Source: Edaphocola aurantiacus
GTDB taxonomy: Bacteria > Bacteroidota > Bacteroidia > Chitinophagales > Chitinophagaceae
Assembly: GCF_019797745.1 (NCBI RefSeq)
Contig: NZ_VOSI01000001.1
Location: 928,928 to 992,927, forward strand
DNA length: 64,000 nucleotides
Direction: 5' to 3'
Part shown: in pieces, positions 1-64,000 of the stretch
How positions within the stretch are numbered: position 1 is the first letter of the stretch
Layout of the letters: every line of letters starts with the position of its first letter
Translations under genes and position numbers: made by a program
Notes under the pieces: generated by a model
Databases searched by the model: none
The model's input: the letters and a program-made list of their open reading frames with translations, nothing else
What the model was told of the DNA's origin: nothing

Positions 1-1
1 G

Positions 2-793
2 GTAAGAAAAGTTACGGACATCCCGGATAAAGACAGGTTTGAAGATTTTCAATTCGTGAATGATTCCTTATTCACCTCCTCGCACCATACTTATATTTCC
101 AATATGGCAGATTCTATACTAGGTGGGTTCTCTACGGTAAATATCTATAAAGACGGCAGTTACCTGGAGTCCCGAGCAGTAAGTAAAGAGCATCTGCCCC
201 CAGGATATAATATCATTCCCAGATTCCATATGTACCACAATAACATGTATATGCTGGTTGTTAAAGACCGGCTGGAAGCTGATAAACCTAATTATTTTTT
301 AGCAAAGTTTGCCTTAGAAAGCGGAATATATCAATTTAAAAAAATGCTACCTTTTACCGTACCAGCCATTAATAAAAATGTTGGATACCGGTATCTCGAC
401 TTAAGCTTTTCGGGTAGGTATTTTATGACTTCTATTTCCAATATACTGTATGATCTGGAAACGGAGCAATCGGTAGATTTAAATATACCGGTAAATAAGG
501 AATATGAATTTGCGCACCTTTTAAACAATGACAGGAATATAAATATAACCATAAATGATATTGTTGTTCAATATCCCAGTGTATTAATTTCCTATTATTC
601 AACAGATGAAAATGGCGTTACCACAAATATTATAATGGATTATAATCTACAGGTTAAAAACATCGTCGGTAAGATTCAGATGCCTCAGGATCAATCCAGA
701 TTTTTAAAACCCGACTTATCGAGGTTTGGCTATTTCCTTTGGATGCCGGAAAAGGATAAAAATGATTACTTTATCTGTAAGAAGCTATTTTAA
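2..793 (+). CDS. hypothetical protein, 5'-truncated by the window edge
   Basis: The reading frame is open from base 2 with no stop, so the gene starts upstream of the window. The first possible start inside it is a GTG at 56, which is unlikely to be the true one. About 260 residues are visible. They are rich in beta-strand-like stretches with recurring aromatic and Asp/Asn residues (for example VRKVTDIPDKDRFEDF near the start), in the style of the six-bladed beta-propeller or other cell-envelope hypothetical proteins of Bacteroidota. I recognise no catalytic motif. The stop (TAA, 791-793) runs directly into a strong hairpin shared with the convergent tpiA gene. Function unknown; the propeller idea is only an impression. 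Confidence 0.7.
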   Translation, partial: VRKVTDIPDKDRFEDFQFVNDSLFTSSHHTYISNMADSILGGFSTVNIYKDGSYLESRAVSKEHLPPGYNIIPRFHMYHNNMYMLVVKDRLEADKPNYFLAKFALESGIYQFKKMLPFTVPAINKNVGYRYLDLSFSGRYFMTSISNILYDLETEQSVDLNIPVNKEYEFAHLLNNDRNINITINDIVVQYPSVLISYYSTDENGVTTNIIMDYNLQVKNIVGKIQMPQDQSRFLKPDLSRFGYFLWMPEKDKNDYFICKKLF

Positions 794-835
794 TAAACAG
801 AAAGACCAGCCTTGTGAGCTGGTCTTTCTGTTTAT
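793..835. terminator. bidirectional intrinsic terminator
   Basis: A perfect 18-bp inverted repeat (793-810 with 818-835) surrounds a 7-base loop, with A-rich sequence on one side and T-rich sequence on the other. It lies between two convergent genes and overlaps the stop of the left one, so it can end transcripts from both strands. Confidence 0.9.
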
Positions 836-843
836 ACTGATTA

Positions 844-1605
844 CTATCTCGCTTTAATGATACCGGCAAAATCAGCGGCTACTAAAGAAGCACCACCGAT
901 CAGGCCACCATCAACATCCGGACAGGAAAATAATCCTGCCGCATTGGATGGTTTACAGCTACCACCATACAGGATAGAGGTATTGTCTGCTGCAGCTGCG
1001 CCATACTTAGCAGCAACCAGGCTGCGGATATGTGCATGCATTTCCTGCGCCTGATCGTCGCTTGCCGTCAGGCCTGTACCGATTGCCCAGATAGGTTCGT
1101 AGGCAATCACAATATTTTTAAATGTGGCTTCGTCCAGGTGGAACAGGCCGTTTTCGATCTGCGTCTGAATGTAGGCATTCTGAGTACCCGCTTCACGGAT
1201 CTCAAGGGATTCTCCACAACAGAAGATTACTTTCATATCCTGTTTCAGGACTGCATCTACTTTTAATGCCAGGATAGCATCTGTCTCTCCAAAATACTGG
1301 CGACGCTCTGAGTGCCCGATGATTACGTAGCTGACACCGATACCTTTCAGCATTTCGGCAGATACCTCACCGGTATAGGCTCCGGAAGCTTCCTGATGGC
1401 AGTTTTGTGCAGCCAGGTATATATTTTTGCTGTCTCTCAGCTGGCTGGCAGCCAGTTCCAGGCTGGTAAACGGTGGTGCAATAACTACTTCCTGGTCATC
1501 ACGCAGTTCCAGTCCGCTTTCTAAAATATCGTTTACTAATTGTTTGCCTTCGAAAATGTTTTTATTCATTTTCCAGTTACCGGCAACGATTTTTTTTCTG
1601 CTCAT
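844..1605 (-). CDS. tpiA: triosephosphate isomerase
   Basis: Interconverts dihydroxyacetone phosphate and glyceraldehyde 3-phosphate in glycolysis and gluconeogenesis, in the cytoplasm. All active-site elements are visible: NWKMN with Lys12, GHSERR with His98 as electrophile, and AYEPIWAIGTG with the catalytic Glu170 at the start of the flexible loop. The length of 253 residues is normal. ATG at 1605 is preferred over the in-frame GTG at 1608. It is the last gene of a minus-strand operon behind the GlmU-like gene, 11 bases downstream of it, and ends at the bidirectional terminator. No anomalies. Confidence 0.98.
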   Translation of the reverse strand: MSRKKIVAGNWKMNKNIFEGKQLVNDILESGLELRDDQEVVIAPPFTSLELAASQLRDSKNIYLAAQNCHQEASGAYTGEVSAEMLKGIGVSYVIIGHSERRQYFGETDAILALKVDAVLKQDMKVIFCCGESLEIREAGTQNAYIQTQIENGLFHLDEATFKNIVIAYEPIWAIGTGLTASDDQAQEMHAHIRSLVAAKYGAAAADNTSILYGGSCKPSNAAGLFSCPDVDGGLIGGASLVAADFAGIIKAR

Positions 1606-1616
1606 CACGATGAAAT

Positions 1617-2813
1617 TTATTGTTTTATATAGTTTTCTTTATGGTCAAAAATGTGTTGTAATACGGCGATCTCTGCATCGGACAAGGTTTTGCCACGGCG
1701 GGCCATCATACGGTTTGCAGTATCCAGCGCTTTATCGAAGCGGTAGGTAGTCATATCATTCTTTCCGCCCCAGCTGAAGGAGGGCACATACTTGTCCGGG
1801 AAGTCTCCTCCGTAAATATTGCTGCTTACCCCTACTACGGTTCCGGTATTGAACATGGTATTGATCCCGCATTTGGAATGGTCGCCCATCAGCAAACCGC
1901 AGAACTGCAATCCTGTTTTAATCATGGCACCTTCTGCCTCGCTCCAGATGCTTACTTCATCGTAGTTATTCTTCAGGTTACTGGCATTGGTATCGGCCCC
2001 CAGGTTACACCATTCGCCGATTACGGCATTACCGACAAAGCCGTCATGGCCTTTATTGGAATTATCGAAGAAGACTACATTACTGATCTCTCCTCCTACT
2101 TTACTACCGGCACCAATTGTAGTTGCACCATATATTTTAGCGCCCATTTTCACTACTGCATGCGTACTTAAGGCCAGGGGGCCACGCAGCATACAGCCTT
2201 CCATAATCTCGGCTTCTTTAGCTATATACACTGGTCCGGTCTGTGCATTGAGGATGCAGGCCGATACAATGGCTCCTTCTTCTATAAATACGTTCTTTGC
2301 CTCACCGATCAGGGTTACATGCGCCGGTATCGGCTGGCTTTCTTTCTGATAGGTTAGTATAGCAAAATCGCTGCGGATAGCATAATCGTTCAGATTGAAA
2401 ATATCCCATACCTGTTGCAATTGCTGAAATGGTTCACTGCACAGTACCGGCTCATAATCTTTCAGAGAAGCTGCATTCAGTGCTTCATAATCCAATGCAG
2501 CATCTGTATAAATGGCAATGATCGTTTCGTCCTGTACCAAAGCCTGTCCTGGTTTCAGGTTGCTGATTACGATTCCTAATGCCGGTGTGGCAAACACAGC
2601 AGCGTTGATATACAAATTCTCCGTTTCATTATAATGTACGGGGAAGGCGGCCTGCAGCACCGGGACAGAAGCTGTCGAGGAGGCTCTTTGCAGGTATAAT
2701 TCCCAACGCTCGCGCATGGTAAGGATACCACAGCGAATGTCGGCTACAGGTCTTGTATGGGTAAAGGGCAGCAAATGGTTTCTTACTGCCGTATCAAATA
2801 AGATCAGGTTCAT
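1617..2813 (-). CDS. GlmU-like sugar nucleotidyltransferase/acetyltransferase (Bacteroidota type)
   Basis: A 398-residue protein with an N-terminal segment carrying RPVADIRCGI and a C-terminal left-handed beta-helix of hexapeptide repeats (roughly residues 170-330, many I/V-G-x steps). This matches the alternative GlmU family of Bacteroidota (TIGR03991 in my memory), proposed to make UDP-N-acetylglucosamine from glucosamine 1-phosphate for peptidoglycan and lipid A. The canonical GxGTRM loop of classical GlmU is not obvious, as is usual for this family. The open frame extends to 2888, but that would overlap the upstream gene. ATG at 2813 leaves an 11-base gap and starts with the family-typical MNLILFDT. 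It lies between the DUF2461 gene and tpiA. Confidence 0.85.
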   Translation of the reverse strand: MNLILFDTAVRNHLLPFTHTRPVADIRCGILTMRERWELYLQRASSTASVPVLQAAFPVHYNETENLYINAAVFATPALGIVISNLKPGQALVQDETIIAIYTDAALDYEALNAASLKDYEPVLCSEPFQQLQQVWDIFNLNDYAIRSDFAILTYQKESQPIPAHVTLIGEAKNVFIEEGAIVSACILNAQTGPVYIAKEAEIMEGCMLRGPLALSTHAVVKMGAKIYGATTIGAGSKVGGEISNVVFFDNSNKGHDGFVGNAVIGEWCNLGADTNASNLKNNYDEVSIWSEAEGAMIKTGLQFCGLLMGDHSKCGINTMFNTGTVVGVSSNIYGGDFPDKYVPSFSWGGKNDMTTYRFDKALDTANRMMARRGKTLSDAEIAVLQHIFDHKENYIKQ

Positions 2814-2824
2814 GAATGGTCTGG

Positions 2825-3487
2825 TTAATCGGTAGATTGGTTCAGGAAGTCGATAAATGGTTTCATGGAAGCAAAGGCTTCTGCGCAATGTGCCAGGAAA
2901 TCTTTGTGTGCCACTTCTTTATCGCTCAGTGCCTTACCTACGGTAAAGCTTTTATGCTTCAGGTATTCGATAGCGGGATTGTCCGCCTCATAACCTTTGG
3001 GTGGTCTGGATAAGGTTTCCCCGTCTATCTGTTTAAAATGCTTTGTAAATGCCGGGGCCTTGATCAGTTTCTGAAAGTCTTCAAAACCGTAATCGATCTC
3101 CTGGCGTATGCTTTTTAATACCGGTGCTTCCGGCATCCACATACCCCCTCCGAGAAACGAATGGCCGGGTTGGATATGGATATAATATGCTGCTTTATTG
3201 CTCTTCTTACCCCCGATAGCCATCGCGGCTCCGAAATTGGTTTTGTAAGGGCTTTTATCTTTCGAAAAGCGGATATCCCTGTTCAGACGAAAAATGCAAT
3301 CCTTGGGTGCCAGATCCCCGATAGCCGGATCAAATACGGAGACTTCTCCGATGAGTCCGGACACGAATGCTTCGAAGGTTTTCTTCTCTGTTTCGTACCA
3401 TTTCCGGTTTTCATCCATCCAGGATTTATCATTATGCTCGCCGAGTGCCTTCAGAAAGTCCAGGCTTTTTTGCAGGTTCATAGCCAT
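2825..3487 (-). CDS. DUF2461 domain-containing protein
   Basis: A 220-residue protein matching the DUF2461/TIGR02453 family throughout: FLKALGEHNDKSWMDENR near the N-terminus, then FRLNRDIRFSKDKSPYKTN and GGGMWMPE. Biochemical role unknown; the family is widespread and probably cytoplasmic. Two ATGs lie at 3487 and 3481, and either could be used. It appears to be the first gene of the DUF2461/GlmU-like/tpiA transcript. The partners suggest nothing specific about its function. Confidence 0.88.
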   Translation of the reverse strand: MAMNLQKSLDFLKALGEHNDKSWMDENRKWYETEKKTFEAFVSGLIGEVSVFDPAIGDLAPKDCIFRLNRDIRFSKDKSPYKTNFGAAMAIGGKKSNKAAYYIHIQPGHSFLGGGMWMPEAPVLKSIRQEIDYGFEDFQKLIKAPAFTKHFKQIDGETLSRPPKGYEADNPAIEYLKHKSFTVGKALSDKEVAHKDFLAHCAEAFASMKPFIDFLNQSTD

Positions 3488-3556
3488 ATCGTTTTATAAT
3501 CGCGTGAAATTACGATCATTTTACTAATATTGATCATACAAAATAGGCTTATACAA

Positions 3557-3589
3557 TTAAAAGTGTAAATTCGCGTTTTACACTTTTAA
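3557..3589 (+). promoter_or_regulatory. inverted repeat overlapping a promoter-like box upstream of the DUF6089 gene
   Basis: Two 13-base arms (3557-3569 and 3577-3589) pair perfectly around a 7-base centre. The right arm ends 9 bases before the ATG. The centre contains TAAATTCG (3566-3573), close to the Bacteroidota -7 box TAnnTTTG. It could be an operator covering a promoter or a 5' mRNA hairpin. The dyad is certain; its role is inferred. Confidence 0.5.
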
Positions 3590-3598
3590 AGAATCATT

Positions 3599-4459
3599 AT
3601 GCGATTGAAACAGTTCACATTAGGAATACTGGCACTACTGGGTAGCGGGATTACAGCAAGCGCGCAAAAATTCTTTGAGCGGCACGAATACGGCATTATG
3701 GCCGGCGGGGCTCAATACTTCGGCGACCTGAATCCGGGGTATGGCTTTAATCATATCCGTCCGGCAGGTGGCGCCTTCTATCGTTATTATTTCAATCCGT
3801 ATATTTCTTTACGTGTAGGTCTGTCTTATGCGCAGCTGGGCTATAAAGACAGCTATAGCGACAATAGCTATCAAAAGACCCGCAACCTGAGCTTTCAGAA
3901 TAATATACTGGAGGTCTCTGCTATAGGGGAATTCAATTTCTTCCGTTTCCAGACCGGCAATATCGACCGTCGTTTTACCCCGTATATGGTATTGGGTGTA
4001 GGGGCTTTGTACTCCAATCCTTTCGTGATGTACAGCGGTCGCAAAACCTATCTGCAGCCACTGGGCACAGAAGGTCAGAATACTACTCCGTACCGCGATC
4101 GCCGATACAATAAGGTAAATGTGATGGCTCCTTTTGGTGCCGGTATCAAATGCTGGCTTGCCCCGGGTGTGAACCTGGGTGTAGAGATCGTGCATCGCTT
4201 TGCCTTTACCGATTACCTGGACGATGTAAGCCAGACTTATGTCGGGGTGAACTATTTCACGCCTAACGGAACGCCTAATACGGCTTCTGTGTTACAGGAC
4301 CCATCCCTCACTATCGACGGACAGAAACTAGGCCGGGCAGGTAAACAAAGAGGTGACCGTGCGACTATAGATCAGTACCTGATCGGACAGATCACCCTTT
4401 CTTTCCAGCTGAAAACGTACAAATGCCCATCGGATAATCCGATCTGGGACGATTATTAA
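3599..4459 (+). CDS. DUF6089 outer-membrane beta-barrel protein (PorG-like)
   Basis: A 286-residue protein with a signal peptide ending at ITASAQ and a short barrel of alternating aromatic strands. The opening HEYGIMAGGAQYFGDLNP and the following FYRYYFNPYISLRVG are typical of DUF6089 proteins. Some members are the T9SS protein PorG, which connects the PorK/N ring to the outer membrane. T9SS cargo is present nearby (5161 and 18001), so PorG is possible, but DUF6089 also includes proteins of unknown role. It is followed 34 bases later by a HAD phosphatase gene on the same strand. Confidence 0.75.
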   Translation: MRLKQFTLGILALLGSGITASAQKFFERHEYGIMAGGAQYFGDLNPGYGFNHIRPAGGAFYRYYFNPYISLRVGLSYAQLGYKDSYSDNSYQKTRNLSFQNNILEVSAIGEFNFFRFQTGNIDRRFTPYMVLGVGALYSNPFVMYSGRKTYLQPLGTEGQNTTPYRDRRYNKVNVMAPFGAGIKCWLAPGVNLGVEIVHRFAFTDYLDDVSQTYVGVNYFTPNGTPNTASVLQDPSLTIDGQKLGRAGKQRGDRATIDQYLIGQITLSFQLKTYKCPSDNPIWDDY

Positions 4460-4493
4460 TCATTTACTACATACAGGATTACCTGCACAATAC

Positions 4494-5156
4494 ATGGCGG
4501 CAATATTTGATATGGATGGCCTGCTTTTTGATACGGACCCTCATTTATGGGTGGAAAGTATGCATGAAGTAGCGCATGGCAATGGCGTGGCCATTACCAA
4601 AGAATTACTGAAATACACCAAGGGACTGCGTATTTATGAAGTGACGGAGTTCTGGAACGAGCGCTTCGGATGGAATGACAGCCACAAAGCCAGACAACTG
4701 GCAGAAGATGTGCTGGACAATATTATTGCACGCACCATAGCCAAGGGCCGCATTATGCCGGGAGTATACCCGCTGCTGGAAGAGCTGAAGATGAACAGTG
4801 TGCCGATGGGCGTAGCTACTTCTTCTCCTGCACGTATGGTTAAGGCGCTGCTGCAGCATTTCGGGCTGGAGCATTATTTCCAGAGTGTCAATACTGCGGA
4901 TAATTGTGTGGTGGGTAAACCCCACCCGGAAGTGTACCTGCAATGTGCTGCGGCGCTGAATACGCTGCCCTGGCGTTGCGTCGCTTTTGAAGATTCGATC
5001 AATGGTATGGTGGCGGCCAAAGCGGCACGTATGCTGCTGGTAGCCGTGCCGGAGCCGCAGCAGTTCGACAATCCTAAATTCGGACTGGCCGACCTGCTGA
5101 TCCCAAGCCTGGAGCAATTCTCCTTTGCCGACTATGTAAGATTACTGGATGTATAA
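4494..5156 (+). CDS. HAD-family phosphatase, HxpB/YniC-like
   Basis: A 220-residue haloacid dehalogenase-type hydrolase. All four motifs are visible: DMDGLLFDTD (nucleophile Asp6, acid Asp8), VATSSPA, the Lys of GKPHPEVY, and AFEDSINGM. An alpha-helical cap lies at about residues 18-85. It most resembles the hexitol/2-deoxyglucose-6-phosphate phosphatases (YniC/HxpB). The substrate is not proven. The N-terminus is short before motif I and no upstream ATG exists in frame, so 4494 is the start. It converges on the T9SS gene with only 4 bases between stop codons and no visible terminator. Confidence 0.88.
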   Translation: MAAIFDMDGLLFDTDPHLWVESMHEVAHGNGVAITKELLKYTKGLRIYEVTEFWNERFGWNDSHKARQLAEDVLDNIIARTIAKGRIMPGVYPLLEELKMNSVPMGVATSSPARMVKALLQHFGLEHYFQSVNTADNCVVGKPHPEVYLQCAAALNTLPWRCVAFEDSINGMVAAKAARMLLVAVPEPQQFDNPKFGLADLLIPSLEQFSFADYVRLLDV

Positions 5157-5160
5157 TTGA

Positions 5161-6285
5161 TTAATGCACTACCTGCACCTTGCGGTAGTAGCGCTGCCCG
5201 TCCTGTTCCAGAATGAGTATATAAGTACCTGCAGTCCAACCGGTTACAGATAAGTTATATTGCTGCTTACCGGCAACGGAGGTCTTATCCAATACCGTAC
5301 GGCCCAGCATATCTGTTACACTAAGGCTGGTATGTGCTGCAAATGGTTGCTGCGCCTGTAGTACCAATGTGTTTCGTGCCGGATTGGGGTATACATCTAC
5401 GCCTTTCAGGGCATTAACCGAATTGACCGCCAGGGGACGATTATACCTGAATGTATCGCAACCATCTTGCGGTTGATAAATCCGGAAAGACAAAGTATCA
5501 TTTGAAAAACAATGGATTCGGTTTAGCCGAAGCTCTCCTTCAAATATTACATATGGCGGAGGTATATAAGAACGTTCCGGAAGCAAGCCTTCACCTGTAC
5601 CACCAAACAGGCGGGTATAAGCTCCATGAGGAATAGTTAACGAAGCCCAGTCTCCAACTGGGGTCCAGCTTGCATATGAAGTCCAGTTAACTATTGGGTT
5701 AGGCAAATCCTGTGCTCCGTTCATTGTCTGCCAGTTAGTACCGGTAGTATCGCCCATGTAATTGCTTACAAAATAAGTCTCAGCATTTACCCCACCATAA
5801 TTGACGGTGCGGATTGAGTCTACAATCAGCACAAATACAGAATCCCCTTCGGGTGTAGCATTAGGGTAGGTAGGGTGTATATCCAGTATCGGAATGCGCA
5901 GGGTATCGCCCTCATGTGCATTAAAGATATACAGCGGAGTATATTTCTGGAACACATTGTTATATACCCATACGGTATCATTCTCTTCGTATAGTAATAA
6001 TGTACTGGTTGCTGTATCGCGGTAACGGTAAGTAACCGATCCGGAGGTATCATAGATAATCTGCTGCTTGTAATGACTGACTTCGATTGTTTTGATCACT
6101 TTACCGGACTGTGTATCTGCCTGTACACACTTATAACGGTATAAGTATTCAGTACCAATTGGCCCGTCCTGAAATCCATGATACGTCCATTCTGCTCCTA
6201 ATGGTGCAAAGCCCTGTGCCCAGCCCATGTAAGAGGGAAGCATTGCGCAAATTACATATACGAGGAGTACACTTATTCTTTTCAT
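5161..6285 (-). CDS. secreted protein with T9SS type A sorting domain
   Basis: A 374-residue protein with a signal peptide (residues 1-23, ending MGWAQ), a unique middle region of about 270 residues, and a C-terminal sorting domain from about residue 295. The domain contains VYPNPARNTLVL, DMLGRTVLD and a final GTYILILEQDGQRYYRKVQV. This is the hallmark of proteins exported by the type IX secretion system and attached to the cell surface or released. The middle region has no domain I recognise. It is a single-gene unit facing the HAD gene. Confidence 0.88.
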   Translation of the reverse strand: MKRISVLLVYVICAMLPSYMGWAQGFAPLGAEWTYHGFQDGPIGTEYLYRYKCVQADTQSGKVIKTIEVSHYKQQIIYDTSGSVTYRYRDTATSTLLLYEENDTVWVYNNVFQKYTPLYIFNAHEGDTLRIPILDIHPTYPNATPEGDSVFVLIVDSIRTVNYGGVNAETYFVSNYMGDTTGTNWQTMNGAQDLPNPIVNWTSYASWTPVGDWASLTIPHGAYTRLFGGTGEGLLPERSYIPPPYVIFEGELRLNRIHCFSNDTLSFRIYQPQDGCDTFRYNRPLAVNSVNALKGVDVYPNPARNTLVLQAQQPFAAHTSLSVTDMLGRTVLDKTSVAGKQQYNLSVTGWTAGTYILILEQDGQRYYRKVQVVH

Positions 6286-6330
6286 GCTGATGCGTTTATA
6301 AGGCTAAAATAAACATTATTCACCAGAAAG

Positions 6331-6368
6331 AGAAAAGAGCCGTTCCTGATCAGGAACGGCTCTTTTCT
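6331..6368. terminator. intrinsic terminator downstream of folD
   Basis: A perfect 38-bp palindrome (arms 6331-6349 and 6350-6368) with a GC-rich core and A/T-rich ends. It lies 19 bases beyond the folD stop on the minus strand and upstream of the T9SS gene, so it separates the two units. Confidence 0.88.
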
Positions 6369-6386
6369 ATACTAGTTTAATCTTAA

Positions 6387-7259
6387 TTATTTATGGGCGC
6401 AGGCCAGCAGGGTATTTTTCATCAAGGCACAGATGGTCATCTTACCTACACCACCCGGAACAGGGGTTATGTAGCTGCTCTTCTCTTTAACACTGTCAAA
6501 ATCTACATCACCGACCAGTCTGAAACCAGATTTCTTGCTTGCATCTTCGATACGGTTGATACCCACATCGATAATGATCGCACCTGGTTTTACCATATCA
6601 GCCGTTACATAATTCGGTCTGCCGATCGCTGCAACGATGATATCTGCCTGCAGACACATCTCTTTCAGGTTAGTGGTTTTGGAGTGACACATGGTTACCG
6701 TACAGTTGCCCGGTTGTGTATTGCGGCTCATGAGCAGGCTCATAGGCGTACCTACGATGTTACTGCGGCCAATTACCACGCAATGCATACCGGCGGTATT
6801 GATGTTATAATGATCCAGCATCATCATGATACCATTAGGGGTAGCCGGTACAAATGTTTCCTGGCCCAGTACCATTTTACCGATACTTACCGGGTGGAAG
6901 CCGTCTACATCCTTCAGCGGACTGATAGCATTGATCACTTTATCTTCAGAAATATGCTTTGGTAAAGGTAATTGTACCAGGATACCGTCAATATCTTCGT
7001 CCTGGTTGAATTTTTCAATCAGCTCCAGCAGTTCCGCTTCAGAAACATCAGTGCCCAGTTTGGATAATGTTGACTGAAAACCAACATATTCACAGGTTTT
7101 TACCTTGGCACCAACGTAGGTCTGGCTGGCTGCATTCTCGCCTACCAGGATAGCTGCCAGGTGGGGTCTTTTCTGATTGTTGTTTACACGGCTATCTACG
7201 TCTTTTTTAATTTCTTCTAAGATAGCATTAGATACATGAATACCGTCTAATAATTGCAT
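6387..7259 (-). CDS. folD: bifunctional methylenetetrahydrofolate dehydrogenase/cyclohydrolase
   Basis: Oxidises 5,10-methylene-THF to methenyl-THF with NADP and hydrolyses it to 10-formyl-THF, feeding purine and formyl-Met synthesis. It is 290 residues long, normal for FolD. Visible landmarks are Tyr48 and the catalytic Lys52 in TYVGAKVK, the VQLPLP segment, DVDGFHP, the dinucleotide-binding GRSNIVGTP (about 164-172), and TPVPGGVGKMT. In most FolD proteins I know, the last motif reads GGVGPMT; here Pro is replaced by Lys273. It is a single-gene unit with a terminator behind it and a promoter box only 4 bases upstream of the ATG. Confidence 0.97.
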   Translation of the reverse strand: MQLLDGIHVSNAILEEIKKDVDSRVNNNQKRPHLAAILVGENAASQTYVGAKVKTCEYVGFQSTLSKLGTDVSEAELLELIEKFNQDEDIDGILVQLPLPKHISEDKVINAISPLKDVDGFHPVSIGKMVLGQETFVPATPNGIMMMLDHYNINTAGMHCVVIGRSNIVGTPMSLLMSRNTQPGNCTVTMCHSKTTNLKEMCLQADIIVAAIGRPNYVTADMVKPGAIIIDVGINRIEDASKKSGFRLVGDVDFDSVKEKSSYITPVPGGVGKMTICALMKNTLLACAHK

Positions 7260-7263
7260 GGCG

Positions 7264-7271
7264 CAAAATTA
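7264..7271 (-). promoter_or_regulatory. Bacteroidota -7 promoter box for folD
   Basis: On the minus strand the sequence reads TAATTTTG, an exact TAnnTTTG match. Only 4 bases separate it from the folD ATG, so transcription would start at or next to the A of the start codon. No clear -33 element was found. Confidence 0.5.
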
Positions 7272-7429
7272 CAACAATTAAGGCTTTTTACCTCAATTAC
7301 GATGCATATCACATTAAAAAATACTGCTTTATAACTATTTATGCTCATAATGAGGTCTCATGCCCGTTAACGGCTCGTTTATCAACGCAAATTATCATCG
7401 CTGAAATAGTAAAAACGTAAAAAATATTT

Positions 7430-7437
7430 TAACTTCG
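7430..7437 (+). promoter_or_regulatory. possible -7 promoter box for rny
   Basis: TAACTTCG is a one-mismatch version of TAnnTTTG and lies in the 254-base gap between divergent folD and rny. It would give an rny leader of about 70 bases. The remainder of the gap is A/T-rich and shows no other feature. Confidence 0.3.
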
Positions 7438-7513
7438 CAGGTTACAGCTTATCTTTAGGACAAGACTGTCATTTTAACATATTTACAAACCCAAAAAGAA
7501 CAATTAACATACA

Positions 7514-9091
7514 ATGGACAACATCGCAATCGTGACCGCGGTTGTAGCTTTATTTGCCGTAGCGGCGGGGATTATCTTAGGTAAGTTCCTCTTTGCTAAA
7601 AACACGGCGCATAAAATACAAGAAGCAGAACAACAAGCAGAGAAAATTAAAGAAGACGCAAAAATTCATGCTGAAACCTTAAAAGACAAAAAAATATTAG
7701 AAGCCAAAGAACATTTCCTTCAATTAAAAACAGAACACGAAAAGGATGTGCTGGTAAAAACGCAGAGATTAAGCGAGGGCGAAAACAGACTGAAACAGAA
7801 GGAACAATCCCTGAACGACAAACTGAAATCGGTACAAACACAGATCAACGAGAATACAGAACTGAAAACAGAACTGACTGACCATATTGAATCGGCTAAG
7901 ATCAAAAGAGCAGAACTGGACAAACACCAGGAAGAGCAGATCAAAAGACTGGAAAAAATCGCTAATCTTTCTGCAGAAGAGGCTAAGGCTGAACTGGTAG
8001 AAGCGATGAAAGAAGAAGCCCGTACTAATGCAATGGCCCATATCCAGGAGATTGTGGAGCAAGCTAAAACCAATGCAAGCAAAGAGGCGAAGAAAATTGT
8101 GATCCAAAGCATACAGCGTGTGGCTGCGGAACAAACTATTGAGAATGCCATTACCGTATTCAACCTGGAAAGTGATGAGATCAAAGGTCAGATCATTGGT
8201 CGTGAGGGTCGTAACATCAGAGCCCTGGAGGCTGCAACCGGCGTAGACCTGGTTATTGATGATACTCCTGAGGCTATTGTACTGAGCTGTTTCGATCCGC
8301 TGAGAAGAGAGATCGCCCGTTTATCATTACAACGCCTGGTACAGGATGGTCGTATACACCCTGCCCGTATCGAGGAAGTAGTAGAGAAAACAAAAAAACA
8401 AATTGAAGACCAGGTTATGGAGATCGGTGAGCGCACTGTGATCGAACTGGGTATTCATGGTCTGCATAAAGACCTGGTAAGAATGGTCGGAAAAATGCGT
8501 TTCCGTTCTTCTTACGGACAAAACCTGCTGATGCACTCTAAAGAGACCGCTAACCTTTGTGGTATCATGGCTGCTGAATTGGGTCTGGGTCAGAAAGTAG
8601 TAAAACTGGCAAAACGTGCTGGTCTGTTGCATGATATCGGTAAAGTACCGGATGAGGAAACAGAACTGAGCCACGCATTGCTGGGTGCCAAACTGGCGGA
8701 AAAATGTGGTGAACACCCTGCTGTAGTCAATGCTATCGGTGCGCACCATGATGAGATGGAGATGGCCTTTATTATCTCCCCTATCATCCAGGCTTGTGAT
8801 GCCATCAGCGGTGCACGCCCTGGTGCCCGTCGCGAGATCATGCAGAGTTACCTGCAACGTATCAAGGATCTGGAGAACCTGGCTGTTGCCTATAATGGCG
8901 TTGAAAAAGCATATGCTATCCAGGCGGGTCGTGAACTGCGTGTAATCGTAGAAGCGGATAAAGTAACCGATGCAGACAGCGACAGACTGAGTTTCGAGAT
9001 TGCAGATAAGATCCAGAAGGAAATGCAATATCCTGGCCAGGTTAAAGTAACCGTAATCCGTGAGAAAAGAGCGGTAAACGTAGCACGATAA
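7514..9091 (+). CDS. rny: ribonuclease Y
   Basis: A membrane-anchored endoribonuclease that initiates mRNA decay. Its 525 residues have the canonical order: one N-terminal transmembrane helix (about 5-27), a long charged coiled coil (about 30-180, very rich in Lys/Glu/Gln), a KH RNA-binding domain ([15 protein letters not shown], about 225-245), and an HD metal-dependent phosphodiesterase domain with LLHDIGKV and [10 protein letters not shown]. It stands alone, divergent from folD, and ends at a strong terminator. Start ATG at 7514 gives the typical hydrophobic N-terminus. Confidence 0.97.
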
Positions 9092-9104
9092 TCTGCTATA
9101 AATT

Positions 9105-9150
9105 TTATAGAAAAAGGGCGATCAGTATACTGATCGCCCTTTTTCTATAA
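9105..9150. terminator. bidirectional intrinsic terminator
   Basis: A perfect 23-bp inverted repeat (9105-9127 and 9128-9150) without a spacer. The stem contains a GC core flanked by A and T runs. It lies between rny and a convergent gene and probably serves both. Confidence 0.92.
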
Positions 9151-9236
9151 AAGCAGTGAATAAACCAGCACAGCATTGCACAAAGTGGGCACAGGCAAGG
9201 GTTCGTATGCCAGTCTGCCACATGTACCGTCAAAAG

Positions 9237-10463
9237 CTACACCTTACCCAGAAATGCTGCTGCAGAACGGGTAAATGCCCGAAAAGCGGCATCTATCTGC
9301 ACCGCATTCTTACTGGTAAGTGGAAATGGATTGATGTGGGAATAGGGATGCTCGTAATGCTCAATCTGCACGGCTATCGGTATGTTACGATAACCTCCCT
9401 GCAGGGTATTCAGTGCCTCTACAGGTGGTGCTACCTCATCATCGCGCAGCACATAGCATTTGATACGGTCTTTAAGCACTTCCAGCCGCTCTTCCCGTTC
9501 TTTCTGGAAGTAGTTAAACCGTAGCATGGTTTTAAACCAGCTTTCGCCTTTGTGCAGGGCACAATCCTGGTAATGCGCCATATGCTCATCCATAGCAAAG
9601 CCGGAGCTCAGTAGCTCGGCAAAGCGGCGTTGCATGGCAATGGCCGATTGGGCATCCATTATATAACGGGATATAGGGAACATGCGGTCTATGGTCATTC
9701 CGCCACAGAAGCAGAACAGTCTGGCCTGGTCGAAGATGCCTTTAGGATTGGCCATCATCAGTATAGATGACAGGAATGATCCTATGGAGTAACCAAAAAG
9801 ATCTAAGGTAGCTTTGGGGCTGATCTCCGGCAATGCACCCTCCTGGATCATCTCTGCCAGCTGTACGATATCGCTGTAGGTCTGTAATCCGGACCAGAAC
9901 AGCCGTTGTGGCAGGGCTTCCATGCGCACACTAATGGCCGCATTGAGGTATGAGCAGGCGCTGTTACCAGCAAGTTCTGAACGATATTGTGCAATAGCGG
10001 CCATCTCCTTCTTATTGCTCCAGTGCTCAGGTGCACGGTCTATATGAAAAGCGATGGGAAACAGTAAGACGGCCTTACCGGTGCGCCGGGCTATCTCATA
10101 AGCCCAGGGCAGGTATTTATCCCATTTCTTTTCGTTGAGCCCGTGAAAAAAGATTATAGCCCCATCTGCCGTCTGAACAGATAAGGGTTTGATAATATGG
10201 TATTGAAATTTACGGTTGCTTTCGATTTCATAATCTGGGATATCGAGTACACACTCCTTCCGGTCTATAGCCTGCTCCTGCTCCTCAAAGGTTATATTAT
10301 GTGCCGTACAACCCATACGATTACTACCGGGCAGCATACTCGCAGCCTGTTCTGATATAAACTCGTGATGGCTTACAGATACGCCTAACTTGGGTAGCGC
10401 AATTACCGGCCCGGCCTGCTCAAATGCCTTTTTGAGCGCCTGATGTAATTCCAGGTAGATCAT
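9237..10463 (-). CDS. alpha/beta-hydrolase-like protein (DUF6051 family)
   Basis: A 408-residue protein with alpha/beta-hydrolase landmarks: a strand and oxyanion-type loop IIFFHGLNEK and a nucleophile elbow GYSIG with Ser226. FPIAFHIDRAPEHW and a C-terminal segment EHYEHPYSHINPFP supply a candidate catalytic His. It matches what I remember of the DUF6051 family, found in Bacteroidota. No signal peptide, so probably cytoplasmic. Substrate unknown. It converges on rny and lies 62 bases downstream of the radical SAM gene on the same strand, with which it may share a transcript. Confidence 0.72.
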   Translation of the reverse strand: MIYLELHQALKKAFEQAGPVIALPKLGVSVSHHEFISEQAASMLPGSNRMGCTAHNITFEEQEQAIDRKECVLDIPDYEIESNRKFQYHIIKPLSVQTADGAIIFFHGLNEKKWDKYLPWAYEIARRTGKAVLLFPIAFHIDRAPEHWSNKKEMAAIAQYRSELAGNSACSYLNAAISVRMEALPQRLFWSGLQTYSDIVQLAEMIQEGALPEISPKATLDLFGYSIGSFLSSILMMANPKGIFDQARLFCFCGGMTIDRMFPISRYIMDAQSAIAMQRRFAELLSSGFAMDEHMAHYQDCALHKGESWFKTMLRFNYFQKEREERLEVLKDRIKCYVLRDDEVAPPVEALNTLQGGYRNIPIAVQIEHYEHPYSHINPFPLTSKNAVQIDAAFRAFTRSAAAFLGKV

Positions 10464-10525
10464 TAATTGGGATTATGAAATGATAATCGTTGTCTTAGCG
10501 CATAAAATTAGAACATTCAGGATGA

Positions 10526-11611
10526 TTAAACAAAATCCGCGAACAGATCTAGCTGCCCATTCTTAGGCGGGCGCCTGAATGCGGTAAGGTCGTAGTGGTG
10601 TGCTCTCTTGTTTAGCCCCAGTTTTCTGCAGTATAATTTAAACTGCTGAGAGATGATACCAGCGATCTCCCCCTCTCCCCTCATACGTACCCCGGAGCGA
10701 CTGTCCTGTACCGATCCGCCATGGCAGCTCTGTATATGATGCCACACCTTATCTGCCCGGTCGGGGAACGCTTTGTACAACCAGTCTTTGAATATACCTT
10801 CAATAGCTCCGTTGAGGCGTACTATGGTATAGCCGGCCCAATAAGCTCCGGCATCTGCAGCGGCCTGCAGAACAGCAAACATATCGTGATCGTTAAGACC
10901 GGGTATAATGGGCGCAAACATTACGCCTACCGGTATCTGATGCTGGTGACAGGTACGAATGATGTTAAGTCTTGTTCTAATCGTACTGGTGCGGGGCTCC
11001 AGCATTTGTCTCAACGATTCGTCTGTGGTTGTTACAGAGGTAGCCACCTGCACGAGCTTGCGGGCATGCAACTCCTGCAGTAGGTCCAGATCCCGCAGTA
11101 CAAGGGCATTTTTAGTAAGTATGCTTACCGGATTGCGGTATTCAAGGCATACCTCCAGTATCTGCCGGGTCAGTTTCATCTTGCGCTCTGCCGGCTGGTA
11201 ACAATCTGTATTGGTAGACAGGGAAATGACGGTAGGAGTCCAGCTTTTCTTTTCGAAGGTGGCCCTAAGGCGTTCTGCAGCATTTTGCTTGGCAATGATT
11301 TTGGTTTCGAAATCCAGTCCTGCACTGTAACCCCAGTACTCATGTGTATTGCGGGCGTAGCAGTAAATACAGCCATGCTCGCAGCCCTGATAGGGATTGA
11401 TAGCGGCATCCAGCGGTACATCCGCAATCTTCAGCTTATTTACGATATTCTTACTCTGATCGATCAGTATCTGAGTGGGCTGCCTCAATTGTGCTTCCCA
11501 GTCCTCGGCCTGCTCGTAAACACCCTGTTCATAAGCATTGCGGGTAAACCGGTTTTGCGGGTTGAACTGTGCTCCCCTGCCCCTGATCATATCGTTTTGC
11601 TGCGCCTCCAT
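10526..11611 (-). CDS. PA0069-family radical SAM protein
   Basis: A 361-residue radical S-adenosylmethionine enzyme. The cluster-binding motif is C-x3-C-x2-C (Cys77, Cys81, Cys84 in GCEHGCIYCYAR). The N-terminal MIRGRGAQFNP and the phrase NTHEYWGYSAGLDFETKI are characteristic of the PA0069 subfamily, distantly related to spore photoproduct lyase. Function is undetermined in the family; a DNA- or nucleotide-linked role is often guessed. A TAATTTTA box and a small dyad (11612-11617 with 11630-11635) lie just upstream of the ATG. It stands between the DUF5777 operon terminator and the DUF6051-like gene. Confidence 0.88.
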   Translation of the reverse strand: MEAQQNDMIRGRGAQFNPQNRFTRNAYEQGVYEQAEDWEAQLRQPTQILIDQSKNIVNKLKIADVPLDAAINPYQGCEHGCIYCYARNTHEYWGYSAGLDFETKIIAKQNAAERLRATFEKKSWTPTVISLSTNTDCYQPAERKMKLTRQILEVCLEYRNPVSILTKNALVLRDLDLLQELHARKLVQVATSVTTTDESLRQMLEPRTSTIRTRLNIIRTCHQHQIPVGVMFAPIIPGLNDHDMFAVLQAAADAGAYWAGYTIVRLNGAIEGIFKDWLYKAFPDRADKVWHHIQSCHGGSVQDSRSGVRMRGEGEIAGIISQQFKLYCRKLGLNKRAHHYDLTAFRRPPKNGQLDLFADFV

Positions 11612-11650
11612 TACAGTATAAAATTACAAACTGTATATGGTTATATATGC

Positions 11651-11678
11651 AAAAAAGGGTGCAAGTTATGCACCCTTT
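11651..11678 (-). terminator. intrinsic terminator of the cytochrome/YceI/DUF5777 operon
   Basis: A 10-bp stem (11654-11663 with 11669-11678, core GGGTGC/GCACCC) with a 5-base loop is followed on the minus strand by six T residues. It lies 31 bases after the DUF5777 gene stop. Confidence 0.9.
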
Positions 11679-11709
11679 AATATGTATTTTTTTACTATTG
11701 GTCTGTTCT

Positions 11710-12606
11710 TTAGAAAACCCTGGAGAGGTTAAAGCCAAAGTAGATACCACCATCTCCCCAGGTATCTGTGGTACCGGCAACATAGCCTGGTACACTCATA
11801 CTGCGGGAGTTGGAGAAGATAAACTGGAATACGTGACCACCGGTCTCCAGGTCGAAACCTACTGACAAGCCGTTATACACCTTGGTTGTTACAACCTGTT
11901 TAGGTGGCATATAGCTGTATTCTGCATTAATGCTCAGTCGCTTGGTCAGCTTGTAACGGCCACCGATGCCTACTGCAAATACATCATTTTTATCTGTAAG
12001 TCCGCCTACAAGGTTGAAATGTATAAAAGTGGGCATCAATTGTATAGACAGGTTATCACTGAATTTGCGGGCGATCAGTGCCTGTGCAAAATAGGTAAGG
12101 CGATGTACATCTTTATACCAGTCTTTGCCCGGCTGTTTCAGGGTACTGAATGTCAGCCCCGGATACACGCTCAGTGTAATCGGCATTCTGTCATCTTCTG
12201 TCTGCGCCAGTATCTTATACTTCGTAGCCAGGTCAAACATTTTACCAAAAGAGCTTCTGCCAATAGAAACCATCCAATCGTTTGTGATACCATAATCAAA
12301 ACCGATACGGGTTGTCGCATTATCCAGACCAAAAAACTCGTACGCACCCTGGTTTACCTTTCCGAAACGGTGCATAAACATGGTCTGGAACACACCTTTG
12401 CCCAGGTTCTCTACACTTTGAAAATTCTGTACATAAGTACCCTTAAAAGTTGCATATACACGTTTGGACTGTGGCGCTGTAGTTCCGTTCAACTGATCTA
12501 TTTCAGACAACATCTTGTCCTGGGTAGTAGAATCGGTTTGCGCATATGTAGCATTGGCCATGCCCAACACGGCAGCGAAGGCAAAAGTCAATTTCTTTAT
12601 ATTCAT
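11710..12606 (-). CDS. DUF5777 family beta-barrel protein
   Basis: A 298-residue protein with a signal peptide (1-22, ending ATYAQ) and a predicted outer-membrane barrel built from alternating aromatic strands. TFKGTYVQNFQSVENLG, MFMHRFG, FFGLDNATTRIGFDYGITNDW and a C-terminal Phe (LSRVF) match the DUF5777 family of Bacteroidota. Function unknown. It is the last gene of an operon whose first two genes make a mono-haem lipoprotein and a YceI protein, with 28 bases to the preceding gene. The setting suggests a periplasm/outer-membrane redox or lipid-related job, an inference only. Confidence 0.82.
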   Translation of the reverse strand: MNIKKLTFAFAAVLGMANATYAQTDSTTQDKMLSEIDQLNGTTAPQSKRVYATFKGTYVQNFQSVENLGKGVFQTMFMHRFGKVNQGAYEFFGLDNATTRIGFDYGITNDWMVSIGRSSFGKMFDLATKYKILAQTEDDRMPITLSVYPGLTFSTLKQPGKDWYKDVHRLTYFAQALIARKFSDNLSIQLMPTFIHFNLVGGLTDKNDVFAVGIGGRYKLTKRLSINAEYSYMPPKQVVTTKVYNGLSVGFDLETGGHVFQFIFSNSRSMSVPGYVAGTTDTWGDGGIYFGFNLSRVF

Positions 12607-12634
12607 ATAATTTTTTGAATTTTTGAAAAAAGGA

Positions 12635-13177
12635 TTACATTTTGCTTGCAGTAAAATCGATCGTTACCTGGATCTCTTCTGCAATTTTAGAAACAACAAT
12701 GGTCGGGATCTTGATATTATAATCCTTGGTTTTTACTTTAAATACTGCATGACCGGTAATCTGTCCGTTCTTTACTTTAATAGTAGCCGGAACACTTACA
12801 TCTTTAAGCGTGCCATGGATCGATAATTTACCGGATACGGTTACGCTATATTCACCATCTACATTCGGGTCTATTTTCTTATTATAGGTACCAGTGAATG
12901 ATGATTTAGGATACTTATCGCTTTCCATATAATTTTCATTGAAATGCTCTTGCATCAATGATTTAGGGAAGACAAATTTCGTATTCTCCATAACACACAC
13001 AAGAGAGTTCTCATTGGTATTGATCAGGGCAGAAGTCTGTTTGTTGGTCGCTTTAATATCTTCAACAAGTGTACTGGAGTAGAAGGTTGTCACACCTTTA
13101 TTGGTAAAGTACTTCTGAGCAAAGGCACCGTAGGAGCAGGCACTCAGCAGCACAGCGGCAGCGATGATCTTTTTCAT
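12635..13177 (-). CDS. YceI family protein
   Basis: A 180-residue secreted protein with signal peptide 1-21 (GAFAQ) followed by a lipocalin-like YceI domain: FVFPKSLMQEHFNENYMESDKYP, SSFTGTY, SVSGKLSIHGTLKDVSVP-type strands, and a C-terminal VTIDFTA. YceI proteins bind isoprenoid or amphiphilic ligands in the periplasm. It lies between the cytochrome lipoprotein (20 bases upstream) and the DUF5777 barrel (28 bases downstream), clearly one operon. It might carry a quinone-like or lipid ligand between its neighbours; this is speculation from context. Confidence 0.85.
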   Translation of the reverse strand: MKKIIAAAVLLSACSYGAFAQKYFTNKGVTTFYSSTLVEDIKATNKQTSALINTNENSLVCVMENTKFVFPKSLMQEHFNENYMESDKYPKSSFTGTYNKKIDPNVDGEYSVTVSGKLSIHGTLKDVSVPATIKVKNGQITGHAVFKVKTKDYNIKIPTIVVSKIAEEIQVTIDFTASKM

Positions 13178-13197
13178 ATGGAATGATTTTAAGGAGA

Positions 13198-13560
13198 TTA
13201 ATTATTAAGTCTTCCCTGGTTGATCCAGGCTTGGATTTTGTTGATATCGCAGTCAGATAATTTTGGCGCATTGCTTGGCATCGGAGAGTATCCGCTGGAA
13301 TGTTTGATAACCCCTAAAAGCACTACATCATAAATATTGCCGATTCCTGCATAAGTACTGGTGACTACACCACCACTCGGATTGGCCCCGGAATGGCAGG
13401 AGTTACAGTTATTAGCCATAATGTTGGCAACTGTATTGGCATAGGATACAGCAGTTGTGTCGCAAGTATTATTATTCTTTTGCGATAAGTCGTACTCATT
13501 ATCCTTAGTACAGGAGGCAAAGGCCGATACGAGCGCGAAAGCTACGATCAATTTCTTCAT
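13198..13560 (-). CDS. mono-haem c-type cytochrome lipoprotein
   Basis: A 120-residue protein with a lipoprotein signal (AFASC, lipid on Cys17) and a single haem-binding CNSCH motif (Cys52, Cys55, His56). The Met of YSPMPSNAPKL is a plausible sixth haem ligand, and the C-terminus reads CDINKIQAWINQG, as in small planctomycete-type or cbb3-like cytochromes. It would be anchored in the periplasm as an electron carrier. It heads the operon with the YceI and DUF5777 genes. A promoter box lies about 53 bases upstream of the ATG. Confidence 0.88.
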   Translation of the reverse strand: MKKLIVAFALVSAFASCTKDNEYDLSQKNNNTCDTTAVSYANTVANIMANNCNSCHSGANPSGGVVTSTYAGIGNIYDVVLLGVIKHSSGYSPMPSNAPKLSDCDINKIQAWINQGRLNN

Positions 13561-13612
13561 TTGAATATTTTGTTTGGATAAAATTACGGATTCATGACAT
13601 TAGATGTATATA

Positions 13613-13620
13613 CAAATATA
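13613..13620 (-). promoter_or_regulatory. -7 promoter box for the cytochrome/YceI/DUF5777 operon
   Basis: TATATTTG on the minus strand is an exact TAnnTTTG match and would give a leader of about 45 bases. No clear -33 element at the standard distance. Confidence 0.45.
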
Positions 13621-13688
13621 TGTACAATTTGTTAAGTACTTGTGATTAACAAATTTCGCATTAGCAATTACAGGAGTACCGGACATAA

Positions 13689-13717
13689 AAAGAGTTCACT
13701 AAGATAGTGAACTCTTT
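13689..13717 (-). terminator. intrinsic terminator of the ribosomal protein/secY operon
   Basis: A 13-bp stem (13689-13701 with 13705-13717) with a 3-base loop and flanking A/T bases lies 33 bases beyond the secY stop. It closes the operon. Confidence 0.8.
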
Positions 13718-13749
13718 CGCTATTTAAAGCAATGATTTTTACAATAGTA

Positions 13750-15078
13750 TTACAGTTGGACTGCTTGTCTTCCGGAAACACGACCGGTTTTCATCATACC
13801 ATCATACTGACGCATCAGCAGGTAACTGTCTATTTGTTGAATAGTGTCCAGGATTACTGCAACACCAATCAGCATAGAAGTACCACCGAAGAAGGTAGAG
13901 AAACCGCTGGTTACACCTAATAAAGCTGCGATACCAGGTAAGATACCTGCCAGTGCCAGGAATACAGCACCCGGAAGGGTGATTCTATCCATGATTGCAC
14001 CGATATAATCTGCAGTAGGCTGACCCGGTTGAATACCAGGGATGAAGCTGTTGTTACGCTTCAGGTTTTCGGCCATCTCTGTAGGGTTAAAGATCAGGGC
14101 TGTATAGAAGTATGTAAATACGATTACCAGTACTGCATAAACCAGGTTATACGACAGTGTAGTATGATCTGAAAGGCTTTTCAACCATCCAGCTGCATTA
14201 CCGTCCTGTGCTACCAGACCTGCGATCATTGCAGGAATGAATAATAAGGCCTGAGCGAAGATGATAGGCATTACACCTGCAGAGTTTACTTTCAGCGGAA
14301 TGAAGTTACGGGCACCACCAATTTCTTTGGCAGCGTTTGTACCTACGATTCTGCGTGCATAGTTCAGTGGTATTTTACGTACACCTTGTGTAAGCATAAC
14401 CAGTCCGATCAGTACTGCAATGAACATTGCCAGCTCGATCAGCAGGAACAGGATCTTATCCTGACCGATCTTGGTTGTAAACTCCTGGGCAACAGCCTGA
14501 GGGAAACGACCTAAGATACCAACCATGATGAGTAAGGATACACCGTTACCGATACCTTTATCTGTAATTTTCTCACCTAACCACATTACGAATAATGTAC
14601 CTGCAGTCAATAAGATTACTGTAGAAACGTAGAACAACAGGTTATCCATTACGATAGCACCCGGAATTGGTCTCAGGTATGTACCGATGTAGGCACTACC
14701 CTGGAACGCAGCCACGATGATCGTCAGGAAACGCGTGTATTGGTTAATTTTGTTTCTTCCACTCTCTTCTTTCTGCAGCTTGGCAAATTGAGGAATAACA
14801 ATACCTGCAAGTTGCATAAAGATTGAAGCAGAGATATACGGCATTACACCTAAAGCCAGAATAGCTCCGTTACTGAAGGCACCACCTGCAAACATGTTGA
14901 TCAGGCCCAGTAAACCATCCTGATTCTGATTCTGATTTAAAGCGTTAGGATCGATACCAGGCAGTACAATGAACGTACCTAAACGGTACACCAAAATAAG
15001 CCCTAAAGTAAGCAAAATGCGATTACGCAATTCTTCGATACCCCAAACGTCTTTAACTTTTTCTATAAATTTTTTCAC
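13750..15078 (-). CDS. secY: preprotein translocase subunit SecY
   Basis: The central channel of the Sec translocon in the inner membrane. Its 442 residues show about ten hydrophobic segments and family signatures: LRNRILLTLGLILVYRLGT at the start, the plug region with GGAFSNGAILALGVMPYISASI, and the cytoplasmic loop RRIVGTNAAKEIGGARNFIPLK. It is the last gene of the six-gene ribosomal cluster, 133 bases after rplO. In most Bacteroidota it is followed by map/infA/rpmJ/rpsM, but here a terminator and an unrelated operon follow. Confidence 0.98.
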   Translation of the reverse strand: MKKFIEKVKDVWGIEELRNRILLTLGLILVYRLGTFIVLPGIDPNALNQNQNQDGLLGLINMFAGGAFSNGAILALGVMPYISASIFMQLAGIVIPQFAKLQKEESGRNKINQYTRFLTIIVAAFQGSAYIGTYLRPIPGAIVMDNLLFYVSTVILLTAGTLFVMWLGEKITDKGIGNGVSLLIMVGILGRFPQAVAQEFTTKIGQDKILFLLIELAMFIAVLIGLVMLTQGVRKIPLNYARRIVGTNAAKEIGGARNFIPLKVNSAGVMPIIFAQALLFIPAMIAGLVAQDGNAAGWLKSLSDHTTLSYNLVYAVLVIVFTYFYTALIFNPTEMAENLKRNNSFIPGIQPGQPTADYIGAIMDRITLPGAVFLALAGILPGIAALLGVTSGFSTFFGGTSMLIGVAVILDTIQQIDSYLLMRQYDGMMKTGRVSGRQAVQL

Positions 15079-15118
15079 GAACTTTAAGATTTAAACGAGG
15101 TGCGAATAAACAACAAAA

Positions 15119-15198
15119 AACGCATTTTACCAAACCTTAATATATTTTTTTATATTAAGAAACCTGAAACAGGTTTATCTTGTCTGATAAAATGCGTT
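15119..15198 (-). promoter_or_regulatory. multi-branched RNA structure with U-tract between rplO and secY
   Basis: An outer 11-bp stem (15119-15129 with 15188-15198) encloses two perfect hairpins: 15136-15144 with 15151-15159 (9 bp, six-base loop) and 15160-15166 with 15170-15176 (7 bp, AAA loop). This is a three-way-junction layout. On the transcribed minus strand the outer stem is followed by a run of six T (the last two bases of the stem plus four). It could be an attenuator or partial terminator lowering secY relative to rplO, or a processing site. The pairing is seen; the role is inferred. Confidence 0.6.
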
Positions 15199-15211
15199 CT
15201 CCAATATGATA

Positions 15212-15658
15212 TTAAGCTAACTCTACGGTTCCGCCTGCAGCTTCGATAGCAACTTTAGCGCTAGCGCTTACTGCGTTAACTTTTACCGTTACTTTAGACT
15301 TCAGCTCACCAGTACCTAATATTTTTACAACATCAGTACGGCTGATTAAACCGTTGATATACAGGTTTTCCAAAGAGAAATCTTCCAGACCGTATTTCTC
15401 AACGAAATATTCGATCTGACCCAGGTTGAATACTTTGTAATCAACACGGTTCATTGTTTTGAAACCTCTCTTAGGCATACGACGCTGGATAGGCATCTGA
15501 CCACCTTCGTGACCGATTTTAGATTGATAACCGGTACGGCTTTGCTGACCTTTGTTACCTTTACCTGCGGTTACACCGTAACCACTACCTTCACCGCGAC
15601 CTACACGTTTAGTGTGGTGGGTACTACCTGCTGCTGGTTTTAAATTGTGCAGTTGCAT
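15212..15658 (-). CDS. rplO: 50S ribosomal protein L15
   Basis: A 148-residue large-subunit protein with the diagnostic N-terminal glycine/basic extension (LKPAAGSTHHTKRVGRGEGSG, KGNKGQQSRTG) and a globular C-terminal domain ending TVELA. Order rpmD-rplO-secY is the normal spc order. The gaps on both sides are long for this operon (100 and 133 bases) and both contain terminator-like structures. Confidence 0.98.
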   Translation of the reverse strand: MQLHNLKPAAGSTHHTKRVGRGEGSGYGVTAGKGNKGQQSRTGYQSKIGHEGGQMPIQRRMPKRGFKTMNRVDYKVFNLGQIEYFVEKYGLEDFSLENLYINGLISRTDVVKILGTGELKSKVTVKVNAVSASAKVAIEAAGGTVELA

Positions 15659-15711
15659 AATTGAAATTGTTTTTGTTTACTTGCGCGGAAACAAATCCGC
15701 TCGCTGGTTAT

Positions 15712-15749
15712 AAAAAATTATATTGTGGCTGCACATACAGCCACAATAT
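15712..15749 (-). terminator. terminator-like hairpin between rpmD and rplO
   Basis: A perfect 12-bp stem (15720-15731 with 15738-15749, core TTGTGGCTG/CAGCCACAA) and 6-base loop is followed on the minus strand by a run of six T (15712-15717). It has all marks of an intrinsic terminator, yet it lies inside the ribosomal operon, so it probably attenuates rather than fully ends transcription. Confidence 0.75.
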
Positions 15750-15758
15750 GGAATAGAT

Positions 15759-15941
15759 TTATTTTACTTCTTCAACCTTTACCAGGTGGAATACTTTGGT
15801 AATCATACCTTGAATCTGAGGGTTAACCTCTTTTTCAACAGTAGCGTTCATTTTATTTAAACCCAAAGCTTTCAAAGTGCGTTTTTGACGCTCAGAACGG
15901 TCGATACCGCTTTTAACTTGAGTGATTTTTACTTTTGACAT
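15759..15941 (-). CDS. rpmD: 50S ribosomal protein L30
   Basis: A 60-residue large-subunit protein with the L30 pattern KVKITQVKSGIDRSERQKRT and LKALGLNKMN. Length is typical. It follows rpsE with a 48-base gap. An 8-bp A/T-rich dyad (15959-15966 with 15987-15994) spans the rpsE stop and this gap, with five T on the minus strand after it, a weaker version of the structures in the next two gaps. Confidence 0.96.
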   Translation of the reverse strand: MSKVKITQVKSGIDRSERQKRTLKALGLNKMNATVEKEVNPQIQGMITKVFHLVKVEEVK

Positions 15942-15989
15942 GATTGCTTATTTAAAAAGATAATTGAATAGAATAATTGAAACAAACAA

Positions 15990-16508
15990 TTATCCGTTAA
16001 ATACTTTTTTCAGGTTAATGTTACGGGATTTAGCTACTTCGATCGGTTGACGCATTTGAGTTAAGGCTTTGATAGTAGCTTTAACCACGTTATGCGGGTT
16101 AGCAGAACCTAAAGATTTAGCCAGGATATCTGTATAACCAGCTACCTCTAATACCGCACGCATGCTACCACCAGACAGTACTCCTGTACCATTTGCAGCT
16201 GGTTTGATCAGTACTTTAGCAGAACCTAATTTAGTGAACTGATCGTGAGGTACTGTACCTTTCATTACAGGAACTTTAACCAGGTTTTTCTTAGCATCAT
16301 CGATACCTTTCTGGATAGCTTCCTGAACTTCTTTTGCTTTACCTAAACCCTGACCGATAACACCTTGACCGTTACCTACTACTACTAAAGCAGAGAAACT
16401 GAATGCACGACCACCTTTGGTAGTTTTAACAACGCGGTTGATTGAAACCACCTTGTCTTTTAATTCTAATTCACCAGTTTTTGCTGGGTTGTTATTTGAA
16501 TTTGCCAT
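15990..16508 (-). CDS. rpsE: 30S ribosomal protein S5
   Basis: A 172-residue small-subunit protein. The double-stranded-RNA-binding N-domain carries [23 protein letters not shown]-type sequence and the C-domain has [15 protein letters not shown]. It contributes to decoding fidelity. It is preceded by rplR with a 59-base gap containing a small dyad around a GAGGCCTC core. Confidence 0.98.
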
Positions 16509-16567
16509 TGTAATTTTTTTTGAATTGCGAGGTTCTGAGGCCTCAATTGCTTGATAAATAATTTAAT

Positions 16568-16930
16568 TTAGAATTTAAGGCCACCTTCACGAGCGCCGTC
16601 TGCTAATGACTTAACACGACCGTGGTATAAATAACCACCTCTGTCAAACACTACAGTCTCAATTCCTAAATCTTTAGCTTTTTGAGCAATTGTTTTACCT
16701 ACTAAAGCTGCTAATTCTGTTTTAGTACCAGTTTGTGCTACGATGTCTTTTTGACGACTGTTCGCTGCTACAATAGTTGCACCATTTGTGTCATCTATGA
16801 TTTGAGCATAGATATCTTTGTTAGAACGGAATACAGAAAGACGAGGCTTTTGTGCAGTACCGTTTACATTTTTACGTACTCTGAAGCGAAGTTTTGTACG
16901 ACGCAATACGCTTTTTGCTGTTTTTGACAT
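16568..16930 (-). CDS. rplR: 50S ribosomal protein L18
   Basis: A 120-residue 5S-rRNA-binding protein with [18 protein letters not shown]-like basic start, [18 protein letters not shown], and the C-terminal [20 protein letters not shown]. Normal length. It lies 195 bases downstream of rplF, an unusually wide spacing for two genes that are normally almost adjacent. Confidence 0.98.
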
Positions 16931-17125
16931 TTTATTTTTATTTGTACGGGCTCCCCTTTACGTGTGTAATGCTGGCAATGGTATGTTCCCCGTTTCAGAG
17001 GAATACCTTTTTTGTACATCTCATCACCATACACAGGATAAAGAAGGCTTCCGAAGGTTACTTGTATAGATTATGCTGAATGTCTCCAGGTATAACCGGA
17101 AACATTCAGCATGAGTTTATTATAA
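16931..17125 (-). other. 195-base non-coding spacer between rplF and rplR with a long hairpin
   Basis: No credible gene is present; open frames here are on the opposite strand and resemble nothing. A hairpin with a perfect 11-bp stem (17073-17083 with 17102-17112) lies directly after rplF. Its loop can fold further (TCC-A-GGT-ATA-ACC-GGA). On the minus strand it is not followed by a T run, so it is more likely a processing, stability or protein-binding element than a terminator. Confidence 0.55.
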
Positions 17126-17680
17126 TTATTTACCAGCAGTTTTACCAGCTTTACGACGGATGATTTCACCCTGGAAGCGGATACCTTTACCTTTGTATGG
17201 TTCTGGTTTACGCAGACCACGGATCTTTGCAGCTACCTGACCTACCAGTTGTTTGTCTATAGAAGTCAGTGTAACCAATGGCGCCTTACCTTTTTCCATT
17301 ACTGCAGTAGCGGTAATTTCTTTAGGTAATTCGATGATGATGTTGTGAGAATAACCCAGAGCCATATCCAGTTGCTGACCGGTAACAGCAGCACGGTAAC
17401 CCACACCCACTAATTCCAGTTTCAGTTCATAACCAGCGCTTACACCAACAACCATGTTGTTGATCAGAGAGCGGTATAAACCATGTAATGCACGGTGACG
17501 GATTTGTTCTGTAGGACGGGTGATCGTTACAGTGTTACCTTCAACTTCAACTTTCATATCGCGATCCAGTTGTTGTTTCAGTTCACCTTTAGGTCCTTTT
17601 ACCGTTACTTCGTTAGATGCAGAAACAGTAAGAGTTACGTTGTCTGCTAATGTGATTTGCTTTTTGCCTATACGAGACAT
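17126..17680 (-). CDS. rplF: 50S ribosomal protein L6
   Basis: A 184-residue large-subunit protein: MSRIGKKQITL start, VTVKGPKGELKQ, and the C-terminal KPEPYKGKGIRFQGEIIRRK signature with KAGKTAGK tail. It is the first gene of the cluster. In most bacteria rpsH, rpsN and rplE precede it in the same operon; here a 320-base promoter region and a divergent protease gene take their place. Confidence 0.98.
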   Translation of the reverse strand: MSRIGKKQITLADNVTLTVSASNEVTVKGPKGELKQQLDRDMKVEVEGNTVTITRPTEQIRHRALHGLYRSLINNMVVGVSAGYELKLELVGVGYRAAVTGQQLDMALGYSHNIIIELPKEITATAVMEKGKAPLVTLTSIDKQLVGQVAAKIRGLRKPEPYKGKGIRFQGEIIRRKAGKTAGK

Positions 17681-18000
17681 GTTTAAAAAATTAAAAAAGT
17701 TAAAAAATTAACCTGTTACAGTGTTCAGTTCCACGTATAGGAAAGAACTTTAGATTGTCAGCAACAGATTTTTCAAAATGTTCGCAAAGGTACACCTTTT
17801 TCTAAATATAATCCAAAAAAATAATAATTAAGTCATATTAGTTCTTGAATCTATATGTAAAAGTATAGAAAATAATTGTTCTCCGCAGAAAAACACAATA
17901 ACACCGCATTATTAAAAAATAGTTATCTCTTCTGCGAAACATATTAATACAATACATATCTTTATGAACTTTTTCAACTATTTATTCAATCATTATTTCA
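17681..18000. other. divergent A/T-rich promoter region between rplF and the C10 protease gene
   Basis: 320 bases without a gene. The left part contains a well-formed rplF promoter (see separate entry). The right part is A/T-rich; TATCTTTA at 17957-17964 is a weak -7 candidate for the protease gene. No repeat, tRNA or small ORF was recognised. Confidence 0.6.
17785..17817 (-). promoter_or_regulatory. Bacteroidota-type promoter of the rplF operon
   Basis: On the minus strand TTTG (17817-17814) is followed after 21 bases by TACCTTTG (17792-17785). Both elements and the spacing fit the TTTG/TAnnTTTG promoter of this phylum. The predicted start lies about 100 bases upstream of rplF, leaving room for a leader. 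It supports rplF being the true first gene of the unit. Confidence 0.7.
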
Positions 18001-19851
18001 ATGAAAAAAATATCTATTTCTGCGTTCCTGCTTCTGGGTCTTTTCAGCAGCTCCTACGCTAAGACGGTTAACCAGGAACAGGCCATGAAAGCTGCCAGAA
18101 GCTTCTATACCAACAAAGGTGGCAATGCCAACCTGAGACTTGCACATACCTACACCATCGGTAATACAAACATTCCGACCGTATATGTATTTGAAAGCCA
18201 GTTGGGTAACGGTTTTGTTGTCGTTTCTGCAGAAGACCGCGTACAACCGGTTTTAGGCTACTCTACAGAAAGCAAATTTTATGCAGCAGACAATAGTGTT
18301 TCTCCTGAAGCACAATACTGGTTACAGAACTACAGCAAGCAGATCGCTTCTGTAGCCCTCAGCAACCGTACGGCTTCTGCAGGGGTAACCACGCAATGGC
18401 AGCGCCTTCTTCAAACACAAAGTATCACCATTCCGTCAACATTAGCTACCCCGGTAGCCCCTATGCTGACGACCCTATGGGACCAGGGTACTTATTACAA
18501 CACCCTCTGCCCTACCGGCACTCCTACAGGTTGTGTGGCTACGGCAATGGCACAGATCATGAAATTCTGGAATAACCCTACTCAGGGCACCGGCCAGCAT
18601 ACATACAGCAGCAGTACCCTGGGTGGTACCATGTCTGCCAACTTTGGTACAACTACCTACGATTGGGCTAATATGCCTAACCAGGTAATGTCCGGTTCTA
18701 CGGCAGCGCAGAAATCTGCAGTTGCTACACTGATGTACCACTGCGGGGTATCTGTAGAAATGGATTATGATAACGGAGGCAGCGGCGCCCAGGTAATTGA
18801 CGGTGGTGCAGGCTGGGCCTGTTCTGAAAATGCATTAAAAAATAATTTCGGGTACAAAACCACGATCAAAGGTTATGAGCGTGCCGACTTTAGCGATACT
18901 ACATGGCATAAAATGTTGATGTTCGAGATCAATACCGGTCGTCCTATCCTGTATGCAGGTTTTGGCCAGGTAGGCGGACATGCCTTTGTTTTTGACGGAT
19001 ATGATGCTACCGAGATGTTCCACATCAACTGGGGATGGAACGGATTAAGCAACGGTTATTTTGAAGTAGATGACCTGAGTCCTTCTGCCCTGGGTACCGG
19101 TGGTGGCGCTGGTAACTTTAACTATGGCCAACAGGCCCTGGTAATGATAGAACCAACATCAAGTGTATTACCTCCTAACCCATGGACTCCGGACAACCAG
19201 CAGGTTAGCCTGAATTTAGTGGAAGCAGCTGCTCCAAGTCCTTTGTACGCAGAAGTAGCACAGGGAACATCATACACCGTTACTGCGCCTATCAAGAATT
19301 CCAGCCCGGCAGCCATCTCCGGCATCGTATTATATACTGTGGCAATTGATACTGCAGAAGCGAATAGCAGTGGTAATCCTAATTTCCACATGCTGGGACA
19401 AACTACTTTATCTATCCCTGCTCATGGCACATATACCAATATCACTACGGTGTCTAATATGACTTTACCGGTTTCGGCTTACTATGTTCTGCAATTATAT
19501 GTAGATCAGAACCAGGATATGTATATTGTTACAGACTCTGTTAGTGGTGAACCTACCCTGCCGTTACTGGTTGTAAAAACACCTACCAGCATTCAGAATG
19601 TAGACAAAAACAACCTGATCAACATATACCCGAACCCTGCAATGAACCTGATCAATATCGACGGGGGCAAATTCGGCAGCAAGATTACAGGCTACAAAGT
19701 ATATGACATTGTAGGCAAAACGTATATGAACGCAGCGGTAAATACCAATACGTTCAGCATTGATGCTTCTGCATTAGGAAAAGGCATGTATTACATCCAG
19801 ATGAATACTGCAGCCGGAATTGTTACCAAACCGGTTTCTATCGTAAAATAA
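18001..19851 (+). CDS. C10 family (streptopain-like) cysteine protease with T9SS sorting domain
   Basis: A 616-residue secreted protease. Order: signal peptide (1-20, SSSYA), inhibitory Spi-type prodomain (about 24-120, with VYVFESQLGNGFVVVSAEDR), C10 peptidase domain (about 150-390) with catalytic Cys178 in TPTGCVATAMAQIMKFW and His327 in GGHAFVFDGY followed by FHINWGW, an Ig-like region, and a C-terminal sorting domain (about 540-616, IYPNPAMNLINIDGG to KPVSIVK). It is a likely T9SS substrate acting outside the cell in protein degradation. A conserved lipoprotein gene follows after 4 bases. Confidence 0.93.
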   Translation: MKKISISAFLLLGLFSSSYAKTVNQEQAMKAARSFYTNKGGNANLRLAHTYTIGNTNIPTVYVFESQLGNGFVVVSAEDRVQPVLGYSTESKFYAADNSVSPEAQYWLQNYSKQIASVALSNRTASAGVTTQWQRLLQTQSITIPSTLATPVAPMLTTLWDQGTYYNTLCPTGTPTGCVATAMAQIMKFWNNPTQGTGQHTYSSSTLGGTMSANFGTTTYDWANMPNQVMSGSTAAQKSAVATLMYHCGVSVEMDYDNGGSGAQVIDGGAGWACSENALKNNFGYKTTIKGYERADFSDTTWHKMLMFEINTGRPILYAGFGQVGGHAFVFDGYDATEMFHINWGWNGLSNGYFEVDDLSPSALGTGGGAGNFNYGQQALVMIEPTSSVLPPNPWTPDNQQVSLNLVEAAAPSPLYAEVAQGTSYTVTAPIKNSSPAAISGIVLYTVAIDTAEANSSGNPNFHMLGQTTLSIPAHGTYTNITTVSNMTLPVSAYYVLQLYVDQNQDMYIVTDSVSGEPTLPLLVVKTPTSIQNVDKNNLINIYPNPAMNLINIDGGKFGSKITGYKVYDIVGKTYMNAAVNTNTFSIDASALGKGMYYIQMNTAAGIVTKPVSIVK

Positions 19852-19855
19852 GACT

Positions 19856-20359
19856 ATGCGTATATTATTTCTTTTAATAATCACATCTGTTTTTATGGGC
19901 ACAAGTTCTTGTGCCCATAAAAATGTACCCAAACAGACTCAATTGGTGCAGCCTAAATTTGATGCTTCTCCGGCAGTGGTGATATACAAGACAAAAAAGG
20001 ATTACTCCCGCTTTGTTGCCGTTACACTCTCCGCAGATAAAAGTAAGATCACGAGCTACCCTGCTCCATCGGACATCAGCCCGGAAATGTCTGTACCAGT
20101 CGCACTGGCAGACGGCTACTGGCTCGACAGAAGGGGCATCGGTGAACATGTGGCCTTCCTGAAGATGACTTATGCAGCATATGCGCAATTGAGCAGCCCT
20201 CCATCGAAAGAGCAGTTATGGTCTCAGATACAGGATAAGGACCCTATTGTAAGTATGTATAACTGTGGCGCTGCCTATAGCTATACAGATAAGGAAAAAC
20301 AGATAAACGAGGTCATTAAATCGGGGAAAGTAAAGACCCTTTTTAAACAGATTAAATAA
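19856..20359 (+). CDS. conserved hypothetical lipoprotein
   Basis: A 167-residue protein with a lipobox (FMGTSSC, lipid on Cys19). The mature part carries VVIYKTKKDYSRFVAVTLS, DKSKITSYPAPSDI, a GYWLDRRGIGEHVAFLKMTY segment and a short Cys-containing MYNCG near the end. I recognise this as a conserved hypothetical family of Bacteroidota, without known activity. It lies 4 bases after the C10 protease gene and shares its terminator, so the two are probably co-transcribed. It could be an inhibitor, a chaperone or unrelated; nothing in the sequence decides. Confidence 0.75.
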   Translation: MRILFLLIITSVFMGTSSCAHKNVPKQTQLVQPKFDASPAVVIYKTKKDYSRFVAVTLSADKSKITSYPAPSDISPEMSVPVALADGYWLDRRGIGEHVAFLKMTYAAYAQLSSPPSKEQLWSQIQDKDPIVSMYNCGAAYSYTDKEKQINEVIKSGKVKTLFKQIK

Positions 20360-20366
20360 GATTAAC

Positions 20367-20393
20367 AAAACGATAGCTGCCGGCTATCGTTTT
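20367..20393 (+). terminator. intrinsic terminator of the protease/lipoprotein operon
   Basis: An 11-bp stem (20367-20377 with 20383-20393, core CGATAGC/GCTATCG), 5-base loop, then a T-rich tract. It begins 8 bases after the lipoprotein stop. Confidence 0.9.
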
Positions 20394-20431
20394 TGTTTTG
20401 AAATCAGTCCCTCAATATTCATTATTGTATT

Positions 20432-20439
20432 TACTTTTG
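20432..20439 (+). promoter_or_regulatory. -7 promoter box for ispG
   Basis: TACTTTTG is an exact TAnnTTTG match and ends 4 bases before the ispG ATG, the same spacing as at folD. Transcription would start at or beside the start codon. A -33 element is not clear. Confidence 0.5.
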
Positions 20440-20443
20440 TATT

Positions 20444-22432
20444 ATGGAATATTATGCAGCTTCGCTGACCCAGTACAAGCGAATCCCTACACTGGAGGTA
20501 AATGTCGGAGGCCTTTTATTAGGAAACGGACATCCTATACGCCTGCAAACGATGACGACCAAAGATACGATGGATACGGAAGGATCTGTAGCGGAAACGA
20601 TCCGCTGCATTGAAGCCGGTGCAGAACTGGTAAGGATTACGGCTCCTTCAAAGAAGGAAGCGGAGAATCTGGCTGCCATTCGCAAGGGCATTGAAGCCCA
20701 GGGCTATAATGTACCACTCGTTGCTGATATACATTACACTCCTAATGCCGCTGAAATTGCCGCACAACTGATCCAGAAAGTGCGTGTGAACCCGGGCAAC
20801 TATGTAGATAAAAAGAAATTTGAAACCCTTACCTATACCGATGAGGACTACCAGGAAGAACTGGACAGAATTGCCAAAAAGTTTATTCCACTGATCAATA
20901 TCTGTAAAGAACATCATACAGCCATTCGTATCGGTACTAATCATGGATCGCTGAGCGACCGCATTATGAGCCGCTATGGAGACACCCATAATGGCATGGT
21001 GGAAAGTGCTATGGAATTTCTACGCATTGCCCGCAGCCAGGATTTCCATAACCTGGTCATCAGTATGAAATCCAGTAACCCACAGGTCATGGTACATGCT
21101 TACCGGCTACTGGTTAAAACTATGCAGGAAGAGTTCGGGGTGATCTATCCCCTGCACCTCGGTGTAACGGAAGCCGGCGATGGAGAAGATGGCCGCATCA
21201 AAAGCGCTGTAGGAATCGGAACTTTGCTGGAAGACGGACTCGGAGATACCGTACGCGTATCGCTCACCGAGAATCCAGAGCTTGAAATTCCGGTATGCCG
21301 TGACCTGGTTAAACGCTATGAGACCAACCCATACAATCTGACAGAGGCCACCGTTCCGGCTATAGCCGCTCTGCCCTATAATCCTTTCGAATATAAGCGC
21401 CGCAGCAGTTTTGCGGTAGAAAATATCGGGGGTGCACAGGTTCCGGTAGTCCTAGCAGATTTTTCTAAATTCCCCAAAGACATCAGCCCGGAAAGCCTTC
21501 AGGCAATCGGATATACTTATAGCCCGGATCTGGATAAGTGGCAGATTGCAGATGCAGCGGCAGACTACATCTTTACTGAACAGCCAGACCTTAGCTTTGC
21601 CCTGCCCGGTACTCTAAAGGTACTTACCTGGGCCAGTCAATGGCAACAGTGTGCTCATAAAGATCAGACATTCCCTGTATTCCTCTTAGAAGAATACCTG
21701 AACGCAACTCCCGAACAGAAAAGCCGCCGTATCAACCTGGTTATGGTGGACTGCTACAATAATGAGTTTCCGGTGAACATGGATGATGTTGCCCTGCTTA
21801 AAGAAGATGAAACGGTAGTACTCTGCCTGAGCTGCGAACATAAAAATGCAATGCAGGCCATCCGCAGAATGTGTATGGAACTGATGGATCGTCAGATCCA
21901 CAATCCGGTAGTCATTATGAATGACAGCTACTGGGCTACGCTGGATGAACACCTGATTCATTTCGCTACAGAATGTGGCGCCTTACTCATCGATGGCTTT
22001 GGCGACGGACTGTCACTGGGCCTGAAACCTCATTCTTACAAGGCACTCACCGGCGAGCATCATCTTGAAAAATTCCTGAACGATGCTGCCTTCGGTATTT
22101 TACAGGCCACCCGCACCCGTATTTCCAAAACAGAATATATCTCCTGCCCCAGTTGTGGCAGAACCTTATTTGACCTGCAGGAAACGACCGCTAAAATAAG
22201 GGCAGCAACACATCACCTCAAAGGCCTTAAGATTGGCGTGATGGGCTGTATTGTAAACGGTCCCGGCGAGATGGCAGATGCCGATTTCGGTTATGTAGGT
22301 AGCGGTGTAGGAAAAATAACATTGTACAAAGGCCAGGAGGTCGTAAAACGTAACGTTGACAGCGAAGTGGCCGTTAATGAACTGATACAGCTGATCAAAG
22401 ACAGCGATGCCTGGGTAGATCAGCACTTATAA
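20444..22432 (+). CDS. ispG: 4-hydroxy-3-methylbut-2-enyl diphosphate synthase, long form
   Basis: The penultimate enzyme of the MEP isoprenoid pathway, converting ME-cPP to HMBPP with a [4Fe-4S] cluster. The 662 residues place it in the long, three-part class (TIM barrel, large insert, Fe-S domain) found in Bacteroidota, Chlamydiae and plants. N-terminal LEVNVGGLLLGNGHPIRLQ, MTTKDTMDTEG and ADIHYTPNAAEIAA belong to the barrel. The cluster ligands are Cys568 and Cys571 in SCPSCGRTLFDL and Cys602 in MGCIVNGPGE. The region of about 290-540 is the insert. Single-gene unit with its own box and terminator. Confidence 0.97.
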   Translation: MEYYAASLTQYKRIPTLEVNVGGLLLGNGHPIRLQTMTTKDTMDTEGSVAETIRCIEAGAELVRITAPSKKEAENLAAIRKGIEAQGYNVPLVADIHYTPNAAEIAAQLIQKVRVNPGNYVDKKKFETLTYTDEDYQEELDRIAKKFIPLINICKEHHTAIRIGTNHGSLSDRIMSRYGDTHNGMVESAMEFLRIARSQDFHNLVISMKSSNPQVMVHAYRLLVKTMQEEFGVIYPLHLGVTEAGDGEDGRIKSAVGIGTLLEDGLGDTVRVSLTENPELEIPVCRDLVKRYETNPYNLTEATVPAIAALPYNPFEYKRRSSFAVENIGGAQVPVVLADFSKFPKDISPESLQAIGYTYSPDLDKWQIADAAADYIFTEQPDLSFALPGTLKVLTWASQWQQCAHKDQTFPVFLLEEYLNATPEQKSRRINLVMVDCYNNEFPVNMDDVALLKEDETVVLCLSCEHKNAMQAIRRMCMELMDRQIHNPVVIMNDSYWATLDEHLIHFATECGALLIDGFGDGLSLGLKPHSYKALTGEHHLEKFLNDAAFGILQATRTRISKTEYISCPSCGRTLFDLQETTAKIRAATHHLKGLKIGVMGCIVNGPGEMADADFGYVGSGVGKITLYKGQEVVKRNVDSEVAVNELIQLIKDSDAWVDQHL

Positions 22433-22450
22433 ACACAAAAACAATTCATT

Positions 22451-22500
22451 TTATACGGTGTCATCAGGAGTTTAAGACCCTTTTGACACCGTATAATTTT
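22451..22500 (+). terminator. intrinsic terminator of ispG
   Basis: A perfect 13-bp stem (22451-22463 with 22484-22496, core TACGGTGTCA/TGACACCGTA) with a 20-base loop, followed by a T-rich run. It starts 18 bases after the ispG stop. Confidence 0.88.
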
Positions 22501-22508
22501 ATTTATTG

Positions 22509-22516
22509 TAATTTTG
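22509..22516 (+). promoter_or_regulatory. -7 promoter box for the dus gene
   Basis: TAATTTTG, exact TAnnTTTG match, ends 11 bases before the ATG at 22528, predicting a leader of only a few bases. Confidence 0.45.
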
Positions 22517-22527
22517 CACTCAATATT

Positions 22528-23532
22528 ATGGTAAAAATCGGCAATATCGAATTAGGTGAATTTCCCCTGTTGCTTGCTCCTATGGAGGATGTAAGCGACC
22601 CGCCTTTTCGTGCAGTGTGTAAAGAACAGGGTGTAGACTTTATGTATACAGAGTTTATATCCTCTGAGGGGCTGATCCGTGATGCTATTAAAAGCCGGCA
22701 GAAACTGGATATTTTCGATTATGAACGTCCGATTGGCATACAGATTTTCGGGGGCGATGAAGAAGCAATGGCCTTGTCTGCCAAGATCGTTGCGGCAACC
22801 AATCCCGACCTGATTGATATTAACTTCGGCTGCCCGGTAAAAAAGGTAGTTTGTAAAGGCGCCGGTGCCGGTATCCTTAAAGATATCCCTAAAATGATCC
22901 AGCTGACCAAAGCGGTGGTAGATTCTACCGACCTGCCGGTTACGGTTAAAACCCGTCTGGGCTGGGATGATAGCAGTAAAAATATTGAAGAGGTAGCGGA
23001 ACGCCTGCAGGATATAGGCATCAAAGCACTGTCTATACACGGCCGTACCCGCATGCAGATGTATAAGGGAGATGCTGACTGGACCCTGATCGGAAAAGTA
23101 AAAGATAACCCACGCATACAAATCCCCATCTTCGGAAACGGAGATATTGATACGCCACAGAAGGCACTGGAATATAAAAACCGCTACGGTGTAGATGGTA
23201 TTATGATCGGCAGAGCTGCCATTGGCTACCCATGGTTTTTCAAAGAGGTGAAGCATTACTTTGCTACCGGGGAGATATTGCCGCCTCCTACTGTAGCAGA
23301 TCGTATTGAAGTATGCCGCAGACATCTTACCCGCTCGGCAGAATGGAAAGGCGAAAAGCTGGGCATCCTGGAGATGCGCAGACACTATGCCACTTATCTG
23401 AAAGGACTGAGAGGAGCCAAAGAGTTCCGCGCCAAACTGGTAAATGCCCCTAGCCTCGCAGAGGTATTATCTATCCTCAATGATGCAGAGATTAACCTTT
23501 CTGCGCAGAATGAGTTGCTGACACATAGCTAG
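22528..23532 (+). CDS. dusB: tRNA-dihydrouridine synthase (DusB-type)
   Basis: An FMN-dependent enzyme reducing uridines in the tRNA D-loop. It is 334 residues long from ATG 22528; the frame continues upstream only to a TTG at 22483, inside the ispG terminator. Visible: MVKIGNIELGEFPLLLAPMEDVSDPPFR, split as FMN-barrel strand and loop, then DINFGCPVKKVVCKGAGAG with catalytic Cys109, KTRLGWDD, HGRTRMQMYKGDADW, and GNGDIDTPQKA for phosphate binding. Closest to the DusB group, though the exact target position cannot be told. It is followed by a polysaccharide deacetylase gene on the same strand. Confidence 0.92.
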   Translation: MVKIGNIELGEFPLLLAPMEDVSDPPFRAVCKEQGVDFMYTEFISSEGLIRDAIKSRQKLDIFDYERPIGIQIFGGDEEAMALSAKIVAATNPDLIDINFGCPVKKVVCKGAGAGILKDIPKMIQLTKAVVDSTDLPVTVKTRLGWDDSSKNIEEVAERLQDIGIKALSIHGRTRMQMYKGDADWTLIGKVKDNPRIQIPIFGNGDIDTPQKALEYKNRYGVDGIMIGRAAIGYPWFFKEVKHYFATGEILPPPTVADRIEVCRRHLTRSAEWKGEKLGILEMRRHYATYLKGLRGAKEFRAKLVNAPSLAEVLSILNDAEINLSAQNELLTHS

Positions 23533-23593
23533 ACCCGGATTTAAGAGTTGGCAATCCCCCCAAACCTTGTTATTTTAGCGAAAACATCGAACC

Positions 23594-24919
23594 ATGGAGT
23601 TTCCCCACCAAATACTGATATACTGTGTACAAATCACTACACGTCTGCAGTATGTCCTGGATTGGATCTTCAGGGAGCAGATGAGTATCGATTACCGGAT
23701 CACTTATGATAAGGAAACCTGGATGCAACACCAGGGCCCCAAAATAAATTACTCAGAAGCCCGGATGCATAATGAGGATATACTCATTATCCCGCACCGT
23801 CTGATTTTTGAAACAGGAGAGAGTGTTCAGCAACTGAATGTCAACCGCTGGAAAAAAAGCACCATCCTGTTTTATAACCAACCGGGGGCATTAATCCCTT
23901 TCGACATTTTTTCTGCCACTTTTTATATGCTTTCGCGCTATGAAGAGTACCTCCCGCATAAAAAAGACAAACACGGCCGCTACTGGCATACCAATTCTGT
24001 TGCGGTACAATACTCGTTCCTGCAACAACCGGTTGTTGACGAGTGGGTGGTTGCATTCAAAAAGATACTAGAGCGGAAATTCAACATCGCTATTCCTCAC
24101 AATGATTTTACATTTCTGCCCACCTATGATATAGACATTGCATGGGCCTACCTGAATAAGCCTAAAAAGCAAAACTGGGGTGGCGCTGTAAGGGATTTGC
24201 TGCGCCTGCGCATCGGCTGGGCATTAGACCGGCTTATTGTACACACCTCCAAAAAGCAGGACCCTTATGATGCCTATGCATGGATGGACGATGTGCATAA
24301 ATTCTACAACCTGGAACCGGTTTACTTCTTCCTTGTAGGACAGACAGGCCCATTAGACAGGAATATTGATCCTAAGACCCCTGCTATGCAGGAGCTGATC
24401 AAACATACTGCCAGCCGCTATCATGTGGGGCTGCATCCATCATACGGTTCCTTCAATCAGCCTTCGCTGGTTCAAAAAGAGCTGCATACCTTACAGAATA
24501 TTACTGGCCGCTATATCTTATCCAGCAGACAGCATTATATTAAGCTGCAACTACCGGATACATACCGAGACCTGATTGATATCGGTATCGAGGAAGATTA
24601 TTCTATGGGCTACCCTACAGTCAACGGATTCCGGGCAGGAACCTCCCAACCTTTTTTATGGTTTGACCTGGCACGGGAAGAGCGCACCAGTCTGCGTGTA
24701 CATCCTTTCTGCTTTATGGAAACTACAGCCATTAATGTATATGATGGTTCTAAAACGGAAGCATACCGGGAGGCTGAACGCCTGATCATGGCTACCAAAC
24801 AGGTACAGGGCCAGTTTGTAAGTATATTTCACAATAATAACCTTGGCACCGGAAGAGAGCATAAAGGCTGGCATAAACTATACCAGAAAATGATTGAGCG
24901 GATAAAAGAACCTTCTTAA
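23594..24919 (+). CDS. polysaccharide deacetylase family protein
   Basis: A 441-residue protein with an N-terminal region of about 150 residues (DUF7033-like, as remembered) and a C-terminal NodB-like deacetylase fold. The first catalytic motif is FLPTYDIDIAW (the Asp pair). A second motif LHPSYGSF provides metal-binding His/Ser, and YSMGYPTVNGFRAGTSQPF matches the conserved RxGT/S segment. No signal peptide, so probably cytoplasmic or membrane-associated; it may act on a polysaccharide intermediate. It lies close to the surface-glycan locus and converges on the regulator gene with 5 bases between stops and no terminator. Confidence 0.82.
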   Translation: MEFPHQILIYCVQITTRLQYVLDWIFREQMSIDYRITYDKETWMQHQGPKINYSEARMHNEDILIIPHRLIFETGESVQQLNVNRWKKSTILFYNQPGALIPFDIFSATFYMLSRYEEYLPHKKDKHGRYWHTNSVAVQYSFLQQPVVDEWVVAFKKILERKFNIAIPHNDFTFLPTYDIDIAWAYLNKPKKQNWGGAVRDLLRLRIGWALDRLIVHTSKKQDPYDAYAWMDDVHKFYNLEPVYFFLVGQTGPLDRNIDPKTPAMQELIKHTASRYHVGLHPSYGSFNQPSLVQKELHTLQNITGRYILSSRQHYIKLQLPDTYRDLIDIGIEEDYSMGYPTVNGFRAGTSQPFLWFDLAREERTSLRVHPFCFMETTAINVYDGSKTEAYREAERLIMATKQVQGQFVSIFHNNNLGTGREHKGWHKLYQKMIERIKEPS

Positions 24920-24924
24920 GGTGT

Positions 24925-25599
24925 TTAATCCGTACTATATATCGCACCATTATCCTGTCGCTTGCATACATAGCCAAGCACCTGGAAAATACTGCGGATG
25001 TCCTTTTTACCTATTTTCACCGGAGGATATTTATAACGCCCATCAAGATAAGTGGCTTCATTTGTTGCGTATGCATAAATATAGTCTTTGTCTTCCGAAG
25101 GCTGTATTTCCCTCAGCAGGCGGTTGTCTCCGTATTCGATTATATAGTGTTCTCCCCAGATCAGCTCATCGATCTTATGCTTCTGACGCAGTACAAGCAA
25201 ACAGCCTGGAGCATACTCTTTCATACTGGTATTATAATACAATGTAGCGGCAGTTGCACCGGGAAACCAGTCTCCCGGATCAATATAACTCAGGTTGTAC
25301 TCATTCTCCGGCTCCTCAACAGCCCTCACTTCGTCTACATCTTTATAAAAGGGAATCCGGTTTGCCTTCCGGCTATTCTCGTTACGCAGCATATCTTCCT
25401 GTCCGGATATAATCCAGGCCGCATTGTACCGAGGAAAGGTCTCGCATATTCTGACGAGCCATTTACTCTGAATATCGGTGTCTTTCTTCAGCGCTCTGGA
25501 CAGCACTCCCTTGCTGGCTCCGATGCGCTGCTCCAGTGCAGTTATAGTGATGCCCTCGTGCCGGGCAATCTTGTCAATTCGGTTCAAAATATTTTCCAT
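24925..25599 (-). CDS. CI-like transcriptional regulator (HTH plus S24-like domain), paralog A
   Basis: A 224-residue protein. Residues 1-60 form a helix-turn-helix of XRE type (GITITALEQRIGASKGVLSRAL). A linker follows, then a C-terminal domain shaped like the S24/LexA-CI family (YIDPGDWFPG, YNTSMKEYAPGCLLVLRQ, HYIIEYGDNRLLREIQPSEDKDYIYAYA). The GDSM-type nucleophile motif is reduced to NTSM, and no partner Lys is evident, so autocleavage is doubtful. About half of the residues match the gene at 25741, showing tandem duplication. Its promoter region carries a strong dyad. It likely represses itself and perhaps the nearby polysaccharide genes. Confidence 0.78.
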   Translation of the reverse strand: MENILNRIDKIARHEGITITALEQRIGASKGVLSRALKKDTDIQSKWLVRICETFPRYNAAWIISGQEDMLRNENSRKANRIPFYKDVDEVRAVEEPENEYNLSYIDPGDWFPGATAATLYYNTSMKEYAPGCLLVLRQKHKIDELIWGEHYIIEYGDNRLLREIQPSEDKDYIYAYATNEATYLDGRYKYPPVKIGKKDIRSIFQVLGYVCKRQDNGAIYSTD

Positions 25600-25615
25600 A
25601 GGTATGTAGTATCTT

Positions 25616-25668
25616 TTTTGGCAGCCGTAGTTTCATAGTTGTAAACTGCGAAACTATAGCTACCAAAA
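25616..25668 (-). promoter_or_regulatory. long imperfect dyad at the transcription start of regulator paralog A
   Basis: Two 19-base arms (25616-25634 and 25650-25668) match at 16 of 19 positions as inverted repeats, around a 15-base centre that itself holds AGTT-GTA-AACT. The dyad begins just past the -7 box TATATTTG (minus, 25677-25670), so it covers the predicted start site and leader. It is either an operator for a dimeric repressor or a 5' mRNA hairpin. There is no T run after it, so it is not a terminator. Confidence 0.65.
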
Positions 25669-25669
25669 A

Positions 25670-25677
25670 CAAATATA
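25670..25677 (-). promoter_or_regulatory. -7 promoter box for regulator paralog A
   Basis: TATATTTG on the minus strand, exact TAnnTTTG match, directly next to the dyad at 25616-25668. Predicted leader about 65 bases. Confidence 0.5.
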
Positions 25678-25740
25678 AATAAATGTGTCAGTAATCTTGA
25701 AACTCTGTGTGAAATAGTGCCAATGTTTAAGAACAGGCCT

Positions 25741-26412
25741 TTAAAGATTTGTATAGATGCGGTCATTACTTTCCCGCTTATGTATATGGCCCAGCACCTG
25801 GAAAATAAGCTTTATACGGTTGATGCTGATATGTACCGGTGGGTATTTAGACCTCCCATCTATGTATGTTGACTCATCCGTAGCATAGGCATAAAGATGG
25901 TCTTTATCTTCTGCTGGCTGCACGGTTCTCAATATCCGGTTGTCGCCATACCCGATTACATAATCTTCTCCCCATACCAGTTCATGCGGGTTTGTTTTTT
26001 TCCGCAGGATCAGTACACAACCCGGCTGATACTCCGTCATCCCTACGTTATGATATCGTATTGCAGCCGATGCAGCAGGAAACCAGTCTCCCGGATCAAT
26101 ATAGGCAGTTGTGTATATTTCATCGGAATCAGATACATCTCCAATAGAAGCCAGGTCATTAAATAAAGGAATCAGACTGGTTTTTCTACTATGCTCTTTA
26201 AGCATTGTACCTTTTCCTGTGAGGAGCCAGGAGGCATCGTATCCGGGATAATTTTCAACTATTCTGACCAGCCATTTACATTGAATATCGGTAGTTTTAG
26301 CCAGTGCACGGGACAAAACACCTTTACTTGCGCCTATTACCTGCTCTAATGCTGTAATAGTAATTCCCTCACTTTCAGCCAACTGGCTAATTCTAGTTAA
26401 AACCGTATCCAT
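25741..26412 (-). CDS. CI-like transcriptional regulator (HTH plus S24-like domain), paralog B
   Basis: A 223-residue paralog of the gene at 24925, aligned over its whole length without large gaps. The HTH part is almost identical (EGITITALEQVIGASKGVLSRAL, then a shared KWLVRI segment). The C-domain has YIDPGDWFPA and HNVGMTEYQPGCVLILRK; the residue that is Ser in paralog A is Gly here, so it cannot be a self-cleaving peptidase. The frame continues to a TTG at 26436, but ATG at 26412 aligns with the start of paralog A. The 69-base gap to the divergent small ORF contains the shared motif AGTTGTAAA-N4-GAAAC. Confidence 0.78.
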   Translation of the reverse strand: MDTVLTRISQLAESEGITITALEQVIGASKGVLSRALAKTTDIQCKWLVRIVENYPGYDASWLLTGKGTMLKEHSRKTSLIPLFNDLASIGDVSDSDEIYTTAYIDPGDWFPAASAAIRYHNVGMTEYQPGCVLILRKKTNPHELVWGEDYVIGYGDNRILRTVQPAEDKDHLYAYATDESTYIDGRSKYPPVHISINRIKLIFQVLGHIHKRESNDRIYTNL

Positions 26413-26470
26413 AATTGAAGAAAATTTTCCCCACAAAAATTGAATAAGCGAAAATTATCACCTATTTTGC

Positions 26471-26488
26471 AGTTGTAAATAATGAAAC
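26471..26488. promoter_or_regulatory. operator-like motif shared with regulator paralog A promoter
   Basis: AGTTGTAAA-TAAT-GAAAC here and AGTTGTAAA-CTGC-GAAAC at 25637-25654 share 14 fixed positions with the same 4-base spacing. Both lie upstream of a paralogous regulator. This copy overlaps the ATG (26482) of the divergent small ORF. A common operator is a reasonable inference. Confidence 0.5.
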
Positions 26489-26721
26489 AAACCGCACAAA
26501 TGAACAAATATACAAGAAAGTACGATGCGATCCAAGCTGAGTCTGTAAAATGGGTAGCCGCACATAAAGACATCTGTACCTCAGAACAATGGGTAAGAAG
26601 GGTATTAAAAGACCGCAATATAATCGGCGAAAAAGCAGACCAGATCAGGAAGCTTTACTTCTGGAAATACAACAAACTGCAAGAAGCTGCTGCAGAACAA
26701 CCAAAAGACGATGAAATATGA
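26482..26721 (+). CDS. small hypothetical protein, 79 residues
   Basis: Divergent from regulator paralog B. The protein is charged, helix-prone and without signal or membrane segment (TRKYDAIQAESVKWVAAHK, CTSEQWVRRVL, IRKLYFWKYNK, acidic tail AAAEQPKDDEI). Start may be 26482 or the second ATG at 26500. The intact stop and a strong terminator 7 bases later support a real gene. I do not recognise the family. Its position suggests control by the neighbouring CI-like proteins. Confidence 0.6.
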   Translation: MKQTAQMNKYTRKYDAIQAESVKWVAAHKDICTSEQWVRRVLKDRNIIGEKADQIRKLYFWKYNKLQEAAAEQPKDDEI

Positions 26722-26727
26722 TCATAT

Positions 26728-26762
26728 AACAAAGGCAGACAATTGTATTGCCTGCCTTTGTT
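26728..26762. terminator. bidirectional intrinsic terminator
   Basis: An 11-bp stem (26728-26738 with 26752-26762, core AAAGGCAG/CTGCCTTT) with a 13-base loop lies between the small ORF and the convergent PHP phosphatase gene. Confidence 0.88.
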
Positions 26763-26778
26763 CCTATTGAGATAAATT

Positions 26779-27516
26779 TTATATGGTAATATTCTGCCAG
26801 TTTGTTTGCTCCAGGCGTTTCACTATTTTCTGATCCAATTGCATAAAGGAAAGTCTTTTCAAATGTCTTTCATGATGCAGATCGGTACCGATAAAGGAAT
26901 ACATTCCTTCCTGCAGCATTTTTTCCGCAACTTCTTTTTCTTTTGATCCATAATAACCAGACAGAGACAATATATTTAATTGCAGTCCCACACCACGATC
27001 GAGATATTTAGTAAACACAGCTAACTTATCATCTACATAGTGGTATCGTTCCGGGTGCGCTAAAATAGCTTTATAGCCGGCCGCCTCGATATTGAAAAGC
27101 ACTTCTTCAATATCAAATGGCTCTGAGTAGAACGGTGTTTCGATCAGAATTTTATTTTCTGTTACCGTGAGCAGGTTACCCTCTTTAAGCACATTCAGAA
27201 AATTTTCATCAATCATATACTCCGCAGCATAGGAAAGAGAAATGTCAATGCCTGCGAGGGCCAATCCTTCTTTCAGGCGATCATAAGCTTGCGTAATAGT
27301 TGTACGATCGTTTTTGTGCAGCTCAGACATGATATGTGGTGTACCCATGAACTTTTTGATTCCACAAGCCATCATTCCTTTTATCAGTGACACCGCAGTA
27401 TCTACATCGGGAGCACCATCATCAATACCAGGTAAGATATGCGAGTGCATATCTTGTGTTACAATAGAGCCAATATCTATAGAGACCTTTTTATTTTTCT
27501 TAAAAATCGAAAACAT
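26779..27516 (-). CDS. PHP-type protein-tyrosine phosphatase (CpsB/YwqE-like)
   Basis: A 245-residue metal-dependent phosphatase of the polymerase-and-histidinol-phosphatase fold. Metal-binding motifs are DMHSHILPGIDDGA, the His of GTPHIMSELH, AHPERY and GTDLHHERH. Homologs (CpsB, YwqE) dephosphorylate the tyrosine-rich tail of bacterial tyrosine kinases that control polysaccharide export. The likely partner in this window is the Wzc-type kinase at 55250. It is a single gene at the left border of the polysaccharide locus, divergent from the pglE-like gene. Confidence 0.9.
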   Translation of the reverse strand: MFSIFKKNKKVSIDIGSIVTQDMHSHILPGIDDGAPDVDTAVSLIKGMMACGIKKFMGTPHIMSELHKNDRTTITQAYDRLKEGLALAGIDISLSYAAEYMIDENFLNVLKEGNLLTVTENKILIETPFYSEPFDIEEVLFNIEAAGYKAILAHPERYHYVDDKLAVFTKYLDRGVGLQLNILSLSGYYGSKEKEVAEKMLQEGMYSFIGTDLHHERHLKRLSFMQLDQKIVKRLEQTNWQNITI

Positions 27517-27607
27517 GCAATTCTAATTTATTTCTTAAACGCTTAATTCTCTTCATTATGCTCCTCAAGAAATCAGATAAAATATGGTCGAAGAAGGAGA
27601 TTATCAT

Positions 27608-27615
27608 TACATTTG
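27608..27615 (+). promoter_or_regulatory. -7 promoter box for the pglE-like operon
   Basis: TACATTTG, exact TAnnTTTG match, 52 bases before the ATG at 27668, in the divergent gap after the phosphatase gene. No -33 element seen. Confidence 0.4.
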
Positions 27616-27667
27616 CCCAACTTTCCGACGATATTCGGGAAGCAAAATTATTAAAAATCTATAAGTA

Positions 27668-28807
27668 ATGTCGGTTTCAACAAAAATTTGGCTTTCTTCA
27701 CCACATATGGGCGGTGGAGAGCAGAAGTACATTAAGGAAGCATTTGATACAAACTGGGTTGCCCCGCTTGGACCAAATGTAAACGGCTTCGAAGAAGACA
27801 TCCAGCACTACCTGGGACAAAATGTATCTGTATCAGCTTTAAGTTCAGGAACCGCAGCATTACACCTTGCTTTTTTATTGCTGGGTGTACAGCCCGGAGA
27901 TGAGATCATATGCCAGTCTATGACATTCTCTGCCTCTGCAAACCCTATCACTTACGTTGGTGCCACACCTATATTTGTTGATAGTGAGCCGGATACCTGG
28001 TGTATATGCCCGGTTGCTCTGGAGGCTGCAATAAAAGACAGATTAGCTAAAGGAAAAAATATAAAAGCGATCGTGCCGGTGCACCTTTATGGTATGCCTG
28101 CTAAAATGGATCTCATCCTGCAAATCGCGCAACAATACAATATACCGGTTGTTGAAGATGCAGCAGAATCACTGGGCTCTACCTATAAGGGGCAGCAATG
28201 CGGCACTTTCGGCCTGATGTCCTGCCTGTCTTTCAATGGTAATAAAATCATTACTACCTCTGGTGGGGGTGCTTTAGTAGCACAAACGGAAGCGCTGGCG
28301 CAGAAGGCAACCTTCCTGGCGACACAAGCCAGAGACAATGCACCACATTACCAGCATTCACATATTGGCTACAACTATCGAATGAGTAATATCGTAGCCG
28401 GAATCGGGAGAGGACAAATGGAAGTCCTGAACGATTGGATTGCCAAAAGAAGATCCAATTTTGACCGCTATTCGAATTACTTCAGCACAGTAGAAGGCGT
28501 GACAATGCACCAGGAACAACCTGACAGCTTCAGCAACAGATGGCTTACTGCCATTGTTATTGATCCGGCTAAGACTAATGGCTTAAGCAGAGAAACCCTC
28601 AGAGAGGCTTTGCTGACTAAAGACATTGAGAGCCGTCCTTTGTGGAAGCCGATGCACATGCAGCCAATATTTTCCCAGGCACCATATTATGGCGGGAAAG
28701 TAAGTGAGCAGTTATTTGAGCAGGGCTTATGCCTGCCATCTGGTTCTAACCTTACCGATGCCGATTTCGCCCGTATTTTTGACGTTTTTGATACTTGTTT
28801 CCGGTAG
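27668..28807 (+). CDS. PglE-like sugar aminotransferase (DegT/DnrJ/EryC1/StrS)
   Basis: A 379-residue PLP enzyme. The start IWLSSPHMGGGEQKYI followed by NWVAPLGPNVNGFE closely follows Campylobacter PglE, which aminates UDP-4-keto-6-deoxy-GlcNAc at C4 on the way to bacillosamine. The PLP Lys lies in SFNGNKIITTSGGG, and VPVHLYGMPAKMD and EDAAESLGS are standard family segments. A PglD-like acetyltransferase (33826) and a PglC-like transferase (34453) lie 6 kb away, but no PglF-type dehydratase is in the window. First gene of a plus-strand block. Confidence 0.87.
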   Translation: MSVSTKIWLSSPHMGGGEQKYIKEAFDTNWVAPLGPNVNGFEEDIQHYLGQNVSVSALSSGTAALHLAFLLLGVQPGDEIICQSMTFSASANPITYVGATPIFVDSEPDTWCICPVALEAAIKDRLAKGKNIKAIVPVHLYGMPAKMDLILQIAQQYNIPVVEDAAESLGSTYKGQQCGTFGLMSCLSFNGNKIITTSGGGALVAQTEALAQKATFLATQARDNAPHYQHSHIGYNYRMSNIVAGIGRGQMEVLNDWIAKRRSNFDRYSNYFSTVEGVTMHQEQPDSFSNRWLTAIVIDPAKTNGLSRETLREALLTKDIESRPLWKPMHMQPIFSQAPYYGGKVSEQLFEQGLCLPSGSNLTDADFARIFDVFDTCFR

Positions 28808-28884
28808 ATTAGCGTTGTATAGCTAAAGACCGGCCGGCCCTTATGTATTTCCATCTTCAAAAATCAGAAAGTATAGAGTCATAG

Positions 28885-29829
28885 ATGTTTTACCTGCAGT
28901 ACGGCGTTGCCTTATTTTGTTTAATGCTGTTATACATATTTATTGCCAAGCGCTTTAATATTGTAGACATTCCTAACCTCAGATCTTCGCACAATCATAT
29001 TATTGTACGTGGAGCGGGAGTCGTATTTCCGCTTTCGCTGATTGTGTATACAATTACTTTTTCCCAGTATTACCCCCATTTTATTTATGTATTTGCCGGG
29101 GCCATGCTCATCTCGTTCATTAGTTTTATTGACGATATACGCAGCCTGCCGGTATATGTACGTTTGCCGATCCATGTCATCTCGGTACTGATGCTGATGC
29201 ATGGTTTCAGTGTATTCGAGCACTGGCCATTATGGTTCTCTACCAGCTTACTGTTTATTATGCTGGGAATCATAAATGCCTATAATTTTATGGATGGCAT
29301 TAATGGCATGACAGCACTCTACAGTCTGATCTCTTTCTCCTCTTTCTGGTTTGTGATCAAATATGCAGAGCATATGGAAAGCACAGCCTTTGTAAACTAT
29401 GGTATTGTTTCCTGTATCGTTTTCCTGTTTTTCAATTTCCGTAAAAGAGCCATCTGTTTTCTGGGCGATGTCGGGTCTATAGGTCTGGGATTCTGGACCG
29501 TTGCCGCCTTATGTTATATCATTTTTCTCCAGCATCATTTCGAATATATTTTATTCCTTTCTGTATACGGAATCGATACCGGTTATACGATCCTGGAAAG
29601 ATTGCGTAAAAGAGAAAACATCTTCAAACCCCACCGCCAACACTTATACCAGCGACTGGCAAATGAGGGGAAGCAGAGTCATCTGGTCATCTCTACCATT
29701 TATGCCTCTGTACAGCTTGCCGTTAATGCTGTGGTTGTCTTTACCACCTGGAATATCATCATAACCGGACTGATTATCATGATACCTTTAAGTATTACAT
29801 ACTTCTGGCTTAAGCGCAAATATTTGTAG
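28885..29829 (+). CDS. WecA/WbpL-like undecaprenyl-phosphate sugar-1-phosphate transferase
   Basis: A 314-residue polytopic membrane protein with about ten hydrophobic segments. It has the motifs of the MraY/WecA family: FIDDIRSLP, NAYNFMDGINGM (catalytic Asp), CFLGDVGS, and the cytoplasmic HRQHLYQRL His-box, most like WbpL. It would start a lipid-linked glycan by moving a GlcNAc-, FucNAc- or QuiNAc-1-phosphate to undecaprenyl phosphate. The neighbouring SDR (30687) resembles enzymes making UDP-QuiNAc or -FucNAc, a common pairing. Confidence 0.9.
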   Translation: MFYLQYGVALFCLMLLYIFIAKRFNIVDIPNLRSSHNHIIVRGAGVVFPLSLIVYTITFSQYYPHFIYVFAGAMLISFISFIDDIRSLPVYVRLPIHVISVLMLMHGFSVFEHWPLWFSTSLLFIMLGIINAYNFMDGINGMTALYSLISFSSFWFVIKYAEHMESTAFVNYGIVSCIVFLFFNFRKRAICFLGDVGSIGLGFWTVAALCYIIFLQHHFEYILFLSVYGIDTGYTILERLRKRENIFKPHRQHLYQRLANEGKQSHLVISTIYASVQLAVNAVVVFTTWNIIITGLIIMIPLSITYFWLKRKYL

Positions 29830-29849
29830 TTTAATTGTATTTTTACGGA

Positions 29850-30683
29850 ATGACACTTCCGGTACTTTCCTGCAGCATTGTGCTGTATAATAACAGTATG
29901 GATATGCTGGCCCAGGCTATCGGCAGCGTATTGCAGTGCCCGCTGGTGCAGCATTTATACCTTGTAGACAATTCCCCTCAACCGCTGTTTTCCGAACCGT
30001 TTGAAGATAACCGGATCGAATATATTTTCACCAATAACAACAGAGGTTATGGTGCCGGTCACAATATCGCTCTTCAAAAAAGTATGGAGGCTCAGACTCC
30101 GTACCACCTGGTGCTGAACCCTGATGTATATTTCGATGCAGGCACACTGGAAGTATTACTGAGCTACCTTGCTGCCCATCCTAAAGTAGGTAACATTATG
30201 CCGAAGGTTTTGTATCCGGATGGTAGTCTGCAGTATTTATGCAAACTGCTTCCTACTCCATATGACTGGATCGGCCGCCGTTTCAATCCTTTTAAATCTA
30301 TGGTTGCGAAACGCAATCAATTATTCGAACTGAAATTTACGGGCTACAAGGATATTATGGAGGTACCCTACCTGTCTGGCTGCTTTATGTTATTAAATAT
30401 TACTGCTCTCCGGGATACGGGCTTATTTGACGAGCGTATATTTATGTACGGAGAAGAGACGGACCTCTGCCGGAGGTTAATCAAGGCTGGCTACCAGACT
30501 ATATTTCACCCCGGTGCTACTATATATCATGCCTTTGCCAAAGGCTCTCACCGTTCCCGAAAACTTACCCGGATCGGTATGCAGTCGGCAGTATACTATT
30601 TTAATAAATGGGGCTGGTTCCTGGATAAGGAACGTCGTACAATCAATCAAAGAACATTATCCCTACTAGGATATAAGCCATAA
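29850..30683 (+). CDS. GT2 glycosyltransferase (rhamnosyltransferase-like)
   Basis: A 277-residue GT-A fold transferase. LSCSIVLYNNSMDML and DNSPQPL lead to LNPDVYFDAG, where the DxD-like acidic motif should lie. EVPYLSGCFMLLNITALRDTGLFDERIFMYGEETDLCRR is the typical second half. The open frame begins with TTG at 29835, but ATG at 29850 gives the family start. No membrane segment; peripheral at the inner membrane. It shares the plus-strand block with the WecA-like gene (20-base gap) and probably adds the second sugar. Confidence 0.87.
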   Translation: MTLPVLSCSIVLYNNSMDMLAQAIGSVLQCPLVQHLYLVDNSPQPLFSEPFEDNRIEYIFTNNNRGYGAGHNIALQKSMEAQTPYHLVLNPDVYFDAGTLEVLLSYLAAHPKVGNIMPKVLYPDGSLQYLCKLLPTPYDWIGRRFNPFKSMVAKRNQLFELKFTGYKDIMEVPYLSGCFMLLNITALRDTGLFDERIFMYGEETDLCRRLIKAGYQTIFHPGATIYHAFAKGSHRSRKLTRIGMQSAVYYFNKWGWFLDKERRTINQRTLSLLGYKP

Positions 30684-30686
30684 ATT

Positions 30687-31568
30687 ATGATACTGGTTAC
30701 CGGAGCAAACGGTTTTTTAGGAAAGCATATCTGCCAGGCAATACCTGCTGCGGAGCTATGTACTTTATCCCGTACTGATGCCCGTATGGCTATTGATATC
30801 AGTAAGCCTTTCTTACTACCGGATGAACAGATCTCGACTATCATACATGCTGCGGGGAAAGCGCATAGCATTCCCAAAACGGAAACCGAAGAACAGGAAT
30901 TTTACAAGGTAAACGCAGAGGGAACGAAGCATTTATTACAAGCACTGGAACAGTTAAGTACACTACCGAAAGCATTTGTACTGATCAGTACTGTTGCGGT
31001 ATACGGCCTTGAACAGGGTATAAATATTTCTGAAGACACTCCATTACAAGCCACCAGTGCTTACGGTAAGAGCAAGGTAATGGCCGAGACTATGGTACAA
31101 CAATGGTGCATGAAGCATTATGTACGCTGCACGATCCTGCGTCTGCCGCTTCTTGCGGGAAATAATGCTCCCGGCAATCTTGGTAAAATGCAGGAAGCAA
31201 TAAAGAAAGGACGGTATTATAATATCGCCGGAGGCAGGGCTCATAAAAGCATGGTGCTGGCAAGTGATGTTGCTAATGCGATTAAACCCTTATCTGCCAT
31301 TGGTGGCATCTATCACCTTACTGACGGACAGCACCCTACTTTTGCGGCACTAAGCCAGGCTATGGCTGCAAAAGCGGGCAAAAAGCCTCCATTAAGTATT
31401 CCATATATACTGGCACGACTGGCGGCAACCTTAGGCACTTTTATGCCCGGATTCCCGTTTAACCGGTCTACCCTTGATAAGATGACTGCCGATCTTACTT
31501 TTAATGATGATAAAGCAAGAAGTACCGGGGTATGGGCACCGCAATCTGTACTGGACTTTTACCGGTAA
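30687..31568 (+). CDS. NAD-dependent epimerase/dehydratase (4-reductase type)
   Basis: A 293-residue extended SDR. TGANGFLGKHI binds the dinucleotide and the catalytic Tyr-Lys pair lies in SAYGKSK. It resembles the WbpV/WreQ group that reduces UDP-4-keto sugars to UDP-D-FucNAc or QuiNAc, which agrees with the WbpL-like transferase next door. Substrate unproven. It starts 3 bases after the GT2 stop, so translation is probably coupled. Confidence 0.82.
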   Translation: MILVTGANGFLGKHICQAIPAAELCTLSRTDARMAIDISKPFLLPDEQISTIIHAAGKAHSIPKTETEEQEFYKVNAEGTKHLLQALEQLSTLPKAFVLISTVAVYGLEQGINISEDTPLQATSAYGKSKVMAETMVQQWCMKHYVRCTILRLPLLAGNNAPGNLGKMQEAIKKGRYYNIAGGRAHKSMVLASDVANAIKPLSAIGGIYHLTDGQHPTFAALSQAMAAKAGKKPPLSIPYILARLAATLGTFMPGFPFNRSTLDKMTADLTFNDDKARSTGVWAPQSVLDFYR

Positions 31569-31592
31569 GCAGTATATCTGAAACATCTATAG

Positions 31593-31600
31593 TACTTTTG
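31593..31600 (+). promoter_or_regulatory. -7 promoter box for lpxB
   Basis: TACTTTTG, exact match, 19 bases before the ATG, leaving a leader of about 13 bases. It may let lpxB be expressed apart from the polysaccharide block. Confidence 0.42.
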
Positions 31601-31619
31601 CACAAATCTTTTACGGATT

Positions 31620-32729
31620 ATGAAATACTACATCATTGCCGGTGAGGCAAGTGGCGATCTGCATGGCAGTAATATGATCAGGGCACTGAAACAAACAGAC
31701 CATGAAGCGGATATCCGCTGCTGGGGCGGCGACATGATGCAGGCTGCAGGTGGTCATGTAGTAAAACATTACAGGGACCTGGCCTTTATGGGCTTTGTTG
31801 AAGTGGTAAAACACTTAGGAACGATACTGGGTAATATCAAATTGTGCAAGAAAGATATTGCAGACTTTAATCCAGACGTGGTCGTATTCATAGATTACCC
31901 GGGATTCAATATGCGCATTGCTCAATGGGCAAAATTACAGGGTTACAAAACGGCTTATTATATCTCCCCTACAGTCTGGGCATGGAAAGAAAAGCGGGTG
32001 CACCACATCAATAAATATGTAGATGAGATGATGGTTATCCTCCCTTTTGAAAAGGCTTATTATGATAAGTATGGATACCGTGTCCGCTATGTAGGACATC
32101 CTTTAATGGAGGTGATCAATGCGGAAGAAAACAAACCTTCCTCTCTGGATAAAAAAGACAAAAAAATAATCGCATTACTTCCGGGAAGCCGTACCCAGGA
32201 AATCAGGAAGCTATTACCTGTCATGTTGGAATGTGCACAGCGCTACCCGGAATATGAGTGCATTATTGCACAGGCTCCGGCACAGGATGCTGCATTATAC
32301 CAGGAATTTATCGGCAACAATCCTTCTGTACGTTTAGTACAGCATAAAACATATGATATCCTGAAAATAGCAGATGCTGCAATTGTAACCAGCGGCACGG
32401 CAACGCTGGAGACGGCATTGCTGGAAGTGCCGCAGGTAGTAGTGTATAAGATCAATCCGATAACCTATAACCTGGCGAAGAGACTGGTAAAAGTGAAATA
32501 CATTTCACTGGTGAACCTGATTCTCGATCGCCCTGCAGTACGCGAACTGATCCAGGACGACTATACCGTGCCCAATTTACAGCAGGCACTGGAATCTATT
32601 TTATATAATAATGACGCTATTTCGGAGATGAAAGCGGCTTATAAAACCTTGAAGCAAATGCTCCAGGCTGATCATATGGCATCTGAGCTGGTGGCGGCTA
32701 CGATATACAAACTGGCATCAGGTCATTAA
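31620..32729 (+). CDS. lpxB: lipid-A-disaccharide synthase
   Basis: A GT19 transferase that joins UDP-2,3-diacylglucosamine and lipid X to make the lipid A disaccharide at the inner membrane. Its 369 residues carry [16 protein letters not shown] at the start, [24 protein letters not shown] and LPGSRTQEI, then [19 protein letters not shown] near the active site. Normal length. It is the last gene of the plus-strand block and may have its own promoter. A strong hairpin follows. Confidence 0.97.
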
Positions 32730-32736
32730 GCCAGGC

Positions 32737-32786
32737 ATAAAATACAAGAGCGGGCGTGTACAAACACGCCCGCTCTTGTATTTTAT
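32737..32786. terminator. bidirectional intrinsic terminator
   Basis: A perfect 23-bp inverted repeat (32737-32759 with 32764-32786) and 4-base loop, with a GC-rich centre and A/T ends, separates lpxB from the convergent isomerase gene. Confidence 0.95.
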
Positions 32787-32796
32787 ATTTTCTATA

Positions 32797-33795
32797 TTAT
32801 TCGCAAAGCGATTTTTTAAGATAGTCAATCACCTTAACTTCCACAGCATCTACATGTCTATGTTCAGACAGGTACCAGCTGCTCCAGTCACCTAAGAGGA
32901 TCAGATAGAGCACTTTTTCAAAATAGGTATTTCCTTTTGCATAAACATCTATTACAACAGAAGTATGCTGTTCGATGATGCTTTTATTGATCTGAAATCT
33001 TTTTATGATACGCTCATACTCATCACCGCTATGGAGAAACAAAACAGCCAGTTGCTCATTCTGATCTCTCCATCCTACCAATTCATTATGATTCATCTCT
33101 GGAATTACTCTTTCCCAGCCAAGGATTTTACTATTTTCGTTAAACTGCTGGCGCCAGCGTGTCGCTACACTAGCAATATGCTGGTCCACATAAATGACAG
33201 GCATTCTGTTATCGATACGAGCAACAATATCTCTTGCTTCCGCTTTGATTGCTTCGTGTGTTTGCTCCAGTAAAGCAACAGCAGCATGCAGTTCATTTAC
33301 AAACTCATCTCCGATAATGCCATAATGCTTCAGTACAAATAAGATCTGTACAAAAGAGTAGCCGACGCATGCTCTGGGAGGCATAGCACCTGGTATTTGC
33401 AGCAGGTCTACGTCTTTCTGTGCAGCAGCAATACCAAGTTTACCACCGGAAGTGATACAAACCAGCTGAGCATTACGCTTACTGGCCTCTTCAAAGATAT
33501 ATAAGGTTTCCTCTGTATTACCCGAATAAGAACAGGCAATCACCAACGTATCCTGGTCTACAAAACCGGGCAGGAAATAATCCTTGCAAGTCAGCACAGG
33601 TACACTTATTTTTTTATCTATATAATTGGTAACAATCTCCGCACCGATACCACTACCACCCAAGCCGGCCAGTAGTATATTTTTCACAGCAGTAGGTTTA
33701 TGCTTGAACGTATAATCTGCTCCGACCTGCAATCCCCCCGTAATATGCTGAGGAAATTCCTCAATATATTCTCTCATGGTTCTATACTCACTCAT
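32797..33795 (-). CDS. bifunctional phosphoglucose/phosphomannose isomerase
   Basis: A 332-residue protein with two SIS domains. LAGLGGSGIGAEIV and ACSYSGNTEETL bind the sugar phosphate, and PPRACVGYSFVQ matches the archaeal/Bacteroidota bifunctional PGI/PMI family. It converts fructose 6-phosphate into glucose 6-phosphate or mannose 6-phosphate, feeding precursor supply for NDP-sugars. It is the last gene of the minus-strand block, 30 bases after the PglD-like gene, so it may be co-expressed with the glycan genes. Confidence 0.88.
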   Translation of the reverse strand: MSEYRTMREYIEEFPQHITGGLQVGADYTFKHKPTAVKNILLAGLGGSGIGAEIVTNYIDKKISVPVLTCKDYFLPGFVDQDTLVIACSYSGNTEETLYIFEEASKRNAQLVCITSGGKLGIAAAQKDVDLLQIPGAMPPRACVGYSFVQILFVLKHYGIIGDEFVNELHAAVALLEQTHEAIKAEARDIVARIDNRMPVIYVDQHIASVATRWRQQFNENSKILGWERVIPEMNHNELVGWRDQNEQLAVLFLHSGDEYERIIKRFQINKSIIEQHTSVVIDVYAKGNTYFEKVLYLILLGDWSSWYLSEHRHVDAVEVKVIDYLKKSLCE

Positions 33796-33825
33796 GTAGA
33801 TGATAGTATTTTTTTCTAATAGTTT

Positions 33826-34452
33826 TTAAATAGTTTTTTGTTTTGCAGGATTGCCCATAACGGTGGCCCCTTCCGGAACATCTTTAATGACTACCGCTCC
33901 GGCTCCTACTATGGCCCAGGCTCCGATATAGATACCCTGCTTTATCGTTGCACCGGCTCCGATATGCGCCCCTTCGCCCACTGTCACATTACCACACAAT
34001 GTCGCATTTGGTGCTATATGTACGTAATCATGAATGATACAATCATGATCTACGGAAGCATGCGTGTTGATGATCACATGCTTACCGATATTTGACTTGG
34101 CATTGATTACAGCACCGGCAACCACAACAGTCCCTTCACCGATCTTGGCTTTAGGAGAAATAATTGCTCTGGGATGCACTCCCATACCAAATGTATATTT
34201 CGCAAGCGTCTCTTCAGCTATTTTTTTCCGGATTACATTACTCCCTATAGAAATAATATAGTTTGGCGACACGGATTCGATCGAGATATCTGCTAATGCT
34301 TCTACCGAAGGTCGTACCCTCAATTGATCAAAAATAATCAAATTCGGATTATCATCTATAAAAAAAAGGATATCCTTTCCTTCCTGCTCTAAAATATCCA
34401 GGATAACACTGCCATGTCCGCTGGCTCCATATAGAATATACGCCTGTCCCAT
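33826..34452 (-). CDS. PglD/NeuD-like sugar acetyltransferase
   Basis: A 208-residue acetyl-CoA-dependent enzyme. A Rossmann-type N-domain (YILYGASGHGSVILDILE, FFIDDNPNL) precedes a left-handed beta-helix (about 95-205) with VINTHASVDHDCIIHDYVHIAPNA, where the catalytic His lies. PglD acetylates the 4-amino group of UDP-diNAcBac precursors. It abuts the PglC-like gene (stop TAA directly followed by ATG), an arrangement seen in pgl-type clusters. Confidence 0.88.
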   Translation of the reverse strand: MGQAYILYGASGHGSVILDILEQEGKDILFFIDDNPNLIIFDQLRVRPSVEALADISIESVSPNYIISIGSNVIRKKIAEETLAKYTFGMGVHPRAIISPKAKIGEGTVVVAGAVINAKSNIGKHVIINTHASVDHDCIIHDYVHIAPNATLCGNVTVGEGAHIGAGATIKQGIYIGAWAIVGAGAVVIKDVPEGATVMGNPAKQKTI

Positions 34453-35061
34453 TTATTCAGTCTCTCCTTTAAATTTCTCAATGGTAACCGATCCTGTAGC
34501 ACTGATGCCTTCGGATTTAAATACTTTCTGAATAGTTTTCAGGGCTATTTTAAGGTCAAGACCAAGAGATACATGGTCTACATACCAAACATCATAGGCA
34601 AACTTCTGAGACCAGGATATAGCATTTCGGCCATTGACCTGTGCCCAACCGGTAATACCGGGACGAACATTATGCCTCCGCGCCTGCTCTTTACTGTATA
34701 AAGGCAGATACTCTACTAATAAGGGCCTGGGGCCGATCAGACTCATATCGCCTTTAATAACATTGAGTAACTGGGGAATTTCGTCTATAGATGTTTTTCT
34801 TACAAAGCTGCCAACTGCAGTCATCCGTTCAGCATCACTCAACAAGTTCCCTTGCGCATCCTTCTTATCATTCATTGTTTTGAACTTGATAATGCTGAAG
34901 ATTTCGCCTTTCTTACCCGGCCGCTTCTGAAAAAAGAATGGTTTACCCTGATTGGCAAAAAACAAGAGTATAACAGCCAGTACAAAGACAGGGGAAAGTA
35001 ACACAAAACCGAACAATGCAACCGTAAGGTCTATGAATCTTTTTCCCACAGTTATATACAT
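34453..35061 (-). CDS. PglC-like initiating sugar transferase
   Basis: A 202-residue monotopic phosphoglycosyl transferase. One N-terminal hydrophobic hairpin (about 10-33) precedes FFFQKRPGKKGEIFSIIKFKTM, the catalytic Asp-Glu of RKTSIDEIPQLLNVIKG, SLIGPRPLL, and the RPGITGWAQVNGRN segment. It moves a sugar-1-phosphate, bacillosamine type in PglC, to undecaprenyl phosphate. This is the second, structurally unrelated glycan-initiating enzyme in the window, besides the WecA-like gene. An 84-base gap precedes it. Confidence 0.92.
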   Translation of the reverse strand: MYITVGKRFIDLTVALFGFVLLSPVFVLAVILLFFANQGKPFFFQKRPGKKGEIFSIIKFKTMNDKKDAQGNLLSDAERMTAVGSFVRKTSIDEIPQLLNVIKGDMSLIGPRPLLVEYLPLYSKEQARRHNVRPGITGWAQVNGRNAISWSQKFAYDVWYVDHVSLGLDLKIALKTIQKVFKSEGISATGSVTIEKFKGETE

Positions 35062-35145
35062 AATACTATAATCTCCTTTTTTGCAAATGTAATCTTTTTT
35101 ACATATTCGACGCTATTCTACCCTGCTTATGGCTATATGATTACA

Positions 35146-36309
35146 TTATGATAACAGTTTTTGGTAGAATGTCTGTATCGCATGCCAGACTTCTTCATTC
35201 CGGTAACGGGAAACGACCAGCTTCCTGGTTTCCTGCCGAATCTTGTTGTACTGCTCTTCGTTTTTATATAATTGCAGCATTCCGGAGGCTAAGGCTGCAG
35301 CTGAGCCAACCGGTATCAATAAACCATTTACTCCCTCTTCGATAATTTCGTTACAACCATTTATATTGGTTACTACAGAGGGGAGCTCCATGGCCCCAGC
35401 CTGTAAAACGACATTAGGGAATCCTTCCCGGTAACTAGGGAAAGCCAAGACATGGCTTATAGCCATATACGGACGCACATCCTTCTGAAAGCCTACTGTA
35501 ATGATATTGCTGTTCTGTTCGATTTTCTGCCTGGTCTCGGGCAGCAAGGGATCTAATGCTTCCTCGTAAGGGCCAACAAGCAGTAATTTTATATTTTTTC
35601 CGGCATTGGACACCTCTTCAAAAGCGGCCACCAGTTCATTAATGCCTTTGTCCCGTACCAGCCTACCGACAAAGATGAATACAAAATCTCCGGGTTGTAT
35701 GCCTAAAGCATTTCTTAAATCATTCCTCTCCGGCTCCGTGATCTTTACCGGATCAAAAAAGCCGGTATCCAGCCCATTTACATTTCCATTGGCCAGCACG
35801 TTCATTGGTTTACGTGTAATATTATAGGTTCTTAGGTCTTGTAACACTCCCTGTCCTTCCGGTATGATGTGTGTGGCGGCACGGCACAGCAGTCGATCCA
35901 TCTGAATCAGCAGTTTTTGAAATATCCCTGTTTTTGAAGGGAATATAAGCCCTGTAAATGTATGTATACGCAGCGGCACCCCTGCCATCTTAGCGGCCAG
36001 CATACTGAGCAGGCCCGCCTTTGGAGTGATGGAATGTACTATATCGGGTCTTTCTTTGCGAAATAATTTATATAATCTTATCAGAGAAACCAGGTCTTTC
36101 AGCGGACTGATCGATCGCTGCATGGATATATCTACAGTGCGTACGCCCTCCCGTTCCCTAACAGTATCGAGATGATGATCCTGACCGGAAACGGCAATTA
36201 CTGCTGCATTTTGATTCAAAAAGGCAAGCTGGCCCTTGAGCAGGTAATCCAAGGAAAGTGCGATCGTCGCAGTACGAATAATTTTGGGCTTAGGAGCAGA
36301 TATATTCAT
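35146..36309 (-). CDS. GT4 glycosyltransferase (CapM/PglA-like)
   Basis: A 387-residue GT-B transferase. TPKAGLLSMLAAKMAGVPLRIHTFTGLIFP is typical of the CapM/PglA branch of GT4. The donor-binding segment YREGFPNVVLQAGAM has Gln where the EX7E motif usually has its second Glu; I recall the same change in related Bacteroidota enzymes, so activity is likely retained. PglA adds the second sugar to the PglC product, which suits the position after the PglC gene. Its start overlaps the end of the next gene by 20 bases. Confidence 0.87.
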   Translation of the reverse strand: MNISAPKPKIIRTATIALSLDYLLKGQLAFLNQNAAVIAVSGQDHHLDTVREREGVRTVDISMQRSISPLKDLVSLIRLYKLFRKERPDIVHSITPKAGLLSMLAAKMAGVPLRIHTFTGLIFPSKTGIFQKLLIQMDRLLCRAATHIIPEGQGVLQDLRTYNITRKPMNVLANGNVNGLDTGFFDPVKITEPERNDLRNALGIQPGDFVFIFVGRLVRDKGINELVAAFEEVSNAGKNIKLLLVGPYEEALDPLLPETRQKIEQNSNIITVGFQKDVRPYMAISHVLAFPSYREGFPNVVLQAGAMELPSVVTNINGCNEIIEEGVNGLLIPVGSAAALASGMLQLYKNEEQYNKIRQETRKLVVSRYRNEEVWHAIQTFYQKLLS

Positions 36310-37384
36310 ACAGTTCTATATGTTGGTTTACCATTTTCTGAATATCGTATTGTTCTGCACGCTGCACGCATTGTGCGGCTACCTGGTTATACCATTCTTT
36401 GTTTTCTATTAATTTTGATAACACTTCAGCCAGGCCTGCATCATCGCCCTGATCAAACAGCAAACCAGCCCCTCCGACAACTTCCTTAAGCCCGGGCACA
36501 TTACTGGCCACAAATGGCTTACCGGAAGCCATACCTTCTATACTGGACAAAGAGAGTCCCTCGTAATGAGAAGAGAGTACAACCATATCGGCAGATTTCA
36601 GGAGGCGGGCTACATCGGTACGTTGACCCAGAAATAAAACCCGGTCTCTGAGTCCCAGTGTATCCACCAGGGTTTCGCAGGTCGGACGGGTTATGCCATC
36701 TCCAACCAATAGTAATTTTACATGCTGAGGTAAATGTGTTAATGCACGTATCAAGGTCGCCTGATCTTTCTGTTCGCGAAAACCGGCAACTTGTATGAGC
36801 AGTTTATCTTCATCCTTTAATTGTACCTGAATAGCTGATTTAGACATAGGCATAGCCTCTTTAATCTGAGCCAGGTCTACTCCATTTTCAATAACCGGGA
36901 AACGGGCCTGTGGTAATCCTGTATGCTTGACCAGCACATCACGTATACCGGAGGTAATGCATACTGTACGATCATAATACTGGTATAATAATTTATCTAT
37001 CCTGCGCAGGAGTGGGTGTTCCAGTCTCCTGTTCGTCGTATTATGTTCGGTGAAGATCAGTTTAATATTTGCTCCGGATAGTTTCTTTGCCAGCACAGCC
37101 CAGTATTGAGCAGGAAAAAGGTGCACATGGGCAAGGTCATATTTTTTCAGAAACGGGATAATGGCTCTGATATGTCTCGGGCTATACACACTGTTATCCT
37201 TGGCCGCATGATATATATTACAGCATTTGAGGGCTTCCAGCTGCTGGAAAAAAGGGGTCTTTTTACTATCCAGCAATAATATATCCATTTCAATTCCCTG
37301 TGCAACATAACGAGGAATGGTATCCAGCAAAAGCTTTTCAGCCCCACCGGTACCCAGACTATTAATAATCTGCAGTACTTTCAT
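36290..37384 (-). CDS. GT4 glycosyltransferase
   Basis: A 364-residue GT-B transferase: INSLGTGGAEKLLLDTIPRY at the acceptor side, FTEHNTTNRR, then VAGFREQKDQATLIRAL and SHYEGLSLSSIEGMASGKP with a full EX7E motif. Donor and linkage are not readable. It shares one base with the next upstream gene (ATG/stop overlap at 37384), so translation is coupled. Confidence 0.88.
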   Translation of the reverse strand: MKVLQIINSLGTGGAEKLLLDTIPRYVAQGIEMDILLLDSKKTPFFQQLEALKCCNIYHAAKDNSVYSPRHIRAIIPFLKKYDLAHVHLFPAQYWAVLAKKLSGANIKLIFTEHNTTNRRLEHPLLRRIDKLLYQYYDRTVCITSGIRDVLVKHTGLPQARFPVIENGVDLAQIKEAMPMSKSAIQVQLKDEDKLLIQVAGFREQKDQATLIRALTHLPQHVKLLLVGDGITRPTCETLVDTLGLRDRVLFLGQRTDVARLLKSADMVVLSSHYEGLSLSSIEGMASGKPFVASNVPGLKEVVGGAGLLFDQGDDAGLAEVLSKLIENKEWYNQVAAQCVQRAEQYDIQKMVNQHIELYEYICS

Positions 37385-38298
37385 CAGGATCCGGTTTTAT
37401 TAAAATTCATTTTTGCACCTTTACGCACTTTATAGCCAATATACTGCTTCAGCAACCAACCGAACGGTAGGGCTAAAATAGTATAGGCTGGGAAAGGAGA
37501 CTGTGTGATAAATTGTTTTTCTCCGGCCATCAGAGCACTGGATACATAGTGTATATTCTCTATAAATCTTCTTTTGGCAGATGAGACCACTTTCATCCGC
37601 TCTTTGCGGTAAAAGGCAAATCCTTTAGGGTTGTTCCAGTATTGGCGGAACATGCTGAAGCTTGATCCGTCCTGCTGATATTCGACAATACACAGTACTT
37701 CATTACATACCAGCAACGGCATATCCTGATCTACCAGGTAATACTTATACGCAAGTCCTACATACTTTTCCCCGCTAAAAATCGGATACTCGGGATAACG
37801 GTTTATGATTTCAGTACGGTACACCAGTTTTTTATCTCCGCTGCCACCGCCCTCATAATAACCAAGAAGGGTTGTTTCTTTTAAATCTTCAGGGAAGGCT
37901 GCACCAATAAGTCCTCCTCCCATTATTTGATCCAATCCGATAAGGCCGGCATATTTTTCATTGCCATGCTGCTTCCAGAAGTGCACAATTATCTCTACCG
38001 CATTGTCCGGCATATAATCGTCCGAATCTATGCATACATTCAGTTCCGTTGCAATATTTTTATAAGCAGTATTATGTGCTCCATGCATGCCCTGGTTTTG
38101 CTGATGTACATAACGGATAGGGATCAATGCCTCTGAAATCCATTTTTGTACAAGTACCTCTGTATCATCTGAGGAGCCGTCATTTACAATAAGCCATTCA
38201 AAATCAGTACTGGTCTGTCGCAATAAACTCTCATATAACCGGGGCAGCGTATGTGCTCTGTTAAAGGCCGGTGTAAATATCGTAAGTGTTTTTTCCAT
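37384..38298 (-). CDS. GT2 glycosyltransferase
   Basis: A 304-residue GT-A transferase. LTIFTPAFNRAHTLPRLYESL, WLIVNDGSSDDTEVLV and NVCIDSDDYMPDNA with the DxD-type metal site; SGEKYVGLAYKYYLVDQ lies later. No transmembrane segment apart from a weak hydrophobic C-terminal helix (YTILALPFGWLL). One-base overlaps on both sides put it firmly inside the operon. Confidence 0.88.
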   Translation of the reverse strand: MEKTLTIFTPAFNRAHTLPRLYESLLRQTSTDFEWLIVNDGSSDDTEVLVQKWISEALIPIRYVHQQNQGMHGAHNTAYKNIATELNVCIDSDDYMPDNAVEIIVHFWKQHGNEKYAGLIGLDQIMGGGLIGAAFPEDLKETTLLGYYEGGGSGDKKLVYRTEIINRYPEYPIFSGEKYVGLAYKYYLVDQDMPLLVCNEVLCIVEYQQDGSSFSMFRQYWNNPKGFAFYRKERMKVVSSAKRRFIENIHYVSSALMAGEKQFITQSPFPAYTILALPFGWLLKQYIGYKVRKGAKMNFNKTGS

Positions 38299-39380
38299 TA
38301 TCCTTTAATAACAAGCATGAAGTAGGTAAATAAATAATATATGGAGATAACGGAAGCCAATACAACATTTTGGTTTTTCCAGAACTTCATTTTCACCATC
38401 GGGTAGATAATAACAGGAGCCATCAGGAACCAGGAAAGGTAGGCGATACGGTTACTATAGTTTGCGCGGATTACAAGGATCCAGAATCCATTGGCGATAA
38501 CGAAGGTATTGTACAGGTGTACATAGAATTTCTCCGTAAATTTCTCTTTGATAATAAAGTAGTATCCGGCGAATATACCCATTGCTGAATAAAGGATAAA
38601 GTCCCAGCGAAACCCTCTGACGGTTTGCGTATCAATATTACCCTGTCCGAGGTATGCAGAACGGCCATCATCAATAAAACCACTGAAAAGAGATTCCCAT
38701 ACGCCTCCGCTGACCAAAGAAAGCGGGATAAAGCAAAGCCAGGCGATAAGGATGTATTTCGTATTACTATAGAACAATGCTACAACAAATCCAACCAGTG
38801 GAATTAATATTGATGCATGTATACCTATGGCCACGTACATAATGATAAACATCAGCCACTTTCGTTCATAAAAGCATAGCGCAAATATAAAGAGTGCTGT
38901 GGCCATACCATTACGCAGGCCATTCGTCCCATAACTGAAGAAGGAAAAGGAGCCTACAAACATAAAAAAAGCATAAAACCAGTAGGCTTTGAAGTATTTC
39001 TTACTGAATATAAAGCAGGGTACCACATATATAATGTCGATGGCCAGGAAGAACTGCTCCAATGTCATGGTATTGGTGGAGAACTTCAAAAATGCACTGA
39101 AAGCCCAGTCACTGCTCCTATACTGTACCAATCCTAGTCGCTGCATCTCAAAGGAGTGTCCATAGAAATAGGAGTCACCGTATGCCCTTGGATTGGGTCG
39201 AAGACCCAGATACAGGGTTACCCCTACAAAAAGAAGGTATCCGATCAGGCTCACCGCGCCGATCGATTTCATATTTTGAATATCGGTAGATATTAACTGT
39301 ATGACGAGCCCCAGCAATACCAGCAGTAATATGTGATAGTATATCTGTGTATATAGCTGTGGAGGAATGAATAATAGCAT
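38298..39380 (-). CDS. EpsG/Wzy-like polysaccharide polymerase
   Basis: A 360-residue integral membrane protein with ten or more hydrophobic segments and a large loop after YLGLRPNPRAYGDSYFYG. The FFSYGTNGLRNGMATALFIFAL region is typical of EpsG-family proteins, which polymerise lipid-linked repeat units in the periplasm. It is the only polymerase candidate in the window. It overlaps the downstream GT2 gene by one base. Confidence 0.85.
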   Translation of the reverse strand: MLLFIPPQLYTQIYYHILLLVLLGLVIQLISTDIQNMKSIGAVSLIGYLLFVGVTLYLGLRPNPRAYGDSYFYGHSFEMQRLGLVQYRSSDWAFSAFLKFSTNTMTLEQFFLAIDIIYVVPCFIFSKKYFKAYWFYAFFMFVGSFSFFSYGTNGLRNGMATALFIFALCFYERKWLMFIIMYVAIGIHASILIPLVGFVVALFYSNTKYILIAWLCFIPLSLVSGGVWESLFSGFIDDGRSAYLGQGNIDTQTVRGFRWDFILYSAMGIFAGYYFIIKEKFTEKFYVHLYNTFVIANGFWILVIRANYSNRIAYLSWFLMAPVIIYPMVKMKFWKNQNVVLASVISIYYLFTYFMLVIKG

Positions 39381-39393
39381 ACCAATAATGAAT

Positions 39394-40518
39394 CTATTTT
39401 TTTATAATCCTATCAAATAAGTTCAGCCAGAGGTCCATAACCCGCCCCAGTTCGAAACGCTGTACATTTTCCCTTGCTTTTTGCCCCATTTGGGCTCCGA
39501 TTTGAGGATTTTGTGCCAAAAATATTATTTTTTCGGCCAAGTCATCTATATTTTTATACATAGCCAGCAGTCCGTCCTCCTTATCAACAATAATATTCCG
39601 CGGACCATTAGGACTGTCAAAACTAACTATGGGAAGCCCTACAGCGAGTGATTCTAAAAGTACCATCGGAAAACACTCTGTCTCTGAGCTCATTACATAC
39701 ATACTATATTCTGGAAATATCGAAGTCATGTCAGATGCCACACCCTTAAAAAGCACAACATCATCTAGGCCAGCCTGCTGTACCTGAGACGCTAATTTTT
39801 GTTGTGTATCAAGATAGCTGTCTCCGTAAATATGCAATTCCCAATCAGGCAGTACCTGATGCACTTTGGCCCAGGCTTCAATAAGGTATTGAAAACCTTT
39901 GACCGGTGCAATACGCCCGGCAGCAATGGCCCATGTTTTTTTATGTACCTCTGGTAATTGATCCGGGATAGCTATCGGATTGGGGATAACGACAACATTA
40001 TTCGCATTGTAATACTGCTTTTCATCTTTATTCAATGCAATAATCGCATCATACTTCCATTCAATATAATCTGTAAGCTTATATAATATTTTTTTAAAAA
40101 ATGACTGTGTATGCTGACGAGCTTGCTGCTCAAAGTATCTTGAAGAATGAAATTCTTTGACTTTTGCTGCCCTGGAATATAAAAAAGGCATGAAAAAGAA
40201 ATCAAAAGCGTAATTACAGACAATTACGACATCTGGTTGTAATATTTTAAATGTATGCTTTAACTTACGGTAATGTCCAAATGCCTTTTTAATATTAGAA
40301 AAAGAGACATAGCTTCTGCTCCGGTCATAATTTATAGAGAGGTCATGCAAATGTATACGACTATCGAGCTCAAAGCAGGGCTGATGCCCCTGTTGTTCGG
40401 TCGTGACAATATGTACTTCCATCCCCGGCAGTGCAGCGATATAATTAGCCTTTAAGGCCATAACTCTTTCGATACCTCCATGCAGGTATACCTGATCTGT
40501 CGAGAATACTACTCTCAT
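39394..40518 (-). CDS. GT4 glycosyltransferase (AmsD-like)
   Basis: A 374-residue GT-B transferase. VYLHGGIERVMALKANYIA opens it, and AAGRIAPVKGFQYLIEAW and SSETECFPMVLLESLAVGLP (EX7E) form the donor side. It closely resembles the genes at 40515 and 43667, all with the VHIVTTEQ/HDLSINYDRS-type layout of the AmsD group, suggesting duplication within the locus. Four bases overlap with the preceding gene (40515-40518). Confidence 0.87.
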   Translation of the reverse strand: MRVVFSTDQVYLHGGIERVMALKANYIAALPGMEVHIVTTEQQGHQPCFELDSRIHLHDLSINYDRSRSYVSFSNIKKAFGHYRKLKHTFKILQPDVVIVCNYAFDFFFMPFLYSRAAKVKEFHSSRYFEQQARQHTQSFFKKILYKLTDYIEWKYDAIIALNKDEKQYYNANNVVVIPNPIAIPDQLPEVHKKTWAIAAGRIAPVKGFQYLIEAWAKVHQVLPDWELHIYGDSYLDTQQKLASQVQQAGLDDVVLFKGVASDMTSIFPEYSMYVMSSETECFPMVLLESLAVGLPIVSFDSPNGPRNIIVDKEDGLLAMYKNIDDLAEKIIFLAQNPQIGAQMGQKARENVQRFELGRVMDLWLNLFDRIIKK

Positions 40519-41609
40519 TTGATTAATTGTTTAAATAGGCGATCCCATTGACCAATTACCTGTTCCGGCAGAAAACGCTGTACCTGCTTACGGGCCAGCT
40601 GTCCCATCTCCTTACGTAGTTTTCCGTCTGCCATTAGTTCCTTTAATCGCTCAGTCATTTCTCTGACATTTCCTGGCGGCACCAGAAAACCGTCCTCTCC
40701 ATGAGCAATAATATCCCGGGGCCCGGAAGGACAGTCGAAGCTGACACAAGGCAACCCGCAGGCCATTGCTTCTATAAGTACCATACCGAAACCTTCGGAT
40801 CTGGAAGGTAATACCATGATTGATGATTCCTGATATCGCAGCATAATCTCAGGATCAGGCTCGTGAAAATGTACGGTATTGGCGACACCAAGCGCCTTCA
40901 CCATAACAGGATAAGTCTGCGCATTATCTATGCGGCCATAAATATGCAACTCCCATTCGGGAAAAATATCTTGTAGCCCTTTCCATACCTGCAGCAACAG
41001 GTCATAGCCTTTATTATATGAATGTGACCCTACGGCAATCAGTTTAGGAGCCAGGGTATCCGAAACCTGTTCCGGATAGAAGGTAAGGGGATTGGGAATG
41101 ACTTTAAGATTATTATTTGCATGCCATTCATTAAGATTATTCTGAGTCAATACGACAAAAGCATCAAAGCCTCCTGCCAAACGCTTCATCAATCCTTGCA
41201 TCACCTTAGCTTTAAGTCCTTGCTGCTGATCAATCAGCACCGATGCATGTCGCTCGTATATTACCGGAATCCCAGAATGACGGAGTATCTGTGGCACAAA
41301 AAAGCCCTTAAGACCATCATCACAAACAGATATAACATCAGGCTGCACTTCCTGTACAATGGCTTTAATACCACTACGATACTGCTTTATATATTGCAAA
41401 GGATTACCACCAACTGAAATAGTATGCATTTTTATACCTGGTGCAAAAGCATAAAACGGATTTCTCCAGGCTTCATTTAATACCAGGATGTGTACCTCAT
41501 AGCCAAATTGCTCTGACAATGCAGTTGTTTTAATGGATAGCACACGCTCCAGTCCGCCAGAGCCATTGATACCATTAGTAATATATAATATTTTCTTCAT
41601 TGATGTCAT
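40515..41609 (-). CDS. GT4 glycosyltransferase (AmsD-like)
   Basis: A 364-residue GT-B transferase: ITNGINGSGGLERVLSIKT, FVPQILRHSGIPVIYERHAS, AVGSHSYNKGYDLLLQVW, and SRSEGFGMVLIEAMACGLPC with a full EX7E motif. Start may be ATG 41609 or 41600. Paralog of its neighbours at 39394 and 43667. Its stop overlaps the start of the downstream GT4. Confidence 0.88.
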   Translation of the reverse strand: MTSMKKILYITNGINGSGGLERVLSIKTTALSEQFGYEVHILVLNEAWRNPFYAFAPGIKMHTISVGGNPLQYIKQYRSGIKAIVQEVQPDVISVCDDGLKGFFVPQILRHSGIPVIYERHASVLIDQQQGLKAKVMQGLMKRLAGGFDAFVVLTQNNLNEWHANNNLKVIPNPLTFYPEQVSDTLAPKLIAVGSHSYNKGYDLLLQVWKGLQDIFPEWELHIYGRIDNAQTYPVMVKALGVANTVHFHEPDPEIMLRYQESSIMVLPSRSEGFGMVLIEAMACGLPCVSFDCPSGPRDIIAHGEDGFLVPPGNVREMTERLKELMADGKLRKEMGQLARKQVQRFLPEQVIGQWDRLFKQLIK

Positions 41610-41652
41610 TTAGCCCTGCAAAAGTAACAATACGGCTTTACATTAGTGTGGC

Positions 41653-42708
41653 CTAAGCTACTTTAGTTATTCCTCTATTTTCGAACAATTTGCCTATAAG
41701 TGTAATCAGGAGATTTATTATAAATGAACTCGCAATACTGCAGGCTACTAAGACTAAAAAGATCAGGGGGATATACCTAAAACCAAAAATAAAATCGTGA
41801 AAATATGTGATATAAAAGAACATATGCACAAGCCACATATTGGTTGCATGAGGTGACATAAAATCCAGTAGTGAATTGACCCAGGCTGGCCATTGTACCT
41901 GAAGAAACAGGAATATAAATGGTATTGCAAGGAAGGGCGCAATAATAAAATTGGGCACCAAAGCATGCAAAATAACCAGACCTATTATACCTATAGTGCA
42001 CAGCAGGCTTTTATACTTTATATGCTGCAGTCTTACGGTCAGATTAGTTTGCCACTTCATAGATAATGAGACTGCTCCTGTAATAAAAGGAAGAAAACTG
42101 GTCCCAAACAAAGACGCTTCATTATGTACCCATCGTACTATTTCATGCTGCGAAGTACTGGGCCTATAGACTCTGAAGTAGAATGCAATTATATACAGAA
42201 CAGCAGAAACTCCTAAAATCAAATAAGGGTTACTCCTGCTTACCCAACGAAACGAAAGAGGAGAGGTAAGCACAAGCAATATATATATAAGCAGAAACCA
42301 CCAGGCTCCGTTATATGAATTGATGATACCACTGGCATTGAATAACACCCTCGTCCAGGGGCCAACAAATTCAGTACGCCCCAATGCAAGACCTAGTCCT
42401 ACTACAAATAATAACAGGATAACCCAGTAATTGAGATATATCTTTTTCAGCCTGGTCATATTATCCCTCAGATAGGTCTCAGGCTTTTTTGTGTATTTAT
42501 AATACAATCCATACCCGGATACAAAACAGAAGACTGGTACACAAGTATCTCCAAATAAGGATAAATAGTACACTAAAGGCTTTTCTCCAATAAATACCAA
42601 TGGAGTAAATAGGCCTTGAAAATTCAATGTATTAAAAAGATGCAAAAACAGCATAAAGAGTATCGCTACTGCCTTCAGCTGGTTTGATTGCTTTACCGTT
42701 ATTTCCAT
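41653..42708 (-). CDS. acyltransferase 3 family membrane protein
   Basis: A 351-residue protein with about ten membrane segments. The N-terminus QLKAVAILFMLFLHLFNTL carries the conserved His of the acyltransferase-3 (OafA/WecH) family, and YNGAWWFLLIYILLV is another family segment. Such proteins add acetyl or succinyl groups to glycans or glycolipids. It lies among the GT genes and overlaps the start of the GT2 at 42699 by 10 bases. Confidence 0.87.
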   Translation of the reverse strand: MEITVKQSNQLKAVAILFMLFLHLFNTLNFQGLFTPLVFIGEKPLVYYLSLFGDTCVPVFCFVSGYGLYYKYTKKPETYLRDNMTRLKKIYLNYWVILLLFVVGLGLALGRTEFVGPWTRVLFNASGIINSYNGAWWFLLIYILLVLTSPLSFRWVSRSNPYLILGVSAVLYIIAFYFRVYRPSTSQHEIVRWVHNEASLFGTSFLPFITGAVSLSMKWQTNLTVRLQHIKYKSLLCTIGIIGLVILHALVPNFIIAPFLAIPFIFLFLQVQWPAWVNSLLDFMSPHATNMWLVHMFFYITYFHDFIFGFRYIPLIFLVLVACSIASSFIINLLITLIGKLFENRGITKVA

Positions 42709-43670
42709 ATATTTTTTGCTTTGGCCTTTAATTGCTGCATTTTTGATTGCAACAGCTGTTTTAAGAAGAGCCAGGTGGCATTTTGCGGTTTTAGATTTTG
42801 AAATGCCTGATGTGTTATTAAATTGCTGATACGTTGTTTCTTTCGCCGTAATGATAGCTTTTCATCTTTTGTAATATCACTGCACATTCGTAAGAGAAAA
42901 GCTTCCATCCGTTGTTTCAGGTATTGCATTCTTTCCTCTTCACCCATATCGGTTTTACGCAGCAATGCATCCAGCTTTCCATTAACCATCACATACGAAT
43001 CTATATAGGATTCTTCTATTTTAGCTGATAAGCTTTGTTCATTTAGCCGGTTATAATGGTATAAATATTTAGGGATATTAGCTGCTTTCCTAACGTATTG
43101 TGCATATTCAAGGTTAAATATAAGGTCTTCTGACATTTTAATATCTGAATGAAACCTGATATTATGTTCCCTGATAATCGACAGCCTAAACAATTTGGCC
43201 CAGGGTACACCAGCCGTGCCTTTTAAAAGGGTTTGGGTGAGTACAGAACGATCCTGCAAAGTACCCGTGTGCAGAAAATCATTGACAGGGACATGCGTAC
43301 CGTGTATTGAATGGTCGAAATAACCGCAACAAATCAGATCAGCATCATCTACAAATCCAGCAGAGAGCCCCTGAAAATAATCAGGTTCTAACCAGTCATC
43401 GGCATCAACAAATCCGATATAATCTCCGGTTGCATGAAGCAGTCCCTGATTTCTGGCAGCCGAAGCTCCTTGATTTTCCTGGTCAATCACTACAATCCGC
43501 TCCTCCTGCTCTGCACAGGAAAAGGCTATGGCCAAAGAATCATCCGTAGATCCATCATTAACCAGCAGTACTTCTAAATTGTCATAGGTTTGCTGTAATA
43601 TACTGTCCAGACAAATCTTCAGATATTTGGCCGCGTTGTAAACGGGTATGATAACGGATATTTTCTTCAT
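42699..43670 (-). CDS. GT2 glycosyltransferase
   Basis: A 323-residue GT-A transferase: ISVIIPVYNAAKYLKICLDS, EVLLVNDGSTDDSL, FVDADDWLEPDYF with the DxD motif, and the EDLIFNLEYAQ segment of capsule GT2 proteins. Its C-terminus is basic and helical (KQLLQSKMQQLKAKAKN), suggesting membrane association. It overlaps the GT4 at 43667 by 4 bases. Confidence 0.9.
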   Translation of the reverse strand: MKKISVIIPVYNAAKYLKICLDSILQQTYDNLEVLLVNDGSTDDSLAIAFSCAEQEERIVVIDQENQGASAARNQGLLHATGDYIGFVDADDWLEPDYFQGLSAGFVDDADLICCGYFDHSIHGTHVPVNDFLHTGTLQDRSVLTQTLLKGTAGVPWAKLFRLSIIREHNIRFHSDIKMSEDLIFNLEYAQYVRKAANIPKYLYHYNRLNEQSLSAKIEESYIDSYVMVNGKLDALLRKTDMGEEERMQYLKQRMEAFLLRMCSDITKDEKLSLRRKKQRISNLITHQAFQNLKPQNATWLFLKQLLQSKMQQLKAKAKNIWK

Positions 43671-44809
43671 AGATCACTCTGTGTCAATTGTTCAAACAGC
43701 GCTTCCCATTTTGGCATGATTTGTTCAGGGAGGTATTGCTTACTTTTCTCCACTGCCGCCCTACCCATTTGAGCTCTTTTTTCTTCTGACGCTATCAATT
43801 GTATAACGTATTCTGTCATCTGACTGATATCACCAGGAGGTACAAGCCAGCCATCCTTTCCATTATCAATAATTTCAGACGGTCCGCATGGGGTGTTATA
43901 ACTGATGCAGGGTACTCCCGCAGACATTGCTTCAATCAGTACCATTCCAAATCCTTCTGCCAGGGAGGAAAACAACATTAATGAAGCATTACTATATACT
44001 GAAGCAATGTCAGTACTGACCCCTTCAAGAAATACATGTTTTGTGAGTCCATTATCATCAATGTACTGCTCTAATACCGGACGCTCCGGCCCTTCTCCAT
44101 AAATGTGCAGGGTCCAGTCGGGATATGTCTTAATGACCTCTTTCCAAACTTTCAATTGATCTATATGATTTTTCAACCTGTCCAGCCGGCCTACTGTTAT
44201 CGCTTTTTTGGAGTGCAGTTGACTCTTCACTTCATTTGGCTGTAATAGAGTATTGGGAATGACAGCTACCTGGGTGCGATAATTAGCTTGCTTACGATCC
44301 TGCTCCGTCAATAAAACGATACAATCGAAATTATTGAACTGCCGATAACTGTTGTTATTCACAGCACGCGTTTGTAAGCGGACTTTCCAGTCTGCCTTTT
44401 CCGAGATCATCATCTCTACTGCTTTATGAGACGAATGAAACTCCCTTATTATTTTCGCAGAGGTCTGCAATTTCGGGATCACTTCATCATCATATCCCAG
44501 TTCGTTTACTATAATAATATCAGGCTTGACCTGGTCTATTATTGCCTGATAGTGTAGGACAATTTTAGGAAGGACCCGTTTTTTTGTCCATACCGGGATA
44601 ATCCTTTTAGGCAGCAGTTGATGAATCGCTGCATCTATAAAATGAATTTTAGGATTTAAGGGAAAACAGAATGGCTGATTACGTTGATCGGCAGTGATGA
44701 TCCACACTTCATTACCAGGACGATCGGCCAGGTAATTCGCTTTACTGATCAACACTCTTTCTGCGCCGCCCATTTTATATAATGCTCCCGTGCAATACAC
44801 TATTTTCAT
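43667..44809 (-). CDS. GT4 glycosyltransferase (AmsD-like)
   Basis: A 380-residue GT-B transferase: CTGALYKMGGAERVLISKANYLA, IREFHSSHKAVEMM, VGRLDRLKNHIDQL and SSLAEGFGMVLIEAMSAGVPC with EX7E. Third AmsD-like copy in this block. It is the first gene of the minus-strand operon that runs to 35 kb. TAGCTTTG at 44858-44851 is a good promoter box 41 bases upstream. Confidence 0.89.
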   Translation of the reverse strand: MKIVYCTGALYKMGGAERVLISKANYLADRPGNEVWIITADQRNQPFCFPLNPKIHFIDAAIHQLLPKRIIPVWTKKRVLPKIVLHYQAIIDQVKPDIIIVNELGYDDEVIPKLQTSAKIIREFHSSHKAVEMMISEKADWKVRLQTRAVNNNSYRQFNNFDCIVLLTEQDRKQANYRTQVAVIPNTLLQPNEVKSQLHSKKAITVGRLDRLKNHIDQLKVWKEVIKTYPDWTLHIYGEGPERPVLEQYIDDNGLTKHVFLEGVSTDIASVYSNASLMLFSSLAEGFGMVLIEAMSAGVPCISYNTPCGPSEIIDNGKDGWLVPPGDISQMTEYVIQLIASEEKRAQMGRAAVEKSKQYLPEQIMPKWEALFEQLTQSDL

Positions 44810-44850
44810 AGTAAAATCTTTCTATTAAAATAAACCAACCACTGATCTCG

Positions 44851-44858
44851 CAAAGCTA
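44851..44858 (-). promoter_or_regulatory. -7 promoter box for the 35-45 kb glycosyltransferase operon
   Basis: TAGCTTTG on the minus strand, exact TAnnTTTG match, with a leader of about 36 bases. It is in the 211-base divergent gap between the GT4 and MBOAT genes. Confidence 0.5.
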
Positions 44859-44951
44859 AGATTTTAATGATGATAAAAGTAATCCGATCTCCGTAATGCT
44901 ACAGTGTCAATTTTATCAGCAGATTAGCCTTATAGACTAATACAAGATCAT

Positions 44952-44959
44952 TATATTTG
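44952..44959 (+). promoter_or_regulatory. -7 promoter box for the MBOAT/SGNH pair
   Basis: TATATTTG, exact TAnnTTTG match, 61 bases before the ATG at 45021. The rest of this gap is A/T-rich. Confidence 0.45.
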
Positions 44960-45020
44960 TTTTTTTTACCTTCATCAGGTAATTTCTTTAATATTGCAGC
45001 CTAAAGAATACACCGATTTT

Positions 45021-46457
45021 ATGCTCTTTAATTCATGGAATTTTTTCATATTCCTTATTATCATCTATATTGTTTATTGGTTAATTTCCAATAAACGTCT
45101 AAAAGCCCAAAACAGTCTTTTATTAATTGCCAGCTATTTTTTCTATGCCTGCTGGGATTGGCGATTCCTGTTTTTGTTAGTTTTTTCTACTTTCCTGGAT
45201 TATATAACCGGATTAAAAATCGAGCAGAGTAATCAAAAAAGCAGTAAAAAATTCTGGTTTTGGCTAAGTATAGGTATCAATCTCGGCTTTCTTGGTGTTT
45301 TTAAGTACTATAATTTCTTTGCAGAAAATTTCGCTCAGTTACTTACCTCATTTGGGTTAAAAGTAAATGTACATTTGCTCAACATTGTTTTACCGGTAGG
45401 TATTTCGTTCTATACCTTTCATGGATTATCTTATGTAATAGATATTTATAAAGAGAAGATTAAAGCAGAAAAGAATGTAATTAACTATGCCTTATTCGTC
45501 AGTTTTTTCCCTCTCCTTGTTGCCGGTCCTATTGAAAGGGCTACGCATCTCTTGCCACAAATCAAAGCTCCGCGCCAATTTGATTATGCAAAAATGGTTG
45601 ATGGTCTGAGACAAATTCTATGGGGCTTGTTTAAGAAAATCGTAATTGCAGATAATTGTGCAGAAGTCGCGAATCAAATATTTACAAATCCGGGGCAATA
45701 TAATGGAAGTACACTCTTGCTCGGTGCAATCTTTTTTACATTCCAGATATATGGTGATTTTTCCGGGTATTCAGATATTGCTCTGGGAACGGCCCGTCTG
45801 TTTGGTATTGAATTATTAAAAAACTTCAACTTCCCTTATTTCTCAAGAGATATCGCTGAATTCTGGCGCAGATGGCACATATCTCTTTCCAGTTGGTTTA
45901 AAGATTACCTCTACATACCTTTGGGAGGCTCTTCTGGTGGTACGTGGATGAGAATACGCAATACTTTTATCATTTTTCTGGTCAGTGGCTTCTGGCATGG
46001 CGCCAACTGGACATTCATTATCTGGGGTGGCCTCAATGCACTGTTCATCATACCATCTGTTATCACTAAAAGTAACAGAAAAAATATGGGCATAGTGGCA
46101 GAGCACCGCTTATTCCCTAATGTAAAAGAAACAGTGCAGTTAATATCTACATTTTTGCTCACCGTATTTTGCTGGATTTTTTTCAGAGCAGAAAGCTTGT
46201 CACATGCCATAATGTACATCAAAAACATGCTGAACAGGTCGTTATTCTCATTTCCCAGTATATTACCCATTCCCCTGATTATACTATTATGCATTTTTAT
46301 AGGTATTGAGTGGCTGGGGCGTCGCGGAAATTACGCAATCGAAAGAATAGATATCATCCGTCCACGGTTTGCCCGCTGGAGCTTTTACTATTTTATATTA
46401 CTGATCGTATTCCTGTTTGCTTCAAAAGGAGAAACCTTTATCTATTTTCAATTTTAA
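45021..46457 (+). CDS. MBOAT family O-acyltransferase (AlgI/DltB-like)
   Basis: A 478-residue protein with about eleven membrane segments. MLFNSWNFFIFLIIIYIVYW is the classic start; ATG 45021 is chosen over a TTG at 44994. The catalytic His326 is in GFWHGANWTFIIWGG, and FSRDIAEFWRRWHISLSSWF is the second MBOAT signature. Such proteins carry acetyl groups across the inner membrane for transfer to periplasmic glycans by an SGNH partner, which is the next gene (ATG 2 bases after the stop). Confidence 0.93.
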   Translation: MLFNSWNFFIFLIIIYIVYWLISNKRLKAQNSLLLIASYFFYACWDWRFLFLLVFSTFLDYITGLKIEQSNQKSSKKFWFWLSIGINLGFLGVFKYYNFFAENFAQLLTSFGLKVNVHLLNIVLPVGISFYTFHGLSYVIDIYKEKIKAEKNVINYALFVSFFPLLVAGPIERATHLLPQIKAPRQFDYAKMVDGLRQILWGLFKKIVIADNCAEVANQIFTNPGQYNGSTLLLGAIFFTFQIYGDFSGYSDIALGTARLFGIELLKNFNFPYFSRDIAEFWRRWHISLSSWFKDYLYIPLGGSSGGTWMRIRNTFIIFLVSGFWHGANWTFIIWGGLNALFIIPSVITKSNRKNMGIVAEHRLFPNVKETVQLISTFLLTVFCWIFFRAESLSHAIMYIKNMLNRSLFSFPSILPIPLIILLCIFIGIEWLGRRGNYAIERIDIIRPRFARWSFYYFILLIVFLFASKGETFIYFQF

Positions 46458-46459
46458 TT

Positions 46460-47422
46460 ATGAAAAAGCTTTTTAAACAGCTTACCCTGTTTATTGTACC
46501 TATATTAATCTTTCTTTTTGGTTTAGATTATCTGATGTCCAGGTATTTAAAAAATACAGGAGAGGTATTTGGGAATGTTACCTCTCAATATGATCTTTAT
46601 AAGAGCCGCATACATGAACCGATTGTAATTTTGGGTTCATCAAGGGCTGAGGTACATATAGATCCTAATGTTATAAAAAAGGGAACCGGATTGGATTGCT
46701 ATAATCTGGGATGGAGCGCCGCAGAATCAGAGCTATTAATGTACCGCTTTAATGAATATTGTAAGTACAATCCGCTGCCAAAGTTATTAGTCATCAATCT
46801 TGACATGACAACATTTAATACTCAGCAGGTTGCAAGGATTATACGGGATGAGCAACTTCCATTCAATTTATACAATTTCGAAGCGTTTCATTTTTATGAC
46901 AAGAATATACTCTATTACCTGATTCCAGGTATAAGATATTCAGAAAAAAGATTTCTTATATACCAGACCCTTCTTTTAGGCATAAAGAATCAACAGCTGG
47001 AGACTAAAAGATATAATGGTTTTATAAGCTCAGATTCGTCATGGGATGACACTCAACTAAAGAAAATATTACAATCCGGTCCTCGTACTGTTATTATAGA
47101 TAGCAGTGCGATAAAAAGTTTTTGTAGTAGCCTCAAATACTTGCAAGAAAAGAATGTGCAAGTTATGTTATATTATGCCCCAGAACAGCAAGCCAGCTTC
47201 CCCTTATATAAAAACCGGGCGGAAGTATTAGCACTTTATCAGCAAATTGCGCAGCAATTGCAAATACCGTTTATCAATTACGCCAAAGGAGACATTGTTT
47301 TACATAAAGAATATTTTTATAATGCCTATCACCTTAACAGAACCGGTGCTGACATGTTCAGTCACATGATATTGACCGATATATTGCAGCTATTCAAAGA
47401 CAAGCTGCCGTTCCGGAAATAG
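46460..47422 (+). CDS. SGNH-like O-acetylation partner of the MBOAT protein (AlgJ/DltD-like role)
   Basis: A 320-residue protein with one N-terminal membrane anchor (about 6-24) and an SGNH-like periplasmic domain. The putative nucleophile is in VILGSSRAEVHIDP (Ser60/61), and NAYHLNRTGADMFS near the end holds the catalytic His in the family position. The open frame extends upstream to 46310, but ATG 46460 follows the MBOAT stop directly. It probably completes O-acetylation of the exported glycan. It converges on a GT4 gene, 11 bases apart. Confidence 0.85.
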   Translation: MKKLFKQLTLFIVPILIFLFGLDYLMSRYLKNTGEVFGNVTSQYDLYKSRIHEPIVILGSSRAEVHIDPNVIKKGTGLDCYNLGWSAAESELLMYRFNEYCKYNPLPKLLVINLDMTTFNTQQVARIIRDEQLPFNLYNFEAFHFYDKNILYYLIPGIRYSEKRFLIYQTLLLGIKNQQLETKRYNGFISSDSSWDDTQLKKILQSGPRTVIIDSSAIKSFCSSLKYLQEKNVQVMLYYAPEQQASFPLYKNRAEVLALYQQIAQQLQIPFINYAKGDIVLHKEYFYNAYHLNRTGADMFSHMILTDILQLFKDKLPFRK

Positions 47423-47433
47423 GCCAATTGACG

Positions 47434-48609
47434 CTATTGCCAGAATGGAGGTACTTTCTCGGAAGACTGTTGCACCTGCTCTTCCTGTAACGCAACTTCA
47501 AAATGGCTGCGTAGCGCGGTATCGGTAATGATACGGGTCATTTTTTCCAATTTATCCGCATCATCAAAGGAGGTAATCAGACCGGTTCTCATATCCTGTA
47601 GTTCTTCCCGTGCTCCGGAAAAGTCGGTACATAAGATTGCCTTGTGCAAATATTTTGCCTCCAGTATAGTTACACAATGTCCTTCATATCTTGATGGCTG
47701 CAAATAAATATCTGCCTGTTTCATATACGGATAAGGATTCATTTGCTTTCCTAAAAGGATTACATGAGACTCCAGCTTCAGCTCTTGAATTTTATCTTCC
47801 AGTTCCTGTCTGCAGTTCCCATCCCCTACTATATACCATACAAAATCCAGACCGGCATCCTTTAGCTTACGAAATGTAGACAGAAAACCCATATGGCCCT
47901 TTTCTTCAGTCAAGCGGCCAACGGTAACAATCTTATTATTTCGGCCCAGGTCCATTGCAGTGGCCGCTTCATTAGATAGCGTATCAATAGTTTGATATGG
48001 AATGACATTATACCGGACTGCTGTTTTTGCGGCCAGCTCCGGAATTTTCTTTAGCAGGTGCCCTTGAACATCTTCCGAAACACAAACTATTTTATCAAAC
48101 CGGTGAAACAGGTTACGGTTTATGGATACATCAAAGTAGATCTTATTAACATCAAAATGTACCCATTGGATTTTTTGTTTTGCACTTACCTTATCCAATA
48201 CATAATTGGAGATAAATGTATTGGGTCCGGCATAGGCAACAGCAATATCGTATGCCTCCTGCTGTGGAGGTAATGAGTGCTTCATAAACTTGTAATAAAG
48301 GTCAGTTCCTTTCTGCATCTTACTACGCATATAGTATAGCATAGCTCTGAATGTGCTCAGCAAGCGGCCTTTACCCAATTGCTCCTTAGCCAGCGTCACG
48401 AAGTTAGATTCAACAGCATGACATACATCTTTGGAATGATCAATTACCTGTACACGAACATGGGCAGGGATAGCGGACAACAGTTCGCCATGCTCCCGCA
48501 TCATCATTATCGTAATATCTGTGCTTTCTGGCAAGGTATCAATCAGATTGAGCAGAGACTTCTCTGTACCTCCCAGGTTCATATCGATAAGGAAGAAAAA
48601 TATTCTCAT
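47434..48609 (-). CDS. GT4 glycosyltransferase
   Basis: A 391-residue GT-B transferase: FFFLIDMNLGGTEKSLLNLI, IQWVHFDVNKIYFD, VGRLTEEKGHMGFLSTF and SRYEGHCVTILEAKYLHK with EX7E. ATG 48609 is preferred to the upstream end of the frame (48648) because it gives a 4-base overlap with the preceding gene and the usual family start. Last gene of the second minus-strand glycan operon. Confidence 0.88.
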   Translation of the reverse strand: MRIFFFLIDMNLGGTEKSLLNLIDTLPESTDITIMMMREHGELLSAIPAHVRVQVIDHSKDVCHAVESNFVTLAKEQLGKGRLLSTFRAMLYYMRSKMQKGTDLYYKFMKHSLPPQQEAYDIAVAYAGPNTFISNYVLDKVSAKQKIQWVHFDVNKIYFDVSINRNLFHRFDKIVCVSEDVQGHLLKKIPELAAKTAVRYNVIPYQTIDTLSNEAATAMDLGRNNKIVTVGRLTEEKGHMGFLSTFRKLKDAGLDFVWYIVGDGNCRQELEDKIQELKLESHVILLGKQMNPYPYMKQADIYLQPSRYEGHCVTILEAKYLHKAILCTDFSGAREELQDMRTGLITSFDDADKLEKMTRIITDTALRSHFEVALQEEQVQQSSEKVPPFWQ

Positions 48610-49772
48610 GACGCTCCTTTCATTAGATTTTGAAATAACACTTTCCATTTTGCAGCGACTTTCTCAATTGTAAAGTTTTCAGCAGATTTTAGTGCATTCA
48701 GGCTTAACCGTTTTAATTCTTCCGGCTGATCGATAAGTGTCTGTATCGCTTTCGTCATTGCTTGTACATCACCATTTGGGATGATGATGCCATTATAATT
48801 ATGTTCAATGATATCATGCAATGCACCAAAAGAGTCCATAACGATCGGTACACAACCGGTTTGCAAAGCCTCGGTCAATGTCATACCCCACCCCTCAAAA
48901 GCGGAGGTCATGATAAAAATTTTTGATTTTATATAGTAGGTATAAGGGTCAGTATGCCCTTCAAACGAGATATGCTGCACATTATGTTCTGATACCATTT
49001 TCTTATAAAATGGCAGATCTTTACCTGAGCCTAAAAGCTTAAATGTCCATGATGCAATGCGTTGTAGTCCCATCCATGACTGTATGGCAAGGCTTACCCT
49101 TTTAGATATTTCATCCATGCGGGCAACCAGCAGTACTACATTGTCCTTATTGTTACTATCCTCTGGTTGCACAATATGATCAAACGATAAAGCATTACCA
49201 ATGGCATAGAGCTTTTTAGCATCTTTTAATCTGGCATAGGCAATAAAATCCTTGAAAAATTTATCGGACAATAAAACATAGGCATCACTGTTATGATAAC
49301 CTTTGCTATAACCTTCCCGTACTTTTTTTACATGTAATGGATGCTTCAGATAAGTGAGTGTATGAGCCGGAAGGCCTTTCACTTTTTCTGCAAATGATTT
49401 CTGACCAAATTCCAACGCGGCATTAGACAGGATATAGTCCTCTCCTACTTTTGGTGGAGAATGTAAGCCCGTTATAACCTTACATGGAATATCTGGATTA
49501 TATACCTTTAGAATATTTACATACCAGTAACCGCAGGGGAATATGGCAATATCTATCTCAAACTGTACAATGATATCATAAATATCTTTTCCGGAATAGA
49601 TTGTCCTCTCTACACAGTTAACACCTTCTATTTTGTCTTTAATAGACATAAAACAGGCTGTAACCGTATACTCCGGAGCTTTAGACAGCTCCCTAATTAA
49701 ATTATACGTCGTACGTTCAATACCCCCGGCAAGCGGATCTAAACTATTATTGGCCAGAAAAAGTATATTCAT
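48606..49772 (-). CDS. GT4 glycosyltransferase
   Basis: A 388-residue GT-B transferase: LANNSLDPLAGGIERTTYNLI, SDAYVLLSDKFFKDF, VVLLVARMDEISKRVSLAIQ and SAFEGWGMTLTEALQTGCVP with EX7E. It lies between a GT2 (18-base gap) and a GT4 (4-base overlap). Confidence 0.88.
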   Translation of the reverse strand: MNILFLANNSLDPLAGGIERTTYNLIRELSKAPEYTVTACFMSIKDKIEGVNCVERTIYSGKDIYDIIVQFEIDIAIFPCGYWYVNILKVYNPDIPCKVITGLHSPPKVGEDYILSNAALEFGQKSFAEKVKGLPAHTLTYLKHPLHVKKVREGYSKGYHNSDAYVLLSDKFFKDFIAYARLKDAKKLYAIGNALSFDHIVQPEDSNNKDNVVLLVARMDEISKRVSLAIQSWMGLQRIASWTFKLLGSGKDLPFYKKMVSEHNVQHISFEGHTDPYTYYIKSKIFIMTSAFEGWGMTLTEALQTGCVPIVMDSFGALHDIIEHNYNGIIIPNGDVQAMTKAIQTLIDQPEELKRLSLNALKSAENFTIEKVAAKWKVLFQNLMKGAS

Positions 49773-49790
49773 ATATATCAGGTCTTAAGC

Positions 49791-50684
49791 TTAATGCTTA
49801 ACCAGGTAGTAAAAATACCTTAAATTATTTTTCCAGAAATTTGCCCTACCGATCAGCCCGTTACGCAAGCCAAATTTTGTATACTCTATATAAGAGCGAA
49901 AGGCTTCCTTTCTCTGCTTTTCGCGCGTTTGCAGATAGATAAGACTCATGTAATAGGTAGACTGAGCAGCTACTATCCCTTTAAATACCGCTCTGGCATT
50001 ATCGTCGCGATAGTTATCTTTTAATTGCAATAAATGATTAAATGTATTAATGCCATGCTTTAAACGTTTGGCATTATCAATTGATGAATATACTCCAGTA
50101 TCGTTTACACGATAAACCGCTCCACAAAATTCCATGATCTCTATTTTCCCATTTAGAGAAAGGTAATTGTGCAAGAATGTATCACCATTAAATACATGAA
50201 GAAGATGTTCAAAAAAATCGGGGCCTAATATGTTTCGAAAGAGCATACATTGGGTATATGTATGTTGCCCTTCCTTTGTTAAGGTATCATTTTGCAGCAC
50301 TTCTCGGTAATGACTGCATAAAACGAAATCTTCATTTTCATCAAGGAAGTCTACCTGCTTTTGTAATTTATATGGATCTGTCCAGTAATCATCTCCCTCA
50401 CAAATAGCGATATACTTACCTGTCGCTTGTTTTAAGGCCCAAACAAAATTGGGCATCATTCCCTTATTAGATTCATGGCGGGTATATTCAATCCAATGAC
50501 CTCTGGGATGACTACTAATAATTTCTTTAACCACAGCAGCAGTATTATCCGGAGAGTGGTCTTCTGCAATGATTAAATTTATTTTAAAGTTGCATTCCTG
50601 CATCAGTACACCTTCAATAGCCTGTCTTATATAATGTTCATGGCCATAGGTTATCATTACAACTGATACTACAAATTCATTCAT
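49791..50684 (-). CDS. GT2 glycosyltransferase
   Basis: A 297-residue GT-A transferase: VVSVVMITYGHEHYIRQAIEG, NLIIAEDHSPDNTAA, ICEGDDYWTDPYKLQKQVDF. The GDDYW motif is typical of GT2 enzymes of O-antigen and teichoic-like clusters in Bacteroidota. Four bases overlap with the VioB-like gene at 50681. Confidence 0.9.
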   Translation of the reverse strand: MNEFVVSVVMITYGHEHYIRQAIEGVLMQECNFKINLIIAEDHSPDNTAAVVKEIISSHPRGHWIEYTRHESNKGMMPNFVWALKQATGKYIAICEGDDYWTDPYKLQKQVDFLDENEDFVLCSHYREVLQNDTLTKEGQHTYTQCMLFRNILGPDFFEHLLHVFNGDTFLHNYLSLNGKIEIMEFCGAVYRVNDTGVYSSIDNAKRLKHGINTFNHLLQLKDNYRDDNARAVFKGIVAAQSTYYMSLIYLQTREKQRKEAFRSYIEYTKFGLRNGLIGRANFWKNNLRYFYYLVKH

Positions 50685-51331
50685 AATTTCAAATTTAAAG
50701 TATCTATCTGTCTCAATATCTTAGCGGGTACTCCGGCAACAATACAGTTATCAGGTACATCCTTGGTAACGACAGCACCTGCACCCACGATAACATTTGT
50801 ACCTAAATGGATATCCGGTAAAATTGTTGCATTTGCACCAATCTGGCAATAATCGCCAATCTGAGCTCTACCCAATATTTTTGCTCCGGGTGATATCTCT
50901 ACAAAATCACCTATAATACAATCGTGCGTTACGATTGTATTATAATACACAATGCCACCTTTGCCAATAACTACATCATTTGACAGAATTGCACCATCCA
51001 TAATACAAGAACCTGCTCCAATGGTAATGCCATATGACCCAATATTGGCCCGAGGACTAATCAAAGAAGTCAAAGTTCCTCCCAGATTCGAAAATTTAAC
51101 GTCCATTTTATGACGCAGAAAAGGATTGCCTATGCCTATGGCAAAACGATTATCTAACTTAAAATATTTTAAAACCTCTTGTTCTGATCGCAACACTGGA
51201 AAGGTCTCAAATAATGTATCCGGTATATCCTTTGATACATCATCATAAAATGATAGCCGCAATAGCTGATCGGTTAAATGAGCAATCTGCAATACTTCCT
51301 TTGCAAAGCCTTTCGCACCAACAATTATCAT
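50681..51331 (-). CDS. VioB/NeuD-like sugar N-acetyltransferase
   Basis: A 216-residue enzyme with a Rossmann-type N-domain (IIVGAKGFAKEVLQIAH) and a left-handed beta-helix. YYNTIVTHDCIIGDFVEISPGA holds the catalytic His, and NCIVAGVPAKILR is the usual end. One base separates it from the VioA-like aminotransferase, so the pair probably makes dTDP-4-acetamido-4,6-dideoxyglucose (Qui4NAc). A different amino sugar is possible. Confidence 0.85.
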   Translation of the reverse strand: MIIVGAKGFAKEVLQIAHLTDQLLRLSFYDDVSKDIPDTLFETFPVLRSEQEVLKYFKLDNRFAIGIGNPFLRHKMDVKFSNLGGTLTSLISPRANIGSYGITIGAGSCIMDGAILSNDVVIGKGGIVYYNTIVTHDCIIGDFVEISPGAKILGRAQIGDYCQIGANATILPDIHLGTNVIVGAGAVVTKDVPDNCIVAGVPAKILRQIDTLNLKL

Positions 51332-51332
51332 A

Positions 51333-52415
51333 TTAGTTATTTTGAACTCTTAATATTATCCGGCTTATCAGGTCTACTTCTTCCATTGTTAACTCATAGT
51401 ACAAAGGCAAACAAAGTACTCTTTTGGCAATATCATCCGTAATAGGCATATCGACATGTTGTACATATGGGAGTGTATTGGCCAATGAAGGATAAAAATA
51501 CCTGCGGGTAAATATTTCATGTGCGTCCAATTCTGCCTTAACCGCAAGCAGGAGGCTTTCCGATTCAAATATTACCGGATAATATGTATGTGTTTTATTC
51601 GCTTGTGTATGCCACTTCGACTTATGTATTTTAGCGGTTTTCAGGCGCTCGTCATATCTCTGGCATATTGCACTTCTACGTTCAATAATATCTTCAATAT
51701 AATTTAGATTCGCAAGCCCCATAGCCGCATGAAATTCTGAATTTTTACCATTTATGCCTAATCCATCGAAAGCTACCGGTCCGGCAATCCCGAAATTACG
51801 CATTGAGGCTAACTGCTTCAAGACAGCTGGTTCTTTAGTAATAATCAAACCTCCTTCGGTTGTATGATACAATTTTGTAGCATGCAGGGAACAGGTTGAG
51901 ACATCACCATATTCAAAGATTGAACGGCCATTAACTTTTACCCCAAATGCATGCGCCGCGTCATATATAACCTTAAGATTATGTTTTTTTGCGATTGCCT
52001 CTATGGCCACTACATCACAAGGATTACCATATACATGGGTTGCCAGGATCGCCTGAGTCTTATCTGTTATTGCAGCCTCTATTTTGGAAGGATCAATATT
52101 AAGCGAATGCGGATCGATATCTACAAATACCGGAGTGCAGCCCTCCCAGACTATTGTACTGGATGTCGCCACGAAGGAGAAAGGAGTGGTAATAATCTCA
52201 CCCTGTATCTGTAATGCTTTTATTGCCATCTGTATGGCAACGGTACCATTAGTGACAAATAATAAGTGCTTCACATCCAGGTATTCTTTCAGCTTCATTT
52301 CTAAATCAGAAGCTAAGGGCCCCATATTGGTAAGCCATTGCCTGCTCCAGATACCTTCCAATAGTTTGTTATATTCTGCCATCGGTGGCAAGAATGGTTT
52401 CGTAACCGGGATCAT
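51333..52415 (-). CDS. VioA-like sugar 4-aminotransferase (DegT/DnrJ/EryC1/StrS)
   Basis: A 360-residue PLP enzyme. MIPVTKPFLPPMAEYNKLL followed by RQWLTNMGP resembles E. coli O7 VioA, which aminates dTDP-4-keto-6-deoxyglucose. The PLP Lys is in SLHATKLYHTTEGG; YDAAHAFGV is also standard. The substrate could come from RmlA and RmlB at 60.1-62.6 kb. Four bases overlap with the Wzx gene (52412-52415), and the VioB-like gene follows. It might also act as the WbpE-type 3-aminotransferase needed by the genes at 58.5-60.1 kb, which I think less likely. Confidence 0.84.
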   Translation of the reverse strand: MIPVTKPFLPPMAEYNKLLEGIWSRQWLTNMGPLASDLEMKLKEYLDVKHLLFVTNGTVAIQMAIKALQIQGEIITTPFSFVATSSTIVWEGCTPVFVDIDPHSLNIDPSKIEAAITDKTQAILATHVYGNPCDVVAIEAIAKKHNLKVIYDAAHAFGVKVNGRSIFEYGDVSTCSLHATKLYHTTEGGLIITKEPAVLKQLASMRNFGIAGPVAFDGLGINGKNSEFHAAMGLANLNYIEDIIERRSAICQRYDERLKTAKIHKSKWHTQANKTHTYYPVIFESESLLLAVKAELDAHEIFTRRYFYPSLANTLPYVQHVDMPITDDIAKRVLCLPLYYELTMEEVDLISRIILRVQNN

Positions 52416-53848
52416 TTGCGTTTTATTAATTGTTTCAAAAAGGATATCTCAGAAAACTTAAAAATCATTGCTATGACAAAGTAAAGGCTAAAATAACAAA
52501 TACCTGCCAGGACAATCCTCATCAGATCAGTAAATTTAAATAAGAAAAATTTATCTGCACCAAATACTATTATTCCAACTACAAAGCTAAGCAGACAGGC
52601 AGGAAGCAAATCTCTGATCTGCTTACTAAACCCATAATCAATAAACTTTCCGGAATAATAAGAATTAATAAATAGTGCAATAAACGAAAACACGACCTGC
52701 CCCCACAATAAGCCATATATCCCGAAGAAAGAGCTCACCACTAATATGATTACGATCAGGATCTTTTTAATTACTTCAAGTTTCAGAAAAAGATCTGAGC
52801 GGCCTCTAACGTAAAGTATATTTAAATTATAGGCATGAATAGGGTAAAGTAAACCTGCAATGCAAAGAATCTGAAAATAAGGAACGGCATTATCCCATTT
52901 GTGGGTGAATAACAATGTAAATATTGCTTCAGCTTCAACCACCAGATAAGCCAATATCGGTGCCAGTACAAATAAAACCGATGTCATTATCTTCTTATAT
53001 AATGCTCTTAATGCATCAGAGTCATCCTGTATCTTGGCAAATAAGGGCAAGGTGACCTTATTCAGTACCTGAGAAATGTTAGAAACGGGCAGCTGCTTCA
53101 TCGAATCAGCCCTGTTATAATACCCCAATTGAGTAGGAGAATAAAGCTTACCGATAAAAATGGTGTATATATTATTGAATAATGTATCTAATAAAGAGGA
53201 AAGAGACAGCTTATATCCAAAGTTGAAATGATACTTAAACTTTTCCTTATTAAATATAAATTTAGGTCTCCAGGGACTGGTTATCCAAAGCAATATGCTG
53301 AACACACTACTCTGCAAAATATTCATCCATACTAATGCCCATACCCCAAAGCCCTGATAAGCCAGTACAATACCCGTTGCCGCACTAATTATAGACGCCG
53401 GCAATTGCAAACCCAACTCCAGTTTAAATTTTAGCTCTTTTGAAAAAATGGTATGCTGCACCGCACCAAAAGCACCGATAATAAGGGTAATGGAGTAAAC
53501 CCTAATGATTGCCGTGAGTGCAGGAATTTTATAAAAGGTGGCGATAAGTGGGGCGACCAGCACGATAATGAGATAAATCAAAACGCTCATCGCCATATTA
53601 AAAAAGAAGACAGTAGAAAGGTCTTCTTCAGTAATATTTTTTGTGCGAATGAGCGAAGTAGTTAATCCTCCATTGATCAAAACACCACCAAGAGCCATCA
53701 CAACTCCAAATAAAGCAATCTGGCCGAAGTCATCTGGCAAAAGAAGCCTTGCAAGGATAATAGAAACAATAAAGTTTATAATCTGGCTGGAAAACTGTTG
53801 CAAAAAGGACCAGAAAACGCCTGATACTAACTCCTTATTTATTGACAT
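52412..53848 (-). CDS. Wzx-type lipopolysaccharide/capsule flippase (MOP superfamily)
   Basis: A 478-residue protein with about twelve to fourteen membrane helices. GVFWSFLQQFSSQIINFIVS, ARLLLPDDFGQIALF and NGGLTTSLIRTKNITEEDLST are typical of the WzxC-like branch. It turns lipid-linked repeat units from the cytoplasmic to the periplasmic face. It is first in the operon that runs down to 47.4 kb, 47 bases after the UDP-sugar dehydrogenase gene. Confidence 0.92.
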   Translation of the reverse strand: MSINKELVSGVFWSFLQQFSSQIINFIVSIILARLLLPDDFGQIALFGVVMALGGVLINGGLTTSLIRTKNITEEDLSTVFFFNMAMSVLIYLIIVLVAPLIATFYKIPALTAIIRVYSITLIIGAFGAVQHTIFSKELKFKLELGLQLPASIISAATGIVLAYQGFGVWALVWMNILQSSVFSILLWITSPWRPKFIFNKEKFKYHFNFGYKLSLSSLLDTLFNNIYTIFIGKLYSPTQLGYYNRADSMKQLPVSNISQVLNKVTLPLFAKIQDDSDALRALYKKIMTSVLFVLAPILAYLVVEAEAIFTLLFTHKWDNAVPYFQILCIAGLLYPIHAYNLNILYVRGRSDLFLKLEVIKKILIVIILVVSSFFGIYGLLWGQVVFSFIALFINSYYSGKFIDYGFSKQIRDLLPACLLSFVVGIIVFGADKFFLFKFTDLMRIVLAGICYFSLYFVIAMIFKFSEISFLKQLIKRK

Positions 53849-53895
53849 TTTTATAAACTTATTTGTAGATAAGATTGCTGCTGCAGAAAAACGAA

Positions 53896-55209
53896 TTATA
53901 ATGCCCCATCAACCGGAAAAGGTAAGAATGACTTTACATCATAAATTACGCATTGCTCATTCCTTAATTGCTTATAGTCAATAGTCAGAAAATCACTATG
54001 GGCTACTCCCAATACTATTGCATCGTATGTAGTTGTTGGTAAAGTGGTCATCAACTCCAGTCCATACGCTTTGTGTACAAGGTTTGCATCTGCCCAGGGA
54101 TCAAATATATCTACGGTTATTCCGTAAGACTTCAATTCCTGTATGACATCAACAATCTTGGTATTACGCACATCCGGACAATTCTCCTTAAATGTGATAC
54201 CCATCATAAGCAAGCGGGCATTTTTAACAGCGATATCGTTCCGAATCATGCACTTTACTACTTCTGAAGCAATATACTCAGACATGCTTTCATTCATTCT
54301 CCGTGCTGCCAGGATCAAACCAGGATAGTACCCCGCTTCTTTTGCCTTTAAGGCAAGATAATAGGGATCTACACCGATGCAGTGACCACCTGCCAGACCG
54401 GGTTTATAAGCATGAAAGTTCCATTTTGTACCCGCAGCTTCCAGTACCTCATGGGTAGGAATATTCAGTCTGTTACAAATTTTAGCCAGCTCATTGACAA
54501 AGGCTATATTAATATCCCTTTGTGCATTTTCAATGACCTTTGCAGCTTCTGCTACTTTAATCGAAGATGCTTTAAAGGTGCCTGCTGTTATGATGGAACT
54601 ATATAGATTATCGACAAACGTTGCGGCTTCCGGAGTGCTTCCTGAGGTCAACTTTAATATATCAGTTACAGTACGTGTTTTATCTCCGGGATTCATTCGT
54701 TCAGGAGAATAGCCTACATAAAAATCTGTATTAAACGATTTTCCACTGCCTTCTTCCAGTAATGGTACGCATACCTCTTCTGTTAAGCCAGGATAGACGG
54801 TTGATTCATAAATAACAACATCCCCATCCTTTAAATATCGCGCGACTGTCTGACTGGCCAGAATGACTGGCGACAAGTCAGGTTGATTATGATGATCTAC
54901 TGGAGTAGGTACTGTTACGATATAGACGGTTGCGTCCTTAATATCGGATTCCAATGCCGAAACATACAAGCCTTTTTCGCCTCTGCTGGTTTGTAGAATA
55001 CGCTTCAACTGATCTTTTTCTACCTCTAGCGTATCATCTGTTCCCAAACGCAACGCTTCTACCCGCTCCGGGTTGATATCGAAACCAATCACCGTGTAAT
55101 GCTGTGCCAATGCACAGGCCAATGGCAAGCCTACATAACCAAGTCCGATTACCGCAATTTTATGAGCTTCCATCGGAAGCATCAGGGAGTTTGTGTGTGC
55201 TGTTGTCAT
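53896..55209 (-). CDS. nucleotide sugar dehydrogenase (WbpO/VipA-like)
   Basis: A 437-residue NAD-dependent enzyme of the UDP-GlcNAc/GalNAc 6-dehydrogenase family. IAVIGLGYVGLPLACALAQ binds NAD, TVPTPVDHHNQPDLSP and YESTVYPGLTEEV are conserved, and GLAGGHCIGVDPYYLA carries the catalytic Cys. It oxidises C6 to a uronic acid. ATG 55209 gives a reasonable start; the frame extends to a TTG at 55230. It lies between the flippase and kinase genes and fits the diamino-uronic acid pathway of WbpB/WbpD (58.5-60.1 kb). Confidence 0.92.
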   Translation of the reverse strand: MTTAHTNSLMLPMEAHKIAVIGLGYVGLPLACALAQHYTVIGFDINPERVEALRLGTDDTLEVEKDQLKRILQTSRGEKGLYVSALESDIKDATVYIVTVPTPVDHHNQPDLSPVILASQTVARYLKDGDVVIYESTVYPGLTEEVCVPLLEEGSGKSFNTDFYVGYSPERMNPGDKTRTVTDILKLTSGSTPEAATFVDNLYSSIITAGTFKASSIKVAEAAKVIENAQRDINIAFVNELAKICNRLNIPTHEVLEAAGTKWNFHAYKPGLAGGHCIGVDPYYLALKAKEAGYYPGLILAARRMNESMSEYIASEVVKCMIRNDIAVKNARLLMMGITFKENCPDVRNTKIVDVIQELKSYGITVDIFDPWADANLVHKAYGLELMTTLPTTTYDAIVLGVAHSDFLTIDYKQLRNEQCVIYDVKSFLPFPVDGAL

Positions 55210-55249
55210 TACAAATTCTACGCTATACAAATACTAAAATCATCTGCTG

Positions 55250-57628
55250 TTATTCTTTACCCATTCTTCGCTTAAATCTTGCGACAAGTGAATTTCTGTC
55301 CTGGTGACCGCTTTTACGGTCTTCTCCATAACCATAACCATATCCGTAGCCATAACCATAACCTTGCGTATTCGCAACATTGGCATCATTCATAGCTACA
55401 ACAAGATTATTTAATTTCTTATGTACACTGATATCTTTCAGGATATGCATTTGTTCTTTATAAGTATAGTTATAGCGAACAACGTATATAGTCGTATCTA
55501 CAATATCATTCAGATTGAAGGCATCTGCTACCTGTCCGATAGGAGAAGAGTCTAATAGTACATAATCGAACTCCTGTTTCAGCATAGCCATCATCGAACG
55601 CAATTTCGGGCTAAGCATCAGCTCTGAAGGGTTCGGAGGTATTGGTCCGGCACCCATTACATACAGGTTCTTAAAATTAGGAACAGGGTGAATAATCTCT
55701 CCAAGGGAGATACTATCATCAATCAGGTAATTGGTAATACCATATTGCGCTTTCATACCTATACCTAATAACATCTTAGGTCTTCTGATATCAAACTCAA
55801 GCAGGATTACTTTCTTTCCGGTCAATGCAAGACTTGCTCCAAGATTGGTTGTAAATGAGGTTTTACCTTCACCACTCATACTTGATGTAACCAGAATAGC
55901 CTTATGATCCTGACTTTTATGAAGAAATCGAAGGTTGGTTCGTACGAGACGGAATAATTCTGATACTGCATCACGACTGCCTTCTTTTACAACCAGCATT
56001 TGTTCATGCTCATGGTGACTGATTTCACCAATGATCGGTACATCTACAATGCTCTTCACATCGTTAACGCTGGTGATCTTATTATTGAGCATTTCTTTCA
56101 GGAATACAACACCAAGTGGTAATAATAAGCCCAGTAATATACCCCCTAAATAAACTACTTTATTTTTTGGTGATACAGGTTCCCAGTTAATAGAAGCAGA
56201 ATCAATAACTTTTGAATTCGGAGCGGTAGCTGCGGCAAGAATCAGGGTTTCCTCCTGCTTTTGTAACAGATAGCTGTATATCGCAGATTTAATACCTTGC
56301 TCCCGTTTAATACTCAGCAACTGGCGTTCGATATTTGGAGAAGCTTTTACCTTGCTTTCAAAGCTAGTGGAGCTTTGGCTCAGATTACCTTTTGTGATCT
56401 CCAGGCCCCTTTTGACATTATTAATATTCTCATTAATATTGCCTCTCATGGTACTGATTTCTGCATCAAGATTTTTCACTTGTATACTTGTAGGCTCTAC
56501 TGTAGCCAGCAATTGCTTCCGTTGTGCCTGAAGCTCATTATATTTGGCTGTAAGTGCTTGTAAATTAGGATCATTGATACCTAATGTACTTGGAACAAGC
56601 GAATTGTTATCCCTTGAACCCATATAATTTTTCAGAGAAGATAGAATACTTAACTGTATATTATATTGCTCTACCTGCTTTGCATAGTCAGTCGCCTGAG
56701 CCATATACATCTCTGCATTATTATCCTCTACAAGAGAATACTGGCTGCGATAATTGGCTACATCACGTTCTACATCGCCCAGTTCAGAAACCAGGCTACG
56801 CAATCTTCCTTCAATGAAAGTTATGGTATTATCATTTTCGATATTTTTGTCTTTGATCACCTCTCCGGAATACACGTCCATCAGCTTGTTCAGCACATCA
56901 ACAGACTTCTGCGGTACCGCATCTACAAGATTTAACATCAGTACATTGGTATTATCCACTGAACTAACATTTAATTTACTGCTATAAACAGAAGCTATAA
57001 TAGAAGGGTCATTGATTACTACTTCAAAAGCCCCGCTCTTGGTCTTGATCTTATTGTTCAACAAGAAAACACCACGGGCAGTTTTAAACTTTGTACCGAA
57101 AGTTGCAATGTATTTCTTCTCATTTTCAATCCAGTAAAAGCTGTTGACATCTTTAACCTCTATCAGAATGGCTAATCCATAAGCCGTTTTATTGTAATCA
57201 GAAACCTGTAAATCTAAAGGGAACTCATCTTTATAGAGCTCCATCTTTTTCACTTTACCTTCTACATAGTAAGTGATATTCATCTGCAGTTCCTCAATCA
57301 CTTTTTGCATGATAGAGTGACTTTTCAGATACATTATTTCACTTTGTATATCTACACTAGACATAGAATTGCCTCCGCCCATCATGTCAGCGACTTTGGC
57401 TTGCTTGTTTTCTTTCTTAACCATTAAGGTAGCAGAAGAAACATATTGTTTAGTTGCATACCGTAAGTATACAAAAGAAAGAGAGGCGGCTACAATCATG
57501 CAAAGCAAAAACCATGGCCAGTATCTCAGTATCTTAAATAACCAATCTTTAATATTAAAACCTCCAGTAGATTGTATATTCTGGCTATTAGGAGTAGTTG
57601 CCGTATTACTAGGTATCAAAGGTTCCAT
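55250..57628 (-). CDS. wzc: Wzc-type tyrosine autokinase/chain-length regulator
   Basis: A 792-residue inner-membrane protein with a Wzz domain (transmembrane helix about 32-52; second near 495-515), a long periplasmic coiled coil, and a BY-kinase domain from about 560. Walker A is SSMSGEGKTSFTTNLG (Lys near 586), Walker A' VILLEFDIRRP, Walker B YVLLDSSPIG. The tail carries six Tyr in an alternating Tyr-Gly run (about 756-768), the phosphorylation cluster. Cycles of phosphorylation control export and chain length; the phosphatase at 26779 is the likely partner. It overlaps wza by one base. Confidence 0.95.
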   Translation of the reverse strand: MEPLIPSNTATTPNSQNIQSTGGFNIKDWLFKILRYWPWFLLCMIVAASLSFVYLRYATKQYVSSATLMVKKENKQAKVADMMGGGNSMSSVDIQSEIMYLKSHSIMQKVIEELQMNITYYVEGKVKKMELYKDEFPLDLQVSDYNKTAYGLAILIEVKDVNSFYWIENEKKYIATFGTKFKTARGVFLLNNKIKTKSGAFEVVINDPSIIASVYSSKLNVSSVDNTNVLMLNLVDAVPQKSVDVLNKLMDVYSGEVIKDKNIENDNTITFIEGRLRSLVSELGDVERDVANYRSQYSLVEDNNAEMYMAQATDYAKQVEQYNIQLSILSSLKNYMGSRDNNSLVPSTLGINDPNLQALTAKYNELQAQRKQLLATVEPTSIQVKNLDAEISTMRGNINENINNVKRGLEITKGNLSQSSTSFESKVKASPNIERQLLSIKREQGIKSAIYSYLLQKQEETLILAAATAPNSKVIDSASINWEPVSPKNKVVYLGGILLGLLLPLGVVFLKEMLNNKITSVNDVKSIVDVPIIGEISHHEHEQMLVVKEGSRDAVSELFRLVRTNLRFLHKSQDHKAILVTSSMSGEGKTSFTTNLGASLALTGKKVILLEFDIRRPKMLLGIGMKAQYGITNYLIDDSISLGEIIHPVPNFKNLYVMGAGPIPPNPSELMLSPKLRSMMAMLKQEFDYVLLDSSPIGQVADAFNLNDIVDTTIYVVRYNYTYKEQMHILKDISVHKKLNNLVVAMNDANVANTQGYGYGYGYGYGYGEDRKSGHQDRNSLVARFKRRMGKE
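55325..55363 (-). repeat. short tandem repeat coding for the Tyr-Gly tail of the kinase
   Basis: Thirteen codons alternate Gly and Tyr, giving a 6-base repeat with slightly different codons (GGT/GGA/GGC, TAT/TAC). The near-identity allows replication slippage, and in-frame gain or loss would change the number of phosphorylatable Tyr. Confidence 0.75.
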
Positions 57629-58425
57629 TAATTTTTCCTTAAGTTTAATATAATACTATAGACGTTCAATAGTGTTGAAACGGAAGTCAGTGAAAATGTC
57701 GTTAAGGCCAGAGCGTCTGGCTGTCCCTGTGCAATGCGTTCCTGACGCTTAGTAGGTTCCACCACAATCACATCATTTTGCTGCAGATAATAATAAGGAG
57801 AAGATATCGCATCTGTACTATTCAGGTTCAATCGTATCATCTCTCTTTGTGTACCATTTTCTCTGATTAGTAATACATTGTCTTTACGGCCCGACGGTTT
57901 CACATCACCCACTTTTCCTAACGCTTCCAATATACTCGTTTTACGTTCAGAAATGTTCACAATGCCCGGAGTTCCAACCTCTCCTAATACAGTTACCTGT
58001 GCATTAAGCAAACGTACATTCACAATCGGATCTTTTACCTGGCCACTGATCTTTTGAGCAACTAAGTCCCGTGCTTCTTCAAGTGTTTTGTCCGCAATAT
58101 GTATCTTTCCCAGAACAGGAAAGTTTATGTCTCCGTTTTTATCAACTTTATATCCTTCGCTAAGTGATGATGAAGTAATTCCAGATTTGGTAGAAGCACT
58201 TGCAAGTACCCCTTCATTAAATAATGTATTAGATTCAGCATTTAATGTGCTGACCTTAATGGAAACAACATCATCAACTTTTATCCTTTGTTCAGTTTTA
58301 TTATCCAGTTTAATGGTTGTATAGGTTGAATCAGAAAGATCTTTGAAATAAGTCATGCGGTACTTGGGAGTACAGGAATGCAAGCCTAATAACAATAATG
58401 CAGAGATATATATTTTTCTTTTCAT
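57628..58425 (-). CDS. wza: Wza-like polysaccharide export lipoprotein
   Basis: A 265-residue protein with a lipobox (LLGLHSC, lipid on Cys18), a polysaccharide-export domain (INFPVLGKIHIADKTLEEAR, VRLLNAQVTVLGEVGTPG) and a SLBB-like section ending in QQNDVIVVEPTKRQ. A hydrophobic C-terminal helix follows (TTFSLTSVSTLLNVYSIIL). It forms the outer-membrane exit pore or its periplasmic ring. First gene of the wza-wzc unit with its own box upstream. Confidence 0.92.
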   Translation of the reverse strand: MKRKIYISALLLLGLHSCTPKYRMTYFKDLSDSTYTTIKLDNKTEQRIKVDDVVSIKVSTLNAESNTLFNEGVLASASTKSGITSSSLSEGYKVDKNGDINFPVLGKIHIADKTLEEARDLVAQKISGQVKDPIVNVRLLNAQVTVLGEVGTPGIVNISERKTSILEALGKVGDVKPSGRKDNVLLIRENGTQREMIRLNLNSTDAISSPYYYLQQNDVIVVEPTKRQERIAQGQPDALALTTFSLTSVSTLLNVYSIILNLRKN

Positions 58426-58481
58426 AACTGGATTTTGCGCGAAGTTAATGTTAAAATATGATTTTAGTTCCCGTTTAAGTG

Positions 58482-58489
58482 CAAATATA
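58482..58489 (-). promoter_or_regulatory. -7 promoter box for wza-wzc
   Basis: TATATTTG on the minus strand, exact match, 56 bases before the wza ATG in a 78-base gap. No clear -33 element. Confidence 0.45.
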
Positions 58490-58503
58490 AAGCTGTTAAC
58501 ATA

Positions 58504-59529
58504 TTACATGTAATTATTTCCCATCTGATACATCTGTTCAATTATTTCCACTACAGCTACTCCATCTTGGACCGGTGTGGTAATTGCAGCTTTGCCATGT
58601 AACACGTCAATTACATTCTGAATTACATATATATGATTCGCTGCAGAGCCTTTATAATGTCCATAATCATTTCCAGGCAAGGTATCCTGTAATGCAGGCA
58701 TTGTATAATCCTGGATATGACAGTAACAAACCTTGTCCATATACTGTCCGCCCACCTGGATACTACCCTTTTCTGCGATAATGGTCATAGAACTTTCTAA
58801 ATTCTTATCCCAGACAGCAGTAGAAAAATTCAGATTTCCCATGCCGCCCCGTTCCAGCTCAAACAACACATTACCACTATCTTCAAATGCGGTCAGTTCC
58901 TGATGGTTGAAATCATAAAATCGACTTTGCACATTCTTTATTCCTCCGAAAAGCCAATACAAGATATCTATAAAATGGGAGAATTGTGTAAACAAGGTTC
59001 CTCCATCCAGAGACTTGCTTCCGTGCCAGCTATCGGGTGTGTAATAGCGCTCGTCCCGATTCCAGAAGCAGTTCATCTGTACCATATGTATTTGTCCCAA
59101 TACTCCGGAATCCACCACTTCTTTCAACCATACAGAAGGTGGCGAATAGCGGTTTTGCATAACTACAAATACCTTTTTGTCCACTTCTTCTGCTTTTAAA
59201 ATTACTTTTTGTGCATCGATTTTAGACAATGCCAAAGGCTTTTCGATTACAACATGCTTTCTATCGTTAAGTACCTCCAGGGCTACCGGAACATGCAAGC
59301 CATTAGGTACGGCAATATTGGCAACATCAAAATCAAGTCCGGCCTCACGAAAGGCTTCATAGGAATCAAAGAACGGAATATCTGTATAAGCATCCAGCTT
59401 TAACAGGGATTTATTCTTGACATCTATCAAAGCCACTAATTCTGCCTCCTCGTTGCTCCGGATCATTGCAGCATGTCGCTTACCGATATGGCCACAACCT
59501 ATAACTATAAATTTTATCTTATTGTTCAA
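58504..59529 (-). CDS. Gfo/Idh/MocA family oxidoreductase (WbpB-like role)
   Basis: A 341-residue NAD(P)-dependent sugar oxidoreductase. [15 protein letters not shown] binds the nucleotide, VIEKPLAL carries the catalytic Lys, and [21 protein letters not shown] contains the conserved His/Asp segment. Together with the WbpD-like gene that overlaps it by 11 bases, the best guess is 3-oxidation of UDP-GlcNAc uronic acid. Substrate is inferred from context only. Confidence 0.82.
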
Positions 59530-60100
59530 CTCTTATTACTTCGTTATTAATTAAAGAATAGCGCTCACCACTCTCAGTACACACAGCCGTACCCTGCTCA
59601 TCAAAAACCAGTCTTTCTCCGTAAGTACTCATCCAGCCAATTTGCTTCGCCGGATTTCCGACAACCAATGCATATGCCGGCACATCATGTGCCACGACAG
59701 CTCCAGCGCCGATAAAAGCATATGATCCAATATTATGGCCACAAATAATGGTTGCATTGGCTCCGATAGAGGCTCCTGTACCGATGTGTGTTTTACGGTA
59801 CTGATCTTTACGGTTTACGGCACTTCTTGGGTTCAACACATTGGTAAACACGACTGACGGCCCTATGAATACGTCATCGGCACAATCAACCCCCTCATAA
59901 ATAGATACATTATTCTGTACCTTAACATTGCGCCCTAATGTAACGCCATTGGCAATAAAACAGTTCTGCCCGATATTACACTCCGGCCCTAATACAGCTC
60001 CGGGCATGATATGACAAAAATGCCAGATGCGAGTGCCCGATCCTATCGAAGCTCCCGCATCTACAACTGCCGTTTCATGTACATAAAAATCTGTACCCAT
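59519..60100 (-). CDS. WbpD-like UDP-3-amino-GlcNAcA N-acetyltransferase
   Basis: A 193-residue left-handed beta-helix enzyme. [31 protein letters not shown], with [30 protein letters not shown] and [15 protein letters not shown], closely follows Pseudomonas WbpD. Product: UDP-2,3-diacetamido-glucuronic acid. Of the pathway, a 6-dehydrogenase (53896), the 3-dehydrogenase (58504) and this acetyltransferase are present; a WbpE-type aminotransferase is not clearly identified. Confidence 0.88.
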
Positions 60101-60109
60101 ATATATAAA

Positions 60110-60970
60110 TTACTTCACTAATCGTTCCAGGTATGCACCATAACCGCTCTTTTTAAGCGGCGCTGCAATGTCCAGTAATTGCTCTTTTGTAATAAAACCC
60201 ATTCGGTAAGCTACTTCTTCCGGGCAACCCACTTTAAGCCCCTGGCGGTTTTCCAGGATTTGCACAAACTGGCTTGCCTCCATCATAGAATCAAATGTTC
60301 CGGTATCCAGCCAGGCTGTACCACGGTTCAGCACACTTACTTTCAATCGCCCCTCTTTCAGATATATTTTATTAATATCTGTTATTTCGTATTCCCCGCG
60401 TGCAGATGGTTGTAGATTTTTGGCTATTTCTACTACATCATTATCATAAAAATAGAGTCCGGGAACGGCATAGTTTGATTTAGGAACAACTGGCTTCTCC
60501 TCTATAGAGATGGCATTAAAGTCCTCGTCAAACTCTACTACTCCATAACGTTCCGGATCATGTACCTGGTATGCGTATACTACTCCGCCTTCTACTTCAG
60601 TATTGCTTTGCAGTAATGTACCCATCCCCGCACCATAGAAAATATTATCTCCCAGAACCAGTGCCACCTTCTCTTTACCGATAAATGATTCTCCCAGTAC
60701 GAATGCCTGTGCCAGGCCATTAGGAACTTCCTGAATCACATATTCAAAAGTACATCCCCATTGACGGCCATCGCCCAGCAAACGCTTAAAACCGGCCTGA
60801 TCTTCAGGCGTGGTAATAATAAGTATTTCCTTAATACCCGCCATCATTAATACAGAAAGCGGATAATAAATCATTGGTTTATCGTAAATCGGCATCAGTT
60901 GTTTACTGATCCCTCTGGTAATCGGGTATAATCGGGTTCCGGAGCCTCCGGCAAGTACAATTCCTTTCAT
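60110..60970 (-). CDS. rmlA: glucose-1-phosphate thymidylyltransferase
   Basis: Makes dTDP-glucose from dTTP and glucose 1-phosphate. Its 286 residues carry [15 protein letters not shown], the Lys-containing [27 protein letters not shown] and [15 protein letters not shown]. Normal length. It lies 9 bases upstream of the WbpD-like gene, inside the sugar-nucleotide operon. Confidence 0.97.
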
Positions 60971-60992
60971 ATCAAGGGGTGTATTATAGTGC

Positions 60993-61529
60993 TTAGTGTT
61001 TTAAAAAAGGAAGATCGACATCCTTTTCTGAAAGCAACATCGCAGATGCTGGTATTTTCCAGTCAATATTTAAAATAGGATCATTATACCGGATACCTGC
61101 TTCGGCATCCTTATTATAAAACTGATCACATTTGTATACAAAAACAGCCGTTTCACTCAATACAGAGTATCCATGGGCAAATCCTTTCGGAATATATAAT
61201 TGCTTATTATTTTCTCCACTCAGCTCTACCGCAATAGATTGCAGATATGTATCTGATCCTGGTCTAAGGTCTACCGCAACATCAAGTACCCTACCTTCCA
61301 TAACCCGTACCAGTTTGGCCTGAGCGGCATCTCCCTGCTGAAAATGCAATCCCCTTACTGTACCGTAGGTCGAAAAAGACTGATTATCCTGTACAAAATC
61401 TCCGCTTGCGCCGGTCAATTGCTCAAACTTAGCGCGGTTAAAACTTTCAAAGAAGTAGCCTCTCGAATCCCGGAACACCTGCGGACTCAGGATGAAGCAG
61501 CCTTTTAGTGTTGTTTCTTCTGCTATCAT
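60993..61529 (-). CDS. rmlC: dTDP-4-dehydrorhamnose 3,5-epimerase
   Basis: A 178-residue cupin: [31 protein letters not shown] with the catalytic His, [13 protein letters not shown] and DPILNIDW. It epimerises dTDP-4-keto-6-deoxyglucose towards L-rhamnose. RmlD, the last step, is not in this window. Confidence 0.96.
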
Positions 61530-61532
61530 GAA

Positions 61533-62585
61533 TTAGCTGTATTGTTGCTCATAATATTTCTGATACGCACCACTTGTAACCTGTTCCAACCATGCTTCAT
61601 TTTCCAAATACCAGTCAACAGTTCTTTCCAGACCTTCTTCAAACTGAAGGCTAGGCTCCCAGCCTAACTCTTCTTTAAGCCTGGTTGCATCAATCGCATA
61701 ACGCAAATCGTGCCCGGCCCTGTCGGTAACAAAAGTAATGAGCTGTGCAGATGCACCTGGCTCACGGTTCAGTTTTTTATCCATTATTGTACATAACAAA
61801 CGGATCAGATCAATATTTTTCCACTCATTATGGCCACCTATATTATAAGTGGTACCCGTAGCGGCCTTATGAAAAATGTCATCGATAGCGCGGGCATGAT
61901 CTTCTACCCATAACCAGTCTCTTACATTTTCACCTTTCCCGTAAATAGGGATCGGTTTATTATTTTTGATATTGTTTATAGATAAAGGAATCAGCTTTTC
62001 CGGAAAGTGATGCGAACCATAATTATTAGAACAATTAGAGATCACACAATCCATCCCATAAGTATCGTGATAGGCGCGCACAAAATGGTCTGAGCTTGCT
62101 TTTGATGCAGAATAAGGACTATGGGGATCATAAGCGGTCGTTTCGGTAAACATACCGTCTTCGCCTAAAGCACCATATACTTCATCAGTCGATACATGAT
62201 AAAAACGATGACTGTCATAAGCACCTTCCCAGGCTTCGCGTGCCACATTTAATAAGGTAACTGTACCCACCACATTTGTCATTACAAAATCGAGTGGATT
62301 GGTAATGCTGCGATCTACATGGCTTTCTGCAGCCAGGTGTATTACAGCATCAGGATTATATTTCTGAAAAAGCGCTTTTACAAATGAAGTATCACAGATA
62401 TCTCCTTTCTCAAATATATAATTCGGCTTTTTTTCTATATCGCTTAAGTTAGCCAGGTTACCGGCATAAGTCAGTTTATCCAGGTTCACAATAGTGTACT
62501 GCGGATAGTTATTGACCAAGCGTCTAACAACATGGGAGCCGATAAAACCGGCTCCACCTGTGATAATAATCGTTTTTTGAGACAT
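61533..62585 (-). CDS. rmlB: dTDP-glucose 4,6-dehydratase
   Basis: A 350-residue SDR: ITGGAGFIGSHVVRRL, HLAAESHVDRSI, STDEVYG and the catalytic YSASK with PHSPYSASKASSDHF, then NNYGSHHFPEKLIPL. It supplies dTDP-4-keto-6-deoxyglucose, the branch point to rhamnose (with RmlC) or to Qui4NAc (VioA/VioB-like pair). Three bases separate it from rmlC. It lies 32 bases after the exbB-type gene. Confidence 0.97.
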   Translation of the reverse strand: MSQKTIIITGGAGFIGSHVVRRLVNNYPQYTIVNLDKLTYAGNLANLSDIEKKPNYIFEKGDICDTSFVKALFQKYNPDAVIHLAAESHVDRSITNPLDFVMTNVVGTVTLLNVAREAWEGAYDSHRFYHVSTDEVYGALGEDGMFTETTAYDPHSPYSASKASSDHFVRAYHDTYGMDCVISNCSNNYGSHHFPEKLIPLSINNIKNNKPIPIYGKGENVRDWLWVEDHARAIDDIFHKAATGTTYNIGGHNEWKNIDLIRLLCTIMDKKLNREPGASAQLITFVTDRAGHDLRYAIDATRLKEELGWEPSLQFEEGLERTVDWYLENEAWLEQVTSGAYQKYYEQQYS

Positions 62586-62617
62586 TAATTCAAGTATAGG
62601 AATCCCTAAAATAGCGG

Positions 62618-63331
62618 TTAACGATGAGCCGGCTCATGCAGAATGTCCAGCAGCTCATTTGCAGAAGTTTCAATTTTATTAACGCCTCTGTTGATGAGCG
62701 CATTCAAATAATTGTATCCGACAAAAGAAACCAGGCCGATGATCAGACCGGTTGCTGAAGTTACCAGTTTGGTATAAATACCTCCGGCAACGCTATTGAT
62801 AGAAAAAGCCGGATCGTGCTGAATATTATAGAACATGATGATCATACCTACAATTGTACCCAGGAAACCGAAAATCGGTGCAATACCTGCAATTGTAGAT
62901 AAAATACCTACATTTTTTTCCATAGCATATACCTCCAGCTTACCGGAGTTCTCCATAGATTTTTCGATATGATCTATTGGCTTGCCGATACGGCTGATCC
63001 CTTTGGACACCACACGTGGTACAGAGCCATCATAATTTTTACATAAAGACTGAGCACCGTTAAGGTTGCCCTCAACGATTTTCTCTTTTACCCGCTGCAT
63101 AAAGTCTGTCGGGGCACTCATTGCTTTCCTTATGGCCAGGAAGCGTTCAAAAAACACATATATAGCGATCAGACTACAGATCAGTAGTGGAATCATTAAC
63201 ACACCACCTTCTTTCAACAGGTACCATAAAGACAATTGCTCCTGTACTGCCGGTTTAGTGACCGGAGCAGCTGTAGCAGCCATCTGTGCAGTATCGGCAA
63301 CTACCTGTAATAAAACGGGACTAAAGCTCAT
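62618..63331 (-). CDS. MotA/TolQ/ExbB proton channel family protein
   Basis: A 237-residue inner-membrane protein with three hydrophobic segments (about 38-58, 140-165, 185-210). The last two carry GIAPIFGFLGTIVGMIIMF and VTSATGLIIGLVSF, the proton-path helices of ExbB/TolQ. It would power TonB-type transport, T9SS/gliding or Tol functions, depending on its partner. No ExbD or TonB gene follows, unlike usual; rmlB comes next. ATG 63331 is chosen over the TTG at 63337. Confidence 0.9.
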   Translation of the reverse strand: MSFSPVLLQVVADTAQMAATAAPVTKPAVQEQLSLWYLLKEGGVLMIPLLICSLIAIYVFFERFLAIRKAMSAPTDFMQRVKEKIVEGNLNGAQSLCKNYDGSVPRVVSKGISRIGKPIDHIEKSMENSGKLEVYAMEKNVGILSTIAGIAPIFGFLGTIVGMIIMFYNIQHDPAFSINSVAGGIYTKLVTSATGLIIGLVSFVGYNYLNALINRGVNKIETSANELLDILHEPAHR

Positions 63332-63353
63332 TTGCAAAATTTAAGGTCAAACA

Positions 63354-63361
63354 CAAAAGTA
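63354..63361 (-). promoter_or_regulatory. -7 promoter box for the ExbB-type gene
   Basis: TACTTTTG on the minus strand, exact match, 22 bases before the ATG. It adjoins the T run of the FKBP terminator. Confidence 0.45.
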
Positions 63362-63395
63362 AAAAAAATGGGCAAAAATGTAGAAACTTTCGCCC
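63361..63395 (-). terminator. intrinsic terminator of the FKBP gene
   Basis: An 8-bp stem with one G-U pair (63370-63377 with 63388-63395, core GGGC/GCCC) is followed on the minus strand by eight T after a single A. It lies 27 bases after the FKBP stop. Confidence 0.78.
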
Positions 63396-63421
63396 AATTC
63401 AAAATGCTGTTATAGCGTATC

Positions 63422-63850
63422 TTACAGAATTTCTACCAGTTCGATATCAAAAACTAAGTCTTTGCCTGCCAGAACGTGGTTAGCATCCAGTATTACTGAT
63501 TCTTCTTTCACTTCAGCAACTACAACAGGGAATACATTACCCATATTGTCGCTCAGGTGCATTTGCATACCAATTTGTGGTTCTGCACCTTCAGGGAAAT
63601 CAGATTTAGGAAATTCAACAAAATTTTCAGGACTTGCAGCACCGTATGCCTCTTCAACAGGGATATTCACGGTTTTTTTATCACCTACCTGCATATCGAT
63701 CAGCGCATTGTCAAATCCTTTAATAACCTGACCTTGACCTACAACAAATTGCAACGGCTCACGTCCTTCTGAACTATCAAAAGTTGTTCCGTCTGTTAAT
63801 TTACCATGATAATGCACTTTTACGGTGTCTCCTGTTTTTACTTGTGCCAT
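63422..63850 (-). CDS. FKBP-type peptidyl-prolyl isomerase (SlyD-like)
   Basis: A 142-residue cytoplasmic isomerase/chaperone. VKVHYHGKLTDGTTFDSS, GQVIKGFDNALIDMQVG and VPVEEAYG form the split FKBP domain. The insert-in-flap segment with a reduced IF domain (residues about 72-120, PQIGMQMHLSDNMG) and NHVLAGKDLVFDIELVEI give the SlyD pattern. It lacks the His-rich metal tail of E. coli SlyD. Single-gene unit with own terminator. Confidence 0.9.
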   Translation of the reverse strand: MAQVKTGDTVKVHYHGKLTDGTTFDSSEGREPLQFVVGQGQVIKGFDNALIDMQVGDKKTVNIPVEEAYGAASPENFVEFPKSDFPEGAEPQIGMQMHLSDNMGNVFPVVVAEVKEESVILDANHVLAGKDLVFDIELVEIL

Positions 63851-63914
63851 AATGCTTAATTAAAATATATGTTTTATGTAATTGAGTGCAATATATTCTT
63901 TAATTATATACCGG

Positions 63915-63929
63915 CAAATTTAATTTGCC
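63915..63929 (-). promoter_or_regulatory. -7 promoter box within a small palindrome upstream of the FKBP gene
   Basis: TAAATTTG on the minus strand (63922-63915) matches TAnnTTTG and lies inside an 8-bp inverted repeat GGCAAATT-T-AATTTGCC (63913-63929). The leader would be about 58 bases. The remaining sequence to the window end is A/T-rich with no gene seen. Confidence 0.4.
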
Positions 63930-64000
63930 TCAAATATTAGTTAATTTCTTGTTTGAAATATTAGTAAACAATCTTATAACTATGGTGAATATTCTTATTC

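What the first reader, a model, noticed from the sequence alone, without database searches (positions are those of the whole stretch)
15119..15198. Three-way-junction RNA with U-tract between rplO and secY
Seen: an 11-bp closing stem encloses two perfect hairpins, and the transcribed strand continues with T residues. A terminator with a branched interior is unusual. It could be an attenuator, a ribosomal-protein-binding site giving feedback control, or a processing signal that separates secY.
Basis: partly seen in the sequence, partly recalled or inferred. Interest (0 to 1): 0.52.

Follow-up and report, generated by a model that had tools for sequence, protein, structure and literature searches.

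The report
Branched terminator between rplO and secY
Between a ribosomal-protein gene and the gene for the protein-export channel, most members of this bacterium's family carry a stop-like RNA hairpin that probably keeps the channel gene quieter than its ribosomal neighbours, and in this genus the hairpin has grown into a three-branched shape.

Summary
The structure is real: on the transcribed (minus) strand a 17-pair closing stem encloses two perfect hairpins and runs into UUUUUUGUUGUUU (z -8.1 against shuffles). Comparison explains it. In Chitinophagaceae the rplO-secY gap is long (median 78 nt) and mostly holds a terminator-like hairpin (strict test 101 of 141 genomes; shuffles 0.9%), unlike the four other gaps of the operon (1-10 of 75-80 each, against 60 of 80 here) and other families of the class (0 of 40). 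SecY starts with GTG in 130 of 141 family members, ATG in 35 of 40 outgroups. The branched form arose once, in the Edaphocola/Taibaiella clade, as an insert in the loop; closing stem and U-tract are kept, the interior changes and one branch is missing in some relatives. Best reading: an intrinsic terminator, probably partial, lowering secY relative to the ribosomal-protein genes; known kind, new variant. Termination was not measured. In passing: a conserved, apparently pseudoknotted element without Rfam match sits just upstream of rplO in most of the family and is the better candidate for ribosomal-protein feedback.

The parts
15212..15658 (-). rplO (ribosomal protein L15), gene upstream of the element
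   Evidence: ORF; Pfam Ribosomal_L27A/L15
15182..15198 (-). 5' arm of the closing stem (AACGCAUUUUAUCAGAC)
   Evidence: three closing-stem pairs show changes on both sides in relatives
15160..15176 (-). first inner hairpin (helix 1), 7 bp, 3-nt loop
   Evidence: absent from the predicted folds of T. koreensis, T. lutea, 47-18 and G005
15136..15159 (-). second inner hairpin (helix 2), 9 bp, 6-nt loop
   Evidence: 3 of 7 counted pairs with changes on both sides in 7 sequences
15119..15135 (-). 3' arm of the closing stem (GUUUGGUAAAAUGCGUU); its part UUUGGUAAAA is invariant in the 9 aligned sequences
15110..15120 (-). U-tract directly after the closing stem (UUUUUUGUUGU)
15101..15111 (-). conserved block GUUUAUUCGCA after the U-tract, role unknown
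   Evidence: alignment; block (last letter C or T, final A not required) in 19 of 80 named loci, all within the 20-row Edaphocola/Taibaiella clade; one exact copy in the genome
13750..15078 (-). secY with GTG start, last gene of the ribosomal-protein operon here
   Evidence: start codon counts

Best explanation
It is an intrinsic (Rho-independent) terminator placed inside the ribosomal-protein operon, between rplO and secY. RNA polymerase finishes rplO; the closing stem forms in the new transcript and, with the U-tract, makes a share of polymerases stop; the rest read on into secY. So secY is transcribed less than the ribosomal-protein genes, and a conserved GTG start would lower its translation further, which suits a membrane channel needed in far fewer copies than ribosomes (recalled). 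The three-way junction is an expansion of the ancestral hairpin's loop in one clade; the inner helices keep a longer insert folded so that the closing stem can still form. Shown: the structure, its strand, the U-tract, conservation at this one place in most of the family, the GTG start, the single origin of the insert. Inferred: that it terminates, that it does so only partly, the order of evolution, and the purpose.
For: Fold and strand asymmetry. Strict hairpin+T test (at least 7 bp, 4 GC, T-rich follow-up) met in 101 of 141 Chitinophagaceae with both genes found, shuffles 12 of 1400; 2 of 26 genomes of other families of the order; 0 of 40 of other families of the class. Positional control in 80 named loci: rplO-secY 60 of 80, other gaps of the operon 10/75, 2/77, 1/80, 8/80. 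Gap median 78 nt in the family against 8 (order) and 5 (class). Closing stem of 9 branched-clade sequences: 96.6% of 117 cells paired, 3 of 13 pairs changed on both sides; slid registers 42-68% paired. SecY starts with GTG in 130 of 141 (ATG 8, unassigned 3); rplO of the same set starts with ATG in 142 of 143. Insert-bearing form: one clade of 8 among 80, support 99. Precedent: internal terminators between unequal operon partners in Clostridia, shown by Northern blots (PMC9045158, abstract and one results section).
Against: No 3'-end or expression data. Forty of 141 family members fail the strict test and 22 of 141 the loose one; the loose test passes in 517 of 2800 shuffles. The closing stem is AT-rich. 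The simple-terminator scan does not list it. In the 8 named branched-clade genomes secY is not followed by map, so there the argument from a longer operon does not apply, and with a fold of -37 kcal/mol termination could be nearly complete. Covariation in the branched clade rests on few changes: 12 of 500 shuffles reach the 3 double-changed pairs and all 500 reach the number of pair types. The 3' arm is more conserved than pairing alone asks for. Promoter-like matches are commoner in the family's gaps than in shuffles (70 of 141 against 32%), which favours the first rival.
Confidence: 0.66

Rival explanations
1. A complete terminator that ends the ribosomal-protein operon; secY has its own promoter in or near the gap, perhaps at the conserved GUUUAUUCGCA block.
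For: Very stable hairpin; secY is separated from map in the branched clade; an 11-nt block just after the U-tract is conserved independently of the stem sequence; a TTTG...TAnnTTTG promoter-like match (consensus recalled, one or two mismatches allowed) in 70 of 141 gaps against 899 of 2820 shuffles.
Against: The best matches are scattered over the gap (60 of the 70 were printed), often upstream of or inside the hairpin, as in the window's own gap; related genomes are not independent. Map still follows secY in 67 of 80 named loci, so the operon usually goes on.
Confidence: 0.2
2. An RNA-processing or 3'-end-protecting hairpin: RNase III or another nuclease cuts in the long helix, separating a stable rplO mRNA from an unstable secY mRNA.
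For: About 20 continuous pairs in the window's predicted closing helix.
Against: Simple relatives have only short stems; a U-tract is not needed for processing.
Confidence: 0.07
3. A ribosomal-protein (L15, S5 or S8) feedback site or other ligand-sensing junction.
For: [quoted passage not shown]), so variable branches do not exclude a protein site. UUUGGUAAAA in the 3' arm is invariant in 9 sequences. I raised this rival from 0.03 to 0.05, and lowered the best reading from 0.68 to 0.66, after rereading these two calls.
Against: No shared junction core: interior sequence differs and helix 1 is missing from four of nine predicted folds; most of the family has only a short hairpin; no Rfam match at gathering score, and those below it are far under their cut-offs; the element lies downstream of rplO; a better candidate lies upstream of rplO.
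Confidence: 0.05
4. A palindromic insertion in the gap without function of its own.
For: The interior does behave like a tolerated insert; two other gaps of the operon in this genome also hold long palindromes.
Against: One full copy in the genome; a hairpin plus U-tract at this position is kept far beyond the clade.
Confidence: 0.02

Closest known systems
Internal intrinsic terminators of ABC-importer operons in cellulolytic Clostridia (PMC9045158)
   Same: Stem-loop plus U-rich tract after a highly expressed gene and before less expressed partners; U-tract tending to pair with upstream sequence.
   Different: There shown by Northern blots and reporters; here inferred from sequence. Other genes, other phylum; here branched and with a GTG start behind it.
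rplL-rpoB attenuator of the E. coli rif operon (recalled; no paper on it read here)
   Same: A partial terminator between ribosomal-protein genes and a non-ribosomal gene needed in smaller amount.
   Different: Different genes; in E. coli an RNase III site is next to the attenuator (recalled); no homology claimed.
E. coli spc operon with S8 control (PMC10931766, passages)
   Same: Same gene order ending in rplO and secY.
   Different: S8 acts at the beginning of rplE by translation; the review calls regulation of secY and rpmJ unclear. The passages seen mention no terminator between rplO and secY.
rpsB leader motif (PMC2704228, passages)
   Different: It precedes its gene and, in most examples with known neighbours, rpsB; here the element follows rplO, is followed by a U-tract, and simple hairpins replace it in most relatives.

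Membership tests
Intrinsic (Rho-independent) terminator | Stable hairpin on the transcribed strand directly followed by a U-tract, after a stop codon | tested here: met
Intrinsic (Rho-independent) terminator | Compact GC-rich single hairpin with a small loop (typical, not essential for function) | tested here: not met
   Not in the window (branched, AT-rich; not listed); met in many simple relatives
Intrinsic (Rho-independent) terminator | Stem kept by compensatory change | tested here: met
   3 of 13 pairs changed on both sides in 9 sequences, 12 of 500 shuffles as high; few independent changes
Intrinsic (Rho-independent) terminator | Transcript 3' ends map to the U-tract | not testable with these tools
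   no RNA data
Internal terminator setting operon stoichiometry | Lies between co-directional operon genes | tested here: met
   co-transcription itself not shown
Internal terminator setting operon stoichiometry | Lower transcript level of the downstream gene by partial termination | not testable with these tools
   no RNA data
Ribosomal-protein autoregulatory site | Conserved, covarying binding core | tested here: inconclusive
   Interior variable, helix 1 absent from four of nine folds, but part of the 3' arm invariant and variable branches known in the rpsB motif
Ribosomal-protein autoregulatory site | Binding of the protein | not testable with these tools
   -
RNase III processing site | Continuous helix of about 20 bp or more (length recalled) | tested here: inconclusive
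   about 20 pairs in the window, not in simple relatives
Any Rfam 15 family | Match at the gathering score | tested here: not met
   0 matches in the window

The most novel reading that the evidence does not exclude
In Chitinophagaceae rplO is framed by two lineage-specific RNA elements that act together: an apparently pseudoknotted leader just before its start codon, bound by L15 or a partner, and an attenuator after its stop codon whose read-through depends on whether rplO is being translated. Together they would set the ratio of ribosomal proteins to SecY; the Edaphocola branched form would be a tuned attenuator whose inner helices change folding speed and so read-through.
Probability: 0.1. 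Interest if true: 0.72.

Novelty: new variant of a known kind. Interest (0 to 1): 0.42.

Why it matters
A 2024 review says of the E. [quoted passage not shown] A family in which most members have a terminator-like hairpin and a GTG start exactly at the rplO-secY border makes the question of how cells keep SecY below ribosomal-protein levels directly testable. The branched form is a natural experiment on how much a terminator's interior can change while the closing stem and U-tract stay.

Tried and rejected
Mobile or repeated element: one full copy in the genome, rejected. Known RNA family: none at gathering score; matches below it are far under their cut-offs. Genome-wide repeat of the simple hairpin: the pattern RACGCA-N(3-30)-TGCGTYTTTT has 54 matches in 39 genomes, 0-7 per genome, 9 of them directly behind rplO by comparison with the places; so it is not a genome-wide repeat, though similar hairpins exist elsewhere. 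Anti-terminator pairing of the 3' arm (AAAUGCG) with the downstream CGCAUUU: considered because the two are complementary in many relatives; rejected because CGCA stays when the stem changes (47-18 and L105) and because it is transcribed after the termination decision. Promoter between hairpin and secY: inconclusive. Bidirectional terminator: no T-run follows the plus-strand stem. The first count of helix 2 used a wrong register (39% paired) and was redone (94% paired). A search for 23S rRNA, to look for a mimic of the rplO leader, found none in the held assembly, so the mimic was not looked for. Literature (listings; two searches returned no paper, one search showed 10 of 198): no title or abstract start describing a terminator between rplO and secY, or an L15 leader in Bacteroidota, was seen.

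Full report
What is there. The element lies between rplO (15212-15658, minus strand) and secY (13750-15078, minus strand, GTG start), so the strand that matters is the minus strand. Its RNA has a 17-pair closing stem (15182-15198 with 15119-15135; 11 unbroken Watson-Crick pairs, two G-U pairs further in), a 7-bp hairpin (15160-15176), a 9-bp hairpin (15136-15159), and then UUUUUUGUUGUUU. It folds at -37.4 kcal/mol with z -8.1 against 200 dinucleotide shuffles; the other strand gives -25.7 and z -5.5. The two imperfect positions of the DNA inverted repeat are G-U pairs on the transcribed strand and A-C on the other, which fits selection on the transcribed RNA. The genome holds one full copy. 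Rfam gives nothing at gathering score.

Whose it is. The closest named record found is Edaphocola flava (Chitinophagaceae): its rplO protein is identical, SecY is 99.5% identical and the whole 133-nt gap is identical.

Comparison set. From, 144 of 147 family genomes matched rplO; I held 143 (the match in G098 lies at a contig edge and was not fetched), and in 141 both genes were found (L134 and L201 gave no SecY match). From, 26 of 67 matched genomes of other families of the order were fetched, 40 of 113 matched genomes of other families of the class. A second, named set of 80 family loci came from one search, which kept the best 80 of 537 confirmed; it overlaps the first.

A hairpin found in most of the family. 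The rplO-secY gap has median 78 nt in the family, 8 nt in the order sample, 5 nt in the class sample. A loose hairpin+T test is met in 119 of 141 family genomes, but 517 of 2800 shuffles also pass; it is met in 3 of 26 of the order sample and 0 of 40 of the class sample. A strict test (at least 7 pairs, 4 G-C pairs, T-rich follow-up, branched forms included) is met in 101 of 141 with 12 of 1400 shuffles, in 2 of 26 of the order sample (by these are L280 and L282, of one family) and in 0 of 40 of the class sample. In the named set the strict test is met in 60 of 80 at rplO-secY but only in 10 of 75, 2 of 77, 1 of 80 and 8 of 80 of the other four gaps of the operon. The typical hairpin is AGACGCA...TGCGTCTTTT; among 114 non-redundant simple hairpins the commonest stem start is GACGC (49), with GGCGC (12), GGTGC (4), GACAC (3) and unrelated stems as well (these were chosen for pairing, so this is not a covariation test). 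A matching pattern occurs 0-7 times per genome in 39 relatives.

A weak start codon. SecY begins with GTG in 130 of 141 family members (8 ATG, 3 unassigned), while the class sample has ATG in 35 of 40 (2 GTG, 1 TTG, 2 unassigned) and the order sample ATG in 22 of 26 (4 unassigned); rplO of the same family set begins with ATG in 142 of 143. This fits lowered secY expression but does not prove it.

The branched form. Eight of the 80 named loci have a large insert in the loop, and they form one clade (one change, support 99, FastTree on rplO plus SecY): Edaphocola flava, KBW10, MAG-390, 43-16, Taibaiella koreensis, T. lutea, T. chishuiensis and 47-18. With the unnamed G005 (L094) there are nine distinct sequences in the alignment. 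By minimum free energy five of the nine are three-way junctions (L014, L015, L016, L017, L023) and four are unbranched (L018, L020, L024, L094). In the nine-sequence alignment the closing stem is paired in 96.6% of 117 cells, with three of 13 pairs changed on both sides (12 of 500 shuffles as high; the number of pair types does not exceed shuffles). Helix 2 of seven sequences is paired in 93.8% of cells with three of seven pairs changed on both sides (4 of 500 shuffles as high; pair types again not above shuffles; my first register was wrong). So the closing stem is the conserved part and the junction is not. This lowers, but does not remove, the case for a protein or ligand site: the rpsB leader motif also has variable and sometimes absent inner stems (PMC2704228, passages), and UUUGGUAAAA in the 3' arm is invariant in the nine sequences, although the same letters already occur in simple relatives such as L092. 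All eight named branched genomes lack map behind secY within the 1.4-1.5 kb available, whereas 67 of 80 loci have it; of the other five without it, three end too soon to tell (L031, L033, L051) and two do not (L029, L044). Since the branched clade is a single origin, the coincidence of the two traits cannot be tested.

Mechanism. The most economical reading is an intrinsic terminator with incomplete efficiency. Internal terminators that set ratios within operons are established in Clostridia, where U-tract length, stem length and, for some, pairing of the U-tract changed efficiency (PMC9045158, abstract and one results section). The rplL-rpoB attenuator of E. coli (recalled) is the functional parallel among ribosomal-protein operons. 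A complete terminator with a separate secY promoter is the main rival: promoter-like matches occur in 70 of 141 gaps against 32% of shuffles, but scattered over the gap and not independent between relatives. Processing cannot be excluded in the window's genus. No RNA data were available.

Unexplained. GUUUAUUCGCA directly after the U-tract (15101-15111) is conserved in the Edaphocola/Taibaiella clade (19 of 80 named loci, all in the 20-row clade) even where the stem differs. It may be a start site, a pause or a translation element.

A neighbour worth more attention. The rpmD-rplO gap holds, just before the rplO start codon, a small element: GCGAG, a 3-6 bp stem of changing sequence (CGG/CCG, GGG/CCC, CCC/GGG, CUCCG/CGGAG and others), a loop, CG, and AAGU-AAAA. 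In the window it spans about 15672-15704 (minus strand). A literal GCGAG..AGT pattern is present in 121 of 142 family genomes, 0 of 26 of the order sample and 1 of 40 of the class sample; several of the family misses look like diverged copies, others have nothing similar. In 55 aligned sequences the four-pair stem is paired in 100% of 220 cells with 30 cells changed on both sides (0 of 500 shuffles; the structure was derived from the same alignment; slid registers 53-77% paired). The loop is complementary to the stretch before the start codon: at least 5 consecutive Watson-Crick matches in 68 of 166 non-redundant sequences, against 9% of shuffles and 16% when loops are compared with other genomes' downstream stretches (related sequences are not independent; 24 of 224 loci could not be parsed). 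This suggests a pseudoknot. A covariance model finds it in 15 of 15 family genomes (14 with E of 7e-4 or better, one of 0.13), each best match directly before rplO, plus one weak second match (E 0.94), and in 0 of 8 genomes of other families. Some of those genomes are in the model's alignment (G001, G003 and G004 correspond to L014, L015 and L016) and only 150 first-look candidates per genome were scored, so this speaks for one good copy per genome more than for independent discovery. Rfam has no match at gathering score there. It looks like a ribosomal-protein leader of rplO.

Novelty. In the listings of the literature searches made I saw no description of either element. The terminator is a new variant of a known kind, not a new kind.

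The rpsB-motif passage had been used only against the protein-site rival; it also speaks for it, so that rival went from 0.03 to 0.05 and the best reading from 0.68 to 0.66.

Noticed in passing
window 15672-15704, minus strand (just upstream of the rplO start codon): Conserved, covarying, apparently pseudoknotted element before rplO in most Chitinophagaceae sampled, one good copy per genome searched, absent from nearly all genomes of other families sampled, no Rfam match at gathering score: candidate ribosomal-protein leader.
   Followed up: yes
window 15720-15749, minus strand: Perfect 13-bp hairpin followed by AATTTTTT between rpmD and rplO; a hairpin with altered but still paired bases is at the same place in KBW10 (L015).
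   Followed up: partly
window 16931-17125, minus strand: 195-nt rplF-rplR gap with a predicted hairpin of about 17 bp and a second long structure.
   Followed up: no
window 12635-19851: The operon is cut down here: rplF is its first gene, next to a divergent C10 peptidase gene, and secY its last, followed by cytochrome-like and YceI-like genes. In the near-identical E. flava locus rpsH upstream and map downstream are missing; 70 and 67 of 80 named loci have them.
   Followed up: partly
window 15101-15111, minus strand: GUUUAUUCGCA block after the U-tract conserved in the Edaphocola/Taibaiella clade whatever the stem sequence.
   Followed up: partly
rplO-secY gaps of L025, L028, L054, L115, L137, L139, L140, L143, L209: A second inverted repeat, AGGTTTGC...GCAAACCT-like, in the gap of several other Chitinophagaceae.
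   Followed up: no
rplO-secY gaps of many other genera, e.g. L030, L038, L047: A TTGC-containing block (CGTAATTTGC, CGATATTTGC) directly before the hairpin; a loose pattern for it matches 35 of 80 named loci.
   Followed up: no
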